Source of the DNA: a bacterium
GTDB lineage: Bacteria > Desulfobacterota > Desulfocorpusculales > Desulfocorpusculum
Assembly: GCA_037481695.1 (NCBI GenBank)
Contig: JBBFLE010000003.1
Span: 186,001 to 250,000, forward strand
Length of the DNA: 64,000 nt
Direction of reading: 5' to 3'
Part shown: piece after piece, positions 1 through 64,000 of the stretch
Layout of the letters: each line of letters starts with the position of its first letter
Numbering within the stretch: position 1 is the stretch's first letter
The notes under the pieces: generated by a model
Seen by the model: only the letters and a program-made list of their open reading frames with translations
Told to the model about the DNA's origin: nothing
Database searches by the model: none
Made by a program: the position numbers and the translations under genes

Positions 1-788
1 CTTTGACAGGACCAGAGTCGGGCCAGAGATCCAACAAGCCCATTACCAAAGGGGATGATTACAAGGGCGTCAAGATGCGCCAGTGCGGCAGGAACCATGC
101 CAAGATTCTCAACGACATAGGCGGTGCGGCCATCTTCATGCCAGGAGCGGAGATCTACCTGGCCCTCTCCAGAGGCACCATAGACGCGGCGGAGTTCTCA
201 GTGCCGGAGGTGGACTGGTCCATGGGGCTTCATGAGGTGACCAAATACTGGGTGCTTCCGGGCTGGCACCAGCCTGGTCCCCTTTGGGGTGTAATGGTCA
301 ACAAAAAATCCTTTGACTCCCTCCCCGACAAGATCAAGTTCATGTTCCAGCAGGCCGCCCAGGCCACAATGATGTGGTCCTGGACTTACTTCGAGTGGAC
401 TTCCGGCGAGTACACCAGAAAGATGATGGACAAGGGCATCAAGGTGACCCGTCTGGACGACGCCACCTTGGACAAGCTCACAGAACTAGCTTACAACTAC
501 CTTCTGGCCGATGCCGAGGCCAACCCAGACCACGCCAAGATTGCCTACTCCCAGGTGCGTTACCTAAAGAACATAGACATCTGGCGGACCATTCAGCAGC
601 CATTTATGTTCGGGCGGACTCCCCCCAAACTGGACGATCTTTATGGAAAGCTGGAAGCCATAGCCAAGAAACACAATGTGTACGAGCCAGTGATCCAGCT
701 GGAAAAACAGGTCAGGACGCGCATGGACAAACAGGAGTTCTGGAAGCCCGGCACCCCCTACGTGCAGAATCCCGTGATGCCCAAGTAG
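1..788 (+). CDS. dctP: TRAP transporter substrate-binding protein DctP (5' partial)
   Basis: This is the periplasmic solute receptor of a TRAP transporter, which captures an organic anion and hands it to the DctQ/DctM membrane complex. About 261 residues are visible. The reading frame is open to the left edge, so the signal peptide and N-terminal lobe lie outside the window. The visible part matches the C-terminal two thirds of the DctP fold, including the hinge segment FMPGAEIYLALSRGTIDAAE and the late motif VNKKSFDSLPDKIKFM. The following dctQ begins 90 bp downstream and dctM overlaps dctQ, so the three form a transporter operon. The length and the WHQPGPLW region resemble the subgroup often annotated for mannitol/chloroaromatic compounds, but the ligand cannot be read from sequence. 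The neighbouring alcohol and semialdehyde dehydrogenases suggest a short hydroxy- or dicarboxylic acid (inference). Confidence 0.9.
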   Translation, partial: LTGPESGQRSNKPITKGDDYKGVKMRQCGRNHAKILNDIGGAAIFMPGAEIYLALSRGTIDAAEFSVPEVDWSMGLHEVTKYWVLPGWHQPGPLWGVMVNKKSFDSLPDKIKFMFQQAAQATMMWSWTYFEWTSGEYTRKMMDKGIKVTRLDDATLDKLTELAYNYLLADAEANPDHAKIAYSQVRYLKNIDIWRTIQQPFMFGRTPPKLDDLYGKLEAIAKKHNVYEPVIQLEKQVRTRMDKQEFWKPGTPYVQNPVMPK

Positions 789-878
789 AGCGGCTGGGAG
801 GGACGGAACCCGTCCCTCCTTTCCAGCCACAGGCGGCTGGGAACAAAGGATTTCAGGTTTCAGACGAGGAGGTCAAAG

Positions 879-1391
879 GTGGAAGGTTTGAGAAAGCTGG
901 TCAGATTCCTGGACTCTGTTTCAGAGTGGTCGGGGCGCATCTTTGGATGGCTGGTCATGGTCATATGCGGGCTTTCGGTTTATGAGGTCATCACAAGAAG
1001 ATTTCTGGGAAAGCCCACCATATGGACCAACGAGGTCACAGGTTACATATTTTGCGCCGTAGTGCTTCTCTTGATGGGTTACACCCTTCTTTACAAAGGC
1101 CACGCCAACGTGGATCTCATCTACGAGCGGCTCTCCCCCAGGAGACAGGCCATTGTGGACATAATCACCTATGTGGTTTTCGTGGGGCTTTTCGTGGTGG
1201 TCTTTTTCGTTGATGCGGTGCGCTTTGCGGCCACATCCTGGGCAATGCTGGAGAGGTCTCCCAGCGCTCTAAACGCCTACGTTTTCCCAGCCAAGACCAT
1301 GTTACCTTTGGGAGCTTTTCTGCTTCTCCTGCAGGTCATATCCAATTTCATAAAAAGGGTTGTTTTTCTGGCTAAAGGAGTCTCGTTATGA
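879..1391 (+). CDS. dctQ: TRAP transporter small permease DctQ
   Basis: This is the small four-helix membrane subunit of the TRAP transporter, 170 residues. Hydrophobic segments lie near residues 16-38, 50-72, 88-110 and 132-158, and the family signature RRFLGKPTIWTNEVTGY is at about residues 39-55. It starts at GTG with GAGGAGG a few bases upstream. The stop codon overlaps the ATG of dctM (ATGA), showing translational coupling. In this family the subunit lies beside the large permease and helps dock the substrate-bound receptor. Confidence 0.93.
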   Translation: MEGLRKLVRFLDSVSEWSGRIFGWLVMVICGLSVYEVITRRFLGKPTIWTNEVTGYIFCAVVLLLMGYTLLYKGHANVDLIYERLSPRRQAIVDIITYVVFVGLFVVVFFVDAVRFAATSWAMLERSPSALNAYVFPAKTMLPLGAFLLLLQVISNFIKRVVFLAKGVSL

Positions 1392-2722
1392 TCAGCCTTT
1401 CCCCTGAGCTGGCTACTATTTTGATGTTTTTGGGAATCATCGTGGGCCTGGCCCTTGGAACCCCGGTGGCTTTCATCCTAGGCGGGCTTGCCACCATCTT
1501 CGGGTTCATAGGCTGGGGACCTCAGGCCTGGTACATGTTCATGGGCAGGACCTTCGATTCATGCACCAACCAGATCCTGGTGGCCATACCCATGTTCATA
1601 CTCATGGCCTCCTTCTTGGGAAGATCAGGCATCTCAGAAGGTCTTTTCCGAAGCATGATGTACATGTTCGGGCCCATAAATGGAGCCATCGGACTTGCGG
1701 TCATCATCATGTGCGCAGTGGAGGCAGCCTGCACCGGCATCATAGGGGCCAGCGTGGTGAGCATGACCATCTTGGCCATGCCAGTGATGATGAAGCACGG
1801 GTACGACAAGCACTTGAGCACAGGTTCCATAGCTGCCGGAGGTGTTCTGAGCATCCTCATACCCCCCAGCATCATGCTCATCATGATGGCAGACCAGGCG
1901 GGGGTGTCGGTGGGTAAACTCTTTGCGGGCGCATTCATACCAGGCCTCATACTCACAAGCCTTTTCTTTGTGTACATTTTGGTCAGAACCCTCATAAACC
2001 CGTCTCTGGGGCCAGCCCTTCCCGAGGAAGAAAGAAAAATGGTCTCAGGACTCCAAAAAATAAAAATGCTGAGCACCAACATGGTGCCTCCACTGGTGCT
2101 CATGTTAGGGGTCTTGGGCTCCATATGGCTTGGGGTGGCAACTGCCACCGAGGCCTCAGGAGTCGGGGCTTTCCTGGCCCTGCTGCTCATGATCATTTAT
2201 CGAAAGTTTACCTGGAGAGGTTTTGCCGAGTGCGTTTGGGGGGCTGTACGGACCAATTGCATGGTCATGACAATACTTTTTTGCGCTTCCATCTTCACAG
2301 GGGTCTTTCTGGGTCTAGGGGGAGGAAAGGTAGTAACGGACATAGTGATGGCCTTTAGTTTTCTGGGAAAATGGGGAATGTTCGGGATGATGATGTTCAT
2401 AGTGTTCATCCTGGGCTTTCTCATAGATTGGATCGCGATAATTTATATCACTTTTCCCATTTTTCTTCCTATCGCACAGCAACTGGGCTTCGACAAGATA
2501 TGGTTTATAATCATGATCGCCATTAACCTCCAAACTTCCTTTCTCACCCCTCCTTTTGGATATGCACTCTTTTACATGAAAAGCACGGTTCCTCCGGAGA
2601 TCAAATTGATACATATCTACAAGGGTGTTGTCCCATTTATTGCGATGCAGATTGCAGGCTTGATAATAGCAGTAATTTTCCCAGAACTTGTGACCTATTT
2701 GCCAAGCATAGTGATAAGATGA
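1388..2722 (+). CDS. dctM: TRAP transporter large permease DctM
   Basis: This is the large permease of the TRAP transporter, 444 residues and very hydrophobic, consistent with the 11-13 helices of the DctM family. It forms the Na+-coupled transport path in the inner membrane. Family-typical stretches visible include VAIPMFILMASFLGRSGIS near residues 61-79, the helical-hairpin sequence GGVLSILIPPSIMLI near 155, and FLTPPFGYALFYMKS near the C terminus. The start overlaps the dctQ stop, with AAAGGAG as ribosome-binding site. The next gene, an alcohol dehydrogenase, starts 52 bp downstream after its own AGGAGG, so cotranscription is likely. Confidence 0.95.
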   Translation: MISLSPELATILMFLGIIVGLALGTPVAFILGGLATIFGFIGWGPQAWYMFMGRTFDSCTNQILVAIPMFILMASFLGRSGISEGLFRSMMYMFGPINGAIGLAVIIMCAVEAACTGIIGASVVSMTILAMPVMMKHGYDKHLSTGSIAAGGVLSILIPPSIMLIMMADQAGVSVGKLFAGAFIPGLILTSLFFVYILVRTLINPSLGPALPEEERKMVSGLQKIKMLSTNMVPPLVLMLGVLGSIWLGVATATEASGVGAFLALLLMIIYRKFTWRGFAECVWGAVRTNCMVMTILFCASIFTGVFLGLGGGKVVTDIVMAFSFLGKWGMFGMMMFIVFILGFLIDWIAIIYITFPIFLPIAQQLGFDKIWFIIMIAINLQTSFLTPPFGYALFYMKSTVPPEIKLIHIYKGVVPFIAMQIAGLIIAVIFPELVTYLPSIVIR

Positions 2723-2774
2723 AGGCTGGAGTTTACTTGATCGGGCCCTTGGGGCCTAAGAAAGGAGGTTCAGG

Positions 2775-3947
2775 ATGTTACCTGTAAGGCCCTTCTTGGT
2801 TCCACCGGTTCTAATCACAGGCTCGGGCTCGTCAGAGAAGACAGGGGAGGAGACCCGCAAGCTAGGCGTCAAGAAGGTTCTCCTGGTCACAGACGGTGTC
2901 ATGACCAAAATGGGGATAGTTGACCCCATAAAGAAAAGTTTGGAGGAGCAGGGGATCCAGGTGGCTCTCTTTGACGAGGTGAACACAGAGCCCACCGTGG
3001 ACTATGTGACCCGGGGTGTGGAGCTCTTCAAGCAAAACGGCTGCGAGGCCCTAGTAGCAGTGGGTGGGGGGAGTCCCATAGACACGGCCAAGGCCATCTC
3101 GGTCATGGCAACCAACCCAGGATCCATAGAACAGTACAAGGGGCTTCACAACATCCCCAACAAGGGCTTTCCCGTGGTAGCCATCCCCACTACCGCAGGA
3201 ACCGGAAGCGAGGTGACCATCTTCACCATCATCACGGACACCAAGACCGACGTTAAGATGCTCATTGGAAGCGTGCATTGCCTTCCCCATGTGGCCATAG
3301 TGGATCCCCTTCTTACCTTGAGCTGCCCCAGGGGCCTTACAGCAGCGGTAGGCATAGACGCCCTCACCCACGCCGTGGAGGCTTATGTTTCCCTCAAGGC
3401 CCAGCCTATGAGCGACATCTTTGCACTTTCAGCCATTGAGCTCATATCAGGGAATCTCAGGCAGGCCTGGGCCAATGGCCAAAATCTGGAGGCCAGGGAA
3501 AAGGTGATGCTGGGCTCTCTCCAGGCCGGAATAGCCTTCAGCAACGCTTCCGTGGCCCTTGTGCACGGCATGTCCCGTCCCATAGGAGCCTATTTTCACG
3601 TACCCCACGGGGCCTCCAATGCAGCCCTCCTGGGAGTGGTCACGGAATTCAGCCTGATTGGGAACCCCCAGAGATACGCCCGCATAGCTGCGGCCATGGG
3701 CGAGAACGTGGAGGGCTTGAGTCCCATGGAGGCGGCTCAGGTGGCTGCAGAGGCCATAGAAAACCTCATCTGCGACATCCAGATACCCTCTCTCAAAGAA
3801 CTAGGAGTGGACAAGAAAAAGCTGGAGGAATTGGCCCCGGCTATGGCAGATGCGGCCATAGCCAGCGGAAGCCCGGGGAACAACCCCAGGCAGGCCACAA
3901 AGGAGGAAATAATAGAGCTATACAAGATCGCTTACGAAAGAGAGTGA
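2775..3947 (+). CDS. Iron-containing (type III) alcohol dehydrogenase
   Basis: This is an NAD(P)-dependent alcohol dehydrogenase of the iron-activated group III family, 390 residues, full length for the family. The dinucleotide-binding motif VGGGSPIDTAKAI is at residues 96-108. The metal ligands of the family are all present: Asp195 and His199 in GIDALTHAVEAY, His264 in VHGMSRPIGAY, and His278 in HVPHG. The start is ATG behind AGGAGG. It lies between a TRAP transporter and a CoA-acylating semialdehyde dehydrogenase. It could oxidise a hydroxy-acid or alcohol to the aldehyde that the next enzyme consumes, for example 3-hydroxypropionate or 3-hydroxyisobutyrate type substrates. The substrate is inference; members range from butanol to 4-hydroxybutyrate dehydrogenases. 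Confidence 0.92.
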   Translation: MLPVRPFLVPPVLITGSGSSEKTGEETRKLGVKKVLLVTDGVMTKMGIVDPIKKSLEEQGIQVALFDEVNTEPTVDYVTRGVELFKQNGCEALVAVGGGSPIDTAKAISVMATNPGSIEQYKGLHNIPNKGFPVVAIPTTAGTGSEVTIFTIITDTKTDVKMLIGSVHCLPHVAIVDPLLTLSCPRGLTAAVGIDALTHAVEAYVSLKAQPMSDIFALSAIELISGNLRQAWANGQNLEAREKVMLGSLQAGIAFSNASVALVHGMSRPIGAYFHVPHGASNAALLGVVTEFSLIGNPQRYARIAAAMGENVEGLSPMEAAQVAAEAIENLICDIQIPSLKELGVDKKKLEELAPAMADAAIASGSPGNNPRQATKEEIIELYKIAYERE

Positions 3948-4044
3948 AGCGCACTGTGGATCGAGAGCAGCGAGTGACATCCTGGAAAACTGGCTCAAAG
4001 GCAAAAGCATCAAGGTGCCCATAACCGACCCGGGAGGAAGCGAA

Positions 4045-5535
4045 ATGGCAGTTCTGGAAGAACCCATCAAAGAGGTGCTGGAGCTCAAGAACTATGTCAA
4101 CGGAGAATGGGTGGAGTCCAAGGCCCAAGAGAGGTGGGACGTCATCAACCCGGCCACACAGAAGAAACTAGCCACGGTGCCCATGTCCACAGAGGAAGAG
4201 GTAAAGGGAGCCATCCAGGCGGCTCAGGAGGCCTTTCCCGAGTGGAGGCGCACCCCTCCTTTGGCCAGGGTAAGGTGTCTTTTCAGACTCAAAGAGATGA
4301 TGGAAAAGAACTTCGAGACCTTAAGCCGTGTGCAGACCATGGAGCACGGCAAAACCATAGACGAGTCCAGGGGCGAGACCCGTCGGGGCATAGAGATGGT
4401 GGAAGTGGCAACTGGAATCCCCAGTCTGATGCAGGGTTACAATCTGGAAGACATAGCTTCTGGCATAGACGAGTACGTCATATACCAGCCCCTCGGAGTG
4501 TTCACCCATATAGCTCCTTTTAACTTTCCGTTCATGGTGCCTTTGTGGTACTCCCCTTTTGCCCTGGCCACAGGAAACACCTTCGTGGTCAAGCCCTCCC
4601 CCAGGGATCCCATAAGCCAGGTGAAACTGGCCGAAATGTTCGAGGAGGCAGGAATCCCTCCTGGAGTGTACAACGTGGTGCACGGAGGAGCAGAAGCTGC
4701 AAAAATCCTCATGGAACATCCAGCCGTAAAAGGGGTGACCTTTGTGGGCACCACTTCCATAGGAAAGATCGTGTACAAGACAGCGGGTGAGCACGGCAAG
4801 CGCGCCATCGCCCAGCTCAGCGCCAAGAACTTCATGGTGGTAATGCCCGATGCAGATGTCAACGCCACAGTGGCTGCCCTACTCACATCCTTTTTCGGTA
4901 ACACGGGGCAGCGCTGCCTTTCGGGAGCAAACCTTGTCATGGTGGGAGACGACGAGAAGTTCAACAAGAGTTTTCTCGAGACCTTCTTTGATGCCACAAG
5001 CAAGATCAAGGTGGGCTATGGCCTTGACGAGGCAGTCCAGATGGGACCAATGCAGTCCCTGGATGGAAAACAGCGGGTGCTCAAGTATATTGAAATAGGG
5101 ATCAAGGAGGGCGCTAAACTGGTCCTTGACGGCCGCAAGGTGGACATCTTGGGGGCATACCCGGATACATGTTTCATAGGGCCCACCATCTTCGAAAATG
5201 TGGAGCCCACCATGACCATAGCCCGGGAAGAAATATTTGGACCAGTTGCCTCTGTGCTCAGGGCCAAGGACTTGGACACGGTCATAAACTGGATCAATGC
5301 AAGCAACTACGGAAACGCCGCAGCCATATTCACCAACAACGGCAAGGCAGCCCGCGAATTCCAGTATAGGGTGGAATGCGGAAACATAGGTATAAACATA
5401 GGGATCGTGGCTCCCATGGCCTTCTTCCCCTTCAGCGGCATGAAGGATTCCTTCTATGGTGTGCTCCACGGCCAGGGGAAGGACGCCATTCGCTTTTTCA
5501 CCGAGAGCAAAGTGGTTGTACAGCGTTGGTTTTAA
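4045..5535 (+). CDS. mmsA: CoA-acylating methylmalonate-semialdehyde dehydrogenase
   Basis: This is an aldehyde-dehydrogenase-fold enzyme of the MmsA/IolA type, 496 residues. That family oxidatively decarboxylates (methyl)malonate semialdehyde to acetyl-CoA or propionyl-CoA with NAD+ and CoA. The catalytic cysteine is Cys291 in GNTGQRCLSGANLV. The segment QLSAKNF near residues 257-263 lacks the general-base Glu of hydrolytic aldehyde dehydrogenases, as in CoA-acylating members. I chose the ATG at 4045, preceded by GGGAGGAAGCG, over an in-frame GTG at 4015 without a good ribosome-binding site. Together with the upstream alcohol dehydrogenase it could take a 3-hydroxyacid to acyl-CoA. A 3-hydroxyisobutyrate-dehydrogenase-type gene also lies at 60.5-61.4 kb. 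Confidence 0.9.
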   Translation: MAVLEEPIKEVLELKNYVNGEWVESKAQERWDVINPATQKKLATVPMSTEEEVKGAIQAAQEAFPEWRRTPPLARVRCLFRLKEMMEKNFETLSRVQTMEHGKTIDESRGETRRGIEMVEVATGIPSLMQGYNLEDIASGIDEYVIYQPLGVFTHIAPFNFPFMVPLWYSPFALATGNTFVVKPSPRDPISQVKLAEMFEEAGIPPGVYNVVHGGAEAAKILMEHPAVKGVTFVGTTSIGKIVYKTAGEHGKRAIAQLSAKNFMVVMPDADVNATVAALLTSFFGNTGQRCLSGANLVMVGDDEKFNKSFLETFFDATSKIKVGYGLDEAVQMGPMQSLDGKQRVLKYIEIGIKEGAKLVLDGRKVDILGAYPDTCFIGPTIFENVEPTMTIAREEIFGPVASVLRAKDLDTVINWINASNYGNAAAIFTNNGKAAREFQYRVECGNIGINIGIVAPMAFFPFSGMKDSFYGVLHGQGKDAIRFFTESKVVVQRWF

Positions 5536-5552
5536 TAGGAGGCCAGCCCAGG

Positions 5553-5999
5553 ATGACCATGAACCTAAACACATGTTCCCAAGTGGTAAGTCTGGCCCGG
5601 GAGCTGGAGCAACAGACCGCCGGGTTTTACAAAGAGCTGGCCCGCAGATGGCCCCAGAAAGAGGATTTCTTCCTGAATCTGGCAGCAGAGAACGACAATT
5701 ACGTGACCATGGTGGAAAGGGCTTACTACGGGGTGATCTCGGATGCCTACGAAGGTTGCTTCGCCTTCGACATGGACCCCCACGAGTATGCCATTGACAC
5801 CGAGTTGCCCCAAAAAGCGGATTTGAGCGTTGCGCTCAAAAGCGCTCTGAACATGGAAGAAAAGATGATAAGCTTTTATAGAGAGGCTGCCCGTCAGTCA
5901 AAGAGTCTCATGGCGGATGTGCCCAGGGCCATGGAGCTGGTGGCAAGAAAGAGGGCCGATAGGATAGGAAAACTAAGATCATTGATGGATGAGGCTTGA
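5553..5999 (+). CDS. Small ferritin-like (rubrerythrin-type) protein with degenerate metal site
   Basis: This is a 148-residue, mostly helical protein that resembles a ferritin-like four-helix bundle. It has two repeats of the pattern Glu-x5/6-Phe-Tyr: ELEQQTAGFYKELA near residues 16-29 and NMEEKMISFYREAAR near residues 99-113. The helices that should carry the E-x-x-H iron ligands read AENDNYVTMVER and ELVARKRADRIGKL, so the usual His ligands are absent. A di-iron centre is therefore doubtful, and a structural or partner-binding role is possible. The start is ATG behind AGGAGG, 17 bp after mmsA, so it is the last gene of this operon. A terminator hairpin follows at 6130-6152. The function is unknown. 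Confidence 0.7.
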   Translation: MTMNLNTCSQVVSLARELEQQTAGFYKELARRWPQKEDFFLNLAAENDNYVTMVERAYYGVISDAYEGCFAFDMDPHEYAIDTELPQKADLSVALKSALNMEEKMISFYREAARQSKSLMADVPRAMELVARKRADRIGKLRSLMDEA

Positions 6000-6129
6000 G
6001 CGGGACTGTTCTTCATGCTCTGGGGTCCAGGGATCCAGGCCTCCTAGGCCCGGGCGGTTCATGAAGGAGGCCTACGGCGGTTTTGGTTTCACAGTCCCAA
6101 GCTGAGGAAAAAGGATCCTGCGCAGATGT

Positions 6130-6156
6130 GCCGGGGGCTTGGTTCCCCCGGCATTT
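6130..6156 (+). terminator. Rho-independent terminator ending the TRAP/ADH/mmsA operon
   Basis: The arms GCCGGGGG (6130-6137) and CCCCCGGC (6145-6152) form a perfect 8-bp stem with a 7-base loop, followed by ATTTTC. It lies 130 bp after the ferritin-like gene and before the next ribosome-binding site. Confidence 0.75.
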
Positions 6157-6183
6157 TCATCTGCAAAGAGGGAGAAGGGGGCG

Positions 6184-8580
6184 TTGTCAGAGAGATTTAG
6201 GGGCAGTGAGCATGAAGAGAAGGCAGGCTTTGGTTTTTTGATCTCTATTGCCCTTGTCTCTTTCAGCCTCCTGGCCTACGAGATAGTCTTGTCCAGGTTG
6301 TTGTCAGTAGTTCTTTCTTACCACTTTGTATTCCTAATACTATCCTTGGCCCTCTTGGGATTGGGCTTGGGAGGGCTATTACTTCGTTTGCTTGGCCCCC
6401 CGGAACTTTCGGTTTCAAAGGGATTGGGCCTTCTGGTTCGTCTGGGGGCACTGCTTTCTTTGGCCATTGCTTCCTCCGGGTTTTCCATGGCTTGGCTGGC
6501 AGGCATTGAGGGCATGGGTGGAGATGTTCTTTGGTATGCAGCTCCTATCATGATCCCTTTTTTGCTGGGAGGAGCATTCCTGGCCCTGGTGTACATGCTC
6601 CTGCCCGGCTCAAGCGGCCGTACTTATGGGGCAGATCTCATGGGGGCCGCTATGGGAGCACTGGGAGCAATCCTACTTCTGGAGATGCTGGGAGCCTTAC
6701 TATCTCCTTTGGCCCTAGGCATTGTGTCCTCTGGCGCAGTACTCATCCTAGGGCTCAGCTTGCCCAGAGAGAGCCGAAGCTCCCATGTGCCAGGCTGGGG
6801 AGGAATTTCCCTGATTGCAGTCATGTTGATGGGATTTGTTCACTGGACCGGGCTGATCCCATTGGAGATTTCCCCCAAACTCAACCCTGGCAAAGAGATT
6901 CACGAGGCCTTGACCCAATTCAAGGGCAGAATAATCCAGTCCCGGTGGAGCTCTTTTGGCCGCACAGACCTTGTGGCCTATGATCAAAACCCCCAACAGA
7001 TGGACCTTTATCTGGATGGCACAGCAGGCTCACCCATGTACAGGTTCCATGGGAGGCTGGAGGAACCACCTTCGTGGCTGCTGGAGCTACAGGAAGAGTT
7101 CCCCGGAGCCTTTGCCTTGAGTCGCCTGGCTGAAAAAGAAAAGGACAGCGCTCTGATCATAGGTCCGGGAGGAGGCAGGGACCTGCTTTTGGCACTGCTT
7201 GCTGGCTTCAAGGAAATAGAGGCGGTGGAGGTAAACCCTGATCTTGTTCATATGGTGAGGGAAACGGCATGGTTCAATGGAGGCATATACAAAGATTTCC
7301 CAGGTGTGAAAGTGATTGTGGACGAGGGTCGAAGCTATCTCAAGAGACAGGACAGGCTGTACGATCTCATTTTCATGAGTCTTCCTGTGACCAACACCAG
7401 CCGAAGCATAGAGGGTTACTCCCTCACAGAAAACTATCTCTTCACCCGGGAGTCCATGGCCGATTACTGGGACCACCTCACTGATGAGGGTCGCCTAGTG
7501 GTGGTGGCTCACAACGATGCCGAGTTGCTTCGTTTGGTGACCACCGCTGTTTCGGCTTTGGATAAAAAAGGCCTGGGTGTGCAAGCAGTCATGAATCGAA
7601 TCTGGGTGCTCAGCTCCGGAGACTATCTGGTCCTGGTGCTCAAGAGGAACCCCTTTGAGCCATCTGATTCGCTCTGGGCATATGAGAGCTCCTTGCAAAA
7701 AGGCTATGAACTCTCGGAGTCCTTCCTGCCTTTCATTTCACCTGCCATGGGGTTGAATCCTGCCTTGGCGGCCCTGGCCTCGGGAAGGCTGAGTCCCCAG
7801 CGCCTTGTGGAGGAGGTGGGCCGAAAAGGGTATGACATCCATCCGGTTTCTGATGATAGCCCCTTTTTCTACAAATTGGAGTCAGGAGCCCCTGCCAATG
7901 TGCTGGCGGTTCTCCACATATCTTTGTGGCTTCTGCTGGCAGTTGGGGTCTACCTGGCCCTGAGGGGAAAAAAGATCTTGTTGCCCCATGTCCAGGAAAA
8001 CACCAGAGGAGTCCTGAAGAGGCCCAAAGCACTTGGTTCAGCCCTCTTCTTCTGCTCACTGGGAGCCGGCTTCATCTTGTTTGAGATCTATGCTGTGCAG
8101 CGCCTCTGCCTTGTTATCGGACAGCCTGTCTGGACCATGGGAGCCGTGATCTTTTCCATCCTTGTGTCTGGAGGGGCCGGAAGCTTCTGGGCTAGCAGGT
8201 GGGCTGCCCAGCTACTTTACAAGAGGATCTCCGTCATCTGTCTGCTTCTGAGCCTGGGTCTTCTGGCTTATGGGGCTTCTTTCCACCTCATATTGGAGGC
8301 AACCAGGGCCTGGCCCCAGGGGGCCCGCATGTTTGCTGCAGCTGGCTCTTTGGTGCCTTTGGGATTCCTTATGGGGATTCCCTTCCCTCTTGGAATTCGC
8401 GCCTTGGGATTGCAGGCTCAATCCCCTTTCATCCCCTGGATGTGGGCCTTAAACGGCATAGCCTCTGTGGTGGGATCATCCTTGGGAATACTCTTGGCCC
8501 TTGAGCTGGGCTTCACCTGGACACTGGGCGCTGCCTGCCTATTTTACTTCCTGGGTTTTCTAATTTTTTTCAAGCCTTGA
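6184..8580 (+). CDS. Membrane-embedded spermidine-synthase-like methyltransferase-fold protein
   Basis: This is a large integral membrane protein of 798 residues from the chosen start. The N-terminal ~220 residues carry about six or seven hydrophobic segments. A soluble domain of about 340 residues follows, with the nucleotide-binding motif ALIIGPGGGRDLLLALL near residues 323-339, an acidic strand end in EAVEVNP, and DLIFMSLPVTNT, as in polyamine aminopropyltransferases. A C-terminal block of about six more membrane segments follows. Such SpeE-like membrane proteins are widespread and mostly uncharacterised; polyamine synthesis is not established. The start is TTG behind GAGGGAGAAGGGGG. An upstream in-frame TTG at 6139 lies inside a terminator hairpin and is unlikely. 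The gene converges on the dehydratase gene, overlapping it by 11 bp at the 3' ends. Confidence 0.82.
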   Translation: MSERFRGSEHEEKAGFGFLISIALVSFSLLAYEIVLSRLLSVVLSYHFVFLILSLALLGLGLGGLLLRLLGPPELSVSKGLGLLVRLGALLSLAIASSGFSMAWLAGIEGMGGDVLWYAAPIMIPFLLGGAFLALVYMLLPGSSGRTYGADLMGAAMGALGAILLLEMLGALLSPLALGIVSSGAVLILGLSLPRESRSSHVPGWGGISLIAVMLMGFVHWTGLIPLEISPKLNPGKEIHEALTQFKGRIIQSRWSSFGRTDLVAYDQNPQQMDLYLDGTAGSPMYRFHGRLEEPPSWLLELQEEFPGAFALSRLAEKEKDSALIIGPGGGRDLLLALLAGFKEIEAVEVNPDLVHMVRETAWFNGGIYKDFPGVKVIVDEGRSYLKRQDRLYDLIFMSLPVTNTSRSIEGYSLTENYLFTRESMADYWDHLTDEGRLVVVAHNDAELLRLVTTAVSALDKKGLGVQAVMNRIWVLSSGDYLVLVLKRNPFEPSDSLWAYESSLQKGYELSESFLPFISPAMGLNPALAALASGRLSPQRLVEEVGRKGYDIHPVSDDSPFFYKLESGAPANVLAVLHISLWLLLAVGVYLALRGKKILLPHVQENTRGVLKRPKALGSALFFCSLGAGFILFEIYAVQRLCLVIGQPVWTMGAVIFSILVSGGAGSFWASRWAAQLLYKRISVICLLLSLGLLAYGASFHLILEATRAWPQGARMFAAAGSLVPLGFLMGIPFPLGIRALGLQAQSPFIPWMWALNGIASVVGSSLGILLALELGFTWTLGAACLFYFLGFLIFFKP

Positions 8581-10024
8581 GCCCCAAGGTCTCCATCACC
8601 AATTGCTTCTCATGCTGGAAATCCACCACCCTCTGAAGCATTATCTTCTGGGCCATCACCGGACCTGCTCCATGCCAGGTGGCAACTCCATGTTGGCCTG
8701 CACACCAGTTCTGTAAGAGTTTATGGACCTTGAGGATGTTCTCCGTGGGCTCCTGGGAGCCGAAGCTCAAAAACTCCTCCACATAGGCCCTGGTCTCCGG
8801 ATTCTTGAGCTCCCTTAAAGAAGGAAGGGTTACCACCAAGCCCCCCCCTATGTCCCCGGCTAAGGCCATCACTCTCCAGAAGGCATTACAGATGTTGAGC
8901 TTGGCCACATTGCCCATGAGCTCATCGGGCAGGAAAACCCCTGAGCCAGGAGGATCTTCCTGCCCCAGATGGGCTGCAGCCAGCCCGCAGGCCCTTCCGG
9001 TTTCCCTTAGAGTTACCATCTCGGTTAACTGCTCGTTTATGTGGGCCGCCTTCTCGAGACCCTTATATTCCTGAATGAGCTTGCATGCCCCTATGATCAG
9101 GTTCATGAAGCCCACCTTGCAGGTGCCTCCGCATGTCATCCTGTGGCAGCGGGCAAAACGGGCCACTATCTTGCCCGAGTACTTGACCTCACCGAAGTGG
9201 AACACCCTCTCCCAGGGCACAAAAACATCCTCGAATACCACCATGGCCGTCTCCCTTTGGCCATAGAGGGGATTGCCCAGCTCATAGAGGTCTTGGGCAT
9301 GCTCCCTCTCTGCCGAGAAGGGTGAGTATTGGCAGATGTAAGTGATGCCTGGGGCATCCGTGGGAACCGCAAATGCCACCGCATAATCCTCTTCCCCGGG
9401 GCCTTTGGCCGACTGGGGTAGCACCAGCATCTCGTGGCTGGCATAGGCCCCGCTAATGTTTATCTTGGCTCCCCTGACCACTATGCCCCCGGGCTTTTTC
9501 TCCACTACCTTGAGGGAAAGATATGGATCAGGCCACTCCAGGGCCTTTTTCTTCCTATCCCCCCTGGGCTCTGTGAGGGCCCCGGCTAGGCACAGGTCCT
9601 CCCTCTGGAGTCTTTCCAGATAAGCCATGAACCTCTGGTGGTAGTCGGTACCTAGGTCCTGGTCCATCTCCCAGGTGGTGGCTGCCAGCGCGTGAAGCCC
9701 ATCATAGCCCGGGCAACGATAAATGCAGGTCCCCAGTCTCTCGGCTGCCACGGTGCCGGCCTGGGCCTTGGCCAGAAGATCCTCCACACTTCGGCTCACA
9801 TGAAGGTAACGATGAATGGGCTGGTTTATCAGGGGGGAGACCAGGCTCATGGCCTCCTGGAATCTTGGATCATGGGCCCAGCTGTAAGTGGCTTTATTGG
9901 CCTCCACCACGGTTCGGGTCACGGGATTGGTCAGAACGTCTTTTACCCTGCACCCGTTCATGTACACCTTGGGTCTTCTTGCTTTGAGGCTCTCTTCAAA
10001 CTCCTCCGGAGTCATAAGGCCCAT
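8570..10024 (-). CDS. 4-hydroxybutyryl-CoA dehydratase-like flavoprotein (HpaB/AbfD superfamily)
   Basis: This 484-residue protein aligns along its whole length with clostridial 4-hydroxybutyryl-CoA dehydratase (AbfD) as I recall that sequence. AbfD is an FAD and [4Fe-4S] enzyme that makes crotonyl-CoA. Cys100 and Cys104 (CIYRC) match cluster ligands Cys99 and Cys103. His294 matches His292. Cys302 in GGTCKVG matches Cys299, but with one extra residue between His and Cys, plus a further Cys298 where AbfD has Tyr296. Glu258 matches Glu257, while Ala448 stands where AbfD has catalytic Glu455. It is thus probably a cluster-bearing relative with a different substrate, rather than a plain two-component hydroxylase. 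The start is ATG behind GGAGG. It is the last gene of the mutase operon, 27 bp after the ligase gene. Confidence 0.85.
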   Translation of the reverse strand: MGLMTPEEFEESLKARRPKVYMNGCRVKDVLTNPVTRTVVEANKATYSWAHDPRFQEAMSLVSPLINQPIHRYLHVSRSVEDLLAKAQAGTVAAERLGTCIYRCPGYDGLHALAATTWEMDQDLGTDYHQRFMAYLERLQREDLCLAGALTEPRGDRKKKALEWPDPYLSLKVVEKKPGGIVVRGAKINISGAYASHEMLVLPQSAKGPGEEDYAVAFAVPTDAPGITYICQYSPFSAEREHAQDLYELGNPLYGQRETAMVVFEDVFVPWERVFHFGEVKYSGKIVARFARCHRMTCGGTCKVGFMNLIIGACKLIQEYKGLEKAAHINEQLTEMVTLRETGRACGLAAAHLGQEDPPGSGVFLPDELMGNVAKLNICNAFWRVMALAGDIGGGLVVTLPSLRELKNPETRAYVEEFLSFGSQEPTENILKVHKLLQNWCAGQHGVATWHGAGPVMAQKIMLQRVVDFQHEKQLVMETLGLKA

Positions 10025-10051
10025 GATTCATCCTCCTTGGCTACCTAAAGC

Positions 10052-11461
10052 TCATTTATCATCGAAGAGCCTTCTTCGATCTATGACCCGTCTGGCCTTG
10101 AACTGTGTTCTCTCCAGGCTACCTGGAGCCAAGAGCTCGATTGTTGGCCTAAGCCCGATCTTACCCTTGATGCGGGTGGCCATGTCCGACTTGAAGCGCT
10201 CCAGGACCCCGGGATCGCTCTGTGCTGCTCTGTGGATCTCTTGGCTATACTCGGCCTGCACCAGCAGGTCATCCATGGCCCTTTCTCTGGAGACTATGAT
10301 ACGGAACTCTCCACCAAAGCCCTCCATGCCCCTTAGCACTTCCTCGATGGCGCTCGGATATACATTCTCACCCCTGATGACCAGCATATCATCCACCCGT
10401 CCGTAGATACCACGGGGGAGCCTGGGATATGTGCGTCCGCAGGGACAGGGCTCGTCTGTCCACAGAGACAGATCCCCAGACCAGAATCTGATCATGGGCT
10501 GGGAGGTGCGCTCCAGATGAGTATACACCGGAACCCCTTCACTTCCATATGGGACCCTTCGCATTGTCTTGGGATCCACCAGTTCAGTGTATACTATGTC
10601 ATTCCACAGGTGCATACCTTGTCTGTACTCGCACTCCCCATTGGTCATCCAGGGTGTCATCTCGGCTGTGGAGCCCATGTCAACACACTTGCAGCCATAG
10701 GTCTGCTCAATGAGCCTCTTGGTGGAGGGAATGCCCGCCCCAGGCTCTCCCGAAAAGAACATTATCCTGAAGGAGAAGTCCTTCCGGCAATCATAGCCGT
10801 TTTCCCTGGCCACCTCGGCTATGTACAGGGCATAAGAGGGAGTGCCGTAGAAGGCAGTAGGCTTGATCTCCTTCATCCAGCTTAGCCCCATGAGGGTCTG
10901 ACCTGGCACACCTGCCCCAAAGGGAAAGCACTTGGCCCCCAGCCGCTCCCCCCCTACCAGGGCTCCCCATGAACCCATGTACAGGCTGAAGAAGGAGCCG
11001 ATGAAGATGGTATCCTGCGGCCTCAGGCCTGCACCCCACATGATCCTGGCATGGGCATTGGCGATGCGGCGCCAGTCCTCTCTGCCAATGGCGAAGGCCG
11101 TGGGTCTGCCTGTTGTGCCAGAGGTGCCGTGAATGCGAATAACCTCTGAAGGCTCGATGCAAAGGTAGCTGCCAAAGGGTGGATTCTCGGCCTGATCTTT
11201 GCGGATCTCCTCCTTGGTCAAGACAGGAACCTGCTCAAAATCCTCCAAGCTTCTGATCTTCTCGAGCCGGATCCCTGCTTGATCCCATTTTTTTTTGTAA
11301 AAGGGCGAGCGCTCATAGGCCCAGGCCATCTGAGCCTTTATCTTCTGGAATATGATCTTTTCTCTTTCGACCGGATCCATGGTCTCCAGATCCGGGAACC
11401 AGTATTTCTGATCTTGCGCCGGCATGTACCTATCGTCGTACAGCGGGGGCCACTGGAGCAT
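10052..11461 (-). CDS. AMP-forming acyl-CoA ligase, phenylacetate-CoA ligase type
   Basis: This is a 469-residue adenylate-forming ligase that activates a carboxylic acid with ATP and CoA. The phosphate-binding motif IHGTSGTTGRPTAF is at about residues 110-123. The hinge region with GIYGRVDDMLVIRGENVYPS lies about 100 residues before the C terminus, as in PaaK-type enzymes. Its start is 3 bp after the stop of the B12-binding subunit gene, indicating tight coupling. The bacterial 2-hydroxyisobutyrate system also pairs a PaaK-like ligase with a two-subunit B12 mutase. By analogy this enzyme may supply the acyl-CoA that the mutase rearranges (inference). Phenylacetate itself is unlikely, as no paa genes are present. 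Confidence 0.88.
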   Translation of the reverse strand: MLQWPPLYDDRYMPAQDQKYWFPDLETMDPVEREKIIFQKIKAQMAWAYERSPFYKKKWDQAGIRLEKIRSLEDFEQVPVLTKEEIRKDQAENPPFGSYLCIEPSEVIRIHGTSGTTGRPTAFAIGREDWRRIANAHARIMWGAGLRPQDTIFIGSFFSLYMGSWGALVGGERLGAKCFPFGAGVPGQTLMGLSWMKEIKPTAFYGTPSYALYIAEVARENGYDCRKDFSFRIMFFSGEPGAGIPSTKRLIEQTYGCKCVDMGSTAEMTPWMTNGECEYRQGMHLWNDIVYTELVDPKTMRRVPYGSEGVPVYTHLERTSQPMIRFWSGDLSLWTDEPCPCGRTYPRLPRGIYGRVDDMLVIRGENVYPSAIEEVLRGMEGFGGEFRIIVSRERAMDDLLVQAEYSQEIHRAAQSDPGVLERFKSDMATRIKGKIGLRPTIELLAPGSLERTQFKARRVIDRRRLFDDK

Positions 11462-11464
11462 GAC

Positions 11465-11872
11465 TCAAACCCTCCTCTCCCTTGCTTCTTGCTCTATGAA
11501 TGAGATTATGCGACTAACAGGGGTGTTGGGGCCGAAGACTTCTCGGATGCCAAGCCTCTTTAGCTCCTCCATGTCCTGAGGGGGAATCACCCCGCCCATG
11601 ATCACAGGGATGTCTTCCATGCCCTTTTCTCTGAGAAGCCTCACCACCTTGGGTCCCAGGCTCAGGTGGTTTCCCGAAAGGGTGCTGAGGCCCACCACGT
11701 CCGGGGCCTCCTGGAGGGCTGCGGTAGCTATGGCCTCAGGAAACTGGTTGCCCAGATATATCACCTCCATACCCGCATCCCTGAGCAGCCGAGAGATGGA
11801 TACCACTCCCCGCCAGTGTATGTCCAACCCCAGCTTGGCAAGCAAAACCTTTATTGGCCTGCCCCTTGCCAT
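11465..11872 (-). CDS. B12-binding small subunit of an acyl-CoA mutase
   Basis: This is a 135-residue stand-alone cobalamin-binding domain of the methylmalonyl-CoA mutase C-terminal type. The cofactor-binding motif D-x-H-x-x-G appears as DIHWRG near residue 17; its His would be the lower cobalt ligand. It is followed by GLSTLSGNHLSL and VIMGGVIPPQD, the usual second and third contact regions. The size and separate coding match the small subunits of isobutyryl-CoA and 2-hydroxyisobutyryl-CoA mutases. The partner large subunit is the next gene upstream, 114 bp away. I see no MeaB/MeaH-type G-protein chaperone gene in the window. Confidence 0.9.
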   Translation of the reverse strand: MARGRPIKVLLAKLGLDIHWRGVVSISRLLRDAGMEVIYLGNQFPEAIATAALQEAPDVVGLSTLSGNHLSLGPKVVRLLREKGMEDIPVIMGGVIPPQDMEELKRLGIREVFGPNTPVSRIISFIEQEARERRV

Positions 11873-11986
11873 GTCTTCTCATGCCTCCTTCCCTTGCGCT
11901 TTCAGGCCTCCCATGCTGTGCTTTTCTCGAGTTGGGTAGAGCCGTGATTGTGATCGGAAAGATTCATTACCTGAGCCCTTTTCTGG

Positions 11987-13678
11987 TCATTTGAGGGGGA
12001 ATTCCCACAGGCCGAAGATTTTTCTGAAGACCCCCTGTATCTCCCCCAAGGTGGCCCTGGCTCTCACGGCCTCCATCACTGGAGGCATGAGATTGCCTCC
12101 TTGCAGGCAACACTCCCTCAGATCGTTCATGGCCTTGTGCCAAGCGCCTTTGTCCCTTTGGCTCTTCAGCTCCCTTAGCTTCTGCTTTTGGCGGCTTTCG
12201 GTCTCAGGGTATCTGAAGATCTCCTGGGGAATTTGAGAAGATTCCCCGGGCTGATAGTTCACCCCCACTATGGGAAACTTCCCTGACTCTATGGCCCTTT
12301 GTTGCTCATAGGCAAAGTCGGCAATGAGCCTGTGCATCCAGCCGCTTTCCACCGAGGCTATGATGCCTCCCAGGGAGTTTATTTTCTCCAGGAATTCCAG
12401 GATCCTGGATTCCATCTGGGAGGTCAGGCTCTCCAGGAAATAGGAGCCTCCCAGGGGATCCACCACCTTGGTCACTCCTGTTTCCACCTGGAGAATCTGC
12501 TGGGTCCTCAAGGAGATGAGAGCAGATTGTTCGGTTGGGGCCGAGAAAGCCTCGTCGTAGGAGTCCACATGGAGGGATTGGGCTCCGCCCAGCACTGCCG
12601 CCAGCCCTTGTATGGCAGCTCGGGCGATGTTGTTGAGGGGTTCTATTGCTGGGAGGGTGATTCCGGCAGTTTGAACATGAAATCGCATGAGGTGGGATCT
12701 GGGCTTCTCGGCCCCGAGACCTTCTGAGGTGATCCTGTACCAAACTCTTCTGGAAGCCCTGCACTTGGCTATCTCCTCGAAGAAATCGTTGTGCAGATCC
12801 CAGAAAAAGGAAAAACGAGGCAGAAAGGAATCCGGGTGAAGGCCCCTTCTGATGAGCTCTCTGGCCGTGGCCTCTGCGTTGGCTATGGCCACTCCTACCT
12901 CGGTGATGGCGTCGGTGCCTGCCTCCCTGAGGTTGTAACCGTTGTAGCTGACCGGATTCCAGCGAGGCAGCAAGGAGCTGGCCTGCTCTATTACATCGCA
13001 CTGGATCCTGAAAGATTGCCTGGGAGGCAGAATCTCAGGAGCGCTTCCGATGGTTGTTTCCATGAGAAAATCATTTTGAGTTGTGCCCGCCAGGCTTTCC
13101 CAGGGAATCCCCCTTTCTTGGGCCATGACCAGGTACATGGAAAGCAGCACCACGGTGGTGCTGGGAAGATGAGTCACCAAAGATACGCTCACCCGGTCTA
13201 TGGGAAGCCCCTCAAAGAGGGAGGCCATGTCTTCCACCGAGTCTATGGCCACCCCGCACTGTCCCACGTTTCCCTCTGCCTGAGGGGAGTCCGAGTCGTA
13301 GCCCCGGATGGTAGGGAGATCCAGCACGATATTGAGCCCTGTGCCTCCCTTTTCCAGGAAGAAACGCATGCGTTTGTTACAGTCTTCCGGAGAGCCAAAT
13401 CCGGCTATCTGCCTTATGGTGAAGGGCCTTCCCCTGTACATGTTGGGATAAACCCCTCTGGTGTAAGGGGCAAGCCCTGAGAAGCTCAGATCCCTCATGT
13501 AATCCAGCTCGCTTATGTCTTCTGGCGTGTATATGAGCCTCAGGGGAATGCCCGAGGCGGATCTGAGATTCTTTTCTCCTTCCAGGTCCTCTGGGCTCAG
13601 GCAATCCCTCTCCCATCGGGATCTGGCCTGTCGGATCTCCTCTATGGTTTCAGGATGGAAAAGGCTTTTCTTTTTCAT
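11987..13678 (-). CDS. B12-dependent acyl-CoA mutase large subunit with unusual active-site residues
   Basis: This is a 563-residue TIM-barrel large subunit of the methylmalonyl-CoA mutase family without the B12 domain, the size of IcmA and HcmA. The fold signatures are clear: NMYRGRPFTIRQIAGFG, DLPTIRGYDSD, LGGAQSLHVDSYDEAF and DPLGGSYFLE. The specificity position that is Tyr89 in methylmalonyl-CoA mutase, Phe in isobutyryl-CoA mutase and Ile90 in 2-hydroxyisobutyryl-CoA mutase is Ile91 here. Other key positions differ from all three: Val118 (Asp117 in HcmA), Ser212 (Arg207 in MCM, Gln in IcmA/HcmA) and Asn249 in NGYNLREAG, where the catalytic His244 of MCM normally sits. The substrate is therefore unlikely to be methylmalonyl-CoA. 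The 5' end overlaps the regulator gene by 29 bp. Confidence 0.9.
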   Translation of the reverse strand: MKKKSLFHPETIEEIRQARSRWERDCLSPEDLEGEKNLRSASGIPLRLIYTPEDISELDYMRDLSFSGLAPYTRGVYPNMYRGRPFTIRQIAGFGSPEDCNKRMRFFLEKGGTGLNIVLDLPTIRGYDSDSPQAEGNVGQCGVAIDSVEDMASLFEGLPIDRVSVSLVTHLPSTTVVLLSMYLVMAQERGIPWESLAGTTQNDFLMETTIGSAPEILPPRQSFRIQCDVIEQASSLLPRWNPVSYNGYNLREAGTDAITEVGVAIANAEATARELIRRGLHPDSFLPRFSFFWDLHNDFFEEIAKCRASRRVWYRITSEGLGAEKPRSHLMRFHVQTAGITLPAIEPLNNIARAAIQGLAAVLGGAQSLHVDSYDEAFSAPTEQSALISLRTQQILQVETGVTKVVDPLGGSYFLESLTSQMESRILEFLEKINSLGGIIASVESGWMHRLIADFAYEQQRAIESGKFPIVGVNYQPGESSQIPQEIFRYPETESRQKQKLRELKSQRDKGAWHKAMNDLRECCLQGGNLMPPVMEAVRARATLGEIQGVFRKIFGLWEFPLK

Positions 13679-14402
13679 TTCTCCTCCTGGAGTCTTGTTC
13701 CCCGAAGGTCTTCTTGAACCATTCCTCTGTCCTGCCTAGGTGTTCTCGCATGAGCTTGCGGGCCTTTTCCCCTTTTGCCTCGGCCACGGCCTGGTAAATG
13801 GCCTCGTGCTCTTCCAGGAGCTGGAGCTTTTCCTTTGGGCTGCGGAAGATCCTCTCGTGGGAGACCCTCGTCACCTCTGCAAACAAATAGAAGATGGTGT
13901 TGGCCACATGGTAATAGATCCCATTGTGAGTTGCCCTGGCCAGACTCAGGTGAAAGTCGGCATCCAGATGATGGATTGGTTTGCCTTGCTGCAAACCCAG
14001 TTTCATCTGCTCCAGGATCTCCTCAAGCAGCTTAAGTTCTTGGGGCTCTATCCTTTCTGCGGCCAGAGCCACGGCCCAGGACTCCACTTCGGTCCTGAAC
14101 TCGGCCAACTCCACCATTCTCCTCTCAGAGCTCAAGATCAGCTCCTGGAGAGGGTCCCTGAGGCAGCGCTCGGCAACGTTCATGACATATGTGCCATTTC
14201 CCTGGACCGATTGCACTAAACCCAGGTGTTCCAGGATCCCCATGGCTTCCCTGAGGGTGGGACGGCTCACTCCCAGTTGTTGAGCCATCTCCCTTTCGGG
14301 GGGAAGACGGCTTCCGGGCCTCAGAGCCCCGGAGCCCATGAGTTCCTGGATCTGAACCACTATCTCGTGGGTGACCCTCTTGGGGCGAATGGGCTTGAAC
14401 AA
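13650..14402 (-). CDS. FadR-subfamily GntR transcriptional regulator
   Basis: This is a 250-residue DNA-binding repressor or activator. The N-terminal winged helix (about residues 8-75) carries the GntR signature LRPGSRLPPEREMAQQLGVS and SRPTLREAMGILEHLG. The C-terminal FCD ligand domain has the usual metal-site pattern: DADFHLSLARATHN, EHEAIYQAV and MREHLGR. It starts at TTG behind GGGAGAAGG. It is the first gene of the mutase/ligase/dehydratase operon and overlaps the mutase gene by 29 bp. The promoter in front of it has a perfect inverted repeat over the -10 box, so it probably represses its own operon until an acyl-CoA or acid is present (inference). Confidence 0.92.
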   Translation of the reverse strand: MFKPIRPKRVTHEIVVQIQELMGSGALRPGSRLPPEREMAQQLGVSRPTLREAMGILEHLGLVQSVQGNGTYVMNVAERCLRDPLQELILSSERRMVELAEFRTEVESWAVALAAERIEPQELKLLEEILEQMKLGLQQGKPIHHLDADFHLSLARATHNGIYYHVANTIFYLFAEVTRVSHERIFRSPKEKLQLLEEHEAIYQAVAEAKGEKARKLMREHLGRTEEWFKKTFGEQDSRRRNEKEKPFPS

Positions 14403-14417
14403 AAGACCTTCTCCCTT

Positions 14418-14438
14418 TTAAATGGCCTGACCATTTAA
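14418..14438 (-). promoter_or_regulatory. Operator: perfect inverted repeat for the GntR regulator
   Basis: The arms TTAAATGG and CCATTTAA are perfect 8-bp inverted repeats separated by 5 bases. Read on the - strand the core is TGGTCAGGCCA, close to the TGGT-N3-ACCA pattern bound by FadR/LldR-type GntR proteins. The site lies 16 bp upstream of the regulator's start codon and covers the -10 box of the predicted promoter. Confidence 0.75.
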
Positions 14439-14461
14439 CCATTCCAGGAAAAGCATGTCAA
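14433..14461 (-). promoter_or_regulatory. Sigma-70-type promoter of the B12 mutase operon
   Basis: On the - strand there is TTGACA (14461-14456), a 17-base spacer and TTAAAT (14438-14433, four of six matches to TATAAT). The -10 hexamer is the left part of the inverted repeat, so repressor binding would exclude RNA polymerase. Confidence 0.65.
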
Positions 14462-14704
14462 GCTCTGAGGGGCTGTATGGAACCCCTGTCCCGCATTTTT
14501 CCAGATGAGTGGATCCGGGCCATGCCCGATTGGCTCCCATGAGAAGCCAATTCCCGGATCTGCCCGAAAGATTAGAAAGTTTCTCAGGCTCTGGGTATCA
14601 CTCCACAGAACATCAATCTGGAGGCAACTGAGAGGTCTCTAAGAAGGGAACAAGAGGGCGGCACTTTCGTCCCGCCCCTTATTCTCGTACAAGACTTGGC
14701 AGGG
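14439..14704. other. Intergenic region with a long nested hairpin
   Basis: No gene is supported here. Besides promoter sequence at the left end, it contains a nested hairpin at 14512-14560: outer arms GATCCGGG/CCCGGATC and inner arms ATTGGCT/AGCCAAT. A smaller GC-rich hairpin at 14656-14677 (GGGCGG/CCGCCC) lies 27 bp after the small winged-helix gene on the - strand. It is followed there by TCTTGTTCCCTT, so it may be that gene's terminator. Confidence 0.5.
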
Positions 14705-14890
14705 TTACTCTTCGCTGGGGGAGTAGAAACACTTTTTGGGAGAGTTGATCTTGCCTTTCTCCTTGAGCTCTTGGATGGCCTTGGAGACCTCAGAGACGTC
14801 TTTGCCCGTGATCCTGGCCACATCTCCGGGCCTAAGGGGCCGACCAGCCTTTTTCATGGCCTCCAGAATTGTTTTTTCGGTCTCGCTCAT
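14705..14890 (-). CDS. Small winged-helix DNA-binding protein
   Basis: This is a 61-residue protein that looks like a minimal winged helix. An N-terminal helix (SETEKTILEAMKKAG) leads to RPGDVARITGKDVSEVSKAI, a typical helix-turn-helix, then LKEKGKI and a short basic C terminus. I chose the ATG preceded by CAGGAGGTGATGCTC. The frame stays open 58 codons further upstream, but that part is rich in Leu and Trp and has no ribosome-binding site. It is a single-gene unit between two divergent blocks. The target and ligand are unknown; the fold resembles ArsR/MarR-like minimal regulators. Confidence 0.65.
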   Translation of the reverse strand: MSETEKTILEAMKKAGRPLRPGDVARITGKDVSEVSKAIQELKEKGKINSPKKCFYSPSEE

Positions 14891-15318
14891 GAGCATCACC
14901 TCCTGCTGAGATACTGGCCTAAGCATAGGGCCTAGGACCTGGATTACCTCCAACCCCCAGAGACTGTAATGGGTTTGGAGGCAATCCAGGTTCCAAAGAA
15001 AAATCTTAAGCAGGGCATCTCGGGGAGTCAACAACAAAGCCCACCAAAGTTTTTTCTCTAACATCTCACAGGAGGTGTCATGGATGAGGGTTGGTACAGA
15101 GCAACTCCTTTAGAGCTCCTGGATACCTTTTTGCAAAATCCTCGCATTTGCCCGGGGAGTGATCTTTTGTTTTGTTTGGCGGTGGTCCACTGATCGGGGT
15201 TCAAGTCAAGCCCGGGAAGTGATATGATCCTTCAGCCTTCTGCTTACATGGAGATACTGCCACGGCATGCATTCCCGGTGCCAGGCGAACAAATCATCCC
15301 GCAAGAGGAGGTGGCAAG
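14891..15318. other. Intergenic region upstream of the second TRAP operon
   Basis: No convincing gene is present. The right part should hold the promoter of the TRAP operon, but I see no good -35/-10 pair. A GTGGTCCAC palindrome lies at about 15182-15190 and could be an operator. The ribosome-binding site GAGGAGG sits just before 15319. Confidence 0.45.
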
Positions 15319-16359
15319 ATGAGCGGCAGGAGAGGCTTTTGGGTGTGCATGGTATCTCTTTTCGTGCTGGGCCTGTGCCTGAGTGCAGGTATCAAGCCCT
15401 CTCATTCGGCCGAAAAGGTGATCAAGTGGAAGTGCCAGTCCCACTGGCCCACGGCCAGCAGTTCTTACAAGGACAGCCTCATTCGACTGGTGGAAAACAT
15501 CAAAAGCAGGACCAACGGCCGCCTTCTCATAGAGCCTTTTGCGGCCGAGTCACTGGTGCCCTCACCTGAAATATTCAATGCAGTCAAGAGGGGCATGATA
15601 GAGATGGCCACGGCCTCCCCTGGCTATTTCCGTGACCAGGTCCCCCTTGCCGGGATCGCCTCCGGGCTTCCTTTTGCCTTCCGCCAGGTGTGGGAGTGCG
15701 CTTACTTCCACAAAGGGCTGGGCTTTGAACAGATGATGAGGGAGGCCTGCTCCCCACACGGAGTCTATGTTTCCACTGACAAGGTGTATCCCACTGAGAT
15801 GGTATCCAAGAAGCCCCTGGAGAAGATGGAGGATTTCAAGGGCTTAAAGGTACGTTCATCAGGGGTTTTGGCCAACTTCCTGACTGCCTTGGGCGGAGCA
15901 GGCTCTTACATCCCAGGACCAGAGATTTACCCAGGCCTGGCCTCGGGGGTGATAGACGCTGCCCACTGGGGGGCCGTGCAAGGAGCAGCCAGCATGGGCT
16001 TTTATGATGTGTGCAAGTACCATCTGAAGCCAGGTCTGAACATTGCTGCCACCGATGTTTGGCTCATCAATCAGAAGGCCATGGACTCTCTGCCTGCGGA
16101 CATAAGGGAGATACTGCTTTGGACTCTGGAGGAACAATTCTGGTTCAGGACAACCCAGTATGAGTATCTGGAGGCCATCACCCTGGCCAAGGTGCAGAAG
16201 GAAAAGGGCGTCAAGGTGGTGGTGCTTGCGCCCGAGGAGCAGAAAAAGATCACGGAGGTGGCGGTCAAGATCTGGGACGAAGAGGCCAAGAAGGCGCCCG
16301 AAAACGCCAAGGCAGTGGAGCTGCTAAAAGATTTTCTCAAGTCCTTGGGATACCTGTGA
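15319..16359 (+). CDS. dctP: TRAP transporter substrate-binding protein DctP
   Basis: This is the periplasmic receptor of the second TRAP transporter, 346 residues. A signal peptide (positive MSGRR start, hydrophobic core FWVCMVSLFVLGLCL) appears to be cleaved after SHSA, near residue 31. The mature protein begins EKVIKWKCQSHW. Receptor features include FKGLKVRSSGVLANFLTALG near residue 174, containing the conserved ligand-binding Arg, and IPGPEIYPGLASGVIDAAHW. It starts at ATG behind GAGGAGG. The dctQ gene follows after 121 bp. It lies next to the acyl-CoA mutase cluster and may import that pathway's substrate, though this is only positional evidence. Confidence 0.94.
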   Translation: MSGRRGFWVCMVSLFVLGLCLSAGIKPSHSAEKVIKWKCQSHWPTASSSYKDSLIRLVENIKSRTNGRLLIEPFAAESLVPSPEIFNAVKRGMIEMATASPGYFRDQVPLAGIASGLPFAFRQVWECAYFHKGLGFEQMMREACSPHGVYVSTDKVYPTEMVSKKPLEKMEDFKGLKVRSSGVLANFLTALGGAGSYIPGPEIYPGLASGVIDAAHWGAVQGAASMGFYDVCKYHLKPGLNIAATDVWLINQKAMDSLPADIREILLWTLEEQFWFRTTQYEYLEAITLAKVQKEKGVKVVVLAPEEQKKITEVAVKIWDEEAKKAPENAKAVELLKDFLKSLGYL

Positions 16360-16480
16360 TCAGAGGCCGGGCAAGTGGCCTGGGGGCTCGTGCAAGTCAC
16401 CCACTCTCGGGCCACTTCCTTTGAAATCTGCCTTCTAGAATGGGGCAAGGGGAGGATTTACGCGCCGGAGGTGAGAAACC

Positions 16481-16999
16481 GTGCAGAGGGTCTTGAATGC
16501 GGTGGATTTTCTCAACGACAGACTAGGCAGGATCCTCTCTTTGGGGATCCTTCTCATTTTCGGGCTTTTGATCCTGGAGGTGGCCCTCAGGTACCTGTTC
16601 AACTCACCCACGGTCTGGGCCAATGAGCTGACTCAGATGATCTTCGGGGCGTACGTGGTTCTCTCAGGGGGACATCTTCTCTGGTGCGGTGGGCACGTTA
16701 ACGTGGACATCCTTTATTCTCGGCTCTCACCAAGGACCAAGGCCTTGATGGATGTGCTCACCTCATCGGTATTCTTCGCCTTTTGCTTGATGCTACTTTA
16801 TTACGGGGGCTCCCTGGCCTTGGAGTCCCTGGGCAGATGGGAGCATTCCCAGTCACCTTGGAATCCCCCTCTTTACCCTGTGAAGCTGACCATACCTCTG
16901 GGGGCCCTGCTGGTGCTCATTCAAGGCACGGCCAAGCTCCTCAGGGACATATTGATTCTGGCTGGTAAGAAAGAGCCCTCGGCTCCCAAGCCACATTGA
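16481..16999 (+). CDS. dctQ: TRAP transporter small permease DctQ
   Basis: This is the small membrane subunit, 172 residues with four hydrophobic helices near residues 14-36, 47-68, 85-108 and 130-152. The DctQ signature RYLFNSPTVWANELTQM lies between helices 1 and 2. It starts at GTG, preceded by GGAGGTGAGAAACC. The dctM gene begins 10 bp after its stop. Confidence 0.93.
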   Translation: MQRVLNAVDFLNDRLGRILSLGILLIFGLLILEVALRYLFNSPTVWANELTQMIFGAYVVLSGGHLLWCGGHVNVDILYSRLSPRTKALMDVLTSSVFFAFCLMLLYYGGSLALESLGRWEHSQSPWNPPLYPVKLTIPLGALLVLIQGTAKLLRDILILAGKKEPSAPKPH

Positions 17000-17009
17000 G
17001 GAATGCAGG

Positions 17010-18320
17010 ATGAACATAGAGCTTTTGACCATTCTCTTCTTTTCGGCCTTGCTCTTGGTCTTGCTCCTTGGGCTACCCCTTTCTTTTGTGCTGGGAGGGG
17101 TTTCCGTTGTGTTTCTTTATTTCACCTGGGGTCCCCAGTCCTTTTACATGGTGGCAGCCCAGACATGGGGAGCCATGAACAAGTTCACCCTGGTGGCCAT
17201 TCCCCTTTTCATCTTCATGGCCATGATCCTGGAAAGGGCTGGGGTGGCGGAAGACCTGTACGAGATGATGTATCTTTGGTTCGGCCCCCTGAGGGGCGGC
17301 CTGGCCATAGGTACAGTGGCCATATGCGCCATATTCGCGGCCATGTGCGGGATAAGCGGTGCGGCTGTGGTGAGCATGGGAGTCATAGCTCTCCCTTCCA
17401 TGTTGAAGTACAACTATGACAAGGAACTGGCCCTGGGTTGCATAAACGCAGGGGGAAGCCTTGGCATCCTGATACCCCCCAGCGTGATCATGATCATATA
17501 TGCCATCATATCAGGGGAGTCCGTGGGAAAACTTTTTGCAGGAGGTGTGGTTCCGGGCCTTGTCATAGCCTTTCTCCTGAGCCTTTACATCGGAATTCGA
17601 TGCCTCCTGCAGCCCCACCTGGGCCCTGCCCTGCCCAGGGATCAGAGGGGAAACTTGGCTCAGAAGCTCCTGGCCATAAGAGCCATCATCCTACCTCTTT
17701 TGATCGTGGTCATGGTGCTTGGATCCATGATGGGGGGTATCACCACCCCCACAGAGTCCGCCTCCATGGGAGTCTTGGGCGCCATCATCTCCGGACTGGT
17801 GCATAAGAGGCTCACCTGGGAGCTCATCAAAGAGGCATGCCTTCGTACATTTAGGCTCACAGGAATGATCATGTGGATTCTCTTCGGGGCCTATTGCTTC
17901 AGTGCAGCCTACCACGGCATGGGGGCCCCCGCCCTGGTACAGGATCTCATGAGACATATTCCCGGGGGGGCCTGGGGCAGCATGATCTTCATTCAGGGTG
18001 TGCTTTTCGTCTTGGGTATGTTTCTGGATCCGGCCGGCATAATGATGATCACTGCTCCCATATTTCTTCCTGTTGTGAAAGCCCACGGCTTTGACCCTGT
18101 TTGGTTCGGAATCCTCTTTACCATCAACATGGAAATCGGGTACATGACCCCGCCTTTTGGCTTCAACCTTTTTTACCTAAAGGGCATAGTTCCTCCATCC
18201 ATAACAATGGCAGATATCTACCGCTCCGTGATTCCTTACACCCTGGTGGAGCTGGTAGGCCTGGCATTGATCATGGCTTTCCCTGCCTTGGCTACCTGGC
18301 TTCCCTCCAAGATCTTTTAG
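17010..18320 (+). CDS. dctM: TRAP transporter large permease DctM
   Basis: This is the large permease of the second TRAP system, 436 residues, hydrophobic throughout. Family stretches include LVAIPLFIFMAMILERAG, GGSLGILIPPSVIMIIYAI and MTPPFGFNLFYLKGIVPP. It closely parallels the large permease at 1388-2722, but the sequence differs enough that the two are not a recent tandem duplicate. It is the last gene of its operon. Confidence 0.95.
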   Translation: MNIELLTILFFSALLLVLLLGLPLSFVLGGVSVVFLYFTWGPQSFYMVAAQTWGAMNKFTLVAIPLFIFMAMILERAGVAEDLYEMMYLWFGPLRGGLAIGTVAICAIFAAMCGISGAAVVSMGVIALPSMLKYNYDKELALGCINAGGSLGILIPPSVIMIIYAIISGESVGKLFAGGVVPGLVIAFLLSLYIGIRCLLQPHLGPALPRDQRGNLAQKLLAIRAIILPLLIVVMVLGSMMGGITTPTESASMGVLGAIISGLVHKRLTWELIKEACLRTFRLTGMIMWILFGAYCFSAAYHGMGAPALVQDLMRHIPGGAWGSMIFIQGVLFVLGMFLDPAGIMMITAPIFLPVVKAHGFDPVWFGILFTINMEIGYMTPPFGFNLFYLKGIVPPSITMADIYRSVIPYTLVELVGLALIMAFPALATWLPSKIF

Positions 18321-18522
18321 CTGACACCATGACCCATGGATGCCCGCCTCAAAAAAAATCAAGGCCCCAAGCTTGTGATCCTTAAATCCATGTTCGTTAA
18401 ATCCTTCTTAAGGCTTCTCCCCATTTGCCGTTTCCTGTAAAACTTCTGGAGGGGTGAGCGAAACAGTGAAATAAATCCAATTATATTGCCTTGCTAGCCA
18501 CTCGGCGCAAGTCCATGCGCAT

Positions 18523-19275
18523 CTACTTCTTCCAGGCCACTCCCCACAGCTCAGGCTCCCTCAACAAAGCCAAGGGCCCTCCTCTTGGTTTGAAGCCTTT
18601 GGTATTGTCGTCCCACCTGCTCCTGTGGCTGCACCAGAGCCTGATCCTGAACCAGGGCTTGAAGTTCCTCCAAATAGACCAGGGAGAGAGCTCCTGGAGA
18701 TGCAGAAGCCTTTCATAGTGGGTCCTGGGATTGCGGGGGCCTGCCTGGCCGGTGAGCCTGTCCCAAAAAAGCCTCTTCATGGGGTAAAAGAGATTGTAAA
18801 ACCATTTGTTGGGAAAGGTATGAAAGACCACCATCCCATCGGATCTGAGCACCCGATGAACCTCTGCCAGAGTCTTCCTTAACTGGTTCTTGGTCAGGTG
18901 CTCCAGTATGTCTGAAAGGATGACCCTGTGAAACACACTGGAAGAAAAAGGCAAACTGGAGCCTTCGGCCCTGCACAATCCGGCCCTTGGGATGATTCCA
19001 CCCACGGAAGATCTAAAGAGGGTCTCCTTGGATATCTCTATGGCCTCCTTGGATGGATCCACTCCAAAGGCCAGAGCCCCTGCTTCCACGGCATGGCGCA
19101 GTAGCTCCCCTCGGCCGCATCCCAGGTCCATGACCCTCATTGGAGATCCCATGTCCGCCAGCCTAAAGACTATGAAAAGCCTCTCATCCAGAAGCCCCCC
19201 ATGGGTTTCCTTGTAAAGCTCGTGGCCCCCGCAAGCCTCCAGGAAATATGTTCGGTCATAGAGTTCATGGCTCAC
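18523..19275 (-). CDS. Class I SAM-dependent methyltransferase
   Basis: This is a 250-residue Rossmann-fold methyltransferase. Motif I is VMDLGCGRGELLRHA, an acidic motif II follows in AFGVDPSKEAI, and motif IV is HRVILSDILEHL, typical of the UbiE/type 11 group that acts on small molecules or lipids. A basic C-terminal region rich in Trp and Arg could contact a membrane or nucleic acid. I chose the GTG at 19275 because CAGGAGG sits 8 bases before it; an in-frame TTG 36 bp upstream has no such site. It is divergent from iscU. The substrate is unknown. Confidence 0.82.
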   Translation of the reverse strand: MSHELYDRTYFLEACGGHELYKETHGGLLDERLFIVFRLADMGSPMRVMDLGCGRGELLRHAVEAGALAFGVDPSKEAIEISKETLFRSSVGGIIPRAGLCRAEGSSLPFSSSVFHRVILSDILEHLTKNQLRKTLAEVHRVLRSDGMVVFHTFPNKWFYNLFYPMKRLFWDRLTGQAGPRNPRTHYERLLHLQELSPWSIWRNFKPWFRIRLWCSHRSRWDDNTKGFKPRGGPLALLREPELWGVAWKK

Positions 19276-19304
19276 CTTCCTATGCCTCCTGTACAAAGAC
19301 CCCC

Positions 19305-19333
19305 TTGACAAAATTGGGCTCAGGCAAGAAAAT
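19305..19333 (+). promoter_or_regulatory. Possible sigma-70 promoter of the iscU/rrf2 pair
   Basis: TTGACA at 19305-19310, a 17-base spacer and GAAAAT at 19328-19333 (four of six matches) lie about 75 bp before iscU. An 11-bp palindrome CTTGGACCAAG at 19357-19367 lies downstream of the expected start and could be an operator for the Rrf2 protein (inference). Confidence 0.45.
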
Positions 19334-19408
19334 CATACTTTGGAAATAGGATATGTCTTGGACCAAGGGATCCAAACCCCTGGGCAAGTTTGATATCAGG
19401 AGGAGGAT

Positions 19409-19900
19409 ATGTACTCGGAGATAGTTATGGATCATTTCCAGAATCCCCGCAACGTGGGGGAGATGGAAAACCCCGACGGGGTGGGTGAGGTGGGCAATCC
19501 CGTTTGCGGGGACATGATGAAGTTCTTCATCCGTGTCAAGGACAATGTCATAGAAGATGTGAAGTTCCTTACCTTCGGCTGTGGGGCGGCCATAGCCGTA
19601 AGCAGCATGGTAAGCGAGCTGGCCAAGGGCAAGACCTTGGATGAGGCTCTTCAGATCACCAGAGACCAGGTGGCCGATGCCCTGGGCGGCCTTCCCAAGA
19701 ACAAGCTGCATTGCTCCAACCTGGGATCAGATGCACTTCATAGGGCCATTCATGATTACCGTCACAAACGTTTAGGGATCCCCATGCCAGAGGCTCCCCA
19801 GCATGAGCACGAGGAGCACAAGTTCCGCCACTGTCCTTACTGTGACGTGGAGAACCCAGAAGACCTGGCATATTGCCGGGCCTGCGGCAAGCGGCTCTAA
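19409..19900 (+). CDS. iscU: IscU/NifU-type Fe-S scaffold with C-terminal zinc ribbon
   Basis: This is a 163-residue iron-sulfur cluster assembly scaffold. The three cluster-binding cysteines are Cys33 (NPVCGD, with Asp35), Cys58 (FGCGAA) and Cys102 (KLHCSN, with His101). The IscU domain ends near residue 122. It is followed by a His/Glu-rich linker (HEHEEH) and a zinc ribbon, CPYC near 142 and CRAC near 156, which is not part of standard IscU. The gene has a GGAGGAGG site directly upstream. The IscR-like gene starts 5 bp after its stop. No cysteine desulfurase (iscS), ferredoxin or HscA/B gene is adjacent. Confidence 0.9.
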   Translation: MYSEIVMDHFQNPRNVGEMENPDGVGEVGNPVCGDMMKFFIRVKDNVIEDVKFLTFGCGAAIAVSSMVSELAKGKTLDEALQITRDQVADALGGLPKNKLHCSNLGSDALHRAIHDYRHKRLGIPMPEAPQHEHEEHKFRHCPYCDVENPEDLAYCRACGKRL

Positions 19901-19905
19901 ACCCC

Positions 19906-20361
19906 ATGCGCGTCTCCAAGAAGGCCCAGTGCGGCACAAGGGCCATGCTGGAGCTGGCCCTGCATTACGGCCAGAACGTGGTTCCCATCTCCCACATAGC
20001 CCGTATCCAGGGGATCTCCATGAAGTATCTGGAGCAAGTGATGACGCCCCTGCGCCGGGCAGGCTTGGTGGAGGCCACCCGTGGAGCAGGGGGCGGGTAC
20101 AGGCTGACCCGTCCCCCCAAGGAAATCAGGGTCGCAGAAGTCATAAGAGCCCTTCAGGAACCCATGGAGCCCGTGAAGTGCCTTCAAGATACCCGCCTCT
20201 GTGACCGAGTAAGCAGGTGTCAAGCCAGAACCATTTGGTCGGATCTGCATCAAATAATAGAAAGCGCCCTTGAGAAAATCACCCTCCAAGAGATCCTGGA
20301 TCGGGCTCCAGCGGATCCGGAGAAAACTAACCCATGTACACAACCATGGCTTCCTTCCTGA
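19906..20361 (+). CDS. Rrf2-family (IscR-like) transcriptional regulator
   Basis: This is a 151-residue winged-helix regulator of the Rrf2 family. The N-terminal helices (TRAMLELALHYGQ, ISHIARIQGISMKYLEQVM) and the wing (GAGGGYRL) match the family. Three cysteines, Cys92, Cys99 and Cys105, occupy nearly the positions of the [2Fe-2S] ligands of IscR (92, 98, 104). It is thus probably an Fe-S sensor that adjusts expression of the scaffold gene just upstream. I chose the ATG at 19906, 5 bp after iscU; an earlier in-frame start would lie inside iscU. Confidence 0.88.
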   Translation: MRVSKKAQCGTRAMLELALHYGQNVVPISHIARIQGISMKYLEQVMTPLRRAGLVEATRGAGGGYRLTRPPKEIRVAEVIRALQEPMEPVKCLQDTRLCDRVSRCQARTIWSDLHQIIESALEKITLQEILDRAPADPEKTNPCTQPWLPS

Positions 20362-20548
20362 CAAAAAAGGCCTGCAGGGCCATAAGAAACTATTCTTCGG
20401 GAAATGCTTCCAGGCCTGGACCGCTGGGATGGTTGGGCTTCTGATTGGCCGGGTTGTTTTCCAGGAAAAGGCTGTAGGCACTTTGCTTACAGAAGAGTCG
20501 GTTAACCTGTCTTAGAGCCAAGCATCCCTCTTGCCTGGTGATGTTAAA

Positions 20549-21967
20549 CTAAGGCCTGCTGCGTTCTGCGAGAGTCCTGGCTGCCAAGGTGCCTGATCCA
20601 TCTTCCAGATCCCTTGTCCTCTTGGCCACCAGTTGTCTGAAGGTTCCTGAGTCAGCCGGGCTTACTGGATCTGAATTTATGAAATTGACCTTAAGCGGGT
20701 TTATGAACTGCCCCCCCTTCATGAGCCTGAAATCCAGATGGGGTCCTGTAGCAAGTCCCGTTGCTCCCACATAACCTATGACCTGCCCCTGTCTGACGCT
20801 TACGCCCGAGCGGATGCCAGCCCCAAATCGGCTCAGGTGACCGTACATGGAAACATAGCTTTGGCCGTGTTGGATCTTTACAAGATTTCCAAAGCCCCCT
20901 TCCCAGCCCGCCGAAACTACCCTCCCGTCTGCCACCGCCCGAACAGGAGTACCTGTGGGCGCGGCATAATCCACTCCCAGGTGAGGTCTGTAAGTCTGCA
21001 AGATGGGGTGTAACCTGGCCTGGGTAAAACCCGAGGTGATACGGGTAAATTTCAAAGGCGAACGAAGAAAAGCCTTGCGCAGGGACCTGCCTTGGCTGTC
21101 AAAATACCCCTCCTGGCTTGCCTTGCCGTTGAAATAGAAGGCCCAGAATGCCCTGCCCTTGTTGACGAACCTGGCAGCCAGGATCCTGCCATAGCCCACC
21201 CTCTTATCCCCTATCCATTTCTCCTCCAAAAGCAGGTCAAAACGGTCCCCTGCTCTCAGATCCACGTGGAAGTCAATGTCGTAATCAAAGATGTTGGCCA
21301 GGGCAAGGGTTACGGAGGCCGGCAGCCCTGCCTTGTCCATGGCTCCAAAAAGGGAGTTCTGAATGGTTCCAGAGACCACCTTTTGACGCACCTCCAGAGG
21401 CTTCATCTCTTTTCGAGCCTGAAGCCTCTCCCCTGAACGTTCCACTAGGAGCATACATTGAAAGTCCAGCTCCGCTTCCACCTGCATCACCCGGCCGTCC
21501 TGGTCGTCCAAAGTGACAAGAAACTTGGTTCCTTCCCTCAAACGCTTCAAATCCTGGACTGCTTTCACCGCATCCACGATCTCTTTGGCCTGAATTTGTC
21601 CCAGACCGGCTTTCTTGAGGGCATCCTCAAGACCCTCCCCTTTTTTCAAGAGGATTTCCCTGGACTGTTCCTGGCTTTCCTCCTGAACTTCCACTTCTTG
21701 CAAAACCGGGGATTCGGAGAAGTCCCTCAGGCCCCGCGCCATTGAAAGCTGTTCTTCCAGCAGTTTGGGCGGTGGGAGGGAGAAGGCCGGGCCATCCATC
21801 AACCATGTCACCACCAGGGCCAGGGCAGCCCCTGTGGTCAACAGGCCTGCCACCCGGCAAAGGACCCACTCGGCTTTTCTGCCCCTCAGAAGGTTCCTCC
21901 GAAGCCTTTCCCTGCACAAGTGCTTGGAGGACCCCGATCTATCCAGGAAGCCCCTCACACCTCTCAA
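20549..21967 (-). CDS. M23-family murein endopeptidase (MepM-like)
   Basis: This is a 472-residue inner-membrane-anchored peptidoglycan hydrolase. It has a short cytoplasmic basic stretch, one transmembrane helix (VAGLLTTGAALALVVTWLM), a LysM/OapA-like periplasmic region (GEGLEDALKKAGLG) and a C-terminal LytM domain. The first zinc ligands are His and Asp in HLGVDYAAPTGTP. The second motif is GPHLDFRL, where many members have HLHF, so an Asp replaces the usual second His. I chose the TTG that overlaps the radA stop (TTGA), with GGAGG 7 bases before it. The frame extends further upstream but would there encode a Gly-rich shadow of radA. It is cotranscribed with radA. Confidence 0.83.
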   Translation of the reverse strand: MRGVRGFLDRSGSSKHLCRERLRRNLLRGRKAEWVLCRVAGLLTTGAALALVVTWLMDGPAFSLPPPKLLEEQLSMARGLRDFSESPVLQEVEVQEESQEQSREILLKKGEGLEDALKKAGLGQIQAKEIVDAVKAVQDLKRLREGTKFLVTLDDQDGRVMQVEAELDFQCMLLVERSGERLQARKEMKPLEVRQKVVSGTIQNSLFGAMDKAGLPASVTLALANIFDYDIDFHVDLRAGDRFDLLLEEKWIGDKRVGYGRILAARFVNKGRAFWAFYFNGKASQEGYFDSQGRSLRKAFLRSPLKFTRITSGFTQARLHPILQTYRPHLGVDYAAPTGTPVRAVADGRVVSAGWEGGFGNLVKIQHGQSYVSMYGHLSRFGAGIRSGVSVRQGQVIGYVGATGLATGPHLDFRLMKGGQFINPLKVNFINSDPVSPADSGTFRQLVAKRTRDLEDGSGTLAARTLAERSRP

Positions 21968-23340
21968 AACAGAACCTCCATCATCTGACCCACCGACTCC
22001 ACCCCCAGAACCTCCATGGGGACCTCTTGGCTGGCCTGAGCCATGTTCCCCTTGGGCAGAAGACACTTGCGAAAACCCATCCTGTGGGCCTCCCTCAGCC
22101 TTGGAGACACCCTCTGAATCCCACGCACCTCTCCTGTCAGGCCTATCTCCCCGAATAGAACCAAAAGAGGATCCACGGCCCGATTGAGATAACTGGAGGC
22201 TATGGCCGAGGCTATGCCCAAATCCACGGCAGGCTCCTCAACCCTCATGCCACCTACCACGTTCACGTACATGTCCTGGTCTGAAAGATGAATGCCCCCA
22301 TGTTTCTCCAGCACAGCCGTGAGAAGCGCCACCCTCTGCCCGTCAACCCCCATGGTGGCCCTTCTGGGCACACCGTACCCGCTCCTGGAAACAAGGGCCT
22401 GCAATTCCACCAAGAGGGGCCTGTTGCCCTCCATGCTGGCCAGAACCACGGAGCCTGGCACGCCCCTGGGCCTTTCGCTCAGGAACCTCTCCGAGGGGTT
22501 CATCACCTCTTCCAGGCCTCTTTCCCTCATCTCCAATATGCAGATCTCATCCGTGGAACCAAAACGATTCTTCACACACCTCAGGATCCTGAAAGGATGT
22601 CCCCTTTCCCCTTCCAGGTAAAGCACCAGGTCCACCATGTGCTCCAGCACCCTTGGCCCTGCCAGAACCCCCTCCTTGGTCACATGGCCCACCAGCACCA
22701 CCGTGATGCCGCGGCCCTTGGCCACCGAAGTCAGTAAAGAAGTGGTCTCCCGAAGCTGTCCCACGCTGCCTGGAAGGGAGGGGTGCTGGTCTGTGTAAAG
22801 GGTCTGGATGGAATCCACTATTATCAGACGCGGCTCCAGAGCACAAACGGCATCCAGGGCGCGTTCCAGATTTGGCTCTGCCAGTACCCACAAACCTTCG
22901 GTCTCAAGCCCCAGCCTGTCCGCCCTTATCTTGAGTTGATGGGGTGATTCCTCCCCGCTCAGATAAACGGCTCTGGCTCCTCCGAGGGTCAGCTTCTGGC
23001 AAACCTGAAGCAGCAAAGTTGACTTGCCGATCCCAGGGTCCCCCCCCAGCAGCACCACAGAGCCATCCACCAGGCCTCCACCTAGGACCCTGTCCACCTC
23101 GGGCCAACCGGTGCTGAGCCTTCGAGTGCTCTCTGCTGGAATCTGGGAGAGTGGAAGGGGAGAGATCTGCTCCACGGGCCCAAACCAGGCCCTGCGCTGA
23201 GGACGTTCAGGCTGCGGCGTTTCTTCCAGCAAGGTGTTCCATTCCCCGCAGTCAGGACAACGGCCCATCCACTTGGCTGAACGATACGCGCAAGCCTGAC
23301 AAACGTAGCTTGTCCGGAGCTTGGCCATGAATCTCCCCAT
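21964..23340 (-). CDS. radA: DNA repair protein RadA
   Basis: This is a 458-residue RecA-like branch-migration ATPase (also called Sms). The N-terminal zinc finger is CQAC...CPDC, residues 14-36. The Walker A motif is GGDPGIGKST, the RadA-specific KNRFGST motif is present, and the C terminus is a Lon-protease-like domain. RadA promotes strand exchange during recombination repair. The first ATG is at 23340; a second in-frame ATG at 23328 has GGGGAG just upstream and is an equally good start. It has its own consensus promoter at 23370-23398 and is followed by the overlapping M23 peptidase gene. Confidence 0.97.
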   Translation of the reverse strand: MGRFMAKLRTSYVCQACAYRSAKWMGRCPDCGEWNTLLEETPQPERPQRRAWFGPVEQISPLPLSQIPAESTRRLSTGWPEVDRVLGGGLVDGSVVLLGGDPGIGKSTLLLQVCQKLTLGGARAVYLSGEESPHQLKIRADRLGLETEGLWVLAEPNLERALDAVCALEPRLIIVDSIQTLYTDQHPSLPGSVGQLRETTSLLTSVAKGRGITVVLVGHVTKEGVLAGPRVLEHMVDLVLYLEGERGHPFRILRCVKNRFGSTDEICILEMRERGLEEVMNPSERFLSERPRGVPGSVVLASMEGNRPLLVELQALVSRSGYGVPRRATMGVDGQRVALLTAVLEKHGGIHLSDQDMYVNVVGGMRVEEPAVDLGIASAIASSYLNRAVDPLLVLFGEIGLTGEVRGIQRVSPRLREAHRMGFRKCLLPKGNMAQASQEVPMEVLGVESVGQMMEVLF

Positions 23341-23369
23341 GGGCCCAGGGCCCAGGACAAATCGGGGGG

Positions 23370-23398
23370 ATTATACGCATGAGCGGGCCTCCTGTCAA
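23370..23398 (-). promoter_or_regulatory. Perfect-consensus sigma-70 promoter of radA
   Basis: On the - strand TTGACA (23398-23393), a 17-base spacer and TATAAT (23375-23370) match the consensus at every position. The expected start site is about 23-35 bp before the radA start codon. It lies just beyond the trp operon terminator, so radA is a new transcription unit. Confidence 0.85.
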
Positions 23399-23424
23399 CC
23401 CAAAGCTCAGGCTTTTAAGTGAAC

Positions 23425-23453
23425 AAAAAAATGGCTCCCTGGCCCAGAAGCCA
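23425..23453 (-). terminator. Rho-independent terminator of the trp operon
   Basis: On the - strand the stem is built from TGGCT...AGCCA with inner CTGG/CCAG (23453-23432). It is followed by seven T (23431-23425). It lies 26 bp after the trpA stop. Confidence 0.8.
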
Positions 23454-23479
23454 GCGCATCCCAGCCTCCGGGATTTGCC

Positions 23480-24289
23480 TCATGGCTCAAGACGCATGGA
23501 GATACCTGCCTTGAGCCTGGCAACCAACTGCCCAACCCTTCTGGGAAGGTCATCTTCTGTGCGATTCTCTTCAATGAGGCGCACAATGGCACTTCCCACC
23601 ACAACCCCGTCGGCTAAGCTGGCCGAGGATCTTGCCTGGTTATGGTCCGATATGCCGAATCCCACCATTACCGGAAGGTTGGTCCATTTCCTTATGAGTT
23701 GAATCTGTTTTCTAACAGCTTCCAGCTCTGGTTGAGCAGTGCCGGTAACGGCAGTTGTCGATATGCAATATATGAAGCCCTGGGCTCCCCTGAGGATGTG
23801 CCAGAGCCGATCAGGCCCTGTGGTGGGAGCCACCAGAACTATGTAATCCAGACCCATGGAGTCCGTATGGCATCTCAGCTCATCCCATTCCTCTGGCGGA
23901 AGATCCACAACCAGGATGCCGTCCAGTCCTGATCCACAAGCTTCCCTGGCAAATCGCTCAGGCCCGTAAGCCAAGATGGGATTGTAGTAAGTGAAGAGCA
24001 AAAGCGGAATGTCAAGCACTCTTCTCAGTGCGACCACCAGTTCCAAAACCCTCTCCAGGGTGGTTCCACTCATCAATGCCCTTCGGCATGCAGCCTGGAT
24101 CACCGGTCCATCTGCCGTGGGGTCAGAAAAGGGCAGCCCTATCTCGATTATGTCAGCACCGGCCCTGGCCATCTCCAGCACTATTTCATAGGTTCCCTCC
24201 AGATCTGGATCCCCTGCTGTCACATACGTCACAAGAGCCTTTTCCCCTCGTTCTCTCAGCTGCTGGAATCTCCTCAGGATCCTTCTCAT
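23480..24289 (-). CDS. trpA: Tryptophan synthase alpha subunit
   Basis: This is a 269-residue TIM-barrel enzyme that cleaves indole-3-glycerol phosphate to indole and glyceraldehyde-3-phosphate. Indole is channelled to the beta subunit. The catalytic Glu is in [17 protein letters not shown] and the catalytic Asp is in the same loop. The phosphate-binding loops VGFGIS and VVVGSAIV near the C terminus are intact. The start overlaps the trpB stop (ATGA). It is the last gene of the aromatic supercluster and is followed by a terminator. Confidence 0.97.
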
Positions 24290-25515
24290 CTGCCCAAAGC
24301 CTCCATGCCACGAAATACCACATCCGCATCCTTGTCCCCCCTGCCGGAGAGGTTGAGCACAAGCACACTATCCTTGTCCATCCTGGGTGCCATGCGCACT
24401 GCCCATGCCACGGCATGGGCGCTCTCCAGCGCCGGTATTATCCCTTCCAACCTGGACAACATATAAAAGGCATCCATGGCCTCATTGTCTGTAACGCACA
24501 CGTAGCATACCCTACCTGTGCTTCTCAGGTAGCTGTGTTCCGGCCCAACCCCTGGGTAGTCCAGGCCTGGTGCTATGGAATGGGCTTCTTGGATCTGACC
24601 TTGCTCGTCTTGAAGAACATATGTCTTGGCCCCATGGAGGACCCCCACAGATCCAGCACAGAGACAGGCTGCGTGGCGGCCAGTTGAAAGCCCCTTTCCC
24701 GCGGCTTCAACCCCGTACATGGCCACTTCTCTGTGCCCAAGGAATGCATAGAACAGCCCAAGGGAATTGCTTCCCCCGCCCACGCACGCCACCAGAGCAT
24801 CCGGTAGTTTTCCTTCCTTGCTAAGGATCTGGATCTTGGCCTCCCTGCCTATTATGCTCTGGAAATCCCTAACCATCATGGGATAGGGGTGGGGACCGGC
24901 GGTGCTGCCTATGACGTAATAGGTGTCCTTCACATGAGCCACCCACTCCCTCATGGCCTGGCTCATGGCCTCCTTCAGGGTGGAGGTGCCGCAGCCAACA
25001 GCACTTACTTGAGCTCCCAGGATGCGCATCTTCAAGACATTGGAGGCCTGGCGCCTCATGTCCTCCTCGCCCATGAGGATCCGACACTCCAAGCCCAACA
25101 AAGCTGCGGCAGTGGCAGTTGCCACCCCATGCTGGCCAGCGCCTGTTTCCGCCAAAACCCTTCTCTTACCCATGCGCTTTGCCAAAAGGCACTGCCCCAG
25201 GGCATTGGTGATCTTGTGGGAGCCCGTGTGGTTGAGATCCTCCCTCTTGAGGTAGAGCCTAGCCCCACCCAAAGTGTGGCTGAGCCTCTCAGCCAGGAAA
25301 AGCGGGGTGGGTCTGCCAGCATAATCCTTCAGATAACCCATGAGCTCCTGCTTAAAGCGTCTTTGGCCCCGAAGCTCAAGGTACGCCCTTTCCACCTCCT
25401 CCAGGGCAGAGAAAAGGGTCTCTGCCACATACCTCCCCCCGAACTTTCCGAAGTGACCCTTTTTGTCAGGGGTCCTCATTGGGGATGGCTTCTTTCTAAA
25501 TCTCTTCTGATTCAA
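24286..25515 (-). CDS. trpB: Tryptophan synthase beta subunit
   Basis: This is the PLP-dependent enzyme that joins indole and serine to tryptophan, 409 residues from the chosen start. The PLP lysine is in [14 protein letters not shown], and the phosphate-binding GGGSNSLG is present. The N-terminal family signature [16 protein letters not shown] is intact. The start is not certain. TTG at 25515 has GGAGG six bases upstream and is my choice. The first ATG, at 25479, gives a more usual N terminus but lacks a good ribosome-binding site. An open frame up to 25569 overlaps trpF. Confidence 0.95.
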
Positions 25516-25559
25516 GGCATACCTCCAATGGATTCCCTCTCGAACATGGGAGTCAATAT

Positions 25560-26213
25560 CTACCCACATCTATTGAAAACAGGCCTTCCTGAAAATTTGC
25601 TACAGAGCTGCCTTGCCAATTTCACAAAGCGGATCATCTTGCTTTCATCCTTCCTTCCCGGGCTCTTCTCAATCCCACTGCTGACATCAATAGCATCCGG
25701 CAACACAACTTTCACGGCCTCCGCCAGGTTTCCTTGGTTGAGTCCTCCTGCTAGCACAAGCCTGTGCCCGGTTCGGATGCGTGGAGCCAGTTGCCAGTTG
25801 GCCAATCTCCCTGTGCAATGGTGCACTCTTGGGTCAAAGCCATCCAGTAACAACGCCCAGAGCCTCTTGTATTCCTTCAGATATTCCAACTCCTGGCCGT
25901 GCCCCCTGATTGCCTTGATCAGGGGCAGATCTGCCATGGCAAGAAAATATTGGGGAGTTTCATGTCCGTGGAGTTGGACCAGGTTCAGGTTCAGGTCATG
26001 GAATATGGAACGCACCTTATGGGGTCTTTCATCCACAAAGACCCCCACTTTGCATATCTCAGCAGGCAGCCTCTCTATTATTTTTAGCGCCTCCCCGGGC
26101 CCTATGTAGCGTGGACTTGGAGGATAAAACACGAATCCCAAAGCATCCACCCCTAGCTCCACGGCCAGAAGAGCATCCTCCAGGTTGGTTATGCCGCAGA
26201 CCTTTATCTGCAT
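25560..26213 (-). CDS. trpF: Phosphoribosylanthranilate isomerase
   Basis: This is a 217-residue TIM-barrel isomerase, third step of the tryptophan branch. It has the catalytic Cys in IKVCGIT and the catalytic Asp in LLLDGFDP, where most members have LLDS/T. The phosphate-binding LAGGL and VSSGIE motifs are present. It lies between trpC (10 bp gap) and trpB. The C terminus carries a basic tail of about 20 residues beyond the usual barrel end. Confidence 0.95.
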
Positions 26214-26223
26214 CTCCAGGCTC

Positions 26224-27012
26224 CTATGCGGTGGAGTTCTTTTTGCCCAGGAGCTCTTTTAGCTTGGCTTCAGGATCCTTGGCCCTCATCAAAGCTTCGC
26301 CCACGAGAAAGGCTCTCACCCCTACATGGAGAAGCCTCCTTAGGTCCTCACGGTGGCGGATCCCGCTCTCGGTGACCAGTGTCACCTGGCTGCCCACCAG
26401 CGGGGCCAGATGCAGGGTGACTTGGAGGTCTGTGGTGAGGGTGCGCAGGTCCCTGTTGTTTATGCCAATGACTTCTGCCCCGGCCCTGAGGGCACGGCTC
26501 AATTCCCCACGCTGGTGCACTTCCACCAGGGGGCACAGGCCCAGTGTGCGAGCCAGGCTTACCATCTCTGCAAGCCTTCCGCCCTCCAGAAGCGCTGCTA
26601 TGAGCAAAACCGCATCGGCCCCCAGCACCCGGCTCTCATAAAGCTGATATGGCTCCAGTATGAAATCCTTGCGAAGAACCGGGATGGAAACCCTCTGACG
26701 CACAGCCTCCAGGAAGTTTGGGTGGCCGCCAAAGAACTTCTCCTCTGTTAGAACAGAGATGGCAGCTGCTCCTGCCCTCTGGTAAGAAGCTGCCACATCA
26801 ACTGGATTCATATCTTGCCTTATCCAGCCAGCAGAAGGAGATCTCCTTTTTATCTCCGCTATTATGGCCACAGGCCTCTTTTGCAAAGCGGCCCTCAGGT
26901 CCCTTGGCTGAGGAATCCCCTCCATTCTCCTCTTGAGCAGATCCAGCGGGACCCTTTTCTTGGCAAGAGAGATCTCCTTCCACTTGGCCTTCACGATCTC
27001 ATCCAGAACCAT
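26224..27012 (-). CDS. trpC: Indole-3-glycerol-phosphate synthase
   Basis: This is a 262-residue monofunctional indoleglycerol-phosphate synthase. The family N terminus DEIVKAKWKEISLAKKRVP is followed by AEIKRRSPSAG, which contains the catalytic Lys. VLRKDFILEPYQLYESRVLGADAVLLI is present in segments, as are INNRDLRT and TESGI. It is separate from trpF, unlike the enterobacterial fusion. It starts 18 bp after the trpD stop. Confidence 0.97.
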   Translation of the reverse strand: MVLDEIVKAKWKEISLAKKRVPLDLLKRRMEGIPQPRDLRAALQKRPVAIIAEIKRRSPSAGWIRQDMNPVDVAASYQRAGAAAISVLTEEKFFGGHPNFLEAVRQRVSIPVLRKDFILEPYQLYESRVLGADAVLLIAALLEGGRLAEMVSLARTLGLCPLVEVHQRGELSRALRAGAEVIGINNRDLRTLTTDLQVTLHLAPLVGSQVTLVTESGIRHREDLRRLLHVGVRAFLVGEALMRAKDPEAKLKELLGKKNSTA

Positions 27013-27030
27013 GTGCAGCTCCTGATAAGC

Positions 27031-28047
27031 CTAGATCTCAGGATTCGTTCTCTTGATGAGGCACTCCAGTTTGGCCAGTGCTGCTCCGCTCTCGATGCTC
27101 TCCCATGCCATCCTAATGCCTTCGTGCAGGTCAGCTGCTTTTCCTGCAGCCATTAGAGCAAGGCCAGCATTGAGCTCCACTGCCTTGCGCGGGGCGCCAT
27201 CTTTGCCCTCCAGTACCTGGCGCACCATGCGAGCGTTGGTGGCAGGATCTCCACCCCTTAGTTCCTCTATGGGGTAGAGCTGGCCCAGGAGATCCCTAGG
27301 GTCTATATCGTAAGTGGATATGAGACCATCTCTTAGCTCTGATACACGTGTCTGGGAGCTAACACTCGCCTCATCCAAACCCTCTAGGCCATGAACGACC
27401 ATGGCCCTTCGCGTGCCAAGCTCCCTCAGGACTGCTGCAAATAACTCTGTGAGCCTAGGATCGTACACACCCAGGAGCTGGCAGGTTGCGCCCGCTGGAT
27501 TGGTGAGGGGTCCAAGGAGGTTGAATATGGTGCGTATTCCCATCTCCTTCCTGGGCCCCGCAGCATGGCGCATGGCAGGATGCATCATGGGCGCAAAGAG
27601 AAAGCCTATGCCCAGCTCCTGAATACACTCCTCCACCACCTCTGGGCCTACGTCCACCTTGACCCCCAGGGCCTCGAGCACATCGGCGCTTCCGCAGCTG
27701 CTGGAGACAGCCCTGTTCCCATGTTTTGCCACTGTGACGCCCGATCCTGCCACCACAAAGGCAGCGGTCGTGGATATGTTGAAGGTGCTGGCCCTGTCCC
27801 CACCTGTGCCACAGGTGTCCACCACCACCTGGGAGCGAGCCTCCACCCTGATGGCCCTTCGTCTCATGATGCGGGCAGCTCCACACAGCTCCTCAACGCT
27901 CTCCCCCTTCATTCGAAGAGCTGTGGCCAGGGAACCTATCTGGGCACCTGTGGCCCGGCCATCCATGATATGCTCCATTACTTCCATCATCTGTTCTCGA
28001 GTGAGATCCTGGCCCTCTACAACCTTGGCTATGGCCTGCCTTATCAT
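27031..28047 (-). CDS. trpD: Anthranilate phosphoribosyltransferase
   Basis: This 338-residue enzyme transfers phosphoribose from PRPP to anthranilate. The PRPP-binding motif is [38 protein letters not shown] and the hinge [10 protein letters not shown] are intact. Its start overlaps the trpG stop by ATGA. It is not fused to trpG. Confidence 0.97.
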
Positions 28048-28628
28048 GCCCTATTTCCCTCCTTCACGAGTTGCAAAAAATTTCTGAGCAACCTCTTACC
28101 GCTGGGAGTCAGGATCGATTCGGGATGGAACTGCACCCCCTCCAGGGGCATCTCCTTGTGCCGAATCCCCATGACCTCCCCATCTGAAGTCTGGGCGCTA
28201 AGCTCCAGACAAGATGGAAGGGATTCTCTTTCCAGGATCAGGGAGTGGTATCGGCCGGCCTGGAAGGGATTGGGAATTCCCCTGAAAATGGTTCTGCCAT
28301 CGTGGAGAATCTGGGAGGTCTTGCCGTGCATCACCCTTTGAGCCCTGATAACCCTGGCACCAAACACATGCCCTATGGCCTGATGACCTAGGCAAACTCC
28401 CAGCATCGGGAAACGGCCCTGATATTTTCGGATTAGTTCAAGAGTGATTCCCGCCCGTTCGGGCCTGGAAGGCCCTGGGGACAGTAGTATGGCGTCTGGA
28501 GCCAGCTCTTCCATGCGCTCCAAAGCAAGCTCATCGTTGCGGAAGACTCTCACTTGCTCACCCAACTGCCCCAAAGCCTGAACCAGGTTGTAGGTAAAAG
28601 AGTCGTAATTGTCTATGACCAGGAGCAT
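28044..28628 (-). CDS. trpG: Anthranilate synthase component II (glutamine amidotransferase)
   Basis: This 194-residue class I glutamine amidotransferase supplies ammonia to TrpE. The nucleophile Cys is in [11 protein letters not shown], and the His-Glu pair is in [19 protein letters not shown] forms the oxyanion region. It lies 3 bp after the trpE stop. In some bacteria this subunit also serves p-aminobenzoate synthesis; no pabA/B is visible here. Confidence 0.96.
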
Positions 28629-28631
28629 GAC

Positions 28632-30191
28632 TTACCCCCTATTATGGAAAAAACAACGTGGCACACAGTGATAGGTCTCTTGGGAGCCGCTCACGGGGTG
28701 GATCTCAAGCCCGGAGGCTGCCATGCTTACAGCCTGCAACATACCCTTGGCCTTGTTACAGGTCTCCTCATATTCGGCCTCTGGATCAGACTCCGCCACT
28801 ATGCCCGCCCCAGCCTGCACATATATGCGACCTGTGTGGAGCAAAAGCGTGCGAATGGTTATGCAGAGGTCCATGTTGCCCGTGTAGCTCAGGTAACCCA
28901 CGGCCCCTCCATAGGGCCCCCTCCTGGTAGGCTCCAGCTCTTCTATGATCTCCATGGCCCGCACCTTGGGGGCTCCGGTGAGGGTCCCGGCGGGAAATGT
29001 GGCACGAAGCACATCCAGGCAGTCTTTCCCCTCTGCCAGCTCCGCCTGGATGTGGGAGACCAGATGCATGACGTGGGAATATCTCTCGATGGCCATGAAC
29101 TCCCTCAACTGCACGCTTCCTGTTTGTGCCACCCTCCCCAGGTCGTTTCTGCCCAGATCCACCAGCATCACGTGCTCGGCCCTCTCCTTGGGATCCTTGA
29201 GGAGTTCATCTGCCAGTCTCCGATCCTCCTGCTCTGTGCGGCCTCTTTTTCTTGTGCCAGCTATGGGTCTTAGGTCCAAGGTGCCCTCCTCAAGCCTCAC
29301 CATCACCTCTGGTGATGAGCCCACAAGCACCATGTCGCGCAGCTTCAGGAAGAAAAGGTAGGGCGAGGGATTGATGAAACGAAGGGCCCTGTACAGGGCC
29401 ACCGGATCCACCTGCGCCTCCATTTCCAAGCGCTGGGAAAGCACCACCTGAATGGCCTCGCCCCGAAGAATATCCTCCTGTGCTCTCCTGACCGCCCTTA
29501 AAAAAGCGTCCCTGGACATGCTTGATTTGGCAAAGGCAAGGGAATTGGGCAAAGGAGCAATCTGAGAGGAAGGCATATCCACCTGCTCGCTGAGCTTCTT
29601 GCAGATGGAATCAACCCTTGCTGCCGCCTTCCCATAGATCTCGGCCAAGTCCGAAGCAATATCCTCCAGCTCGGCTGGGACAACAACCAGGATGGTATGG
29701 CGGACATTGTCGAATATGAGAAGAGGGCCCGTGAAAATCATGCTGGCATCAGGTACATCCAGGGAGGGTTTGGGGCCATATGGAACCCGCTCCATGAACC
29801 GAACCATGTCGTATCCGAGATATCCCACAGCCCCTCCCCAGAAGCGGGGAAGGCCAGCCAGTCGTGGGCCTCGCCTGCTGGCCAGCATCCCGCCCAGCAC
29901 ACTGAGAGGCTCCCCCTTGTGGGCCAGACTCACGGTCCTGCCCTGCTCTGTTATGCGAAGCTCATCTCCCCATACCTCCCAAACCTGAATGGGATCGAAT
30001 CCAAGAAAGCTGTACCTTCCCCACCTCTCTCCCCCATCCACGCTCTCTAGCAAAAAAACGTAAGGCTCGTGGGCAAAGCGCATGAGCGTTCGCACAGGGG
30101 TCTCTGTGTCGGCCAGGATCTCTTTGTAGAGCGGGATGAGCCTGGCACCCCTGGCCATCTCCCTGAAGGTACTGAAGTCTGGTCTGATCAT
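28632..30191 (-). CDS. trpE: Anthranilate synthase component I
   Basis: This 519-residue chorismate-using enzyme makes anthranilate with ammonia from TrpG. The LLES motif (VFLLESVDGG, near residue 46), part of the tryptophan feedback site, is conserved, so end-product inhibition is expected. The chorismate-binding core is complete, with PIAGTRKRG, RNDLGRVA, FPAGTLTGAPKVRAMEII and the C-terminal GAGIVAESDP. I chose the ATG at 30191, with GAGGAGAG at the right distance; a GTG two codons earlier is too close to that site. The leader peptide and attenuator lie directly upstream. Confidence 0.97.
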   Translation of the reverse strand: MIRPDFSTFREMARGARLIPLYKEILADTETPVRTLMRFAHEPYVFLLESVDGGERWGRYSFLGFDPIQVWEVWGDELRITEQGRTVSLAHKGEPLSVLGGMLASRRGPRLAGLPRFWGGAVGYLGYDMVRFMERVPYGPKPSLDVPDASMIFTGPLLIFDNVRHTILVVVPAELEDIASDLAEIYGKAAARVDSICKKLSEQVDMPSSQIAPLPNSLAFAKSSMSRDAFLRAVRRAQEDILRGEAIQVVLSQRLEMEAQVDPVALYRALRFINPSPYLFFLKLRDMVLVGSSPEVMVRLEEGTLDLRPIAGTRKRGRTEQEDRRLADELLKDPKERAEHVMLVDLGRNDLGRVAQTGSVQLREFMAIERYSHVMHLVSHIQAELAEGKDCLDVLRATFPAGTLTGAPKVRAMEIIEELEPTRRGPYGGAVGYLSYTGNMDLCITIRTLLLHTGRIYVQAGAGIVAESDPEAEYEETCNKAKGMLQAVSMAASGLEIHPVSGSQETYHCVPRCFFHNRG

Positions 30192-30217
30192 GGGCACTCT
30201 CCTCTATAAAGAAAGCC

Positions 30218-30248
30218 AAAGGGCCGTGGCTTGACCCCACGGCCCTTT
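30218..30248 (-). terminator. trp attenuator terminator hairpin
   Basis: On the - strand the arms AAAGGGCCGTGG and CCACGGCCCTTT form a perfect 12-bp stem with a 7-base loop. GGCTTTCTTTAT follows. It lies between the leader peptide gene and trpE. The left arm can alternatively pair with CCCACGGCC of the preceding hairpin. Confidence 0.8.
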
Positions 30249-30268
30249 GCTGTGTACCAAAAATCTCA

Positions 30269-30303
30269 AGGCCGTGGGAGCCATCTGGGGCTGCCCACGG
30301 CCT
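30269..30303 (-). promoter_or_regulatory. trp attenuator upstream hairpin / antiterminator strand
   Basis: On the - strand AGGCCGTGGG (30303-30294) pairs with CCCACGGCCT (30278-30269). The second arm is also complementary over nine bases to the left arm of the terminator (GGCCGTGGG). So two exclusive folds exist, as in attenuators of amino-acid operons. Confidence 0.75.
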
Positions 30304-30326
30304 GAGTCTCCTTAAACTGGTGGAAC

Positions 30327-30395
30327 CTAGAGGCTGCGGACAAACCCCTGCCTTAAGCTCCACCACCAATTTTGCCTTGCCAAAAGACCTTTCAT
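30327..30395 (-). CDS. trpL: trp operon leader peptide with three tandem Trp codons
   Basis: This is a 22-residue peptide beginning MKGLLARQNWWW. The three TGG codons are consecutive at 30368-30360. The start is ATG with GGCAGGAA upstream, and the stop is TAG. Its position, 136 bp before trpE and followed by two alternative hairpins, identifies it as a translation-controlled attenuator. Trp codons can also base-pair with TCCACCA (30324-30318) just past the stop, so ribosome position would influence the fold. No other role is expected for the peptide. Confidence 0.88.
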   Translation of the reverse strand: MKGLLARQNWWWSLRQGFVRSL

Positions 30396-30419
30396 TTCCT
30401 GCCCCTTAGAATGGAAAAG

Positions 30420-30449
30420 AATGTACTGAATTTGATCCATTTTTGTCAA
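30420..30449 (-). promoter_or_regulatory. Promoter of the trp operon, overlapping the tyrA stop
   Basis: On the - strand TTGACA (30449-30444), an 18-base spacer and TACATT (30425-30420, four of six) lie just before trpL. The -35 hexamer contains the tyrA stop codon. The trp genes can therefore be transcribed separately as well as by read-through from the aro operon. Confidence 0.65.
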
Positions 30450-31219
30450 GCCCTTTTTTCTGGCCACCCGGAAAGCAGGTTCAAGAGCCCTTGTGCATCG
30501 CGTTTTCGCACGGGTTCTTCCAGCATGGCCAGGGCCTCTTGGTAGCGCTCCAGGATCTCACTGGCATGGGGGTTTCTGATCACGATTCCTGCATAGAGCC
30601 CGGGGTTTTCCCTGAACACCTTTCGGATCATGCGAACTTTTTCTTGGAAAATGGGTGTAGACAAACCAAGCAGTTCCTTGGGGTTGGCACCCAGATGCAT
30701 CATGGCTAAACCCATGCTCATGGTATTGAGATGAGTGAGAACCTGCACCACAGCCATGGCCCGGTCGTGCTCTTCTGGGCTCATCTCGATCACCCGGGCC
30801 CCTTGAGCAACGAGCAGGTCCCTTATCCAGGAGCACCAAAGCTCTCCCCTGCCTTTGCAAAGGACCACATTTTTGCCCTTCAGATTTCTCGCTCTAGGGC
30901 CAAACAAGGGATGGAGCCCCACCACCTCAGATGGACTCCAGCAGAGCATCTGTGCCATAGGCTCTGCTTTCAGGGAGCTCAGATCCATAAGCGCCGCACC
31001 AGGAGCCAAAATGGGACCCACCCATCTAATGACATCCAGTGTCACCCCCAGCGGAACGCTCACAATCACTACCTGGCATCTAGGTATCACTGCCTTGATC
31101 TCATCAGGCCCACCTCTCCCCCACACATGCACCAGATGCCCGCTCCTTTTGAGAAAGGCCGCAAACCACCGGCCCATTCCCCTTGTGCCTCCTATGACCC
31201 CTATGTGCGGTGCTGTCAT
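30446..31219 (-). CDS. tyrA: Prephenate dehydrogenase
   Basis: This 257-residue NAD(P)-dependent enzyme takes prephenate to 4-hydroxyphenylpyruvate for tyrosine. The dinucleotide-binding loop is IGVIGGTRGMGRWF at the N terminus. GLHPLFGPRA and the helical C-terminal half match the family. There is no chorismate mutase domain; that activity lies in PheA. The ATG overlaps the aroC stop by ATGA. An open frame reaching 50 codons further upstream lies inside aroC and is not used. It is the last gene before the internal trp promoter. Confidence 0.93.
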   Translation of the reverse strand: MTAPHIGVIGGTRGMGRWFAAFLKRSGHLVHVWGRGGPDEIKAVIPRCQVVIVSVPLGVTLDVIRWVGPILAPGAALMDLSSLKAEPMAQMLCWSPSEVVGLHPLFGPRARNLKGKNVVLCKGRGELWCSWIRDLLVAQGARVIEMSPEEHDRAMAVVQVLTHLNTMSMGLAMMHLGANPKELLGLSTPIFQEKVRMIRKVFRENPGLYAGIVIRNPHASEILERYQEALAMLEEPVRKRDAQGLLNLLSGWPEKRA

Positions 31220-32271
31220 GGTGAGATGGCCCTCTGTCGAAGCAAATGATCTGCCAGAACCAGACAAACCATGGCCTCGCACACGGGAAGGATCCTGGGA
31301 ATAACGCATACATCGTGCCTCCCGGAGATCTGCAGAGTTACTGGGTTGCCGTTGTTGTCCACGCTCCACTGCTTCTTACGTATGGAGGGGACCGGCTTGC
31401 AAGCCACTCTGATCCAGATCTCCTGCCCTGTGGTTATGCCCGCCAGGATACCCCCCGCATTGTTGCTCAGGAATCCCTCAGGTGTCATGGGATCGTTGCA
31501 CTGAGAGCCCCTCATGCGGGCACACTCCAAGCCTTTGCCTATCTCCACCGCCTTGACCGAGCCTATGCTCATGAGAGCCCAGGCCAAGTCCGCATCCATC
31601 TTTTGGAAGACCGGCTCTCCAAGGCCTGGCGGGCATCCGGTGACCAGAACCTCCACAACTCCCCCGAGTGTATCCCCATCCTTCATGGCCTGATCCAGCA
31701 CCTGCAGCATGCAAGGCACCACCTCTGGATCCGGGCACCTCAGCACATTTTCCTCCAGATATTCCAGGCAGGTTTTCTGAGCACGGATCCCTCCCAGCTC
31801 CCTGGTAAAGGCCGTGACCCGGATCCCATGGCGAGCTATGACTTTTCTGGCCACTGCTCCGGCAGCCACTCTGGCCACTGTCTCCCTTGCCGAGGCCCGT
31901 CCCCCGCCCTTGTGGTCCCTCAGGCCGTATTTGCCATGGTACGTGTAATCACCATGGCCGGGCCTGAAAATGTCTCGAAGAGATTCGTAATCAGAGCTCC
32001 TGGCCTGGGTGTTTCTAACCATTATGGCTATGGGTGTTCCCAGGGTGCGGCCTTCCGTCACCCCCGAGAGTATCTCCACTCTGTCCGGTTCTCCTCGAGG
32101 CGTGCTCCAGGGTAAACCAGATGGCCTTCGGCGATCCAAGTCTTTCTGGATATCCTCTTCCCTCAGGTCCATCCCCGGAGGGCAGCCATCTATGACCGCT
32201 CCCACAGCAGGTCCGTGGGACTCTCCCCAGGTGGTGACCCTGAACAATACCCCCATGCTGTTCCCGGCCAT
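31216..32271 (-). CDS. aroC: Chorismate synthase
   Basis: This 351-residue FMN-dependent enzyme takes EPSP to chorismate, the branch point for all three aromatic amino acids. Signatures include FRVTTWGESHGPAVG at the N terminus, RPGHGDYTYHGKYG and the GGGRASARETVARVAAGA loop. It shares one base with the aroK stop. Confidence 0.97.
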   Translation of the reverse strand: MAGNSMGVLFRVTTWGESHGPAVGAVIDGCPPGMDLREEDIQKDLDRRRPSGLPWSTPRGEPDRVEILSGVTEGRTLGTPIAIMVRNTQARSSDYESLRDIFRPGHGDYTYHGKYGLRDHKGGGRASARETVARVAAGAVARKVIARHGIRVTAFTRELGGIRAQKTCLEYLEENVLRCPDPEVVPCMLQVLDQAMKDGDTLGGVVEVLVTGCPPGLGEPVFQKMDADLAWALMSIGSVKAVEIGKGLECARMRGSQCNDPMTPEGFLSNNAGGILAGITTGQEIWIRVACKPVPSIRKKQWSVDNNGNPVTLQISGRHDVCVIPRILPVCEAMVCLVLADHLLRQRAISP

Positions 32272-32819
32272 TATCCCACCCTTCCTGCCAAGGACTTCTG
32301 AGTTGGTTGCTTTACCTGAAGCAAGATCTCCCTCACTATTTCCCGGACACTCTTGTGGTCCGTGGTGACGGCCAGGTGAGCCACCTCCCTGTAAAGAGGC
32401 TCCCTCTCTCCCAAAAGGGTCAGAACCTCCTCTTCAGGTCCCCAAGGAGCCAATGCAGGTCTCCTAGATGAATTCCAGGGGTCCATAGCCATTCTCTCCA
32501 AGATGGTCTTGGGACCAGCTTGAAGCCACACGTTGAGACCTGCTGCCCCAAGGGCTTTTCTGACCTTGAAATCCAGGACTGCCCCTCCCCCGAGGGCTAT
32601 GACCGAGGGACCCATCTCCAGGAGCTCTAGGACCACATCTCTCTCCATGGCACGAAAAGCCTCCCAGCCTTCTTGGGCCACTATCTGTCGGATGCTCTTT
32701 GCGCTGCGGCATTCCACCAATTCATCCGTATCCCAGAAAGGCACACAAAGCTCCCTTGCAAGCACTTTGCCCACCGTGCTCTTGCCCGTGGCCCTGTAAC
32801 CCAAAAGCCTTATCTCCAT
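32271..32819 (-). CDS. aroK: Shikimate kinase
   Basis: This is a 182-residue P-loop kinase with Walker A GYRATGKST, the substrate-binding DTDELVE, and the GGGAVL loop. It phosphorylates shikimate with ATP. The lid region is present in REPLYREVA. The gene overlaps aroA by 10 bp at its start and aroC by one base at its end. Confidence 0.95.
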   Translation of the reverse strand: MEIRLLGYRATGKSTVGKVLARELCVPFWDTDELVECRSAKSIRQIVAQEGWEAFRAMERDVVLELLEMGPSVIALGGGAVLDFKVRKALGAAGLNVWLQAGPKTILERMAMDPWNSSRRPALAPWGPEEEVLTLLGEREPLYREVAHLAVTTDHKSVREIVREILLQVKQPTQKSLAGRVG

Positions 32820-34087
32820 GAACCACCTACCTTCCTGAGATCCTGCCAGAATCCAGGGTATGACTTGGCAACGCAGTCAGGATCCCTGATGATCATGCCC
32901 GGGACTCTCAGACCCAACACCGCGAAGCTCATGGCCATGCGGTGGTCGCCGTGGGGGTCTATCTCCGCTGAGTGGGGATTACCGCCATGGATCACCAGGC
33001 CGTCCTCCAATTGCTCCACCTGCACACCCGCCTTGTGCAGATTCTGGGCCAGCACCTCTAGCCTATCGCTTTCCTTGAACCTGAGATGGGCCACACCCGC
33101 GATGCGAGTTAGCCCCTGGCGGGCTGCTGCCACAACTGCCACCGTGGGGACCAGATCCGGGGCATCTCCCAGATCCAGTTCCATGTGCCCATGTCTCAAA
33201 GGGCCACCCTCCACCTGGATCCAGTCAGGGCCACATGTGACCCTGGAGCCCATGTGTTCCAGCACCTGGCAGATACGAATGTCTCCCTGGAAAGTATCTC
33301 TCCTTACTCCTTGCACCCTCACCTTTCCACCGCAAAGCGCTGCGGCAGCAAGAAAATAAGAAGCGCTGGATAAATCCCCCTCTATCTCCATGAAGCTTGC
33401 CCTGTAGCGCTGCCCTCCAGGCACAAAAAACCTGCGGGGAGACTCCTGTGCCACCACATCCACCCCAAAGGCCCTCATGCTCTGAACGGTCAAGCTCACA
33501 TATGGCCTGGACACGGCCTTTTCCCCTAGCTGGAGCTCCAGGCCGTCTGACATGAGCGGAGCAACCAAGAGCAGGGATGAGGCGTACTGGCTGCTTTGGG
33601 ATCCATCCAGCTTGATGCTGCCTCCTCTCAATGCACCGCTGCCCTGAACCAGGATGGGAGCACACCCATCACCTTTCTGGCTGGCCACCCTCCCACCCAA
33701 CTCAGCCAGAGCTTCCAACAGGGGTCCCACGGGCCTCTGGCAGAGCCTGGGCGAACCTGTGAGTCTGTACGTCCCAGAGCCCAGGCACAGAGCCGAGCTC
33801 AGAAACCTGAGGGCCGTTGCGTTGTTGCCCACAAAAAACTCCCTGCCAGGATTTCGCAACTTCCCTCCTGTGCCGTGCACCAGGAGATCCGGGCCATCCT
33901 CCTTTATGGTCGCCCCAAGCCCTCTTAGGGCCCGGATCAGATGGAGGGTGTCTTGGCACAAAAGAGCGCCTTTTAGCCGGCTTTCTCCATGGGCCAGGGC
34001 CGCCAGCAGAAGGGCCCTCTGGGTGAGGCTCTTGGAGCCAGGGGCTAGCACCACGGCATTGAGGGGGCCGCAGGTCTCAATCTGCAT
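32810..34087 (-). CDS. aroA: 5-enolpyruvylshikimate-3-phosphate synthase
   Basis: This 425-residue enzyme joins PEP to shikimate-3-phosphate. It has the paired inside-out barrel domains. Signatures include PGSKSLTQRALLLAALA near the N terminus, the FVGNNATALRFL region where class I enzymes have NAGTAMRPL, and the late KESDRLEVLAQNL motif. Asn-Asn-Ala in place of Asn-Ala-Gly is a deviation from the class I glyphosate-site sequence. The gene overlaps aroE by 11 bp. Confidence 0.95.
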   Translation of the reverse strand: MQIETCGPLNAVVLAPGSKSLTQRALLLAALAHGESRLKGALLCQDTLHLIRALRGLGATIKEDGPDLLVHGTGGKLRNPGREFFVGNNATALRFLSSALCLGSGTYRLTGSPRLCQRPVGPLLEALAELGGRVASQKGDGCAPILVQGSGALRGGSIKLDGSQSSQYASSLLLVAPLMSDGLELQLGEKAVSRPYVSLTVQSMRAFGVDVVAQESPRRFFVPGGQRYRASFMEIEGDLSSASYFLAAAALCGGKVRVQGVRRDTFQGDIRICQVLEHMGSRVTCGPDWIQVEGGPLRHGHMELDLGDAPDLVPTVAVVAAARQGLTRIAGVAHLRFKESDRLEVLAQNLHKAGVQVEQLEDGLVIHGGNPHSAEIDPHGDHRMAMSFAVLGLRVPGMIIRDPDCVAKSYPGFWQDLRKVGGSWR

Positions 34088-34922
34088 CCTTTCCCTCCAA
34101 GCGAGAAATCACAACATTCCTCATGAGTTCCAAAGGAGGCTCCATGCCTGTCCAGATCCGGATTTGCTCGGCCCCCTGATGCACGAACATCTCTATCCCA
34201 CCTATGGCCAAGGAGCCTTGTTGCCTAGCTTCCCGAAGGAGCCTTGTATCAAGGGGGTTGTAGACCACATCCATCACCACCTGGAACTTCCCCAAGATCC
34301 GCCTTGGCACAAGGCTCTCTTCCACCCGGGGAGCCATGCCCACAGGTGTTGTGTTTATGAGGCCCAAGGCCTCTATTTCCCCAAGGCCTTCCATGGACTC
34401 GTAAGAGCATCCCAGCTCCCGGGCCAGATTCCTGGCTTTTTTTAGGTCCCTGCCCAAAACCACTGCTGTACCGCCAAGGCTCCATATGGCGAACGCTGCA
34501 GCCCTGGCAGTGCCCCCTGTGCCGAGTATGAGGAATGTCTTTCCACAAACCTGTACATGGGCCGATATGGCCTTCTGGAAACCCAACCAGTCGGTGTTTT
34601 GCCCCATGAGCCTTCCTCGGCCATTCAAGATGGTGTTTACGGCACCTATCTTGGATGCCACATCTTCCACCTCCTCCAAAAGGCACATGACCTTTTCCTT
34701 GAATGGTATGGTCACGCTTGCCCCGCAGATGTTCAGCCCCCTGATGCCCCCTATGGCAGAAGGCAGATCCACCACCTGAAAAGCCACGTAATCCGCCCTT
34801 AGTCCCATGGCTCTGAATGCCGCCCTGTGCATGAGCGGAGAGAGGCTGTGGGCCACGGGGTTTCCCAGAAGCCCGTAGACCTGCCCTTGTTCCAGCCACC
34901 CTGAATCAGTCTTCTTGTCCAC
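34077..34922 (-). CDS. aroE: Shikimate dehydrogenase
   Basis: This 281-residue NADPH-dependent enzyme takes 3-dehydroshikimate to shikimate. The N-terminal substrate-binding motif is GNPVAHSLSPLMHRAAF. The catalytic Lys is in VTIPFKEKV, and the nucleotide-binding loop is ILGTGGTARAAAFA. The gene overlaps both aroD and aroA, so translation is coupled. Confidence 0.97.
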   Translation of the reverse strand: MDKKTDSGWLEQGQVYGLLGNPVAHSLSPLMHRAAFRAMGLRADYVAFQVVDLPSAIGGIRGLNICGASVTIPFKEKVMCLLEEVEDVASKIGAVNTILNGRGRLMGQNTDWLGFQKAISAHVQVCGKTFLILGTGGTARAAAFAIWSLGGTAVVLGRDLKKARNLARELGCSYESMEGLGEIEALGLINTTPVGMAPRVEESLVPRRILGKFQVVMDVVYNPLDTRLLREARQQGSLAIGGIEMFVHQGAEQIRIWTGMEPPLELMRNVVISRLEGKDAD

Positions 34923-35604
34923 ATCCTCCTCCCAGAATCTCCAAGGCCATTCTAAGCTCTGAGACTCCTATCTGGCCTGGAGCCACCTCCTTGCCTGGGC
35001 CCAGGCATCCATATGTGAAGGGAGCCCCCAAAAGGGGAGCCATGACCCTACTGGGTCTTCCCAGCTCTCCCATGCAGAAGCATATGGTGGGTATGCCATG
35101 GGCCCTAGCCCAGCAGATCAGCTCAAGCGCCGCAAGGTTGTGCTCAGGCCTTGATGCTGTTGTCACCACCTTGGCTATTGCTGCCCCTGCCCCAAGGCAC
35201 CTGAGCACCACAGATCTGAGAGTCCTAGTCGAAGGGGTATGCTTCCAATTGTGCCAGGAGAGGATGAGGCGGGTGGAATTTCCTTTGCGCCTGATTTGAT
35301 CCCGGAGGGTCTCAAGGAGCCTGCCCTGGGTGCTCAACTCCGCATCCACGAAATCCGCTCCCATCTCCACCGCCTCTCCCAAAAGACGGATCCTCTCTTC
35401 TTCGCTTCCTCTAAAACCCCCACCCTCTCGGCTACTTCGGGCCGTGACCACAACTGGTCCCTTTTTTCCAGAAAGGAGAAGCTCAAGATCCCACTCATCC
35501 ATGAGATCCAGCCTGAGCTCCACCAGATGGGCCACCCCAAAGGCAAGCTCCATCTGATCCAGAGCTTCTTTTGTGTCACGCGCTCTTATGGAAGCGCATA
35601 TCAT
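34906..35604 (-). CDS. aroD: 3-dehydroquinate dehydratase, type I
   Basis: This 232-residue Schiff-base dehydroquinase has its catalytic Lys in GAAIAKVVTTA and the assisting His in LSWHNW. VELRLDL near the N terminus is the usual first strand. The start is the ATG preceded by GGAGGCAGCA, which overlaps the pheA stop by ATGA; a TTG four codons earlier is not needed. Confidence 0.95.
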   Translation of the reverse strand: MICASIRARDTKEALDQMELAFGVAHLVELRLDLMDEWDLELLLSGKKGPVVVTARSSREGGGFRGSEEERIRLLGEAVEMGADFVDAELSTQGRLLETLRDQIRRKGNSTRLILSWHNWKHTPSTRTLRSVVLRCLGAGAAIAKVVTTASRPEHNLAALELICWARAHGIPTICFCMGELGRPSRVMAPLLGAPFTYGCLGPGKEVAPGQIGVSELRMALEILGGGCGQED

Positions 35605-36683
35605 TGCTGCCTCCAATCCCTCGGGTAAGACCCCAGAACCCGAAGCAAGGTCACCTCATCTTCCATGTTTTGCAAGGCCCTGGAGACCGGCACATCTGAT
35701 TCGTGCCCCTGGATGTCTGCAAAGAACATGTACTGCCATGCTCTATCCCTGATCGGGTAAGACTCTATGCGCAGAAGATTGACCCTTTCTCGGGCCAGGG
35801 GCCAAAGGGCCCTGCACAGAGCCCCTGGGAGGTGCTTGGTACTAAAAAGCAGCGAGGTCTTGTCCTTGCCCGTGGGTTGGCTCTGGCCTTTTCCCAGCAC
35901 AAGAAAACGCGTTGTGTTGGCAGGAGAATCCTCTATAGCCTCAGCCAGAATCGGAATGCCGTGGAGCTCTGCGCTCAGGCGACTTGCCACAGCAGCTCCC
36001 TCAGGATCCCTGGCAGCCCGCAGAGCCCCCTCGGATGTGCTGGATACCTCCACCAGCTGTCTTCCAGGGAGGTGCTCCTTGAGCCACCTCTGGCACTGAG
36101 CCAGGCCCTGGGGATGAGAATATACACGCTCAATGGGCTCCAGAGAGTGGGCTTGGGACAGAAGGCAGTGGGTTATGCGCACCGAAACCTCCCCCCTGAC
36201 CTTGAGTGTGGTTGATACCAACCCATCCAGGGTGGCCTTCACCGAGCCCTCGGCAGAGTTCTCTATGGGCACCACGGCCCATTGGGCCTGTCCTGTTTCT
36301 GCTGCTCCAAAAACATCCTGGATGGTGGCCAAGTCCATGAACTGGGAGGCCTGTCCGAAGTGGGTCATGGCTGCCAGGTGGCTGAAGGAGCCTTGGGGAC
36401 CCAAAAAAGCCACTGTGGCGGGTTCCTGGACGGCCCTGCAGCAAGATAGAATCTCTCGGAATATGTCCCTCAGGTACTCCATGGAAAGAGGCCCGTGATT
36501 GAATCCCTGGAGACGATCAAGGACCCTGGCCTCCTGTACCGGATCATACACCTCTCGGCCCATGGCTTTTTTGGCCTCACCGATCAGCCCGGCAATTTTG
36601 GCCCGATCGTTGAGGAGCTGCACGATCTGCCTGTCCTTCTCTTCCAGTTGCAAACGTAATTCTTCCAGAGAATGGCTTTTCAT
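35601..36683 (-). CDS. pheA: Bifunctional chorismate mutase / prephenate dehydratase
   Basis: This 360-residue P-protein commits chorismate to phenylalanine. Residues 1-90 are an AroQ chorismate mutase (LEEKDRQIVQLLNDRAKIA, Lys/Arg active-site pattern). Residues 95-270 are the dehydratase (VAFLGPQGSFSHLAA, VVPIENSAEGSV, TTRFLVLG). A C-terminal ACT domain follows, with the phenylalanine-binding motifs PGALCRAL and IESYPI (usually GALV and ESRP), so feedback inhibition is likely. The ATG overlaps the aroB stop. Confidence 0.96.
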   Translation of the reverse strand: MKSHSLEELRLQLEEKDRQIVQLLNDRAKIAGLIGEAKKAMGREVYDPVQEARVLDRLQGFNHGPLSMEYLRDIFREILSCCRAVQEPATVAFLGPQGSFSHLAAMTHFGQASQFMDLATIQDVFGAAETGQAQWAVVPIENSAEGSVKATLDGLVSTTLKVRGEVSVRITHCLLSQAHSLEPIERVYSHPQGLAQCQRWLKEHLPGRQLVEVSSTSEGALRAARDPEGAAVASRLSAELHGIPILAEAIEDSPANTTRFLVLGKGQSQPTGKDKTSLLFSTKHLPGALCRALWPLARERVNLLRIESYPIRDRAWQYMFFADIQGHESDVPVSRALQNMEDEVTLLRVLGSYPRDWRQQ

Positions 36684-37774
36684 GCCCCAAGCTCCTCGAG
36701 CACATCCCGCACCAGATGAGCACCCACCGAATCATCCAAGAAAGGCAGCCCAGGCCGCCTGAGAAGCACGAAGGGAAGCCTTCCTCCCTCTCGTTTCTTG
36801 TCTTTCTCCATGCGGCTCAGGATCTGTGAGACCGAAAGCCCTCTGGGAAGCCTCACCGGAAGCCCCATGGACTTCAGGAGGTCTTCCAGACGCATAGCCT
36901 CTTCCCAGGGAAGGTGACCCAGTCTGGCAGAGATCCTTGTTTCAGCTGCCATCCCCACTGACACAGCCTCCCCGTGAGAGAGCCTGTAGCCGGACTCGGC
37001 CTCCACGGCGTGGCCCACTGTGTGGCCGAAATTGAGGATGCGGCGCACTCCTCGGTCCATCTCGTCCATCTCAACGAACCGCTTTTTTATGACGCAGCAC
37101 TTGGTCACAAGCTCTTCCATGGCCCCCGGGTCCTGGTTCTTCCACAGCTCTGGGCTGGATTCCAGCTTTCTTAGAAGTTCAGGATCCTCTATGAGCCCGT
37201 ACTTTATCACCTCGGCCAGACCTTCCCTGATCTGAGCCTGGGACAGGGTGTCCAAGAACGCCAGATCCACGAAAACCGCTCTGGGTTGATGAAAAGTACC
37301 TACGAGGTTCTTCCCCTCTGGAAGATCGATACCGGTCTTGCCGCCTATGCTGCTGTCCACCTGGGCCAGAAGGGTGGTTGGAATTTGCACGTAGGGAATC
37401 CCCCTCATGTACATGGAAGCCACAAAACCCGTTAGATCCCCCACTACTCCCCCTCCCAAGGCCAAGAGTGCAAAGCCCCTGTCTGCCCCCAAAAGCATGA
37501 GCCTGCGGATCAGATCCAGGCAGATCTCCATGCTCTTGGATCCCTCCCCTGGAGGCACCTCCAGCATGTGCACTCTCAGACCCACAGAGCAAAGCGTCTC
37601 CAGAATTGAACATGCATGAAGGGAGGCCACATGGGAGTCAGCAACAAGAACATAGTTTGAGGCCCACCTGTGCCTGAGCATCAGAAGCCCCACGCGGTCC
37701 ATTATGTGCCGGCCGATAAGGATTTCGTGGGATAACTGCTGCGTCCTCTCTAGTCTCACTGCAATGGATTTCAT
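36680..37774 (-). CDS. aroB: 3-dehydroquinate synthase
   Basis: This 364-residue NAD+- and metal-dependent enzyme closes the first ring of the pathway. The NAD-binding loop is LALGGGVVGDLTGFVASMYMRG (in part), followed by VQIPTTLLAQVDSSIGGKTGID. The metal-site region NFGHTVGHAVEAESGYRLSHG is intact in segments. I chose the ATG that overlaps the aroF stop (ATGA). An open frame 34 codons longer would overlap aroF. Confidence 0.97.
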   Translation of the reverse strand: MKSIAVRLERTQQLSHEILIGRHIMDRVGLLMLRHRWASNYVLVADSHVASLHACSILETLCSVGLRVHMLEVPPGEGSKSMEICLDLIRRLMLLGADRGFALLALGGGVVGDLTGFVASMYMRGIPYVQIPTTLLAQVDSSIGGKTGIDLPEGKNLVGTFHQPRAVFVDLAFLDTLSQAQIREGLAEVIKYGLIEDPELLRKLESSPELWKNQDPGAMEELVTKCCVIKKRFVEMDEMDRGVRRILNFGHTVGHAVEAESGYRLSHGEAVSVGMAAETRISARLGHLPWEEAMRLEDLLKSMGLPVRLPRGLSVSQILSRMEKDKKREGGRLPFVLLRRPGLPFLDDSVGAHLVRDVLEELGA

Positions 37775-38805
37775 GAAAATTCCCGCCTGCAACTCTGCAT
37801 TGTCTGTTCCATGGCGCGCACCTGCTCCATGAGACAATAGAAATTCTCTGGCTTTAGGGACTGGGCTCCGTCGCAAAGGGCCTCTTGGGGATGGGGATGC
37901 ACCTCCACCAGAAGACCATCTGCCCCAGCAGCGACCGCTGCCCTGGCCAGGGGGAGCACATACTTCCAGTTCCCGGCAGCATGGCTGGGATCCACGATTA
38001 TGGGCAGGTGGGTCAGCTCCCTCAGCACAGGCACGGCACTTAGATCCAGGGTGGAGCGAGTGGCGGTTTCAAAGGTTCGGATCCCACGTTCGCAAAGAAC
38101 TACCTGATCATTTCCGGCCGAGAGGATGTACTCGGCGGACATGAGGAGCTCCTCCACCGTGGTCATCATGCCTCGTTTGAGGAGCACGGGCCTGGAGCTT
38201 TTCCCGACTCTCCTGAGCAAAGGAAAGTTCTGCACGTTTCTGGCCCCTATCTGGAGGATCTCCGCATACTCCTCCACCAGGGGCACGTCCTCTGTGTTCA
38301 TCACCTCTGTCACCACGGGCAATCCCACCTGGTCAGCAGCCTTGCGAAGTAGCCGCAAGCCCTCCTCGCCCATGCCCTGGAAGCTGTAGGGAGAAGTTCT
38401 TGGCTTGAAGGCTCCTCCTCGAAGAACCTGTGCACCGGCTTTTTTCACAACATACGCGGCCTCCATAAGCTGCTCCTGGCTCTCCACCGAGCATGGACCG
38501 GCCATGACCACCAGGTTCTCTCCACCTATCTCAAGGCAGCCCACGCGCACTGTTGTCCTGGAGTCCCTGGCCTCTCTACTGGCCAGGGGATAGGGTTTGG
38601 CTACAGGCACCACCCTCTCCACCCCTGAGAACTTCTCCGTGGCGCTGAGCACCAGGGGACTGAGAGCCGTGCCATCCCCCAGAACCCCTATTATGGCCCT
38701 GTCGGCATCCCTGGCCACCCGGGCGCAAAGCCCAACGGACTCCACCCACTTGGCCACCTGCTGAATATGATTGCCTGTGGCCTGCCTGGACATGACTATG
38801 AACAT
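37771..38805 (-). CDS. aroF: 3-deoxy-7-phosphoheptulonate (DAHP) synthase, type I-beta with regulatory N-terminal domain
   Basis: This 344-residue enzyme is the first committed step, condensing PEP with erythrose-4-phosphate. Residues 1-70 form a ferredoxin-like regulatory domain like that of the Thermotoga enzyme. The barrel starts near residue 90 and contains [42 protein letters not shown] and DPSHAAG. The start is ATG behind AGAGGAGGCAGCC. Upstream lie an aromatic-rich leader peptide and an attenuator. In the Thermotoga enzyme the extra domain mediates tyrosine inhibition, so feedback control is likely here (inference). Confidence 0.95.
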
Positions 38806-38830
38806 GGCTGCCTCCTCTTGCGGGAAAAGC

Positions 38831-38867
38831 AAAAAGGGCCGCGGGATTAAGCCTTCCCCCACGGCCC
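38831..38867 (-). terminator. aro attenuator terminator hairpin
   Basis: On the - strand GGGCCGTGGG pairs with CCCGCGGCCC (one G-U pair, 38867-38836) and is followed by five T then GCTTTT. It stands about 30 bp before the aroF start codon. The left arm can instead pair with CCCCCGTGGC of the preceding hairpin. Confidence 0.85.
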
Positions 38868-38876
38868 CAAAAAAGA

Positions 38877-38913
38877 AAGCCACGGGGGAGCTCATCCGGC
38901 CCACCCGTGGCTT
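38877..38913 (-). promoter_or_regulatory. aro attenuator upstream hairpin / antiterminator strand
   Basis: On the - strand AAGCCACGGG (38913-38904) pairs with CCCGTGGCTT (38886-38877). The second strand, read as CCCCCGTGGC (38888-38879), can form ten pairs with GCCGTGGGGG of the terminator (38865-38856). A stretch in the leader gene, CTGCCCGT, could pair with the first strand, giving a chain of mutually exclusive folds. Confidence 0.75.
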
Positions 38914-38932
38914 TGATCCCTTCTTCTTATCC

Positions 38933-39022
38933 CTACTCTAAGGTCTCAACCTCCAAGCCGACGGGCAGACCGGGGCCAAACCAGTAATAAAAGTAAAAGC
39001 CCCAAAAATACCCTTTGCCCAT
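38933..39022 (-). CDS. Aromatic-residue-rich leader peptide of the aro operon
   Basis: This is a 29-residue peptide whose residues 5-15 read YFWGFYFYYWF: four Phe, four Tyr and two Trp within eleven residues. The start is ATG behind AAAGGAG, the stop is TAG. It lies 127 bp before aroF, between a consensus-like promoter and an attenuator. The control codons therefore sense all three aromatic amino acids, fitting an operon that makes all their common precursors. This is the aro counterpart of trpL. Confidence 0.9.
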   Translation of the reverse strand: MGKGYFWGFYFYYWFGPGLPVGLEVETLE

Positions 39023-39051
39023 AATCGGCTCCTTTCCCAAACTGTTTTGGG

Positions 39052-39081
39052 ATTAAAACACAGCCCTCAAGGACCTGTCAA
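39052..39081 (-). promoter_or_regulatory. Promoter of the aro operon
   Basis: On the - strand TTGACA (39081-39076), an 18-base spacer and TTTAAT (39057-39052, five of six) lie about 30 bp before the leader peptide start. Confidence 0.75.
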
Positions 39082-39354
39082 GCCTTTTTTAAGTGAACTG
39101 GTCCTGACGGTTCCCCAGGAAGGAGACATTTTGGACCACGCTCGCAACTGCTCCACACCTTAACCCATTTTGAGGCAAAACCGCCCACAAGTCCCATGGG
39201 GAAAACCAGTCCTTTTCAGAGTGAGAATCAGCTCATTCCAGGATACCGTGAACCCAGCCCACATAATCAGCTTCTCGGGAATAAATCGGACTAGGTTGAC
39301 ATATTTGACCCTCTTTGGTAAGAGACGTGGATCGGGTTTTATGGAGGATGCCCC
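39082..39354. other. Divergent intergenic region between the aro operon and adenine deaminase
   Basis: No gene is supported. It holds the region upstream of the aro promoter on the left. On the right there is a candidate + strand promoter, TTGACA at 39296-39301 and a weak TAAGAG at 39319-39324. GGAGG follows about 8 bases before the adenine deaminase ATG. Confidence 0.45.
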
Positions 39355-41058
39355 ATGAGTTTACTTTGGCGTGTGGCTTTGGGAAAGGAGCCAGCCCAAC
39401 AGGTAATAAGAGATGCTGTGCTATTTAACCCCTTCACCAGAGAGTTTCTGGAGCATCAGGCCGTCTGGATTGCCCATGGGAGGGTGGCCTACTCAGGGCC
39501 TGATGTGGAGCCTCCTCGGAACCACGCCACCGAGGTGATCCAGGCTGATGGAATGGTGCTTCTTCCAGGCCTCATAGAGTCACACACCCACATAGTGAAC
39601 AGGTGCTCAGTGGAGGAGTTCGTGCGCCACAGCCTTCCTGGAGGTGTCACCACCGTTGTAACGGAGACCATCGAATTGGCCAGCGTTGTGGGCATGAAGG
39701 GCATAAGTGTGCTGGTGGAAGCACTCAGGGATCAGCCCCTTAGATTCTTCTACACGGTGCCCGCCCTCTGTGGGCTTACCGAGGTGGAAGAGATCAGGGC
39801 ACCTGTTCCCGAGGACATGGTCTCCTTGCTGGAAGATCCCATGTGCTTGGGCCTTGGGGAGATCTACTGGGGAAACCTCCTTTGGGAAGGCCCCCAAGGG
39901 CAGCGGGTAAGAAGGCTCGCAGAACTGGGACTGGAGAGAGGGAAAAGGGTGCAAGGGCATACGGCAGGGGCGAGCGGGCTTAAGCTCCAGGCTTACACGG
40001 TCTGGGGTATTTCCTCTTGTCACGAGCCCATAACAGCACAGGAGGCTCTGGAGAGGCTGCGCCTGGGCTATTGGGTCATGATCCGGGAGGGGGGCATAAG
40101 AAAGGAGCTGGAGGGGATCAGAAGTCTGTTCCATGAGGTTTTGGATTTCAGGCGCCTGGTGCTGTGCACAGACAGTGTGGATCCAGAAGGCTTTCTTAGC
40201 GAAGGCTCCCTGGATGGCTCCGTGAGAAAGGCCCTGGCAATGGGTCTGGATCCTGGGCTCATTTATCAGATGGTCACCCTGAATCCGGCCGAGCACTTGG
40301 GTTTGGAAAACCAGTTGGGTTCTTTGGCCCCGGGGAGATGGGCGGATTGGGTGCTCATCCCCTCTCCAAGAGATTATAGACCCCTCATGGTGGCAGTAGG
40401 CGGAAAGAAGGTGTATGGAGAAGGCAGGCTTTTCGTGGAGCCTCGCACAGTAGATTTTCCCCAGGCCTTTTATGAGACAGTCAATCCTGCGCCAGGTCCC
40501 ATGTTATTGCCCCAAGCGCAAGGCAGGGTGCGGGTCATGGAACTGGTCAGCCGCCTGGTCACCCGGGAGCTGATCTTGGATCTGGATGCACCAGGAGCAT
40601 GGGAAGATCTAAACTGGGTTGTAGCCATGGATAGGCTGGCCCAAGGAGCCTGCTTTGTGGGTCTTCTCAAGGGTTTTGGTCTCAAGAAGGGGGCTTGCGG
40701 CTCCACCATGTGCTGGGACACAGCAGACCTCATCACAGTGGGATGCGACCAGGTGTCCATGGAGACCGTTGTGGCCCGCCTAAGGGAAATGGGCGGTGGA
40801 GCAGTCTATGCCATGGGCCGGGAGGTAGTGGCCGAGTATCCCGCACCGGTTTGTGGCATCATATCCCAGGAGCCCATGGCCAGAGTGAGGGATCGCATCA
40901 AGGGAATCCAAGAAGCCATGGCCCGGCAAGGGGTTCCCTGGGAGAAAAGCCTTCTCACCATAGATACCCTGGCAACAGCCGCAATTCCACATCTCAGGAT
41001 AACCCACAGGGGATATGTACGACTCAAGGATAGGGCCTTGCTGGGTTTGAAGCCGTAA
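39355..41058 (+). CDS. ade: Adenine deaminase
   Basis: This 567-residue amidohydrolase has the Ade architecture. The first metal ligands lie in GLIESHTHIVN, after a short composite-domain N terminus (AVLFNPFTREFLEHQAVWI). Further motifs are GEIYWGNLLWEGP, VQGHTAGASG, CHEPITAQEAL and LCTDSVDPE. The C-terminal third completes the beta-sandwich. It converts adenine to hypoxanthine and ammonia. It is followed 38 bp later by the CoA-synthetase-like gene; a functional link is not obvious. Confidence 0.88.
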   Translation: MSLLWRVALGKEPAQQVIRDAVLFNPFTREFLEHQAVWIAHGRVAYSGPDVEPPRNHATEVIQADGMVLLPGLIESHTHIVNRCSVEEFVRHSLPGGVTTVVTETIELASVVGMKGISVLVEALRDQPLRFFYTVPALCGLTEVEEIRAPVPEDMVSLLEDPMCLGLGEIYWGNLLWEGPQGQRVRRLAELGLERGKRVQGHTAGASGLKLQAYTVWGISSCHEPITAQEALERLRLGYWVMIREGGIRKELEGIRSLFHEVLDFRRLVLCTDSVDPEGFLSEGSLDGSVRKALAMGLDPGLIYQMVTLNPAEHLGLENQLGSLAPGRWADWVLIPSPRDYRPLMVAVGGKKVYGEGRLFVEPRTVDFPQAFYETVNPAPGPMLLPQAQGRVRVMELVSRLVTRELILDLDAPGAWEDLNWVVAMDRLAQGACFVGLLKGFGLKKGACGSTMCWDTADLITVGCDQVSMETVVARLREMGGGAVYAMGREVVAEYPAPVCGIISQEPMARVRDRIKGIQEAMARQGVPWEKSLLTIDTLATAAIPHLRITHRGYVRLKDRALLGLKP

Positions 41059-41096
41059 CACAAGAGATTTCTTTCACTCCAGAGGAGATCAATTCC

Positions 41097-42518
41097 ATGG
41101 AACATGAGACAAACTTTCTTCACGGTTTTTTCCATCCCCAGAGCGTGGCGGTGGTGGGTGCCTCCAGAAATCCAACACGCATAGGGCACCACCTGCTGGG
41201 CAACCTGGTACATTTGGGCTTTCAGGGCCGAATCTACCCCATTCACCCAGAGCCGGGGGAGATGTTGGGACTCAAGACATATTCCACCATCCAGGAACTA
41301 CCTGAGGTGGTGGATTTGGCCGTGATCGGAGTCTCCCATGAGCTGACCCCGGGGATTCTGCAGGAATGCGCCCGCAAAGGAGTGAAAAGGGTGGTTTTGG
41401 TGGCAGGGGGGTTTTCGGAGACCGGGGAGCAGGGCAAGAAAGCACAATCAGCCATGAAAGAGCTGTTGGGCAGGTTTGGGATGCGGGCTGTGGGGCCCAA
41501 TGCCCTCAGTCCCATAAACTCCAGAAACGGCTTGGCCGTGAGTTTTCACCCCATAGAGAGGATAGAGCCTGGAGGGCTGTGCCTGATCTTTCAATCAGGC
41601 CTTTACGAGCCCAGGCTGGAGTTTCTGTTGGGGCCTTTTGGGCTGAGACTCAACAAGCTGTTGGATCTTGGCAACAAAATGGACATCAACGAGGTGGAAG
41701 CTCTTTCATACATGTACCAGGACCCCCACACCCGGGTCATAGGGATCCATCTGGAGAGCGCAGAGGGGGGAGCCAGGGAGTTCTTGGGGGTGATAAGGGA
41801 GGCTGCCAGGAAGGTGCCGGTGGTGGTGTTAAAAAGCGGCCGAACCGAGGCTGGAGTCAGGGCTGCTGCATCCCACACAGGGGTCATGGCAGGAGGAAAC
41901 GACGCACTGTTTGATGCGGCTTTGAGACAGGCAGGGGCGATCCGGGCCCAGGGCATAGAAGAATTCTTCGATATATGCAAGGCTCTGGAGAGGCTTAGCC
42001 CCTTTTCCATGAAGGGGCCCAGGGTGGCCCTGGCCACTCTCCCGGGTGGAGAGGGAGTCATAGTCACGGATCTGTGCGAAATGATGGGGCTTCGTGCGGC
42101 CAGGATCTCGGATTCCAGTCTGGAAAAACTCAGGCCTGTTTTCCCTGGATGGGAGATAGGGGGCAACCCCTTTGATCTGGGTGTAAGCGTTCAGTTCCAG
42201 CACCCGGTTAAAGTGTACCAGACTTACCTTCAGGCCATGTTGAGCGACCCACAGGTGGACGCAGTGGCAGTGATGCTCCCCAGGTGGGCCGCAAGACTCC
42301 CGCAGGATTTTCTGCATCCCTTCCAACAGGTAGTCCCGGGGGGAAAGCCAGTGGTGGTATGGGTGCCAGGCATGTACGGCGGCGAACAGCCTCCCCTCAA
42401 GTGGATGGAAGACAGGGGCATCCCTGTTTTCCCCTCCCCTGAAAAGGCCATCAGAACCCTGGCAGCCCTGTATGCCTGGTGCAGGGCAACAGGAAGGATT
42501 CAAGAGAAGATGGACTGA
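41097..42518 (+). CDS. ADP-forming acyl-CoA synthetase alpha-type protein
   Basis: This 473-residue protein has a CoA-binding Rossmann domain (residues 10-135, VAVVGASRNPTRIG) followed by two succinyl-CoA-ligase-like flavodoxin domains. The phosphohistidine loop is present as AAASHTGVMAGG near residues 257-268. The usual GPNCLG is GPNALS, and SQSG is FQSG. There is no ATP-grasp domain and no beta-subunit gene nearby. It would therefore need a partner encoded elsewhere, or act in another role such as in protein acetylation systems. In archaea and syntrophs such enzymes make ATP from acyl-CoA. Confidence 0.82.
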   Translation: MEHETNFLHGFFHPQSVAVVGASRNPTRIGHHLLGNLVHLGFQGRIYPIHPEPGEMLGLKTYSTIQELPEVVDLAVIGVSHELTPGILQECARKGVKRVVLVAGGFSETGEQGKKAQSAMKELLGRFGMRAVGPNALSPINSRNGLAVSFHPIERIEPGGLCLIFQSGLYEPRLEFLLGPFGLRLNKLLDLGNKMDINEVEALSYMYQDPHTRVIGIHLESAEGGAREFLGVIREAARKVPVVVLKSGRTEAGVRAAASHTGVMAGGNDALFDAALRQAGAIRAQGIEEFFDICKALERLSPFSMKGPRVALATLPGGEGVIVTDLCEMMGLRAARISDSSLEKLRPVFPGWEIGGNPFDLGVSVQFQHPVKVYQTYLQAMLSDPQVDAVAVMLPRWAARLPQDFLHPFQQVVPGGKPVVVWVPGMYGGEQPPLKWMEDRGIPVFPSPEKAIRTLAALYAWCRATGRIQEKMD

Positions 42519-42798
42519 GAAAGCCCTTTGCCAAAATAAATTACCATTGCTCCAACAGGGACACTCCCTTGCGTGTGCACGATACTGCGCCCTGGCCTGG
42601 GTGTTTCCTTTGCTGGCAGACCCGCACAGGGGCATCCCTCCCCTCCCAATGGAATAGGCATGTGCAGCGTGTGTTTGCCCATGATTCGGCTTATACTTGG
42701 ATATCATTACTTTAACCCGCATTATCCGCTGTTTTAGAATAATGCGGGCCTGGGAAAGGCAATCCCCAACAATTCGGCTCTGAGTAAGGGTTGGATCT
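42519..42798. other. Intergenic region with a perfect hairpin
   Basis: No gene is seen. CCCGCATTAT (42716-42725) and ATAATGCGGG (42739-42748) form a 10-bp perfect inverted repeat about 50 bp before the AsmA-like gene. Neither strand has a T-run after it, so it may be an operator or mRNA structure rather than a terminator. Confidence 0.5.
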
Positions 42799-45700
42799 GT
42801 GTCCAAGGCGCGGGGAAAGAACTGCAGAAAGCTTCTTCTTGTGCTAGGGGCCTTGCTGGGTCTGGCAAGCCTATTGGGGCTCTCTGTTTTTTTCTTGAGA
42901 TCATGGAGCTTGGGACCTGAGGAGATATCCGAGCGGTTTCTCCAGGAGGCCGGTGGCATCCTGGGCTGCAAACTGGAAGCCCAGAAAACAGAGGTCTTCA
43001 GGTTTCCCTTCCCCAGGGTGGTTTGGCAGGGCCTTGTTCTTTCATGGGCCAGGGGTGGTCATGCCAAAGCTCAGGCTCTGGAGGTAAGCACTGATCCCAT
43101 TTCCATGGCCGTGGGCAGGCTTGGAATCTCTTCATTGCAAATTGATGGACTGGATGTGCCAGAGACTTCCTGGAGGGCTCTGCTGGAAAGCTTGAGGCAA
43201 TCCCTTGCCAGGGATCTCGGGGGTCTTTTCTTCCATCTGGGCTTGAGCAATGCCAGGGTCAAGACCACCCTTGCCTGGCAGGGAGGTCTTTTGCAGCTTA
43301 CCAGACTCGAGGGTGCAATGAGCAGGAAACCCTGGGGAATGGCTCTGAGCCTGGGCTTTGATCTGGAGTGTCAGGGCAGGGGCACGGTTCTGAAGGGTGT
43401 TTTTTTGGAAATCTCCCCCCGGCGAGATGCTGGCTTAGCCTTTTTGAGAAGGCTCTCTGTGGAGGAGCCCAGGATTGAATTGGCTGGAGGGCTCAGGGGT
43501 CTTTCAGAGCAAGGCTTTGAGGAGCTTTTCCTCAAAGGCGCATCCATGGATCTAAAGTCGGCCGGGATCGCACTTCAGATGCTGTGGAGAGACTCTCCTA
43601 TTTGCTCGCAGCTTCCAAACATCATAGGGGCGGGAAAAATCTTGGACCTGGAGATAATCATTTCCGGCACTGGCTGGGAGTTTTCCTTGGAAAGCGTGCC
43701 CGTTGCTATGCGAGGCCGACTCCAGGGTGCTGAGCTTGTTCTGCCAGGGCCTTGGGGAGTCCTCAAAGACCTTAAGGCAGGGCTTCAGATCTCCCAACAC
43801 TCCGTGGAACTCTCCAACATGACGGCCAAGACCAGGGCCGGCATCCTAAAAGGAGGATCTCTGAGCCTGGAGCTTCTGGGCCCCCAACCGGCTTTTTACC
43901 TGGATGTGTGGGTGGAGGCTCAATTGCAGCAGCTCCACCGTATCTTGGAAGAATGGGTCCAAACCGAGCCATGGAGCCAACAACTCAAGGCTCTCTACCG
44001 GGTAGGAGGTAAAGCAAGGGGAAAAGTGGTGGCCCAAGGGCCTGTCCTTTCCCCCAGGGTCTGGGTCCAAGCGCAGGATCTGAGTTTCCAGGCCCGCCAC
44101 AAGGCCCTTCCCTATGGCTTGGAAGTAAGGGGTGGGACCATACAGGCAGGGCCTGAAGGATTGGCTTTTCAGGGGCTGCAGGTGTTATTGGGCAGCTCCA
44201 CACTTACGGGAGTAAGTGGAAGCCTGGACCCTTGGAGCGGCGGCTGGCTGGATCTTCGTACTGGAGCCTGCGTGCTGGAACTGGAAGAGATCTGGGCCTT
44301 GCTCAGGGAAGGGGGATCTCTACCGAGCTGGCTTGAGAACTTCAACTCCGTGGAAGGCCGCTTGAGCATCCAGGAGGCCGAGATGAACGGGCCTCCAACG
44401 GAATTGCGCAGCTGGCAGGCAAGGGGCTCGGCTCATCTGGAAGCCAGGGTTTCACACAAGACCCTGGGCACAGAGGCAGAAATTCTGGATGCTGAGTTGG
44501 AGTTCACCCAGGAGAGCATCTCCTTGAAAAGAGCAAGGCTGATTCTTGGAAAAGAAAGGCTTTCTCTGGAGGGGGACATCTTGGAATGGCTGGATGGGGG
44601 GGCTAGGGGGAAGGTTCGTATCTCAGGAGAGGCAGGCCCCAAGATTTGGGGGCTCTTGAGGGAACCCCTTAGCAGGGTTACTGGGTTTAGCTGGAGGGAG
44701 CCTGCCAGGGTTGAGCTCCTCCATTCACAGACCACTTGGGGCCCAGAGGGGACGGCACTGGAAATGGAGCTCGCCTGGGAGGGGGAAGCAAGTGTGTGGC
44801 TGGATTTGCTTGTGTTGCCGGGGGGTGTTAAGCTGCGGCAACTCAAGCTGGAGGGTGGCCAGACCAGGGCCCTTTTCTCCCTGGATATGGCCCCGGGGAC
44901 ATGGGAGCTAAGCATGGAAGGGCATGTCTCTGGCAACACCCTTTCTCTTTTCTTGGAGGAAAACCCCCTGGGTAATGGATGGCTCCAAGGAAAAGCAAGG
45001 ATAAAGGGAAAACAGCCCCTGAAAGAGGGCCTCAGCCTGGAAGGAGAGCTCCTCGCGGGGGGAATTCCCTTGGTACCATATCTCGGGGACGAAGCCTGGG
45101 GGCTGATTCAGGCCGAGATCTTGGGAAAGGGCCACGAGGTGAGCCTGCCAGGAGCCAGGATCAAATTGTGGGACAGAGAACTTCTCCTTAGAGGAGAAGG
45201 CTTTTGGGGGAAAGGGGGGCTTGGAATAAATGCCATATTGGAGGCCCCAAGCCTCCAATGGGTGGAACTCGGGCAGATAGCCGAGAAGCTGAAGGCTCTT
45301 TTGGGGTCAGCAGTGCAAGGAACCCTGGGGATCAGAGTGGGGGAGCTCAAATGGGGAAAAGCTCTTTTCCAACCCTTTCACGCGGACCTGGAGCTGGATC
45401 CCTGGCATTGGAGTCTGGATCTTAGATATTCTGTCTTGTGTGGAATGAGCCTTTCGGGAACCATTCAGATGGGTCCTGAGCCGGGCTGGGCTATTCATCC
45501 CGTGGCCAAAGACGCGGATCTGAGGGAACTCTTGGGATGTTTGGGAATCAGTTGCTTTGGTTTTACGGGCAGGGCGGACCTAGAAGGAGAGATTGGGGGT
45601 GAGGGGGTAGAAAGCCTTTCTGTGGAAAGAGTCAGTGGGTCATTGGGAATCTTGTTCCATCAAGGGGAGATCCACACTGGCAAGATGTGGCTCAACATTC

Positions 45701-46125
45701 TTGAAACCCTCAAAGGTCTCCATCAGCTTGGGGACTGGGCCAAGAAGGCTCAAACCCGAGGGATCCCCCTGGACAAAGGCCGCATGGAGCTGGAGTTTAG
45801 GAAAGGGGATCTAAAGATGCTGGAGTTTTGGTCTGATGGGAAATCCATGAGAATCCTGGCCCAGGGGGATGCGGATCTCCTCTCAGGGGACATAGAACTG
45901 ACGCTGCTTCTGGAACCCAAGGGGCTCAAGTCAAGGGGTTCTAAAGTAAATAAGCTTGCGCAAATAGTGGCCTTGGATATGAAGGGGCCCTTCAAAGACC
46001 CCAAGGTACAAAGGCTCAAACCAGAGCAAATCCCTGAGGCAATGCTGGAAAAGTTAGATGGGGCTAAAGCCACCAAGACCAAGTCCGCGCCCTCCACCAA
46101 AGCCCGCAGGAGTTCGGCCAGATGA
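42799..46125 (+). CDS. Large AsmA/TamB-like envelope protein
   Basis: This is a 1108-residue protein with one N-terminal membrane anchor (LLLVLGALLGLASLLGLSVFF, residues 12-32) and a very long periplasmic region rich in beta strands. It has repeated patterns such as LSLEGDILEW and LSLEGELLAGG. The C-terminal part (ILFHQGEIHTGKMWLNILETL, later MRILAQGDADLLSGDIELTLL) resembles the AsmA C-terminal domain. Proteins of this class form bridge-like grooves that move lipids between inner and outer membranes. The start is GTG with only a weak ribosome-binding site, so it is uncertain. The next gene, an MscS-type channel, begins 95 bp downstream. Confidence 0.78.
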   Translation: MSKARGKNCRKLLLVLGALLGLASLLGLSVFFLRSWSLGPEEISERFLQEAGGILGCKLEAQKTEVFRFPFPRVVWQGLVLSWARGGHAKAQALEVSTDPISMAVGRLGISSLQIDGLDVPETSWRALLESLRQSLARDLGGLFFHLGLSNARVKTTLAWQGGLLQLTRLEGAMSRKPWGMALSLGFDLECQGRGTVLKGVFLEISPRRDAGLAFLRRLSVEEPRIELAGGLRGLSEQGFEELFLKGASMDLKSAGIALQMLWRDSPICSQLPNIIGAGKILDLEIIISGTGWEFSLESVPVAMRGRLQGAELVLPGPWGVLKDLKAGLQISQHSVELSNMTAKTRAGILKGGSLSLELLGPQPAFYLDVWVEAQLQQLHRILEEWVQTEPWSQQLKALYRVGGKARGKVVAQGPVLSPRVWVQAQDLSFQARHKALPYGLEVRGGTIQAGPEGLAFQGLQVLLGSSTLTGVSGSLDPWSGGWLDLRTGACVLELEEIWALLREGGSLPSWLENFNSVEGRLSIQEAEMNGPPTELRSWQARGSAHLEARVSHKTLGTEAEILDAELEFTQESISLKRARLILGKERLSLEGDILEWLDGGARGKVRISGEAGPKIWGLLREPLSRVTGFSWREPARVELLHSQTTWGPEGTALEMELAWEGEASVWLDLLVLPGGVKLRQLKLEGGQTRALFSLDMAPGTWELSMEGHVSGNTLSLFLEENPLGNGWLQGKARIKGKQPLKEGLSLEGELLAGGIPLVPYLGDEAWGLIQAEILGKGHEVSLPGARIKLWDRELLLRGEGFWGKGGLGINAILEAPSLQWVELGQIAEKLKALLGSAVQGTLGIRVGELKWGKALFQPFHADLELDPWHWSLDLRYSVLCGMSLSGTIQMGPEPGWAIHPVAKDADLRELLGCLGISCFGFTGRADLEGEIGGEGVESLSVERVSGSLGILFHQGEIHTGKMWLNILETLKGLHQLGDWAKKAQTRGIPLDKGRMELEFRKGDLKMLEFWSDGKSMRILAQGDADLLSGDIELTLLLEPKGLKSRGSKVNKLAQIVALDMKGPFKDPKVQRLKPEQIPEAMLEKLDGAKATKTKSAPSTKARRSSAR

Positions 46126-46220
46126 GCCTGGAGAAGGCCGGTTGAGCCTTTGTGGGAGGGCCACACCCTTTGAAATCTGGGGTCCAAAGTTCAAAGGAAT
46201 TGGGGGCAAGGAGACAAGAA

Positions 46221-48656
46221 ATGAGTAAGAAGTGGTTTTGTGGGAAAAAGCTCCGGAAATGGAGCAAAGTTCTTTTGGGGGCTCTATGTCTTTTGCCTTT
46301 AAACTTTGAAATCCTTTGGGCCCAGCCGCCTCATTTGTCCCAGTCACCTGCCAGGGAAACACTCCAGGCTCCCCAGGAGTCCAGGCCTCAGCCCTTTCCA
46401 GGGGTGGGCGAGATGGTGCCCAGGGCCGAGGAATTGGCCAGAAAGGCTCAAGAAGCAAGGGAGCAGGTGGAGGCAAAGCTCAGGACCAAGGAATTGGAGA
46501 AGTCCATTGCCGAGTCCGAGGCCAGGCTCAAAGACCTGGCTGCCAGATTCAAGGAAATGGGGGATCCCCTCCAGTGGGATTTCCAGAGATTGCAAGATGC
46601 CCGCACTCCCCTGGAGAGCGAGCGAAGGGCTCTGGATGCACAACTCGGTTCCATCTCCACCCGTCTCCAGGAGCTGGAGGCTATGCGGCGTGAGTGGGAG
46701 GAGCAGCTTTCTTTCTGGACAGATTGGAAAAAGGGCCTTTTGGCCGGCAAGATTGAATTCCCCACAGAGGTGTTCTCCAAGGCCGAGCAGACCACCAAAG
46801 GGGTCATCCAGGAGATCACAAAGGCAGCTTCCATGCTACTTACTCTGCAGGGAAGCATAAGCCGCCTCAAAGAGGAAAACAGAAAAATCGCTGCACCCAT
46901 CGAGGCCACATTCAACAGAATGCGGGGTGAGACATTCAGGAGAACCGAGCCTGCTTTCCCCACCAGGGGTTTCCTGGAACACCTGAAGAGCTCCCCCTGG
47001 CCTGCCCTGGAGGCAGGGCTCAGGGCAGCAATTCTGGGGACAGAGGAATCCCTCAAGAGAGAAGAAGGACTCATGCTGCTTCAAATTACGCTTTTTTTGG
47101 TTTTTGGGGTCCTGGGAACCTGGCAGAAGGCGCGATGGAAGTCCAAGTCTTCTGTTCCGGCCTTGCTGAGCCATCCCTGGTTCTTGGCCCTTTTTCTGGT
47201 GGGAGTGATCTCCTCCCTTTTTCTCAGGGACACAACTGGCCCTTTCAAGGTGATATCCAGGTGCGCCTTTCTATTTTCCGTGGTGATCCTTTGGGCAGCA
47301 ATGGACGAAGCAAAGCCTGCCAGGGGGATCCTCTTGGCCTTGGCCGGGGCCATGACCTGCCTGGATCTTCTCAAGAGCGTAGGTCTTCCTACAGGCTGGT
47401 ACAGAGTCTTTCTGGCCCTTTTTTCCCTGGGTGGAGTCTTCTTCCTTGCTTCCAGGAATAAAGGTCAGCGGGCCCTCTCCAGAGCAGCCCGGCTGGGAGC
47501 TGTGGTGCTGGTGGTGGTGTTTCTGGCCCAGTCAGGCGGATATGCCAATCTTTCGGACAGGCTTTTTTTTGCCTTCTCATGGAGCGTGATCCTGATTCTG
47601 AGCGGCTCCCTGGTTGTGAGGATGGCCTGCGCAGGGGTGGCCACAGTCATGGGGTTTCCCCAGGTGGGGGAGCACAAGCTTGTGAAGAAGCTTGGAAGCT
47701 CTTTGCAGAGCCGCCTTTGCCGGGTGATAGCCATTGTGGTATGGCTTGCCGTCTTGGTCAGACTTTTTCCGGTCTGGGGTGTGTATGGCTCGGCTGCCGA
47801 GACCTGGGGTGCCCTATGGAGCCTGGAAATAGGCCTTGGGGAGGTTCGTTTCCATCTGGGTCTCCTCTTTCTGGCACTGGTGGCCCTTTACTTGTCTTTG
47901 GGACTCTCATGGTTTCTAAACGCTTTGCTGGAAGCCCAGGTTTTCCCAAGACAGGAAGTGGATCCTGGAGCCCGCCACGCAGTGGGCAGATTGATCCATT
48001 ATTTCCTGGTGGTGGTGGGGTTCTTGGTAGCCATGAACCTGATGGGAATAAGATTGGAGAGTTTTCTGGTGTTGGGAGGTGCCCTTGGGGTGGGTATCGG
48101 TTTTGGTCTCCAGCATGTTGCCAACAATTTCATAAGCGGCCTGATACTACTGTTCGAGCGACCGGTGAAGGTGGGGGATACCGTTGTCGTGGACAAGGAG
48201 TGGGGTCGGGTCAAGCGTATAGGGCTTCGTTCCACCATCATAGAGACCTTCGACCGCTCTGAACTCATAGTGCCCAATTCCCACCTGGTGTCTAACACTC
48301 TCACCAATTGGACCCTGAGCAATCCCATGGCCAGGCTCAAGATACAGGTGGGAGTGGCCTATGGAACGCACATCCCCTCGGCATTGGAGCTTCTGCGCAA
48401 GGCCGCAGAATCCAATCCCAGGGTGCTCAAGGAACCAGCCCCAGCAGCTTTTTTTAGCAGGTTCGCAGACAGCGCCGTGGAGCTGGAGCTGCACGCCTGG
48501 GTGGCAGATGTAAAAGAACGGCTTCTGGCCCAAAGCGAGATAGGACTTGAGATGCAAAGGCTCTTGACAGAGGCAGGAGTGGAGATCCCCTTCCCACAGA
48601 GGGATGTGCATATCCGTTCCTGCCACCCCAAGGAGAGCCTGAAATCCGTGGATTGA
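46221..48656 (+). CDS. Large MscS-family mechanosensitive channel with coiled-coil periplasmic domain
   Basis: This 811-residue protein begins with a signal peptide (KVLLGALCLLPLNFEILWAQ). A periplasmic helical region with coiled-coil stretches, about residues 60-260, follows (ELEKSIAESEARLKDLAARF). Next comes a block of membrane helices and finally the MscS core. The pore helix region is LGGALGVGIGFGLQHVANNF near residues 615-635, followed by FERPVKVGDTVVV, GLRSTIIETFDRSELIVPN and a cytoplasmic vestibule. The layout matches MscK/YjeP-like channels that release solutes on osmotic downshift. The ATG at 46221 has AAGGAG upstream; an earlier in-frame ATG would lack a signal sequence. Confidence 0.88.
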   Translation: MSKKWFCGKKLRKWSKVLLGALCLLPLNFEILWAQPPHLSQSPARETLQAPQESRPQPFPGVGEMVPRAEELARKAQEAREQVEAKLRTKELEKSIAESEARLKDLAARFKEMGDPLQWDFQRLQDARTPLESERRALDAQLGSISTRLQELEAMRREWEEQLSFWTDWKKGLLAGKIEFPTEVFSKAEQTTKGVIQEITKAASMLLTLQGSISRLKEENRKIAAPIEATFNRMRGETFRRTEPAFPTRGFLEHLKSSPWPALEAGLRAAILGTEESLKREEGLMLLQITLFLVFGVLGTWQKARWKSKSSVPALLSHPWFLALFLVGVISSLFLRDTTGPFKVISRCAFLFSVVILWAAMDEAKPARGILLALAGAMTCLDLLKSVGLPTGWYRVFLALFSLGGVFFLASRNKGQRALSRAARLGAVVLVVVFLAQSGGYANLSDRLFFAFSWSVILILSGSLVVRMACAGVATVMGFPQVGEHKLVKKLGSSLQSRLCRVIAIVVWLAVLVRLFPVWGVYGSAAETWGALWSLEIGLGEVRFHLGLLFLALVALYLSLGLSWFLNALLEAQVFPRQEVDPGARHAVGRLIHYFLVVVGFLVAMNLMGIRLESFLVLGGALGVGIGFGLQHVANNFISGLILLFERPVKVGDTVVVDKEWGRVKRIGLRSTIIETFDRSELIVPNSHLVSNTLTNWTLSNPMARLKIQVGVAYGTHIPSALELLRKAAESNPRVLKEPAPAAFFSRFADSAVELELHAWVADVKERLLAQSEIGLEMQRLLTEAGVEIPFPQRDVHIRSCHPKESLKSVD

Positions 48657-48797
48657 GGGGCGCATGCAAAAATTGGAAGCTCAAGAGGGCGTTCACATGA
48701 AAATATTTTTGCTTGGCAGAAAAGAATCCCTGTGCCAATATAGAAAAAGATCGGGGATGGCCTTCACCAGAGCAAAGTTGGAAAGGAGGTACGGGAG

Positions 48798-49496
48798 ATG
48801 AAAAGATGGATTTGGTTTGGTGTCGCGGCGCTCTTTCTGGTTGCGGGCTGCGCACCTTCTCACATGGGGGTACCTGACAGGGCCATGATCGTGCCCGCTG
48901 AATTCGCTCAGACAGAAGCTGCCATAGCTGCTGCTGAGAAATCCCCTGGTGCCAAGCATTGCCCTGACAAGCTGGCCAAAGCAAAGGAGCTGGCCAAGAA
49001 GGGAGTGGAGACCTACTGGGCCTGCAGGACTGCAGAGGCCATGAAGCTCTTGGCTGATGCCCGCGCCCTTGCCAAGGAGGCCGAGGCTTGCCAGCCACCG
49101 CCGCCTCCTCCGGCCCCCAAACCAGCTCCCACTCCACCTCCACCGCCGCCCAAGAAGGAGCCTGTGAGCTTCCATTCAATTTACTTTGACTTTGACAAGG
49201 CCACTTTGAAGCCCGAAGCCAAAGCCGAGCTGGATCGGGCAGCCAAGATCCTCTTGGAGAACAAGGATCTCACCCTCGAGCTCCAGGGACACACCGATGC
49301 CATTGGAACAGATGCTTACAACAAGGCCCTGGGCGAGAGGCGGGCCAAGGCCGTGTTCGATTATCTGAAGGCCAAAGGTGTGGCCCCCAACCGTTTGAAG
49401 GTAGTAAGTTACGGGGAAGCCAAACCCGTTGCACCCAACAACACAGAGCAGGGACGCGCCAAGAACCGAAGAGTGGATCTTACGATTCTCAAGTGA
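48798..49496 (+). CDS. OmpA-family lipoprotein
   Basis: This 232-residue lipoprotein has signal peptide MKRWIWFGVAALFLVAGC, a lipobox ending at Cys18. Residues 30-95 are an Ala/Glu/Lys-rich helix with two Cys. A Pro-rich linker spans residues 96-117 (PPPPPPAPKPAPTPPPP). The C-terminal OmpA domain, residues 120-232, binds peptidoglycan (FDFDKATLKPEAKAELDRAA, LQGHTDAIGTDAYNKALGER, NRRVDLTI). It resembles Pal but with a spacer of its own. The start is ATG behind GGAGG. It is a single gene ended by a strong terminator. Confidence 0.9.
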   Translation: MKRWIWFGVAALFLVAGCAPSHMGVPDRAMIVPAEFAQTEAAIAAAEKSPGAKHCPDKLAKAKELAKKGVETYWACRTAEAMKLLADARALAKEAEACQPPPPPPAPKPAPTPPPPPPKKEPVSFHSIYFDFDKATLKPEAKAELDRAAKILLENKDLTLELQGHTDAIGTDAYNKALGERRAKAVFDYLKAKGVAPNRLKVVSYGEAKPVAPNNTEQGRAKNRRVDLTILK

Positions 49497-49522
49497 TTCC
49501 ATACGCTATAAGGCCATCCCAG

Positions 49523-49548
49523 GGGCGGCCAAAAGGCCGCCCTTTTTT
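49523..49548 (+). terminator. Rho-independent terminator of the OmpA-like gene
   Basis: GGGCGGCC (49523-49530), an AAAA loop, GGCCGCCC (49535-49542) and six T follow the stop codon by 26 bp. Confidence 0.9.
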
Positions 49549-49638
49549 GTGCAAGAGCGCGCCAGTCCGCCAACCGGACACATCACTTGCTTTATCAGGC
49601 GGACATTTCACATGCCAAGGAAGATCCCCTGATTCTTG

Positions 49639-49667
49639 TTGACACCAGGGGGACAATTATGTATTCA
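49639..49667 (+). promoter_or_regulatory. Candidate promoter of the leader-peptide/GNAT unit
   Basis: TTGACA at 49639-49644, a 17-base spacer and a weak TATTCA at 49662-49667. It lies 58 bp before the leader peptide start and after the preceding terminator. Confidence 0.45.
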
Positions 49668-49724
49668 TATACCAGGGCTTTGATGGATAGCAGAGGAAGC
49701 AGTGGGCTTTCCAGGAGTGAACAT

Positions 49725-49793
49725 ATGATACAGAGCCGAATATATTGCTTTTACTTTATTTTTGAGGAGGGGTCTGCCCTTCGCTCCGGGTAA
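49725..49793 (+). CDS. Phe/Tyr-rich leader peptide upstream of the GNAT-fusion gene
   Basis: This is a 22-residue peptide with residues 6-13 reading IYCFYFIF (three Phe, two Tyr). The start is ATG with CCAGGAG eight bases upstream, the stop is TAA. It is followed within 14 bp by a pair of mutually exclusive hairpins ending in a T-run. Together with the aro and trp leaders of this window it fits an attenuator that senses charged tRNA-Phe/Tyr. It has not been tied to a known gene family by me. Confidence 0.7.
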   Translation: MIQSRIYCFYFIFEEGSALRSG

Positions 49794-49806
49794 GAATCGC
49801 TCCGGA

Positions 49807-49838
49807 TGCCATGGGTGGACAAGGGGCTGCCCATGGCA
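49807..49838 (+). promoter_or_regulatory. Attenuator upstream hairpin / antiterminator strand (GNAT unit)
   Basis: TGCCATGGGT (49807-49816) pairs with GCCCATGGCA (49829-49838), nine Watson-Crick pairs plus one G-U. The second arm can instead pair over nine bases with GTCATGGGC (49853-49861) in the terminator. Confidence 0.65.
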
Positions 49839-49846
49839 GATGAGCT

Positions 49847-49880
49847 AAAAGGGTCATGGGCCAAGCCCATGGCCCTTTTT
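49847..49880 (+). terminator. Attenuator terminator hairpin (GNAT unit)
   Basis: AAAAGGGTCATGGGC (49847-49861) and GCCCATGGCCCTTTT (49865-49879) form a 15-bp stem with one G-U pair and a three-base loop, running into TTTTTGATTT. It stands 53 bp before the GNAT-fusion start codon. Confidence 0.8.
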
Positions 49881-49932
49881 GATTTGGGGGCCGGCACATG
49901 GAAGGTTGCGGATCAACATTTGGGGGAACATC

Positions 49933-51501
49933 ATGATCTTTGAGGTGAAGCATATTCAGGAGAGGATGATTCAGGCAGGCTTGGGGGTGAAAGACGCCAT
50001 GGCCTTGCTCCACATGACCCTTGGAGATCAGGAGGAGCTCACCGGGCCATTGCCCGAAGGCATTTTCCAGGGGCTTCATTCCCTCATGGATAAGACCGTG
50101 CGTGGAGCAACCATAGAGAGATTCAGACCTTCGGCAGAGGGCTCCACCTTTCACGTCTTTGAAATCCAGGCCCCCCAAGGGCAGCCCTTGGGTTATCTGA
50201 ACATGATGTATCTCAGGAAGCCTTTGCCCTGTTATTACCTGGTGTATGTAGAGGTCTTGACACCTTTTAGACGTCAGGGCTTGGGAAGCCGGATCTTGGA
50301 AGCCTACAGGCTGTTTCTGGAAAAAAAGGGTTGCCTGGGTCTCTTGGACAACATCATTCCTCCAGGGGATCCTACCTTCCACCTTTACACCCGACTGGGA
50401 TACAGGCCGGTGGAGGAGATAATCGGGATGCAGGCCATGCTCAAGGACAACCACTACATGGTATGGATCCCTTCCTCCCTGGGGGATAAAGAGGTGCGAG
50501 AGGGGCTCCTCAAGCTGCTTTTCAACCTTCAGCGCAAGAGGGCCGTGATCGATATGAAGGACAACGAATCAATGGTGGAGCGCACCATTGAGGAATTCCG
50601 AAGCGTTTACAGGGCGCTTACCTCTATGTTCCAGGCAGAGCTGCAACAGGGAACTTCCAGTGCCCTGATGAGATTCATGTTCACCAAGTTCACCACCAAG
50701 CTCCTGGGGTTCAAGAGGCGCATATCCAAGCTGCTTGGATATACGGGCGGGGAATCCCTGGAGCAGATAAGAATCCAGGAGGCCGTAGGAGAACTCTTGG
50801 CACAACCCTGGTCCCTGTGGGGCCCCCAGGAAAGCCGGGTGGAAATCCTGGATCCATCGGCGCCGGATCTGCCAGAATCATTAAGAAAAGATCCTACGGG
50901 ATTCATAGAAGCCTTACCGGTTTATAGAAGGCCTTATCTGGGTGGAGAATCCCATGGCATCCAGGCATCTTCCAGCCAGAGCCTCAGGATAAGGGATCTG
51001 ATGGCTCTGGGTTTTGATCCTACCCGTTTGAGGGAATGGGACAATGGCCAGGCCCGATTTGTTTTCGAACGTTCCTGGCCCAGGTTTGAGGCTCATATAA
51101 GACAGACAGCCCAATGGCTCAGGCGCATAGGCATTGAAGCCTGTTCCATGCGTTTTCGCGGGGCCCAGCTCCAGGTGAATCCACCTTTGGCCCTGCTTGC
51201 GCACAAGGGAAACCTGTATGTGCTCAGGAGAAAACTGGAAGGCATCCACTTGGAGGAGGCCCTGGACCAACTAGGCAGTGATGAAAACCTCAGGCAATTG
51301 AACAAAATGGCTGGTATAGACAGGGCTATTTTGGAAGTGGTCCGTTGGGCAAAGGAGTGGTTGGGTGGGATGGCCCCCCCCCACATCAAGGCAGAGGTGG
51401 AGGACCTTACATTTTTTGTCCCATGGGATCTGGAGCGCAACTTTCCCAAGGTGAGCGTGGAAGTTAATGGGGTATCCGTTGACAAGCTGTGGCTGGCATG
51501 A
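49933..51501 (+). CDS. GNAT-type acetyltransferase fused to a large uncharacterised domain
   Basis: This is a 522-residue protein. Residues 50-200 look like a GNAT N-acetyltransferase, with the acetyl-CoA-binding signature EVLTPFRRQGLGSRILEAYR at about 107-126 (R-x-x-G-x-G). FHLYTRLGYRPVEEI follows near residue 153. The remaining ~320 residues match no domain I recognise. That part contains a basic helical section (FTKFTTKLLGFKRRISKLLG) and an alpha/beta C terminus. No signal peptide is seen. The gene is preceded by a Phe/Tyr-rich leader peptide and attenuator, which hints at a role in aromatic amino-acid or tRNA-linked metabolism (inference). The start is ATG; its ribosome-binding site is weak (GGGGGAACATC). 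Confidence 0.75.
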   Translation: MIFEVKHIQERMIQAGLGVKDAMALLHMTLGDQEELTGPLPEGIFQGLHSLMDKTVRGATIERFRPSAEGSTFHVFEIQAPQGQPLGYLNMMYLRKPLPCYYLVYVEVLTPFRRQGLGSRILEAYRLFLEKKGCLGLLDNIIPPGDPTFHLYTRLGYRPVEEIIGMQAMLKDNHYMVWIPSSLGDKEVREGLLKLLFNLQRKRAVIDMKDNESMVERTIEEFRSVYRALTSMFQAELQQGTSSALMRFMFTKFTTKLLGFKRRISKLLGYTGGESLEQIRIQEAVGELLAQPWSLWGPQESRVEILDPSAPDLPESLRKDPTGFIEALPVYRRPYLGGESHGIQASSSQSLRIRDLMALGFDPTRLREWDNGQARFVFERSWPRFEAHIRQTAQWLRRIGIEACSMRFRGAQLQVNPPLALLAHKGNLYVLRRKLEGIHLEEALDQLGSDENLRQLNKMAGIDRAILEVVRWAKEWLGGMAPPHIKAEVEDLTFFVPWDLERNFPKVSVEVNGVSVDKLWLA

Positions 51502-51632
51502 GAGATATTTTTCAGGGGATGAGAGGTGCCTTCTGTGACCCGTTTTTGGCTCAGGCTTCCTTGGAGGCCTGGAGCCTCTCAGCCCCAGGGGTTCTCCAGA
51601 TCAGCTAGGCAGGATCCTTCCTACCCTACCAG

Positions 51633-51902
51633 ATGGCAGCAAAGAAAGGAGGTGGGAGTGTGGCCGGGGAACTCAAGAGCACCCTGGAAATCATCATGGA
51701 GCGTTTCGGAGAAAAGCAAGAGCCTGTTTCTTTGAGCCAGGAGCAAAAAGAACAGATTGCAGAGATTAGAAGGAGATATCAGGCCAAGATGGCCGAGGCC
51801 AGAATCCTGTTAAAGGACGACGAAAATCTTCCCAGAGAGCTTTCCCGCCTGGAGAAGGAGATGGAGGAAAAAATAGAAAAGATCAGATCCCGGCCAGCCT
51901 GA
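51633..51902 (+). CDS. Small charged coiled-coil protein of unknown function
   Basis: This 89-residue protein is not recognised by name. It has a flexible Gly/Lys N terminus, then LSQEQKEQIAEIRRRYQAKM and LSRLEKEMEEKIEKIRSR, both with strong helix and coiled-coil character and alternating charge. There is no Cys, no membrane segment and no signal peptide. It follows the GNAT-fusion gene after 131 bp on the same strand and converges on the lytic transglycosylase, ending 1 bp from it. The ribosome-binding site is poor. Confidence 0.6.
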   Translation: MAAKKGGGSVAGELKSTLEIIMERFGEKQEPVSLSQEQKEQIAEIRRRYQAKMAEARILLKDDENLPRELSRLEKEMEEKIEKIRSRPA

Positions 51903-52601
51903 TTACAAGTTCTCAAAGAGCTCCAGAACCTTCTGGGCATAGTGCCAGGGGGGCTCCTCGGCCTTCTCCAGGATTCGGTCCAGACGGTTGGGACCCAGCC
52001 AGTAAGCACACAGGGCCAGGGGGAGATCTCTGTACTTCTGCAGCATCTGGAACAGGTAATGGGTACCCAGGCGCACGTTGGTTGCCGGATGGATCAGGGT
52101 TTCACGATCCTTCCATGGTACCGAGACCTGGGAAGCCAGCTCCTGTCCCACCTCCGGCATGATCTGCATGAGGCCCATGGCCCCCCTGGGAGATTCCAGA
52201 TTTGGATTCCCGTCGCTTTCCACCAAGATTATTGAGAGGATTAGCTGAGGAGCCAAGCCGTAATCCCGGGAGGCCTCGTAGATGGCCTTCACCAGATTGC
52301 GCTTCTCCGATGGGTTCAGGTTACGGAAGCTGGCTGCCACAAACCACCTTATCTCTTCTATGCCCCAAGGTTCCTGGACTTGGCTACCCTGAAAGGCTTT
52401 CTGGGCCAGCTTCATCTCTCGGCCCCAGGGAGAAGCAGCCTGCCCAGGGCCGGTTCCCCCCCGAAGAGGCTCCGGGATTCCGGCTATCCAAACAGCCAGG
52501 GCAAGCCCTACTGCCACACAGGTTACAATTGTAAAGCTTCCAAGCCAAAAGACCCTCAAAGGCGTGCTTTGGAAAAGAAACCTCACTGCCCGGCCCAACA
52601 T
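51903..52601 (-). CDS. Membrane-anchored lytic transglycosylase (SLT domain)
   Basis: This 232-residue peptidoglycan-cleaving enzyme has an N-terminal membrane anchor (FTIVTCVAVGLALAVWIAGI, residues 23-42). An SLT/goose-lysozyme-like domain starts near residue 105. The catalytic Glu is in IILVESDGNP, followed by the family motif GAMGLMQIMPEVG and the late NVRLGTHYLFQMLQ and ALCAYWLGPNRLD. It is short compared with Slt70, more like MltC/EmtA cores. The leader contains a possible structured RNA (52663-52743). Confidence 0.9.
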   Translation of the reverse strand: MLGRAVRFLFQSTPLRVFWLGSFTIVTCVAVGLALAVWIAGIPEPLRGGTGPGQAASPWGREMKLAQKAFQGSQVQEPWGIEEIRWFVAASFRNLNPSEKRNLVKAIYEASRDYGLAPQLILSIILVESDGNPNLESPRGAMGLMQIMPEVGQELASQVSVPWKDRETLIHPATNVRLGTHYLFQMLQKYRDLPLALCAYWLGPNRLDRILEKAEEPPWHYAQKVLELFENL

Positions 52602-52851
52602 GGCCCACTCCTTTCCATCAGGAACCCCCTTTGAAATTGAGGGGTCTCCCGGTGTGGGGAAGGGTCAGCCGCCGGTCCAGGTTTGAACCGACCTGGTGAC
52701 GTGTTACAGGAAGGAACTAAGCTCCCTTGTGTTCAGGCTGACCGTTCGATTGTGTGAATAGCTTATGGGCCCCCAAGCCTTTGAGCGGCCCGGCTGACCT
52801 CTAAGCAATGTTTTTTAATGATAAGCCCCAAAACTCCCCCAAGTCAAATCC
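52602..52851. other. Intergenic region with a three-way-junction-like inverted repeat
   Basis: GGTCAGCC (52663-52670) and GGCTGACC (52736-52743) are perfect 8-bp inverted repeats. They enclose two internal hairpins: CCAGGT/ACCTGG, then ACA..AGGGA/TTCCT..TGT read on the - strand. Together they would make an 81-nt branched RNA in the leader of the lytic transglycosylase gene. I do not recognise it as a known riboswitch, tRNA or SRP RNA. Confidence 0.4.
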
Positions 52852-53082
52852 TCAATCCCTTTGCCCTGCTTCGGTCCATGGATCTATGGTGAGTTTTCGC
52901 CATAGCATGGCTGTGGGAACCACCAGCTCCCGTTCCCCTCCCCTTTCCAGGTAAAGATATCCCCTTACCCGGGAAATCCCCCTTGGCAGGAGTTTCACTG
53001 CACGAGCCTCTCCCACCACGAATTGAGTGCCAGCAGGGCCTGCGCCCACTATGAAGAAATCGTAACGGGGATCTCCCCACAT
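52852..53082 (-). CDS. Small hypothetical protein
   Basis: This is a possible 76-residue protein starting MWGDPRYDFFIVGAGPAGTQ and ending with a basic TMLWRK-like stretch (MLWRKLTIDPWTEAGQRD). The GAGPAG string resembles a flavin-binding loop, but no Rossmann fold can fit in this length, so I draw no function from it. GGAGGGAACAAGG lies before the chosen ATG, at a rather long distance. Codon use looks like that of the neighbours. It is an isolated gene with modest support. Confidence 0.4.
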   Translation of the reverse strand: MWGDPRYDFFIVGAGPAGTQFVVGEARAVKLLPRGISRVRGYLYLERGGERELVVPTAMLWRKLTIDPWTEAGQRD

Positions 53083-53466
53083 TTGCCTTGTTCCCTCCAT
53101 ACGGTTTAATATGATCCAACAAGCTCCTTCACAAAGCAATTGTGCTTGACTGGATTATTTGCAAGGATCTTCCAGTTTGGGGACTACCTTCCCAAACCCC
53201 GGGTGTGTTCACCATTTTGAGGCCCACACTTCTCAAGCACCCCTTAGGGAGATTCAGGCTGCTTTTGAGCACAACACAGTTAATCCCAGCACATCTCGAA
53301 GTTATCATGGATAGTTACCTACTGCTGGAGGATACTGATAACAAGACAAAGGGATATAGTGCCGCCAGCCACAGTGCTTGCGCCATGCTGGTGGCCCAGG
53401 TATAATTCGAGGCCGTTCCCAAGGCCAACAACGCCAATTCCACTTCAGGGGAAGGAGGAGTCCATC
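53083..53466. other. Intergenic region upstream of the thiolase gene
   Basis: No convincing gene is present. An imperfect hairpin, GCCGCCAGC (53361-53369) with GCTGGTGGC (53387-53395), and a GGCC-N-GGCC inverted repeat shortly after lie in the thiolase leader. A 32-codon frame at 53307-53405 has no ribosome-binding site. Confidence 0.4.
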
Positions 53467-54645
53467 ATGAAAGAGGCTGTAATATTGAGTGCCGTGAGAA
53501 CCCCTGTAGGCAGGTTCGGGGGCACACTCAAGGATGTCACGGACCGGGCCATGGCCTCTTTGGTCATAAAGGAGGCTGTGGCACGCGCCGGCGTGGAACC
53601 TGAGCAGGTGGAAGAAGTGGTTTTCTCCCAGCAGTACCGCACAGGAGAGCTGCCAGCCAACATGGCTCGTCCTGTGGCCATAGACGCTGGCATTCCCATA
53701 GAGGTCCCTCAGTACACGGTGGCCAAGGCTTGCGGAGGATCCCTCAAGACAGTCTTTCTGGCTGCCCAGGCTATAAAGGCCGGGGATGCTCAATTGCTGG
53801 TGGCAGGCGGGGTGGAGTCCATGTCCAATGCGGCTTATCTTCTTACAAAAGCCAGATGGGGTTATAGACTGGGCCATGGGCAACTCATGGATCAATTGGT
53901 TCTATATGACCCCATAAGCCGCAACACCATGGGTGAAACAGCCGAGAATGTGGCGGAAAGGTTTCAGATCAGCCGCGAGGATCAAGATCTTTTTGCCCTG
54001 GAAAGCCAGAGGAAGGCTGCTTTGGCCCTGAGCCAGGGGCTTTTCCAGGAACAGATAGTGCCGGTACCAGTGCCCCAGGCAAAGGGGGGACATGTGCTCT
54101 TCAGCCAGGATGAGCATCCCAGGCCTGAGACCACGTTGGAAGGGCTGGCCAAGCTCAAGCCCGTGTTCCGCCAAGGGGGTACTGTCACTGCAGGAAACTC
54201 CAGCGGAATGAACGACGGGGCCGCTGCACTGGTGGTGGCTTCCAGGGAAAAGGCTGCTGCCCTTGGTCTGAGGCCTCTTGTTTCCATAGTGGGATACGCC
54301 TCTGTGGGAGTGGAGCCGGCCATCATGGGCATAGGCCCTGTGGCCGCCACCCGCAAGGTCTTGGAGAAGACCGGATTGTCCTTGGCAGACATAGACTTGA
54401 TAGAACTAAACGAGGCATTTGCCTCTCAGAGCCTTGCCTGTATCCGCCAGTTGGGGATGGATCCGGACAAGGTGAATGTGAACGGAGGAGCCATAGCCTT
54501 GGGGCATCCCATAAGCGCCACAGGAGGGGTAATACTCACCAAGCTCATATATGAGATGCGCCGCAGGGGCGTGGAGCTGGGGCTGGCCACCATGTGCCTC
54601 GGGGGTGGACAAGGTGTGGCCTTGATAGTCAAAAATGAGAGCTGA
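53467..54645 (+). CDS. Thiolase (acetyl-CoA C-acyltransferase)
   Basis: This is a 392-residue thiolase that cleaves or forms 3-ketoacyl-CoA. The catalytic residues are Cys89 ([10 protein letters not shown]), His347 ([11 protein letters not shown]) and Cys377 (MCLGGGQG), all in the expected places. The start is ATG behind AAGGAGGAG. It resembles biosynthetic/degradative acetoacetyl-CoA thiolases such as AtoB/PhaA; chain-length preference cannot be read. It stands alone, with a terminator at 54706-54746. Confidence 0.93.
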
Positions 54646-54705
54646 ATACGGAAAGCGCCTGCTTGGCTTTTCCCTTTATGGTCCAAGAATTTGAAAAAGA
54701 CTCCC

Positions 54706-54746
54706 AGCCCGCATCATTCGAAAATAGTGCATGGTGCGGGCTTTTC
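54706..54746 (+). terminator. Rho-independent terminator of the thiolase gene
   Basis: AGCCCGCA (54706-54713) and TGCGGGCT (54735-54742) form an 8-bp stem with a 21-base loop, followed by TTTTCT, 60 bp after the stop. Confidence 0.7.
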
Positions 54747-54891
54747 TAATATTGGATGAGCATAGGCTTTCATCTGGGGTCTTGCTTGGGCTGGAAGCTG
54801 GGAAATGACCATAAGGGTTTTGGGGGCAAAGGCCCCCAAGACCCCCATGGCTCCAGAAAATCATCCTGGCAAAGGCGCCGGGGCCCAAGCC

Positions 54892-56046
54892 TCAGTCAAG
54901 ATCGCCTCCCTGGTTCAGGAGAAAAGACTCCTGAGTACTCGCCAGATCAAGGATCTGCTGGGGCACCTGGCTTTGGGGGATGAGTTTGCCCTTGAGCCAG
55001 AACCAGCGCTTGTTCTCCGGGGCTTCTTGTTTGTGCTTGCTCTGAAGGATTCCGGGCTTGAGCCCCTCTTTGACCAGCTTGCCCTTGAACCTGGCTGTGA
55101 AGGTGGTTGAGGGATCATCTGTGAACTGGCTTGTGGCCCATAGCTCTTCCTTGCCCGTGGAAAGGATCAGAAAATCCAGAGGCAGAATCAAAACCTCATT
55201 GTCCTCATCCTCTGTTTCAGACTCCCAGTAAAGCAGGCCGCCTAGAACTTGAGTTTCTGGATCCCAATGGGCCAGGTGCAAGTAACCGGTCAGTTTCCTC
55301 TCGTCCCCCTGGAGACCCAGCTCACTCCAGTCGTGTCCTTTCTTGAGGAAGATGGTGAGGCGAATCCAGCCATCCACCCAGGCTTCCACACCCTCTGAAG
55401 GGGTGGGTGAGGGTTCTGGATTGGGTGCAGGAGGAGGATTGGGGTTCAAGGTTATGCTCACCTGTGCGCTCTTGGGAGAAGAGATGTTCCCAGCAGCATC
55501 CTTGGCCCAGGCATAGAGGGTCTTGGTGCCAGCCGAAGAGAAGGTATAACTAGAAGGCGCAGAACCGCTCCAGCCCGATGGGGGTGTCGAGCCTGACTCG
55601 CTCAAAGCGTAGCCCGTCACACCCACGTTGTCCGTGGCAGTGAAAGAGGTGATAGGCACCGTGAGGGATGTTGATGTTGAGGGTATGGTAAAGCTTGTCA
55701 CAGTGGGCGAAGTGGTGTCAGTTGCAGGCTTGCTAGAGGGATCCCCAGGGAAGGTCCTGGCATTTATCTCAGAGAGGTTGCTGAAGCCGTCTCCATCAGA
55801 GTCCTTGGCTTCTAACGCTGCATTGAAGGTGTGATTTCCTATGGAAGGGTTGGCAAAGTCAGAGCCAAAGGTATTTACGCTTGGCGTACGTGTGTGGCAC
55901 AAACTGCAGCTGTCCACGGCCGTCCTGGAGGTGTTGTACTTGGAATTGAACTGTGTGAGATAAGAAGACTTGGGCCACGCCTGTGAGGCCCCCAGGAATC
56001 CTGCAAGGCAGACAAATAGGAAAAAGGCCTTCTTTTTTCTGATCAT
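54892..56046 (-). CDS. Secreted single-CxxCH protein with calcium-binding-type repeat and Ig-like domain
   Basis: This 384-residue exported protein has signal peptide KAFFLFVCLAGFLGASQAW. A single heme-attachment motif CSLCH lies near residue 47. The acidic repeat AKDSDGDGFSNLSEINA near residues 79-95 resembles thrombospondin type 3/dockerin-like Ca2+ sites. A Ser/Thr-rich Ig-like domain follows (TDTTSPTVTSFTIPSTST, YAWAKDAAGNISSPKSAQVS), then a Pro-rich linker and a unique C-terminal domain. It is a paralogue of the gene at 56424-57248 over the first ~100 residues. It lies downstream of the porin-cytochrome genes. It may be a surface or periplasmic electron-transfer accessory (inference). 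Confidence 0.75.
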   Translation of the reverse strand: MIRKKKAFFLFVCLAGFLGASQAWPKSSYLTQFNSKYNTSRTAVDSCSLCHTRTPSVNTFGSDFANPSIGNHTFNAALEAKDSDGDGFSNLSEINARTFPGDPSSKPATDTTSPTVTSFTIPSTSTSLTVPITSFTATDNVGVTGYALSESGSTPPSGWSGSAPSSYTFSSAGTKTLYAWAKDAAGNISSPKSAQVSITLNPNPPPAPNPEPSPTPSEGVEAWVDGWIRLTIFLKKGHDWSELGLQGDERKLTGYLHLAHWDPETQVLGGLLYWESETEDEDNEVLILPLDFLILSTGKEELWATSQFTDDPSTTFTARFKGKLVKEGLKPGILQSKHKQEAPENKRWFWLKGKLIPQSQVPQQILDLASTQESFLLNQGGDLD

Positions 56047-56116
56047 GATAACCTCCTTCTCATCTGTTTCTTAACCGGAGCTTCTGCCGGCCTTCCACTC
56101 TTGCAAGCAACTCCTG

Positions 56117-56131
56117 TACCACTGTGTGGTA
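56117..56131. promoter_or_regulatory. Palindrome TACCAC-N3-GTGGTA upstream of the 384-aa gene
   Basis: This perfect 6-3-6 palindrome lies 70 bp before the start codon. A near-identical sequence lies at 57371-57385 in front of the paralogue, suggesting a shared regulator. Confidence 0.55.
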
Positions 56132-56381
56132 TGAGCTAAACTGCTTGATTTTAATAGCCTTATTCCCGGAGGATCCCCAGGCCCTCCCAAAAATCGTAAC
56201 AGCAAGTTCGAAATGGTACACAAAACTGATCTGAATCATGGGAGGGACAGCCTTGGGCATGCATTGATGGTGTGCTTGGGTCTGCGTACGGCGTGGCTTT
56301 CCACAAGCGAAGAAGCGCGTCCATCCCAAGCCCGGTACTTCATTGAGGCAAGAGAGGAAGATTTTGCCTGCAGGGAGGAAA

Positions 56382-56413
56382 AAAGGGGAAGGGTAAAACA
56401 TCCCTTCCCCTTT
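56382..56413 (-). terminator. Rho-independent terminator of the 274-aa CxxCH gene
   Basis: On the - strand AAAGGGGAAGGG and CCCTTCCCCTTT form a 12-bp perfect stem with an 8-base loop, continuing into a T-rich TTTTTT-CC tail. It lies 10 bp after the stop. Confidence 0.88.
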
Positions 56414-56423
56414 GGCTTAGATT

Positions 56424-57248
56424 TCACTTGGGAGGGCTAGGAACACTGGATTCCGGAACCATCCTACCTACCAGCTTGAGCCCTGCTGCCCTGTGCTCCC
56501 CGCCTGAGGTCACCTCCACCAGGTAACCTCCAAGACTAAGCATGCGAACCAGCCCCAGGCCGCCACCTCTGGCCTCTCTGGCCAGGATCTGGCCGCTGAA
56601 GCTGACTCTGAGACCATCTCCTGAATCCACGCCTGTGTCTGAATGCATCCAGACCAAGAAGGCCATAGAATTGCCGGGTGTCACATGAAGATCTCCTGTG
56701 GCCCACTGCTCCCAGGAATTTGTCTGGGAGTTCAAAACCCAAAGCACAGTGTCAGCAAAGAACTCGTCACCTTCCAAAGCAGTATTGGGATCCTGGAAGG
56801 TGCCCAGGTGAAGGTAAGCGTTGGCCGTGCCCCTCTCCAAGACCAGCCTGGGACCCCCTGCCAGTCGGCCTTTGGTTATGAGCTTGAGCTGGAACCACTG
56901 GTTCTCATAGCTCGTAAGATCAACGGGCCCAGGCCCGGGTCCTGAGGGTTTGCTGTTGGCATCACCAGGCAAGGTCCCGGCTTGAAGCTCCACTAGATTT
57001 GTGAAGCCGTCGCTATCCGAATCCTGTGCTTCTATGGCTTCAAAACTGTTGTTGGCTGCCTCAAAGGCCTGACCATAGGCGTTTCTGGGGGCTTGTCCGG
57101 ATGTGCTTGTGTGACAAACAGTGCAGCTGTAAGAAGAGCTATACCTGCTATTAAGATCGCTCAAGTAAGAGCCTACTGCATAGGCCTGCAAGACCCACCC
57201 CAGAGAAAAAGCCAAGACCAAGACCGTGACAAATCCCGTTTTTCTCAT
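56424..57248 (-). CDS. Secreted single-CxxCH protein with calcium-binding-type repeat
   Basis: This 274-residue exported protein has signal peptide VTVLVLAFSLGWVLQAYA, then SYLSDLNSRYSSSYSCTVCH with one heme-binding motif. The acidic repeat EAQDSDSDGFTNLVELQAG follows near residue 75. The C-terminal ~170 residues are a beta-rich domain I do not recognise (QLKLITKGRLAGGPRLVLER). The N-terminal third is clearly paralogous to the gene at 54892-56046, while the C-terminal domains differ. The start is ATG behind AGGAGGAAC. Two copies of TGCCACAATG, 11 bp apart, lie upstream. Confidence 0.75.
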   Translation of the reverse strand: MRKTGFVTVLVLAFSLGWVLQAYAVGSYLSDLNSRYSSSYSCTVCHTSTSGQAPRNAYGQAFEAANNSFEAIEAQDSDSDGFTNLVELQAGTLPGDANSKPSGPGPGPVDLTSYENQWFQLKLITKGRLAGGPRLVLERGTANAYLHLGTFQDPNTALEGDEFFADTVLWVLNSQTNSWEQWATGDLHVTPGNSMAFLVWMHSDTGVDSGDGLRVSFSGQILAREARGGGLGLVRMLSLGGYLVEVTSGGEHRAAGLKLVGRMVPESSVPSPPK

Positions 57249-57639
57249 GAGTTCCTCCTTCCCATTTCTTGGTTTTTGCATCTGCGGCAGCCGAGCTGCC
57301 TTTTAGATAAGAAGCCAGAAAAACCCCCAGGCCCAGGTCAAATAGCTCCCAAGAGCCCATGCCACAATGATGCCACAATGTGGTATTGTTGGCAACTAGT
57401 TGGAATTAAAGGTTTTTAATTTGGAAATAGCTAGGGCTGCAGGCAGATTTCGGTTACGTTTTTGCACCTGGAGTTCAAAACCGATGCACAAAAGGAACAA
57501 GGGGTGGCTCTGGCAGAAATGCGGGCCCATCTCCTGAGCCAGTCATACAGGAAGCTTCTGATTGCTAGCCCGGGTAACGGGGCTGGAGGTATGAGCCCCG
57601 AAGGCGGTTTTATTATCGTGCCCTTTCTAACACCTAGGC
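57249..57639. other. Long leader / intergenic region between the porin and the CxxCH gene
   Basis: No gene is seen in 391 bp. It includes a GC-rich hairpin GGGGCT/AGCCCC near 57578-57598, just after the porin stop on the - strand, and the repeats at 57360-57385 described separately. I compared it by eye with the c-di-GMP-I riboswitch, common before cytochrome genes, and did not find its conserved core. Confidence 0.45.
57360..57385. promoter_or_regulatory. Tandem TGCCACAATG repeats with palindromic TGCCAC-N3-GTGGTA
   Basis: TGCCACAATG occurs at 57360 and again at 57371, one helical turn apart. The second copy extends to a near-perfect palindrome (57371-57385) matching the TACCAC-N3-GTGGTA site upstream of the paralogous gene. 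Confidence 0.55.
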
Positions 57640-59460
57640 TCAGAACTCCTTCCTCAAGGAGAAGGTGACCATGTTGGCGTCAAAGCCGTCCTTGGGACCA
57701 GTATGGTCCACAAGATAAGTGCGTTCCAGGGTCACCACTGGAGTCACATAGGGGTTCTTGTACCAGATCCTCAGGGCCAGGTCTGCCAGCCTCTCGTCGT
57801 TTTCCCCGCGGCTTTGGGCATAGCTGCCGTAGAGCCTGGCCCCAAGACCCTTGAAGATCCCCTCGTAACCGATGGAGCCAGTGTATATGATGGCATCCGA
57901 GTCAAAGCTGAAACGTGTAAAAGGAGAGGGTGGGCTCAGCAGAAAGTCCTTCTTGTCCTGTAGCTTCTCGTATGTGATGGAGCCATCCAGAGAAAGTCCA
58001 GGGGCGAACTTGGGCTGATAGGTGGCCCCAAAGATGTAGTCCTTGGTGTCCACCCTGAATTCTTGGTCAGGGTTTGATCTTCGCCTCCAGAGAAAGGTGC
58101 CGTAAAGAGATAGATTCTCAATGGGAGTCTTCCACCTTATGCGCGCCTTGGCTATGTTCTCGCTCTCAGGTGAGATCCAGGTATAGGGATTGCTGAAGTC
58201 AGCCCCCTGGTATTCCCCCAGGATGCTCAAAGTCTTTATGGGCTTCCACTCTGCCGAACCGATCCAGCCGTGTACCCATTGCTGATTCTTCAAGGTGTCC
58301 TCTCCGGCCTTGATATCCGGAGGCTCCTGACCATCCGTGTCCAAGCTTCTGTATTGTGCCCTGTAACCAGCCCTCAGGGTCAGATTATCCAGGGGCAAAT
58401 ACTCCACCTGAAAGGTGCCGGTGTGGGCCAACTGTCTGAAGTCCACATCCACGTTGTTGAAAAAGGGAGGCTCATCGGTATTGGTTCTGCCCGCCTGGGA
58501 AAGAGTATGGAAACGATAGTCCAGGTGCAGTATCACCTTGGGGATCAAGAGGAAACTGAGCCCCATCTCCCCCACATGGGTATTGAAGAGTAGGTGAGCA
58601 TCCCCTGGATTCACCAATAGTACCGGCCTGGTGAAAAGGCTTGCATTGCTCTCGGAGTGGGCAAAGATATAGCCTGCATCCAGATCCAGCCTTTCCCCCA
58701 ATTTGGTATGGGCCTTAAGGGTAGTCACATAAGTCTCCACACGCTCATCCCTGCCCTCTATCTGTGCTGGGCCGTCTATGTCATCGGTATTCTTGTAAGT
58801 CCAGTAGGATTGCTTCAGGTGGAAGTTCCACGCCCCGGCTCTTAGATCTGCGGCTGCGAAAACCTCGTCCAACCTTTCATGGAAATCCAGAATCTGGGAG
58901 TCTACCGCCAAAAAAGGGCGAGGCACCCTGCCGTCTCCCTCCCTGTCAGCATGGCGGTAACCCATGGTCAGCCGCAGCTCCTCGCTTGGCAGCACTGCCA
59001 GGTTCACCCCAGCCGAGCGCCTAATGCTGTGGAAGTCGTGATTGTCCGTGAGAAGCCCCTCATCCTCCCTGTTGAAGGACCAACGATATTCCCTGTAAGA
59101 GCCGCTCAGGTCATAGGCCTTGTCCTTTTTTATCTGAAGCCTGGCGAATGGGAATGGGTCGCCTATGCCATTGGCCGTGAGGCTGAAGTAATCCACAAGC
59201 CCCCCGGCCGTTGACCGACCCCAAAGATTCAGGTCAAAGAGCCTTGGCCCGTCAAACAGATTCACCACTTCCTTGTATCGATCCTTGGAGCCGTCTATGT
59301 CCACCAGGCGCCAGCCGGCCTCTATTTCCCCTCCCACCTGAAAACCGGCTATGGAAAGGTTCCCTTGCTCTTCTGCCGCCGCGGGCTTGCCTGCCCCAAC
59401 GCCCCAGAACACCCAAGCACTCAGTGCCATCAGGGCCATGAATCCAGTTGCTCTTTTCAT
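57640..59460 (-). CDS. MtrB/PioB-type outer-membrane beta-barrel porin
   Basis: This is a 606-residue predicted outer-membrane protein. It has a signal peptide (MKRATGFMALMALSAWVFWG...AAAEE) and a barrel made of alternating strands with aromatic girdles, ending in the typical C-terminal Phe (SLRKEF). The N-terminal part after cleavage, VGGEIEAGWRLVDIDGSKDRYKE in segments, and LSGSYREYRWSFNREDEGLL match the decaheme-associated MtrB/PioB family. Such a porin wraps an MtrA-type decaheme cytochrome to carry electrons across the outer membrane. It directly follows the decaheme gene: the ATG is 15 bp past that stop, behind GAGAGGGGG. Confidence 0.87.
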   Translation of the reverse strand: MKRATGFMALMALSAWVFWGVGAGKPAAAEEQGNLSIAGFQVGGEIEAGWRLVDIDGSKDRYKEVVNLFDGPRLFDLNLWGRSTAGGLVDYFSLTANGIGDPFPFARLQIKKDKAYDLSGSYREYRWSFNREDEGLLTDNHDFHSIRRSAGVNLAVLPSEELRLTMGYRHADREGDGRVPRPFLAVDSQILDFHERLDEVFAAADLRAGAWNFHLKQSYWTYKNTDDIDGPAQIEGRDERVETYVTTLKAHTKLGERLDLDAGYIFAHSESNASLFTRPVLLVNPGDAHLLFNTHVGEMGLSFLLIPKVILHLDYRFHTLSQAGRTNTDEPPFFNNVDVDFRQLAHTGTFQVEYLPLDNLTLRAGYRAQYRSLDTDGQEPPDIKAGEDTLKNQQWVHGWIGSAEWKPIKTLSILGEYQGADFSNPYTWISPESENIAKARIRWKTPIENLSLYGTFLWRRRSNPDQEFRVDTKDYIFGATYQPKFAPGLSLDGSITYEKLQDKKDFLLSPPSPFTRFSFDSDAIIYTGSIGYEGIFKGLGARLYGSYAQSRGENDERLADLALRIWYKNPYVTPVVTLERTYLVDHTGPKDGFDANMVTFSLRKEF

Positions 59461-59474
59461 CTGTACACCCCCTC

Positions 59475-60350
59475 TCACTGGAAGAAGCGGCGGCTAAAGT
59501 TGGAGCCGTGTATCTGGGTGTGGCAGTTGATGCAGGAGGCCGGGGCAAAATGAACCACCCCGTGGCATTCCACACAAAGCCTCCTCACGTCCCGCCTGAT
59601 CAACATGAATCTGTTGGGAGAGCCGTGGGGTTCGTGGCACACCATGCAACCCTCCACCTTCACCGCCAGATGTTCGAAAACCCAGGGCCCCCTCTTCTCG
59701 GAATGACATTCAAAGCAAACATCATCGTTGAACTTATTCCACTTGCGAAGGCTGGCCCTTGTCCTTGTGCCATGGGGTGTGTGGCAATCGGTGCACCTGA
59801 TGGCCCCCTCCAGTACCTTGTGGCGGCTGGGCAGGTGGAATTTGCCCTTTACTTCCTGGTGACAGGAGAAACAAAGCTCAATTTCCTTGGCCTTGAGAAG
59901 GTGGGCTGCCTGGGGTGGAGAATGGATCTGGTGGCAGTCATTACAGGCCACGCTGGTGAGCTTGTGCGGGCTTCTTCGGAACTGGAAAAGCTCTTTCTGG
60001 CTTGAGTGGCACTTGAGACACCCCTCCGAGCGATCAAGCCCGCTGGCTTCCTTGAAAGAAAGAACCGCCCTGGGATCACCCGTGTCCACGTGCTTCTGAC
60101 CCGGGCCGTGGCATGACTCGCACCCTTGCATGGGTAGTGCAACCTTGGGATCCCCCACCCCCTTCCAGTGGGGGTCATGCTTGCCGAATGCAGAGTAAAG
60201 CTCCTGATGGCATCCCTGGCACACCTGGGAACCCACGTAGCCCTGCTCTTCCCCCCCTGCTGCGGCTGCTGTTATGCGTGCAAGAATAAGCGCTACCGCA
60301 GCCAAGACCAGCACCCCGGCGCTCCCCATCCACCAAGCTTTTCGGTTCAT
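59475..60350 (-). CDS. Decaheme c-type cytochrome, MtrA/DmsE family
   Basis: This 291-residue periplasmic cytochrome has an N-terminal membrane/signal segment (MGSAGVLVLAAVALILA). It has ten CxxCH motifs: CQGCH, CESCH, CLKCH, CNDCH, CFSCH, CTDCH, CFECH, CMVCH, CVECH and CINCH. Ten hemes in under 300 residues and the adjacent MtrB-like porin identify it as the electron wire of a porin-cytochrome complex. Recurrent CHxPHG patterns near hemes 6 and 8 are typical of MtrA/DmsE. It would receive electrons from inner-membrane or periplasmic cytochromes not seen here and pass them to an outer-surface acceptor. Confidence 0.93.
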   Translation of the reverse strand: MNRKAWWMGSAGVLVLAAVALILARITAAAAGGEEQGYVGSQVCQGCHQELYSAFGKHDPHWKGVGDPKVALPMQGCESCHGPGQKHVDTGDPRAVLSFKEASGLDRSEGCLKCHSSQKELFQFRRSPHKLTSVACNDCHQIHSPPQAAHLLKAKEIELCFSCHQEVKGKFHLPSRHKVLEGAIRCTDCHTPHGTRTRASLRKWNKFNDDVCFECHSEKRGPWVFEHLAVKVEGCMVCHEPHGSPNRFMLIRRDVRRLCVECHGVVHFAPASCINCHTQIHGSNFSRRFFQ

Positions 60351-60467
60351 CCTGGCGTCTCCCTCGGTCTGAAAGAGCTGCTGAACCCTGCCTGTTCCTC
60401 TGTCCTTGGCTCTCCATGGTCTTCCAGACAGTGTCCCTTGTCAACAAGAATCTGCCGTCTCCGGGCT

Positions 60468-61355
60468 TCACTCAGGCGAACTCAGGCCCGCCATCTGCTC
60501 CACCAAGAGGGCCAGACAGGAATGATCCAGTTCCCCTTTGCCCTGGGCCAGTAAGGAGTCCATGAGCTCTGCTGCCTGAGCAGTGGCCAGAAGAGAAACC
60601 CCCTGCTCCTTACCTGTCTGGAGGGCTATGGCCAGGTCCTTTCTGTGAAGCCTTATCCTGAATCCAGGCTGGAAGGTTTTCTCGATCATGCGCTTTCCGT
60701 GCACCTCCAGGATCCGGCTCTGGGCAAATCCTCCCAGCAGTGCCTCCCTCACCCTGGCCGGATCCACCCCGCATTTCCGCGCCAGGGTCAGGGCTTCGGC
60801 CACTGCCTGAATGGTAAGACCTACTATCACTTGATTGCAGGCCTTGGCCACCTGGCCTGCTCCAGGCCCCCCTACCAGCACTATGTTTTTTCCCATGCTC
60901 TTCAATATGGGCAGAGCCCTTTCGAAGGCCTGTTCTGCCCCCCCAACCATGATGGAGAGCGTGGCCTCTCTGGCGCCTATTTCACCTCCTGAGACAGGCG
61001 CATCCAGCGCTTCAACCCCTTTTGCTTGCATGGCCCGATGTACAGAGACCGAGGTGGAAGGTGCCACGGTGGACATGTCCACAAAAAGCATGCCTGGCCT
61101 AACCCCCTCCAGAATTCCCTTCGGACCCATGACCACCTGCTCTACATCCGGGGAGTCTGGAAGCATGGTGATGACCACATCTGAGAGCTCAGCCACCTCT
61201 TGGGAAGAGTTGGCAGGGATGGCTCCTTCTCGAGCCAGCTCATCCACAGAGGCCCTGCTTCTGTTGTGCACCACCAGCTCGTAGCCTGCCTTCATCAGGT
61301 TGCGAGCCATGGGCTTGCCCATTATCCCCAGTCCTACAAACCCGATCTTCTCCAT
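60468..61355 (-). CDS. 3-hydroxyisobutyrate dehydrogenase / tartronate-semialdehyde reductase family
   Basis: This 295-residue NAD(P)-dependent beta-hydroxyacid dehydrogenase has nucleotide-binding loop IGFVGLGIMGKPMARNLM at the N terminus. The substrate-binding motif DAPVSGGEIGAREATL is at about residues 118-133, and the catalytic Lys is in GQVAKACNQVI. It acts on a 3-hydroxyacid such as 3-hydroxyisobutyrate or tartronate semialdehyde. It sits between the two multiheme genes, with no evident link to electron transfer. It might serve the methylmalonate-semialdehyde route whose next enzyme is encoded at 4-5.5 kb (inference). Confidence 0.9.
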   Translation of the reverse strand: MEKIGFVGLGIMGKPMARNLMKAGYELVVHNRSRASVDELAREGAIPANSSQEVAELSDVVITMLPDSPDVEQVVMGPKGILEGVRPGMLFVDMSTVAPSTSVSVHRAMQAKGVEALDAPVSGGEIGAREATLSIMVGGAEQAFERALPILKSMGKNIVLVGGPGAGQVAKACNQVIVGLTIQAVAEALTLARKCGVDPARVREALLGGFAQSRILEVHGKRMIEKTFQPGFRIRLHRKDLAIALQTGKEQGVSLLATAQAAELMDSLLAQGKGELDHSCLALLVEQMAGLSSPE

Positions 61356-61478
61356 CTCCCTCCCCCCCCTTTTTCATAAGCCAAGATTCCCCAAGAGCTT
61401 GCCAGCAGTGTCTCAGCCTTGGATTTTGGTAGCCTATTCTAAACGCTTCTGCTCCTCTGGCAAGCCATGGGCTCATCT

Positions 61479-61524
61479 CCAGCAGGGGCCCCCACCGGGG
61501 GAGGAGTGTGGATGCCCCTGCTGG
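61479..61524. other. Long GC-rich hairpin after the multiheme cytochrome gene
   Basis: CCAGCAGGGGC (61479-61489) and GCCCCTGCTGG (61514-61524) form an 11-bp perfect stem. The loop contains a second inverted repeat, CCCCC/GGGGG. It lies 12 bp past the cytochrome stop. There is no T-run, so it may stabilise the mRNA 3' end or act with Rho. Confidence 0.5.
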
Positions 61525-61535
61525 CCTGATCTGGC

Positions 61536-64000
61536 TCATGGATTCACAACGATGGTGCGGTAGTCCGTGGCCTCCCTTTCCCCAAGGGGCCTCACTCCGG
61601 TGGGTGTCACCCCTAGGGCCCTAAGAGAATCCTGAAGAATCTGGACTATGTATTTGGCATTGTGGGCGTACACCGCGTTTCCGGCCTTGTAGGCGTAAGC
61701 TAGGTTGAATGCAGCCGAAAGGGTGTGGGTGGTCCAGTTGCGGAACTGCCCGCCCGTGGAGGTGAAAAAGTATGGATATGAGTCTGGGTTGTAGTAAATG
61801 CCCCTGGCCTGGAGAGCTGCCTTAAGCTGACCGAAAAGCCCGGTGTCTGGGTCTATTGTTCCCAGCTCCTGGAACACTGTTTCTACGGTGCCGTCCCCGT
61901 CATAGTCTGCAGAAGCTCGTATGTCAGTGAATTCCTCCACTGGGCCGTGGCAGCGCTGGCAGGTTTCCACCTGAGCCTTCCAGGTGTGCCCTCCCGCTGA
62001 ATTATCCTCCTTGGGGGAGTCCATGTGGCAGCCCATGCAGTTCAGGGCCTGGTGAGCTATGTTCCCCTCGCTGTATCTCTGGGGGGCTCCTTCCAAGAAG
62101 TACTCCCAGGCGTTCCTGCTCCAGAGGATGGCGCCCCCGTCCAGGTAATGGGGGTTGATGAAGCTAACCCCACTGGCGCTTATCACACTGTCAGGCTGGG
62201 CATATGGATCCAGCGAGGGGTTGGCTGCCTTGATGGCCTTGTACACCGTAAGCCCGCTTTCCCTTCCCTGGTGGCAGAACAGGCAAATACGACCGTCTCC
62301 CACCGTATCTGGAATGTCTGTGCCATCCATGAACTTGTCTATCCCTCCTCTTGGGTTCTTGGTGGCATCAACGAAGCGGGAGTTGTAAGAAAGCTTCTTG
62401 GGAATCCGGATGGAGTTCCCTGTGCCGTTGGGATCCTGGTGGGGATCGTGGCAGGTGATGCATGTCACCGTGGCATCACCCCATAGGACCTGTGCACTGT
62501 CTGTTCCCTGGCGATCCTCCTGGTAATCGATGGATCCCAGGCCGTGGTGACACTGGTTGCACACATAGTTGTTTATGAGAACCGGCTGGGTGGTATTGCC
62601 TGCGCTCACCAGGTAAGCATTGTTGGGATCAGGAGTCGTGGTGAGCTGGAAGGTGGTGTTACCTTTGTTGCGAAGGCTTCCCACCCCTCCCGAGCCGGTG
62701 ATGCTCATATCAAAAGGATAGGTGGGCTGGTGGGTGGAACCATATGCGCCGGCGCTGAACTCCTCGAAAGGTGGAGCAGCCTTGTTGGCATGGCCGCTTC
62801 TCATGTATTGGGTCATTATGTCCTGGTTGTGGGTTGAACCCAGCTCCACAAGGGTTCCGTTTGCCTTGCGGCCCCAAGCGGTGTACTTGTAAGAGCCCTT
62901 GGTATGACAGCTGGCACAAAGCCCCTCTGTGTTGGTGCGCATGTCCCTCACCTGGAACTCAATGGAGCCCTGGAAGGGCACAAAAACGGAAATTGTGCCA
63001 GTGCCCACCGCCTTCTTGTATGTGACCGTGGCCTTGGCCACCGCCCCTATCTGATTCGTGCCCAGGGGGGAGAGAGCCTGGGAGTCAGTGCGGGGCTTGA
63101 TGATGAGGCTCTGGTCGTCCAACACCTCCTCCACCTCAAAGCCCGCCCCGTCAAATACTGCCTGCACCTCCACCTGCTCTCCGGGGTTGAGGGCATCTGC
63201 TGGCAGGACTGCTGATCCTGTGGCCTGACCAAAAAGCAAAAGGGTGTCCCCAGGCTTCACCTTGCCAAGGAAGCCTCCCTGAGCAAAGACCAGCTTGTCA
63301 GAAACCGCATGTTCGCTCTGCAGGCTCCCATTACCCTGTACAATGGGCCTGACTGGCCTGGCAATGGCCGAGCCCCGGCTCCAGGTGCCCAGGGCCAGGT
63401 TCTGAGCCCCAGTTTCATCCACCTTGTAGGCTCTGTGGTTGGCATACAGGACCGATCGGCCCTCCACAGGTGCCACCTCCAGGACCGTACTGCCAGAGAC
63501 CCTGCTCACCTGGACCGTACTGGAGACCTGGGCCAAATCATTTCCGCTGGGAGCCGGGATGTGAGCCTGATGACATGCCCCACAACCCACTTCCGGATCC
63601 GGCATGGTGCCCCGAGCTATGCGTTTGGTAAGTCTGGGGTGCTCCAGTGCGTAATTGTGGCACACGCTGCACTCTTCGATACGCTGATTCATGTTCACAG
63701 GCCTTCCGTTGGCCCTAAGAAAGGTCACTGCCTCACCTGTGGCCAGAATGCCTGTGGCCCTCTTTCTGCCCTTGCCCAGCTGATCAAAGAACTTGCCAGG
63801 AAATCCGTTGGAATTGGCATGCCTGGTGGCCATGAAGGAGGCCGAGTCAAAATAGGGCTCCGTGTGACAGCCTATGCAGGTCTGGGTGGTGGGTATGCCT
63901 CCGGGTCCGCCGTGGGCCTGACTTATTCCTTGGTGGCAGCCAATACAGCTCAAGAAATCTGTGACCGTTGGGTTGAAGGCAGGGCTGGAGTGGATGGAAC
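61536..64000 (-). CDS. Large multiheme c-type cytochrome (5' partial)
   Basis: At least 820 residues are visible and the reading frame is open to the right edge, so the N terminus and signal peptide are missing. Ten CxxCH motifs are seen: CIGCH twice, CSVCH, CGACH, CASCH, CNQCH, CITCH, CLFCH, CMGCH and CQRCH. They are spaced widely, with beta-rich stretches between the fourth and fifth (VSSTVQVSRVSGSTVLEVAP), unlike the compact MtrA type. A heme-rich protein of this size next to an MtrA/MtrB pair is a candidate extracellular or outer-surface cytochrome, or a periplasmic partner. Its exact class cannot be settled from the visible part. Confidence 0.85.
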   Translation of the reverse strand, partial: SIHSSPAFNPTVTDFLSCIGCHQGISQAHGGPGGIPTTQTCIGCHTEPYFDSASFMATRHANSNGFPGKFFDQLGKGRKRATGILATGEAVTFLRANGRPVNMNQRIEECSVCHNYALEHPRLTKRIARGTMPDPEVGCGACHQAHIPAPSGNDLAQVSSTVQVSRVSGSTVLEVAPVEGRSVLYANHRAYKVDETGAQNLALGTWSRGSAIARPVRPIVQGNGSLQSEHAVSDKLVFAQGGFLGKVKPGDTLLLFGQATGSAVLPADALNPGEQVEVQAVFDGAGFEVEEVLDDQSLIIKPRTDSQALSPLGTNQIGAVAKATVTYKKAVGTGTISVFVPFQGSIEFQVRDMRTNTEGLCASCHTKGSYKYTAWGRKANGTLVELGSTHNQDIMTQYMRSGHANKAAPPFEEFSAGAYGSTHQPTYPFDMSITGSGGVGSLRNKGNTTFQLTTTPDPNNAYLVSAGNTTQPVLINNYVCNQCHHGLGSIDYQEDRQGTDSAQVLWGDATVTCITCHDPHQDPNGTGNSIRIPKKLSYNSRFVDATKNPRGGIDKFMDGTDIPDTVGDGRICLFCHQGRESGLTVYKAIKAANPSLDPYAQPDSVISASGVSFINPHYLDGGAILWSRNAWEYFLEGAPQRYSEGNIAHQALNCMGCHMDSPKEDNSAGGHTWKAQVETCQRCHGPVEEFTDIRASADYDGDGTVETVFQELGTIDPDTGLFGQLKAALQARGIYYNPDSYPYFFTSTGGQFRNWTTHTLSAAFNLAYAYKAGNAVYAHNAKYIVQILQDSLRALGVTPTGVRPLGEREATDYRTIVVNP

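Follow-up and report, generated by a model that had tools for sequence, protein, structure and literature searches.

A predicted Phe/Tyr-responsive transcription attenuator in front of a GNAT-fusion gene in Desulfobacterota

In a Desulfocorpusculum genome (GenBank assembly GCA_037481695.1, contig JBBFLE010000003.1; the stretch of 64,000 nucleotides that was analysed is referred to as the window), a 522-codon gene for a GNAT-fusion protein is preceded by a short open reading frame (ORF) rich in Phe and Tyr codons and by an intrinsic terminator. Very likely, this leader is a ribosome-mediated transcription attenuator that senses the charging of Phe-tRNA and Tyr-tRNA and controls the GNAT-fusion protein as part of a Phe/Tyr-supply regulon. 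Computational analysis established the leader ORF, the terminator and the pairing segments, showed that these are conserved and covary, and placed the gene in pheA operons of relatives; from these features we infer that the leader ORF is translated, that ribosome stalling is the signal, and in which direction the switch operates. The leader is filed here with the ribosome-mediated attenuators, as one with an unusual segment layout and a target outside the known biosynthetic genes. A description of the leader or of its gene was not found in the open-access literature.

Architecture of the leader in the window

All elements of the leader lie on the forward strand. A putative -35 element, TTGACA (49639-49644), is followed at a spacing of 17 by a weak -10 element, TATTCA (49662-49667); TTGACA-like elements occur at a comparable position 5' of the trp and aro leaders of the window and of several orthologue leaders, but the assignment stays tentative because the window sequence does not reach the cut-off of the promoter scan. 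A Shine-Dalgarno sequence, AGGAG (49713-49717), is located 7 nt upstream of the ATG of the leader ORF (49725-49793), which encodes the peptide MIQSRIYCFYFIFEEGSALRSG and contains the presumed control codons Y49743, F49749, Y49752, F49755 and F49761. The intrinsic terminator, AAAAGGGTCATGGGC-CAA-GCCCATGGCCCTTTT(T), spans 49847-49880, has 15 base pairs in the model and includes a U-run, and its end lies 53 nt upstream of the regulated gene (49933-51501). The complete leader folds better than its own shuffled versions (z = -2.75).

Five segments, A to E, can be distinguished in this RNA. Segment A (GTCTGCCC, 49772-49779) is situated inside the leader ORF, just 3' of the Phe/Tyr codons, and pairs with segment B (GCCATGGGTGGAC, 49808-49820), which can alternatively pair with segment C (CTGCCCATGGC, 49827-49837) to form a hairpin between the leader ORF and the terminator (49807-49838). 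Segment C in turn may pair either with B or, as an antiterminator, with segment D (49847-49861), the 5' arm of the terminator, whose 3' arm with the U-run is segment E (49865-49880). The same A-B-C-D-E layout is found in two further leaders of the window, both on the minus strand: the trp leader (MKGLLARQNWWWSLRQGFVRSL, near 30394-30326 in the region 30200-30460) with the control codons WWW, and the aro leader (MGKGYFWGFYFYYWFGPGLPVGLEVETLE, near 39021-38932 in the region 38904-39050) with the run YFWGFYFYYWF. The presence of a third leader peptide with the hairpin layout of these two, which had been pointed out in the preliminary description, is borne out by the ORF, the terminator and the segment layout. 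The three leaders also share the TTGACA element and the modelled polarity; they differ in their control codons, which are F/Y in the GNAT leader as opposed to F/Y/W (aro) and WWW (trp), and in that the aro and trp leaders target the DAHP synthase and anthranilate synthase operons. A search of the same genome with two CATGGG/CGTGGG hairpin patterns returned the GNAT and trp leaders and two matches that look unrelated, so it added no further members of the class. In Rfam, no family reached the gathering threshold in the window, and the leader itself gave chance-level matches only.

Conservation of the leader among homologues

A search of 59 relatives yielded a match to the GNAT-fusion protein in seven genomes, one of them marginal, and a protein-alignment scan of the genomes of 84,980 species identified 58 homologues, all in Desulfobacterota as judged from records named Desulfobacterota, Deltaproteobacteria or related MAG names. 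Within the phylum the distribution is patchy (22 of 297 genomes), and strain NaphS2 is among the carriers. An ORF with an F/Y run lies 5' of the gene in at least 44 of the 58 homologous loci, i.e., in about three quarters, and in the aligned orthologue leaders it is followed by a terminator; examples of the encoded peptides are MTVTHTFNFFYFYFTGRSGMP, MTRRFYFYFFTGGSARHGPPS and MRNFSIKYYYFYFNGRSGPRLR. Besides these loci, the leader is present in the window and in two further genomes (G096 and G223), and the upstream regions of three loci (L026, L049 and L056) are interrupted by contig ends. When leaders were called automatically, as short ORFs within 450 nt upstream that have at least five F/Y/W residues in eight codons, 42 of the 58 homologues qualified compared with 17 of 338 control genes of the same loci (about 5%; p = 1e-29, a value that overstates the independence of the loci, since these are related). 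A doubtful F-rich short ORF in L043 is included in this automated count and excluded from the leaders assigned by eye. These figures bear out the expectation that orthologues would have an aromatic short ORF and a terminator in front. Among the three strongest control matches is the F/Y/W leader of an aroA'-aroB'-pheA-GNAT operon (L012).

The seven-codon cores of 46 leaders contain F or Y at 253 of 322 residues and W at five, and this composition indicates the Phe/Tyr branch, as opposed to Trp or the common pathway. No F/Y leader was found in about seven to ten homologues with sufficient upstream sequence (e.g., L013, L042, L045, L066, L019, L023 and L041). In L004, L019 and L023, a conserved hairpin with a U-run (AAGGCCTTGGGC...CAAGGCCTCTTTTTTT) directly precedes the GNAT gene in place of an F/Y leader, which was noted as different or lost control.

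Pairing segments and covariation

Two main layouts occur among the homologous leaders. The window type, comprising the leaders of the window, L009, L010, L015, L017, L018, L058, G096, G223 and G278, has segment A in the ORF 3' of the F/Y run and paired with B, and B:C, C:D and the D:E terminator as alternatives. When the trp and aro leaders of the window were included in the set, the A:B duplexes formed by each leader's own segments had a mean energy of -23.6 kcal/mol, compared with -18.8 kcal/mol for permuted partners, and none of 20,000 permutations was as low; as the segments were picked by eye, this result lends support without having the standing of a formal test. In the Desulfobacterales type, represented by 19 aligned leaders, a segment at the stop codon, AGYGUGUG, pairs with the loop and 3' arm of the terminator in 152 of 152 cells of the alignment, with one-sided changes only. 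A CACACA segment 5' of the F/Y run competes for AGYGUGUG and exhibits two-sided, compensatory changes at three pairs, and a small hairpin directly 3' of the run covaries likewise. According to the models, both layouts predict read-through when a ribosome stalls at the F/Y codons. The preliminary proposal of a Phe/Tyr attenuator, made from the one copy, is corroborated by this conservation of leader ORF and terminator and by the covarying structure.

Modelled response to ribosome position

The position of segment A inside the ORF, behind the control codons, implies that A remains free when the ribosome stalls and is covered once the ribosome has reached the stop codon. In the folding models of the GNAT leaders of L009, L010 and L015 and of the trp and aro leaders, a ribosome on most control codons favours A:B together with C:D before E has been made, and a ribosome at the stop codon leads to B:C and then D:E, with the full-length equilibrium being mixed for L015. 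Before the terminator has been made, the default of the untranslated RNA is A:B plus C:D in the L009, L010 and L015 models. For the window leader, a ribosome at Phe49755 or Phe49761 makes A:B plus C:D the state of lowest energy, and with one at Tyr49752 this state is within 0.3 kcal/mol of the minimum; a ribosome at the stop codon leaves only B:C and the terminator. When the transcript is trimmed by five bases at its 3' end, B:C wins in all states. A ribosome-dependent, mutually exclusive antiterminator was obtained for the orthologues, whereas in the window copy it depends on the 3' end chosen. The A:B helix of the window copy is the weakest of the set, and its two pre-terminator states are nearly balanced (within 0.3 kcal/mol); because of this near balance and the 3'-end dependence, it ranks as the weakest among these switches, and the argument relies on the copies in relatives.

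Most leaders have the same polarity in the models, with stalling at Phe/Tyr codons giving the antiterminator and arrival at the stop codon the terminator. The switch could operate in the following manner: With ample Phe and Tyr, the ribosome would pass segment A and reach the stop codon, so that B pairs with C and the D:E terminator forms upstream of the gene. A shortage of either amino acid would make the ribosome stall on the codon run 5' of A; A would then capture B, C would pair with D, the terminator would be pre-empted and the gene transcribed. The GNAT-fusion gene is very probably switched on during Phe/Tyr shortage.

In the pheA (leader peptide pheL) and trp attenuators of Escherichia coli, a leader peptide with many residues of the regulating amino acid or acids precedes mutually exclusive hairpins and an intrinsic terminator upstream of the gene, and starvation causes read-through. 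The leaders described here are alike in peptide, hairpins and terminator and, according to the models, in the response to starvation; they differ in that the window type uses five segments, of which the deciding one, A, is located inside the ORF 3' of the control codons, and in that its target is no known biosynthetic gene.

Gene neighbourhood and aromatic metabolism

The gene had been described as far from any known aromatic gene, which is correct for its immediate neighbours in the window; yet the aro-trp cluster ends only about 11 kb away on the opposite strand, and copies in relatives lie inside aro/pheA operons. In L012 (1834-6575), an aroA'-like aldolase gene (DeoC/LacD), aroB' (DHQ synthase II), pheA and the GNAT gene follow one another behind an F/Y/W leader (MNKRWKMDQLRAFNFGSGFNFYWFYYALVYPLRLADR), and in L014 the order is aroE, aroA, an ORF, aroC, pheA, GNAT, DUF362, NMO and trpE. 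The GNAT gene is located directly 3' of pheA in both genomes and has no leader of its own there; genome searches found PDT adjacent to the GNAT gene in two genomes, G191 and G214, which are the same records as L012 and L014. These pheA-GNAT operons provide independent support for a link to aromatic amino-acid supply, in agreement with the preliminary description. For the aroA'-aroB'-pheA-aroF-tyrA-trp supraoperon of Desulfovibrio vulgaris, a member of the same phylum, a putative attenuator has been listed earlier (PMC1173090, Table 7); L012 resembles it in its aroA'-aroB'-pheA order with an F/Y/W leader in front, but no GNAT gene is listed there, and the leader of the window family controls the GNAT gene alone.

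Across the loci, no constant upstream or downstream partner was found apart from pheA, DUF362 and local synteny. A DUF362 gene adjoins the GNAT gene in three loci (L011:6576, L014:6622 and L010:1124-2134). In L011, a remnant resembling the PheA C-terminus (HALFIKVLGSYPRSSSWD) is situated just upstream of position 4965, directly 5' of the GNAT gene, and a second PheA C-terminus is found at 2-346, which would fit an insertion of genes between pheA and GNAT accompanied by a duplication.

The window genome possesses the enzymes from DAHP synthase through chorismate synthase as well as CM-prephenate dehydratase and prephenate dehydrogenase, and a 182-aa ORF occupies the position of shikimate kinase. 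Among 21 genomes with the GNAT gene, PDT was detected in 15 and PDH in 14. PDT, PDH and CM were not found in the genome searches of G096 and G223, nor PDT and PDH in G257, nor chorismate synthase in G223 and G257, although assembly gaps are possible in all three. Despite the lack of detectable PDT and PDH, these three high-completeness genomes have both the GNAT gene and an aromatic leader, which argues that the protein is independent of the PDT/PDH route; the organisms could be aromatic auxotrophs or users of another route.

The protein

The N-terminal part of the 522-aa protein contains a GNAT domain (residues 72-157, or about 70-160; PF00583, E = 9e-7, 29.6 bits against a cut-off of 20.7), in which the CoA motif R-x-x-G-x-G is intact and R113, G116 and G118 are invariant. 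It resembles GNAT acetyltransferases such as YpeA, RimI and the polyamine acetyltransferases in the score of this domain and in the motif, but the similarity is distant, and the fusion to a conserved domain of about 340 residues that has no match, in some copies with a metallo-beta-lactamase (MBL) domain in addition, sets it apart. This C-terminal domain (approximately 181-522, 342 residues) is modelled confidently (pLDDT 86) and gave no significant match in searches by PDB fold, PDB sequence or Pfam profile. A likeness to kinase lobes was disregarded (TM-scores of about 0.14-0.23, nothing below E = 0.001). Sequence and fold searches of the PDB with the full-length protein retrieved generic GNATs only, the best sequence match having E = 0.05.

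Several copies are fused to, or share an operon with, an MBL-fold domain that partly matches ODP (L029, L034, L037, L040, L041, L046, L058 and L008), and several of the MBL-GNAT units carry their own F/Y leader 5' of the MBL part (e.g., MKHGKFFFFFVFTRAHPCP and MMRFEFTGFFYFWFRRIPVPVG). In L009, a Sir2-family deacetylase gene (3867-4664) immediately precedes the leader of the GNAT-fusion gene.

Discussion

The regulatory reading is strongly supported by the comparative sequence evidence. The near balance of the window copy, the homologues without an F/Y leader and the carriers without detectable PDT and PDH count against the overall interpretation. That the leader is a chance combination of a short ORF with the terminator of the upstream gene has a negligible probability: ORFs with at least five aromatic residues in eight codons are indeed found upstream of about 5% of the control genes, but the arrangement is conserved and covaries across the phylum, and the upstream OmpA-family gene has a separate terminator at 49521-49544. 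It is highly improbable, too, that the leader works through specific nascent-peptide arrest, like TnaC or ErmBL, and not as a codon-counting sensor; many of the peptides have a similar C-terminal motif, GRSGMP or GSxR, yet F and Y follow one another in no fixed order and in runs of freely varying length, and the conserved C-terminal part coincides with the covarying RNA segments.

The remaining alternatives concern the protein. The preliminary suggestion that it may be an aromatic-metabolism enzyme filling a missing step draws on the aro/pheA operon context in L012 and L014 and on the Phe/Tyr leader; it is unlikely, since the window genome already has the pathway from DAHP synthase to prephenate dehydratase and prephenate dehydrogenase, the GNAT fold corresponds to none of its steps, and some carriers lack much of it. 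There is a small chance that the attenuator is real and the protein has tRNA or the translation machinery as its target, for instance through acetylation or modification of the tRNAs that read UUY and UAY codons, in which case the leader would report the activity of its product via slow decoding. Attenuators respond to undermodified as well as to uncharged tRNA, some GNAT enzymes act on tRNA, and the gene persists in carriers without CM or PDT. Against this, no tRNA-binding domain was recognised in Pfam or in PDB sequence and fold searches; tRNAs with such modifications also read the U-starting codons of Leu, Ser, Cys and Trp, and the leader cores contain few Leu, Cys and Trp residues; and the pheA-operon position fits metabolism better. 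Most likely, the protein supports Phe/Tyr homeostasis as a putative CoA-dependent acyltransferase that acts on a metabolite, an enzyme or a tRNA of this branch.

The balance tips slightly towards a broader view, in which an undescribed Desulfobacterota family, consisting of a GNAT domain and a new C-terminal domain and sometimes fused to MBL, is a dedicated component of Phe/Tyr homeostasis with a function new to any organism, induced by Phe/Tyr starvation via a leader whose RNA layout was rebuilt several times while its amino-acid specificity stayed fixed. The RNA layouts of the attenuator differ strongly between lineages, and the sensed amino acids are constant. A protein family without an assigned role would in this way be tied to a specific signal, Phe/Tyr shortage, across many sulfate-reducing and syntrophic bacteria, which makes its function directly testable.
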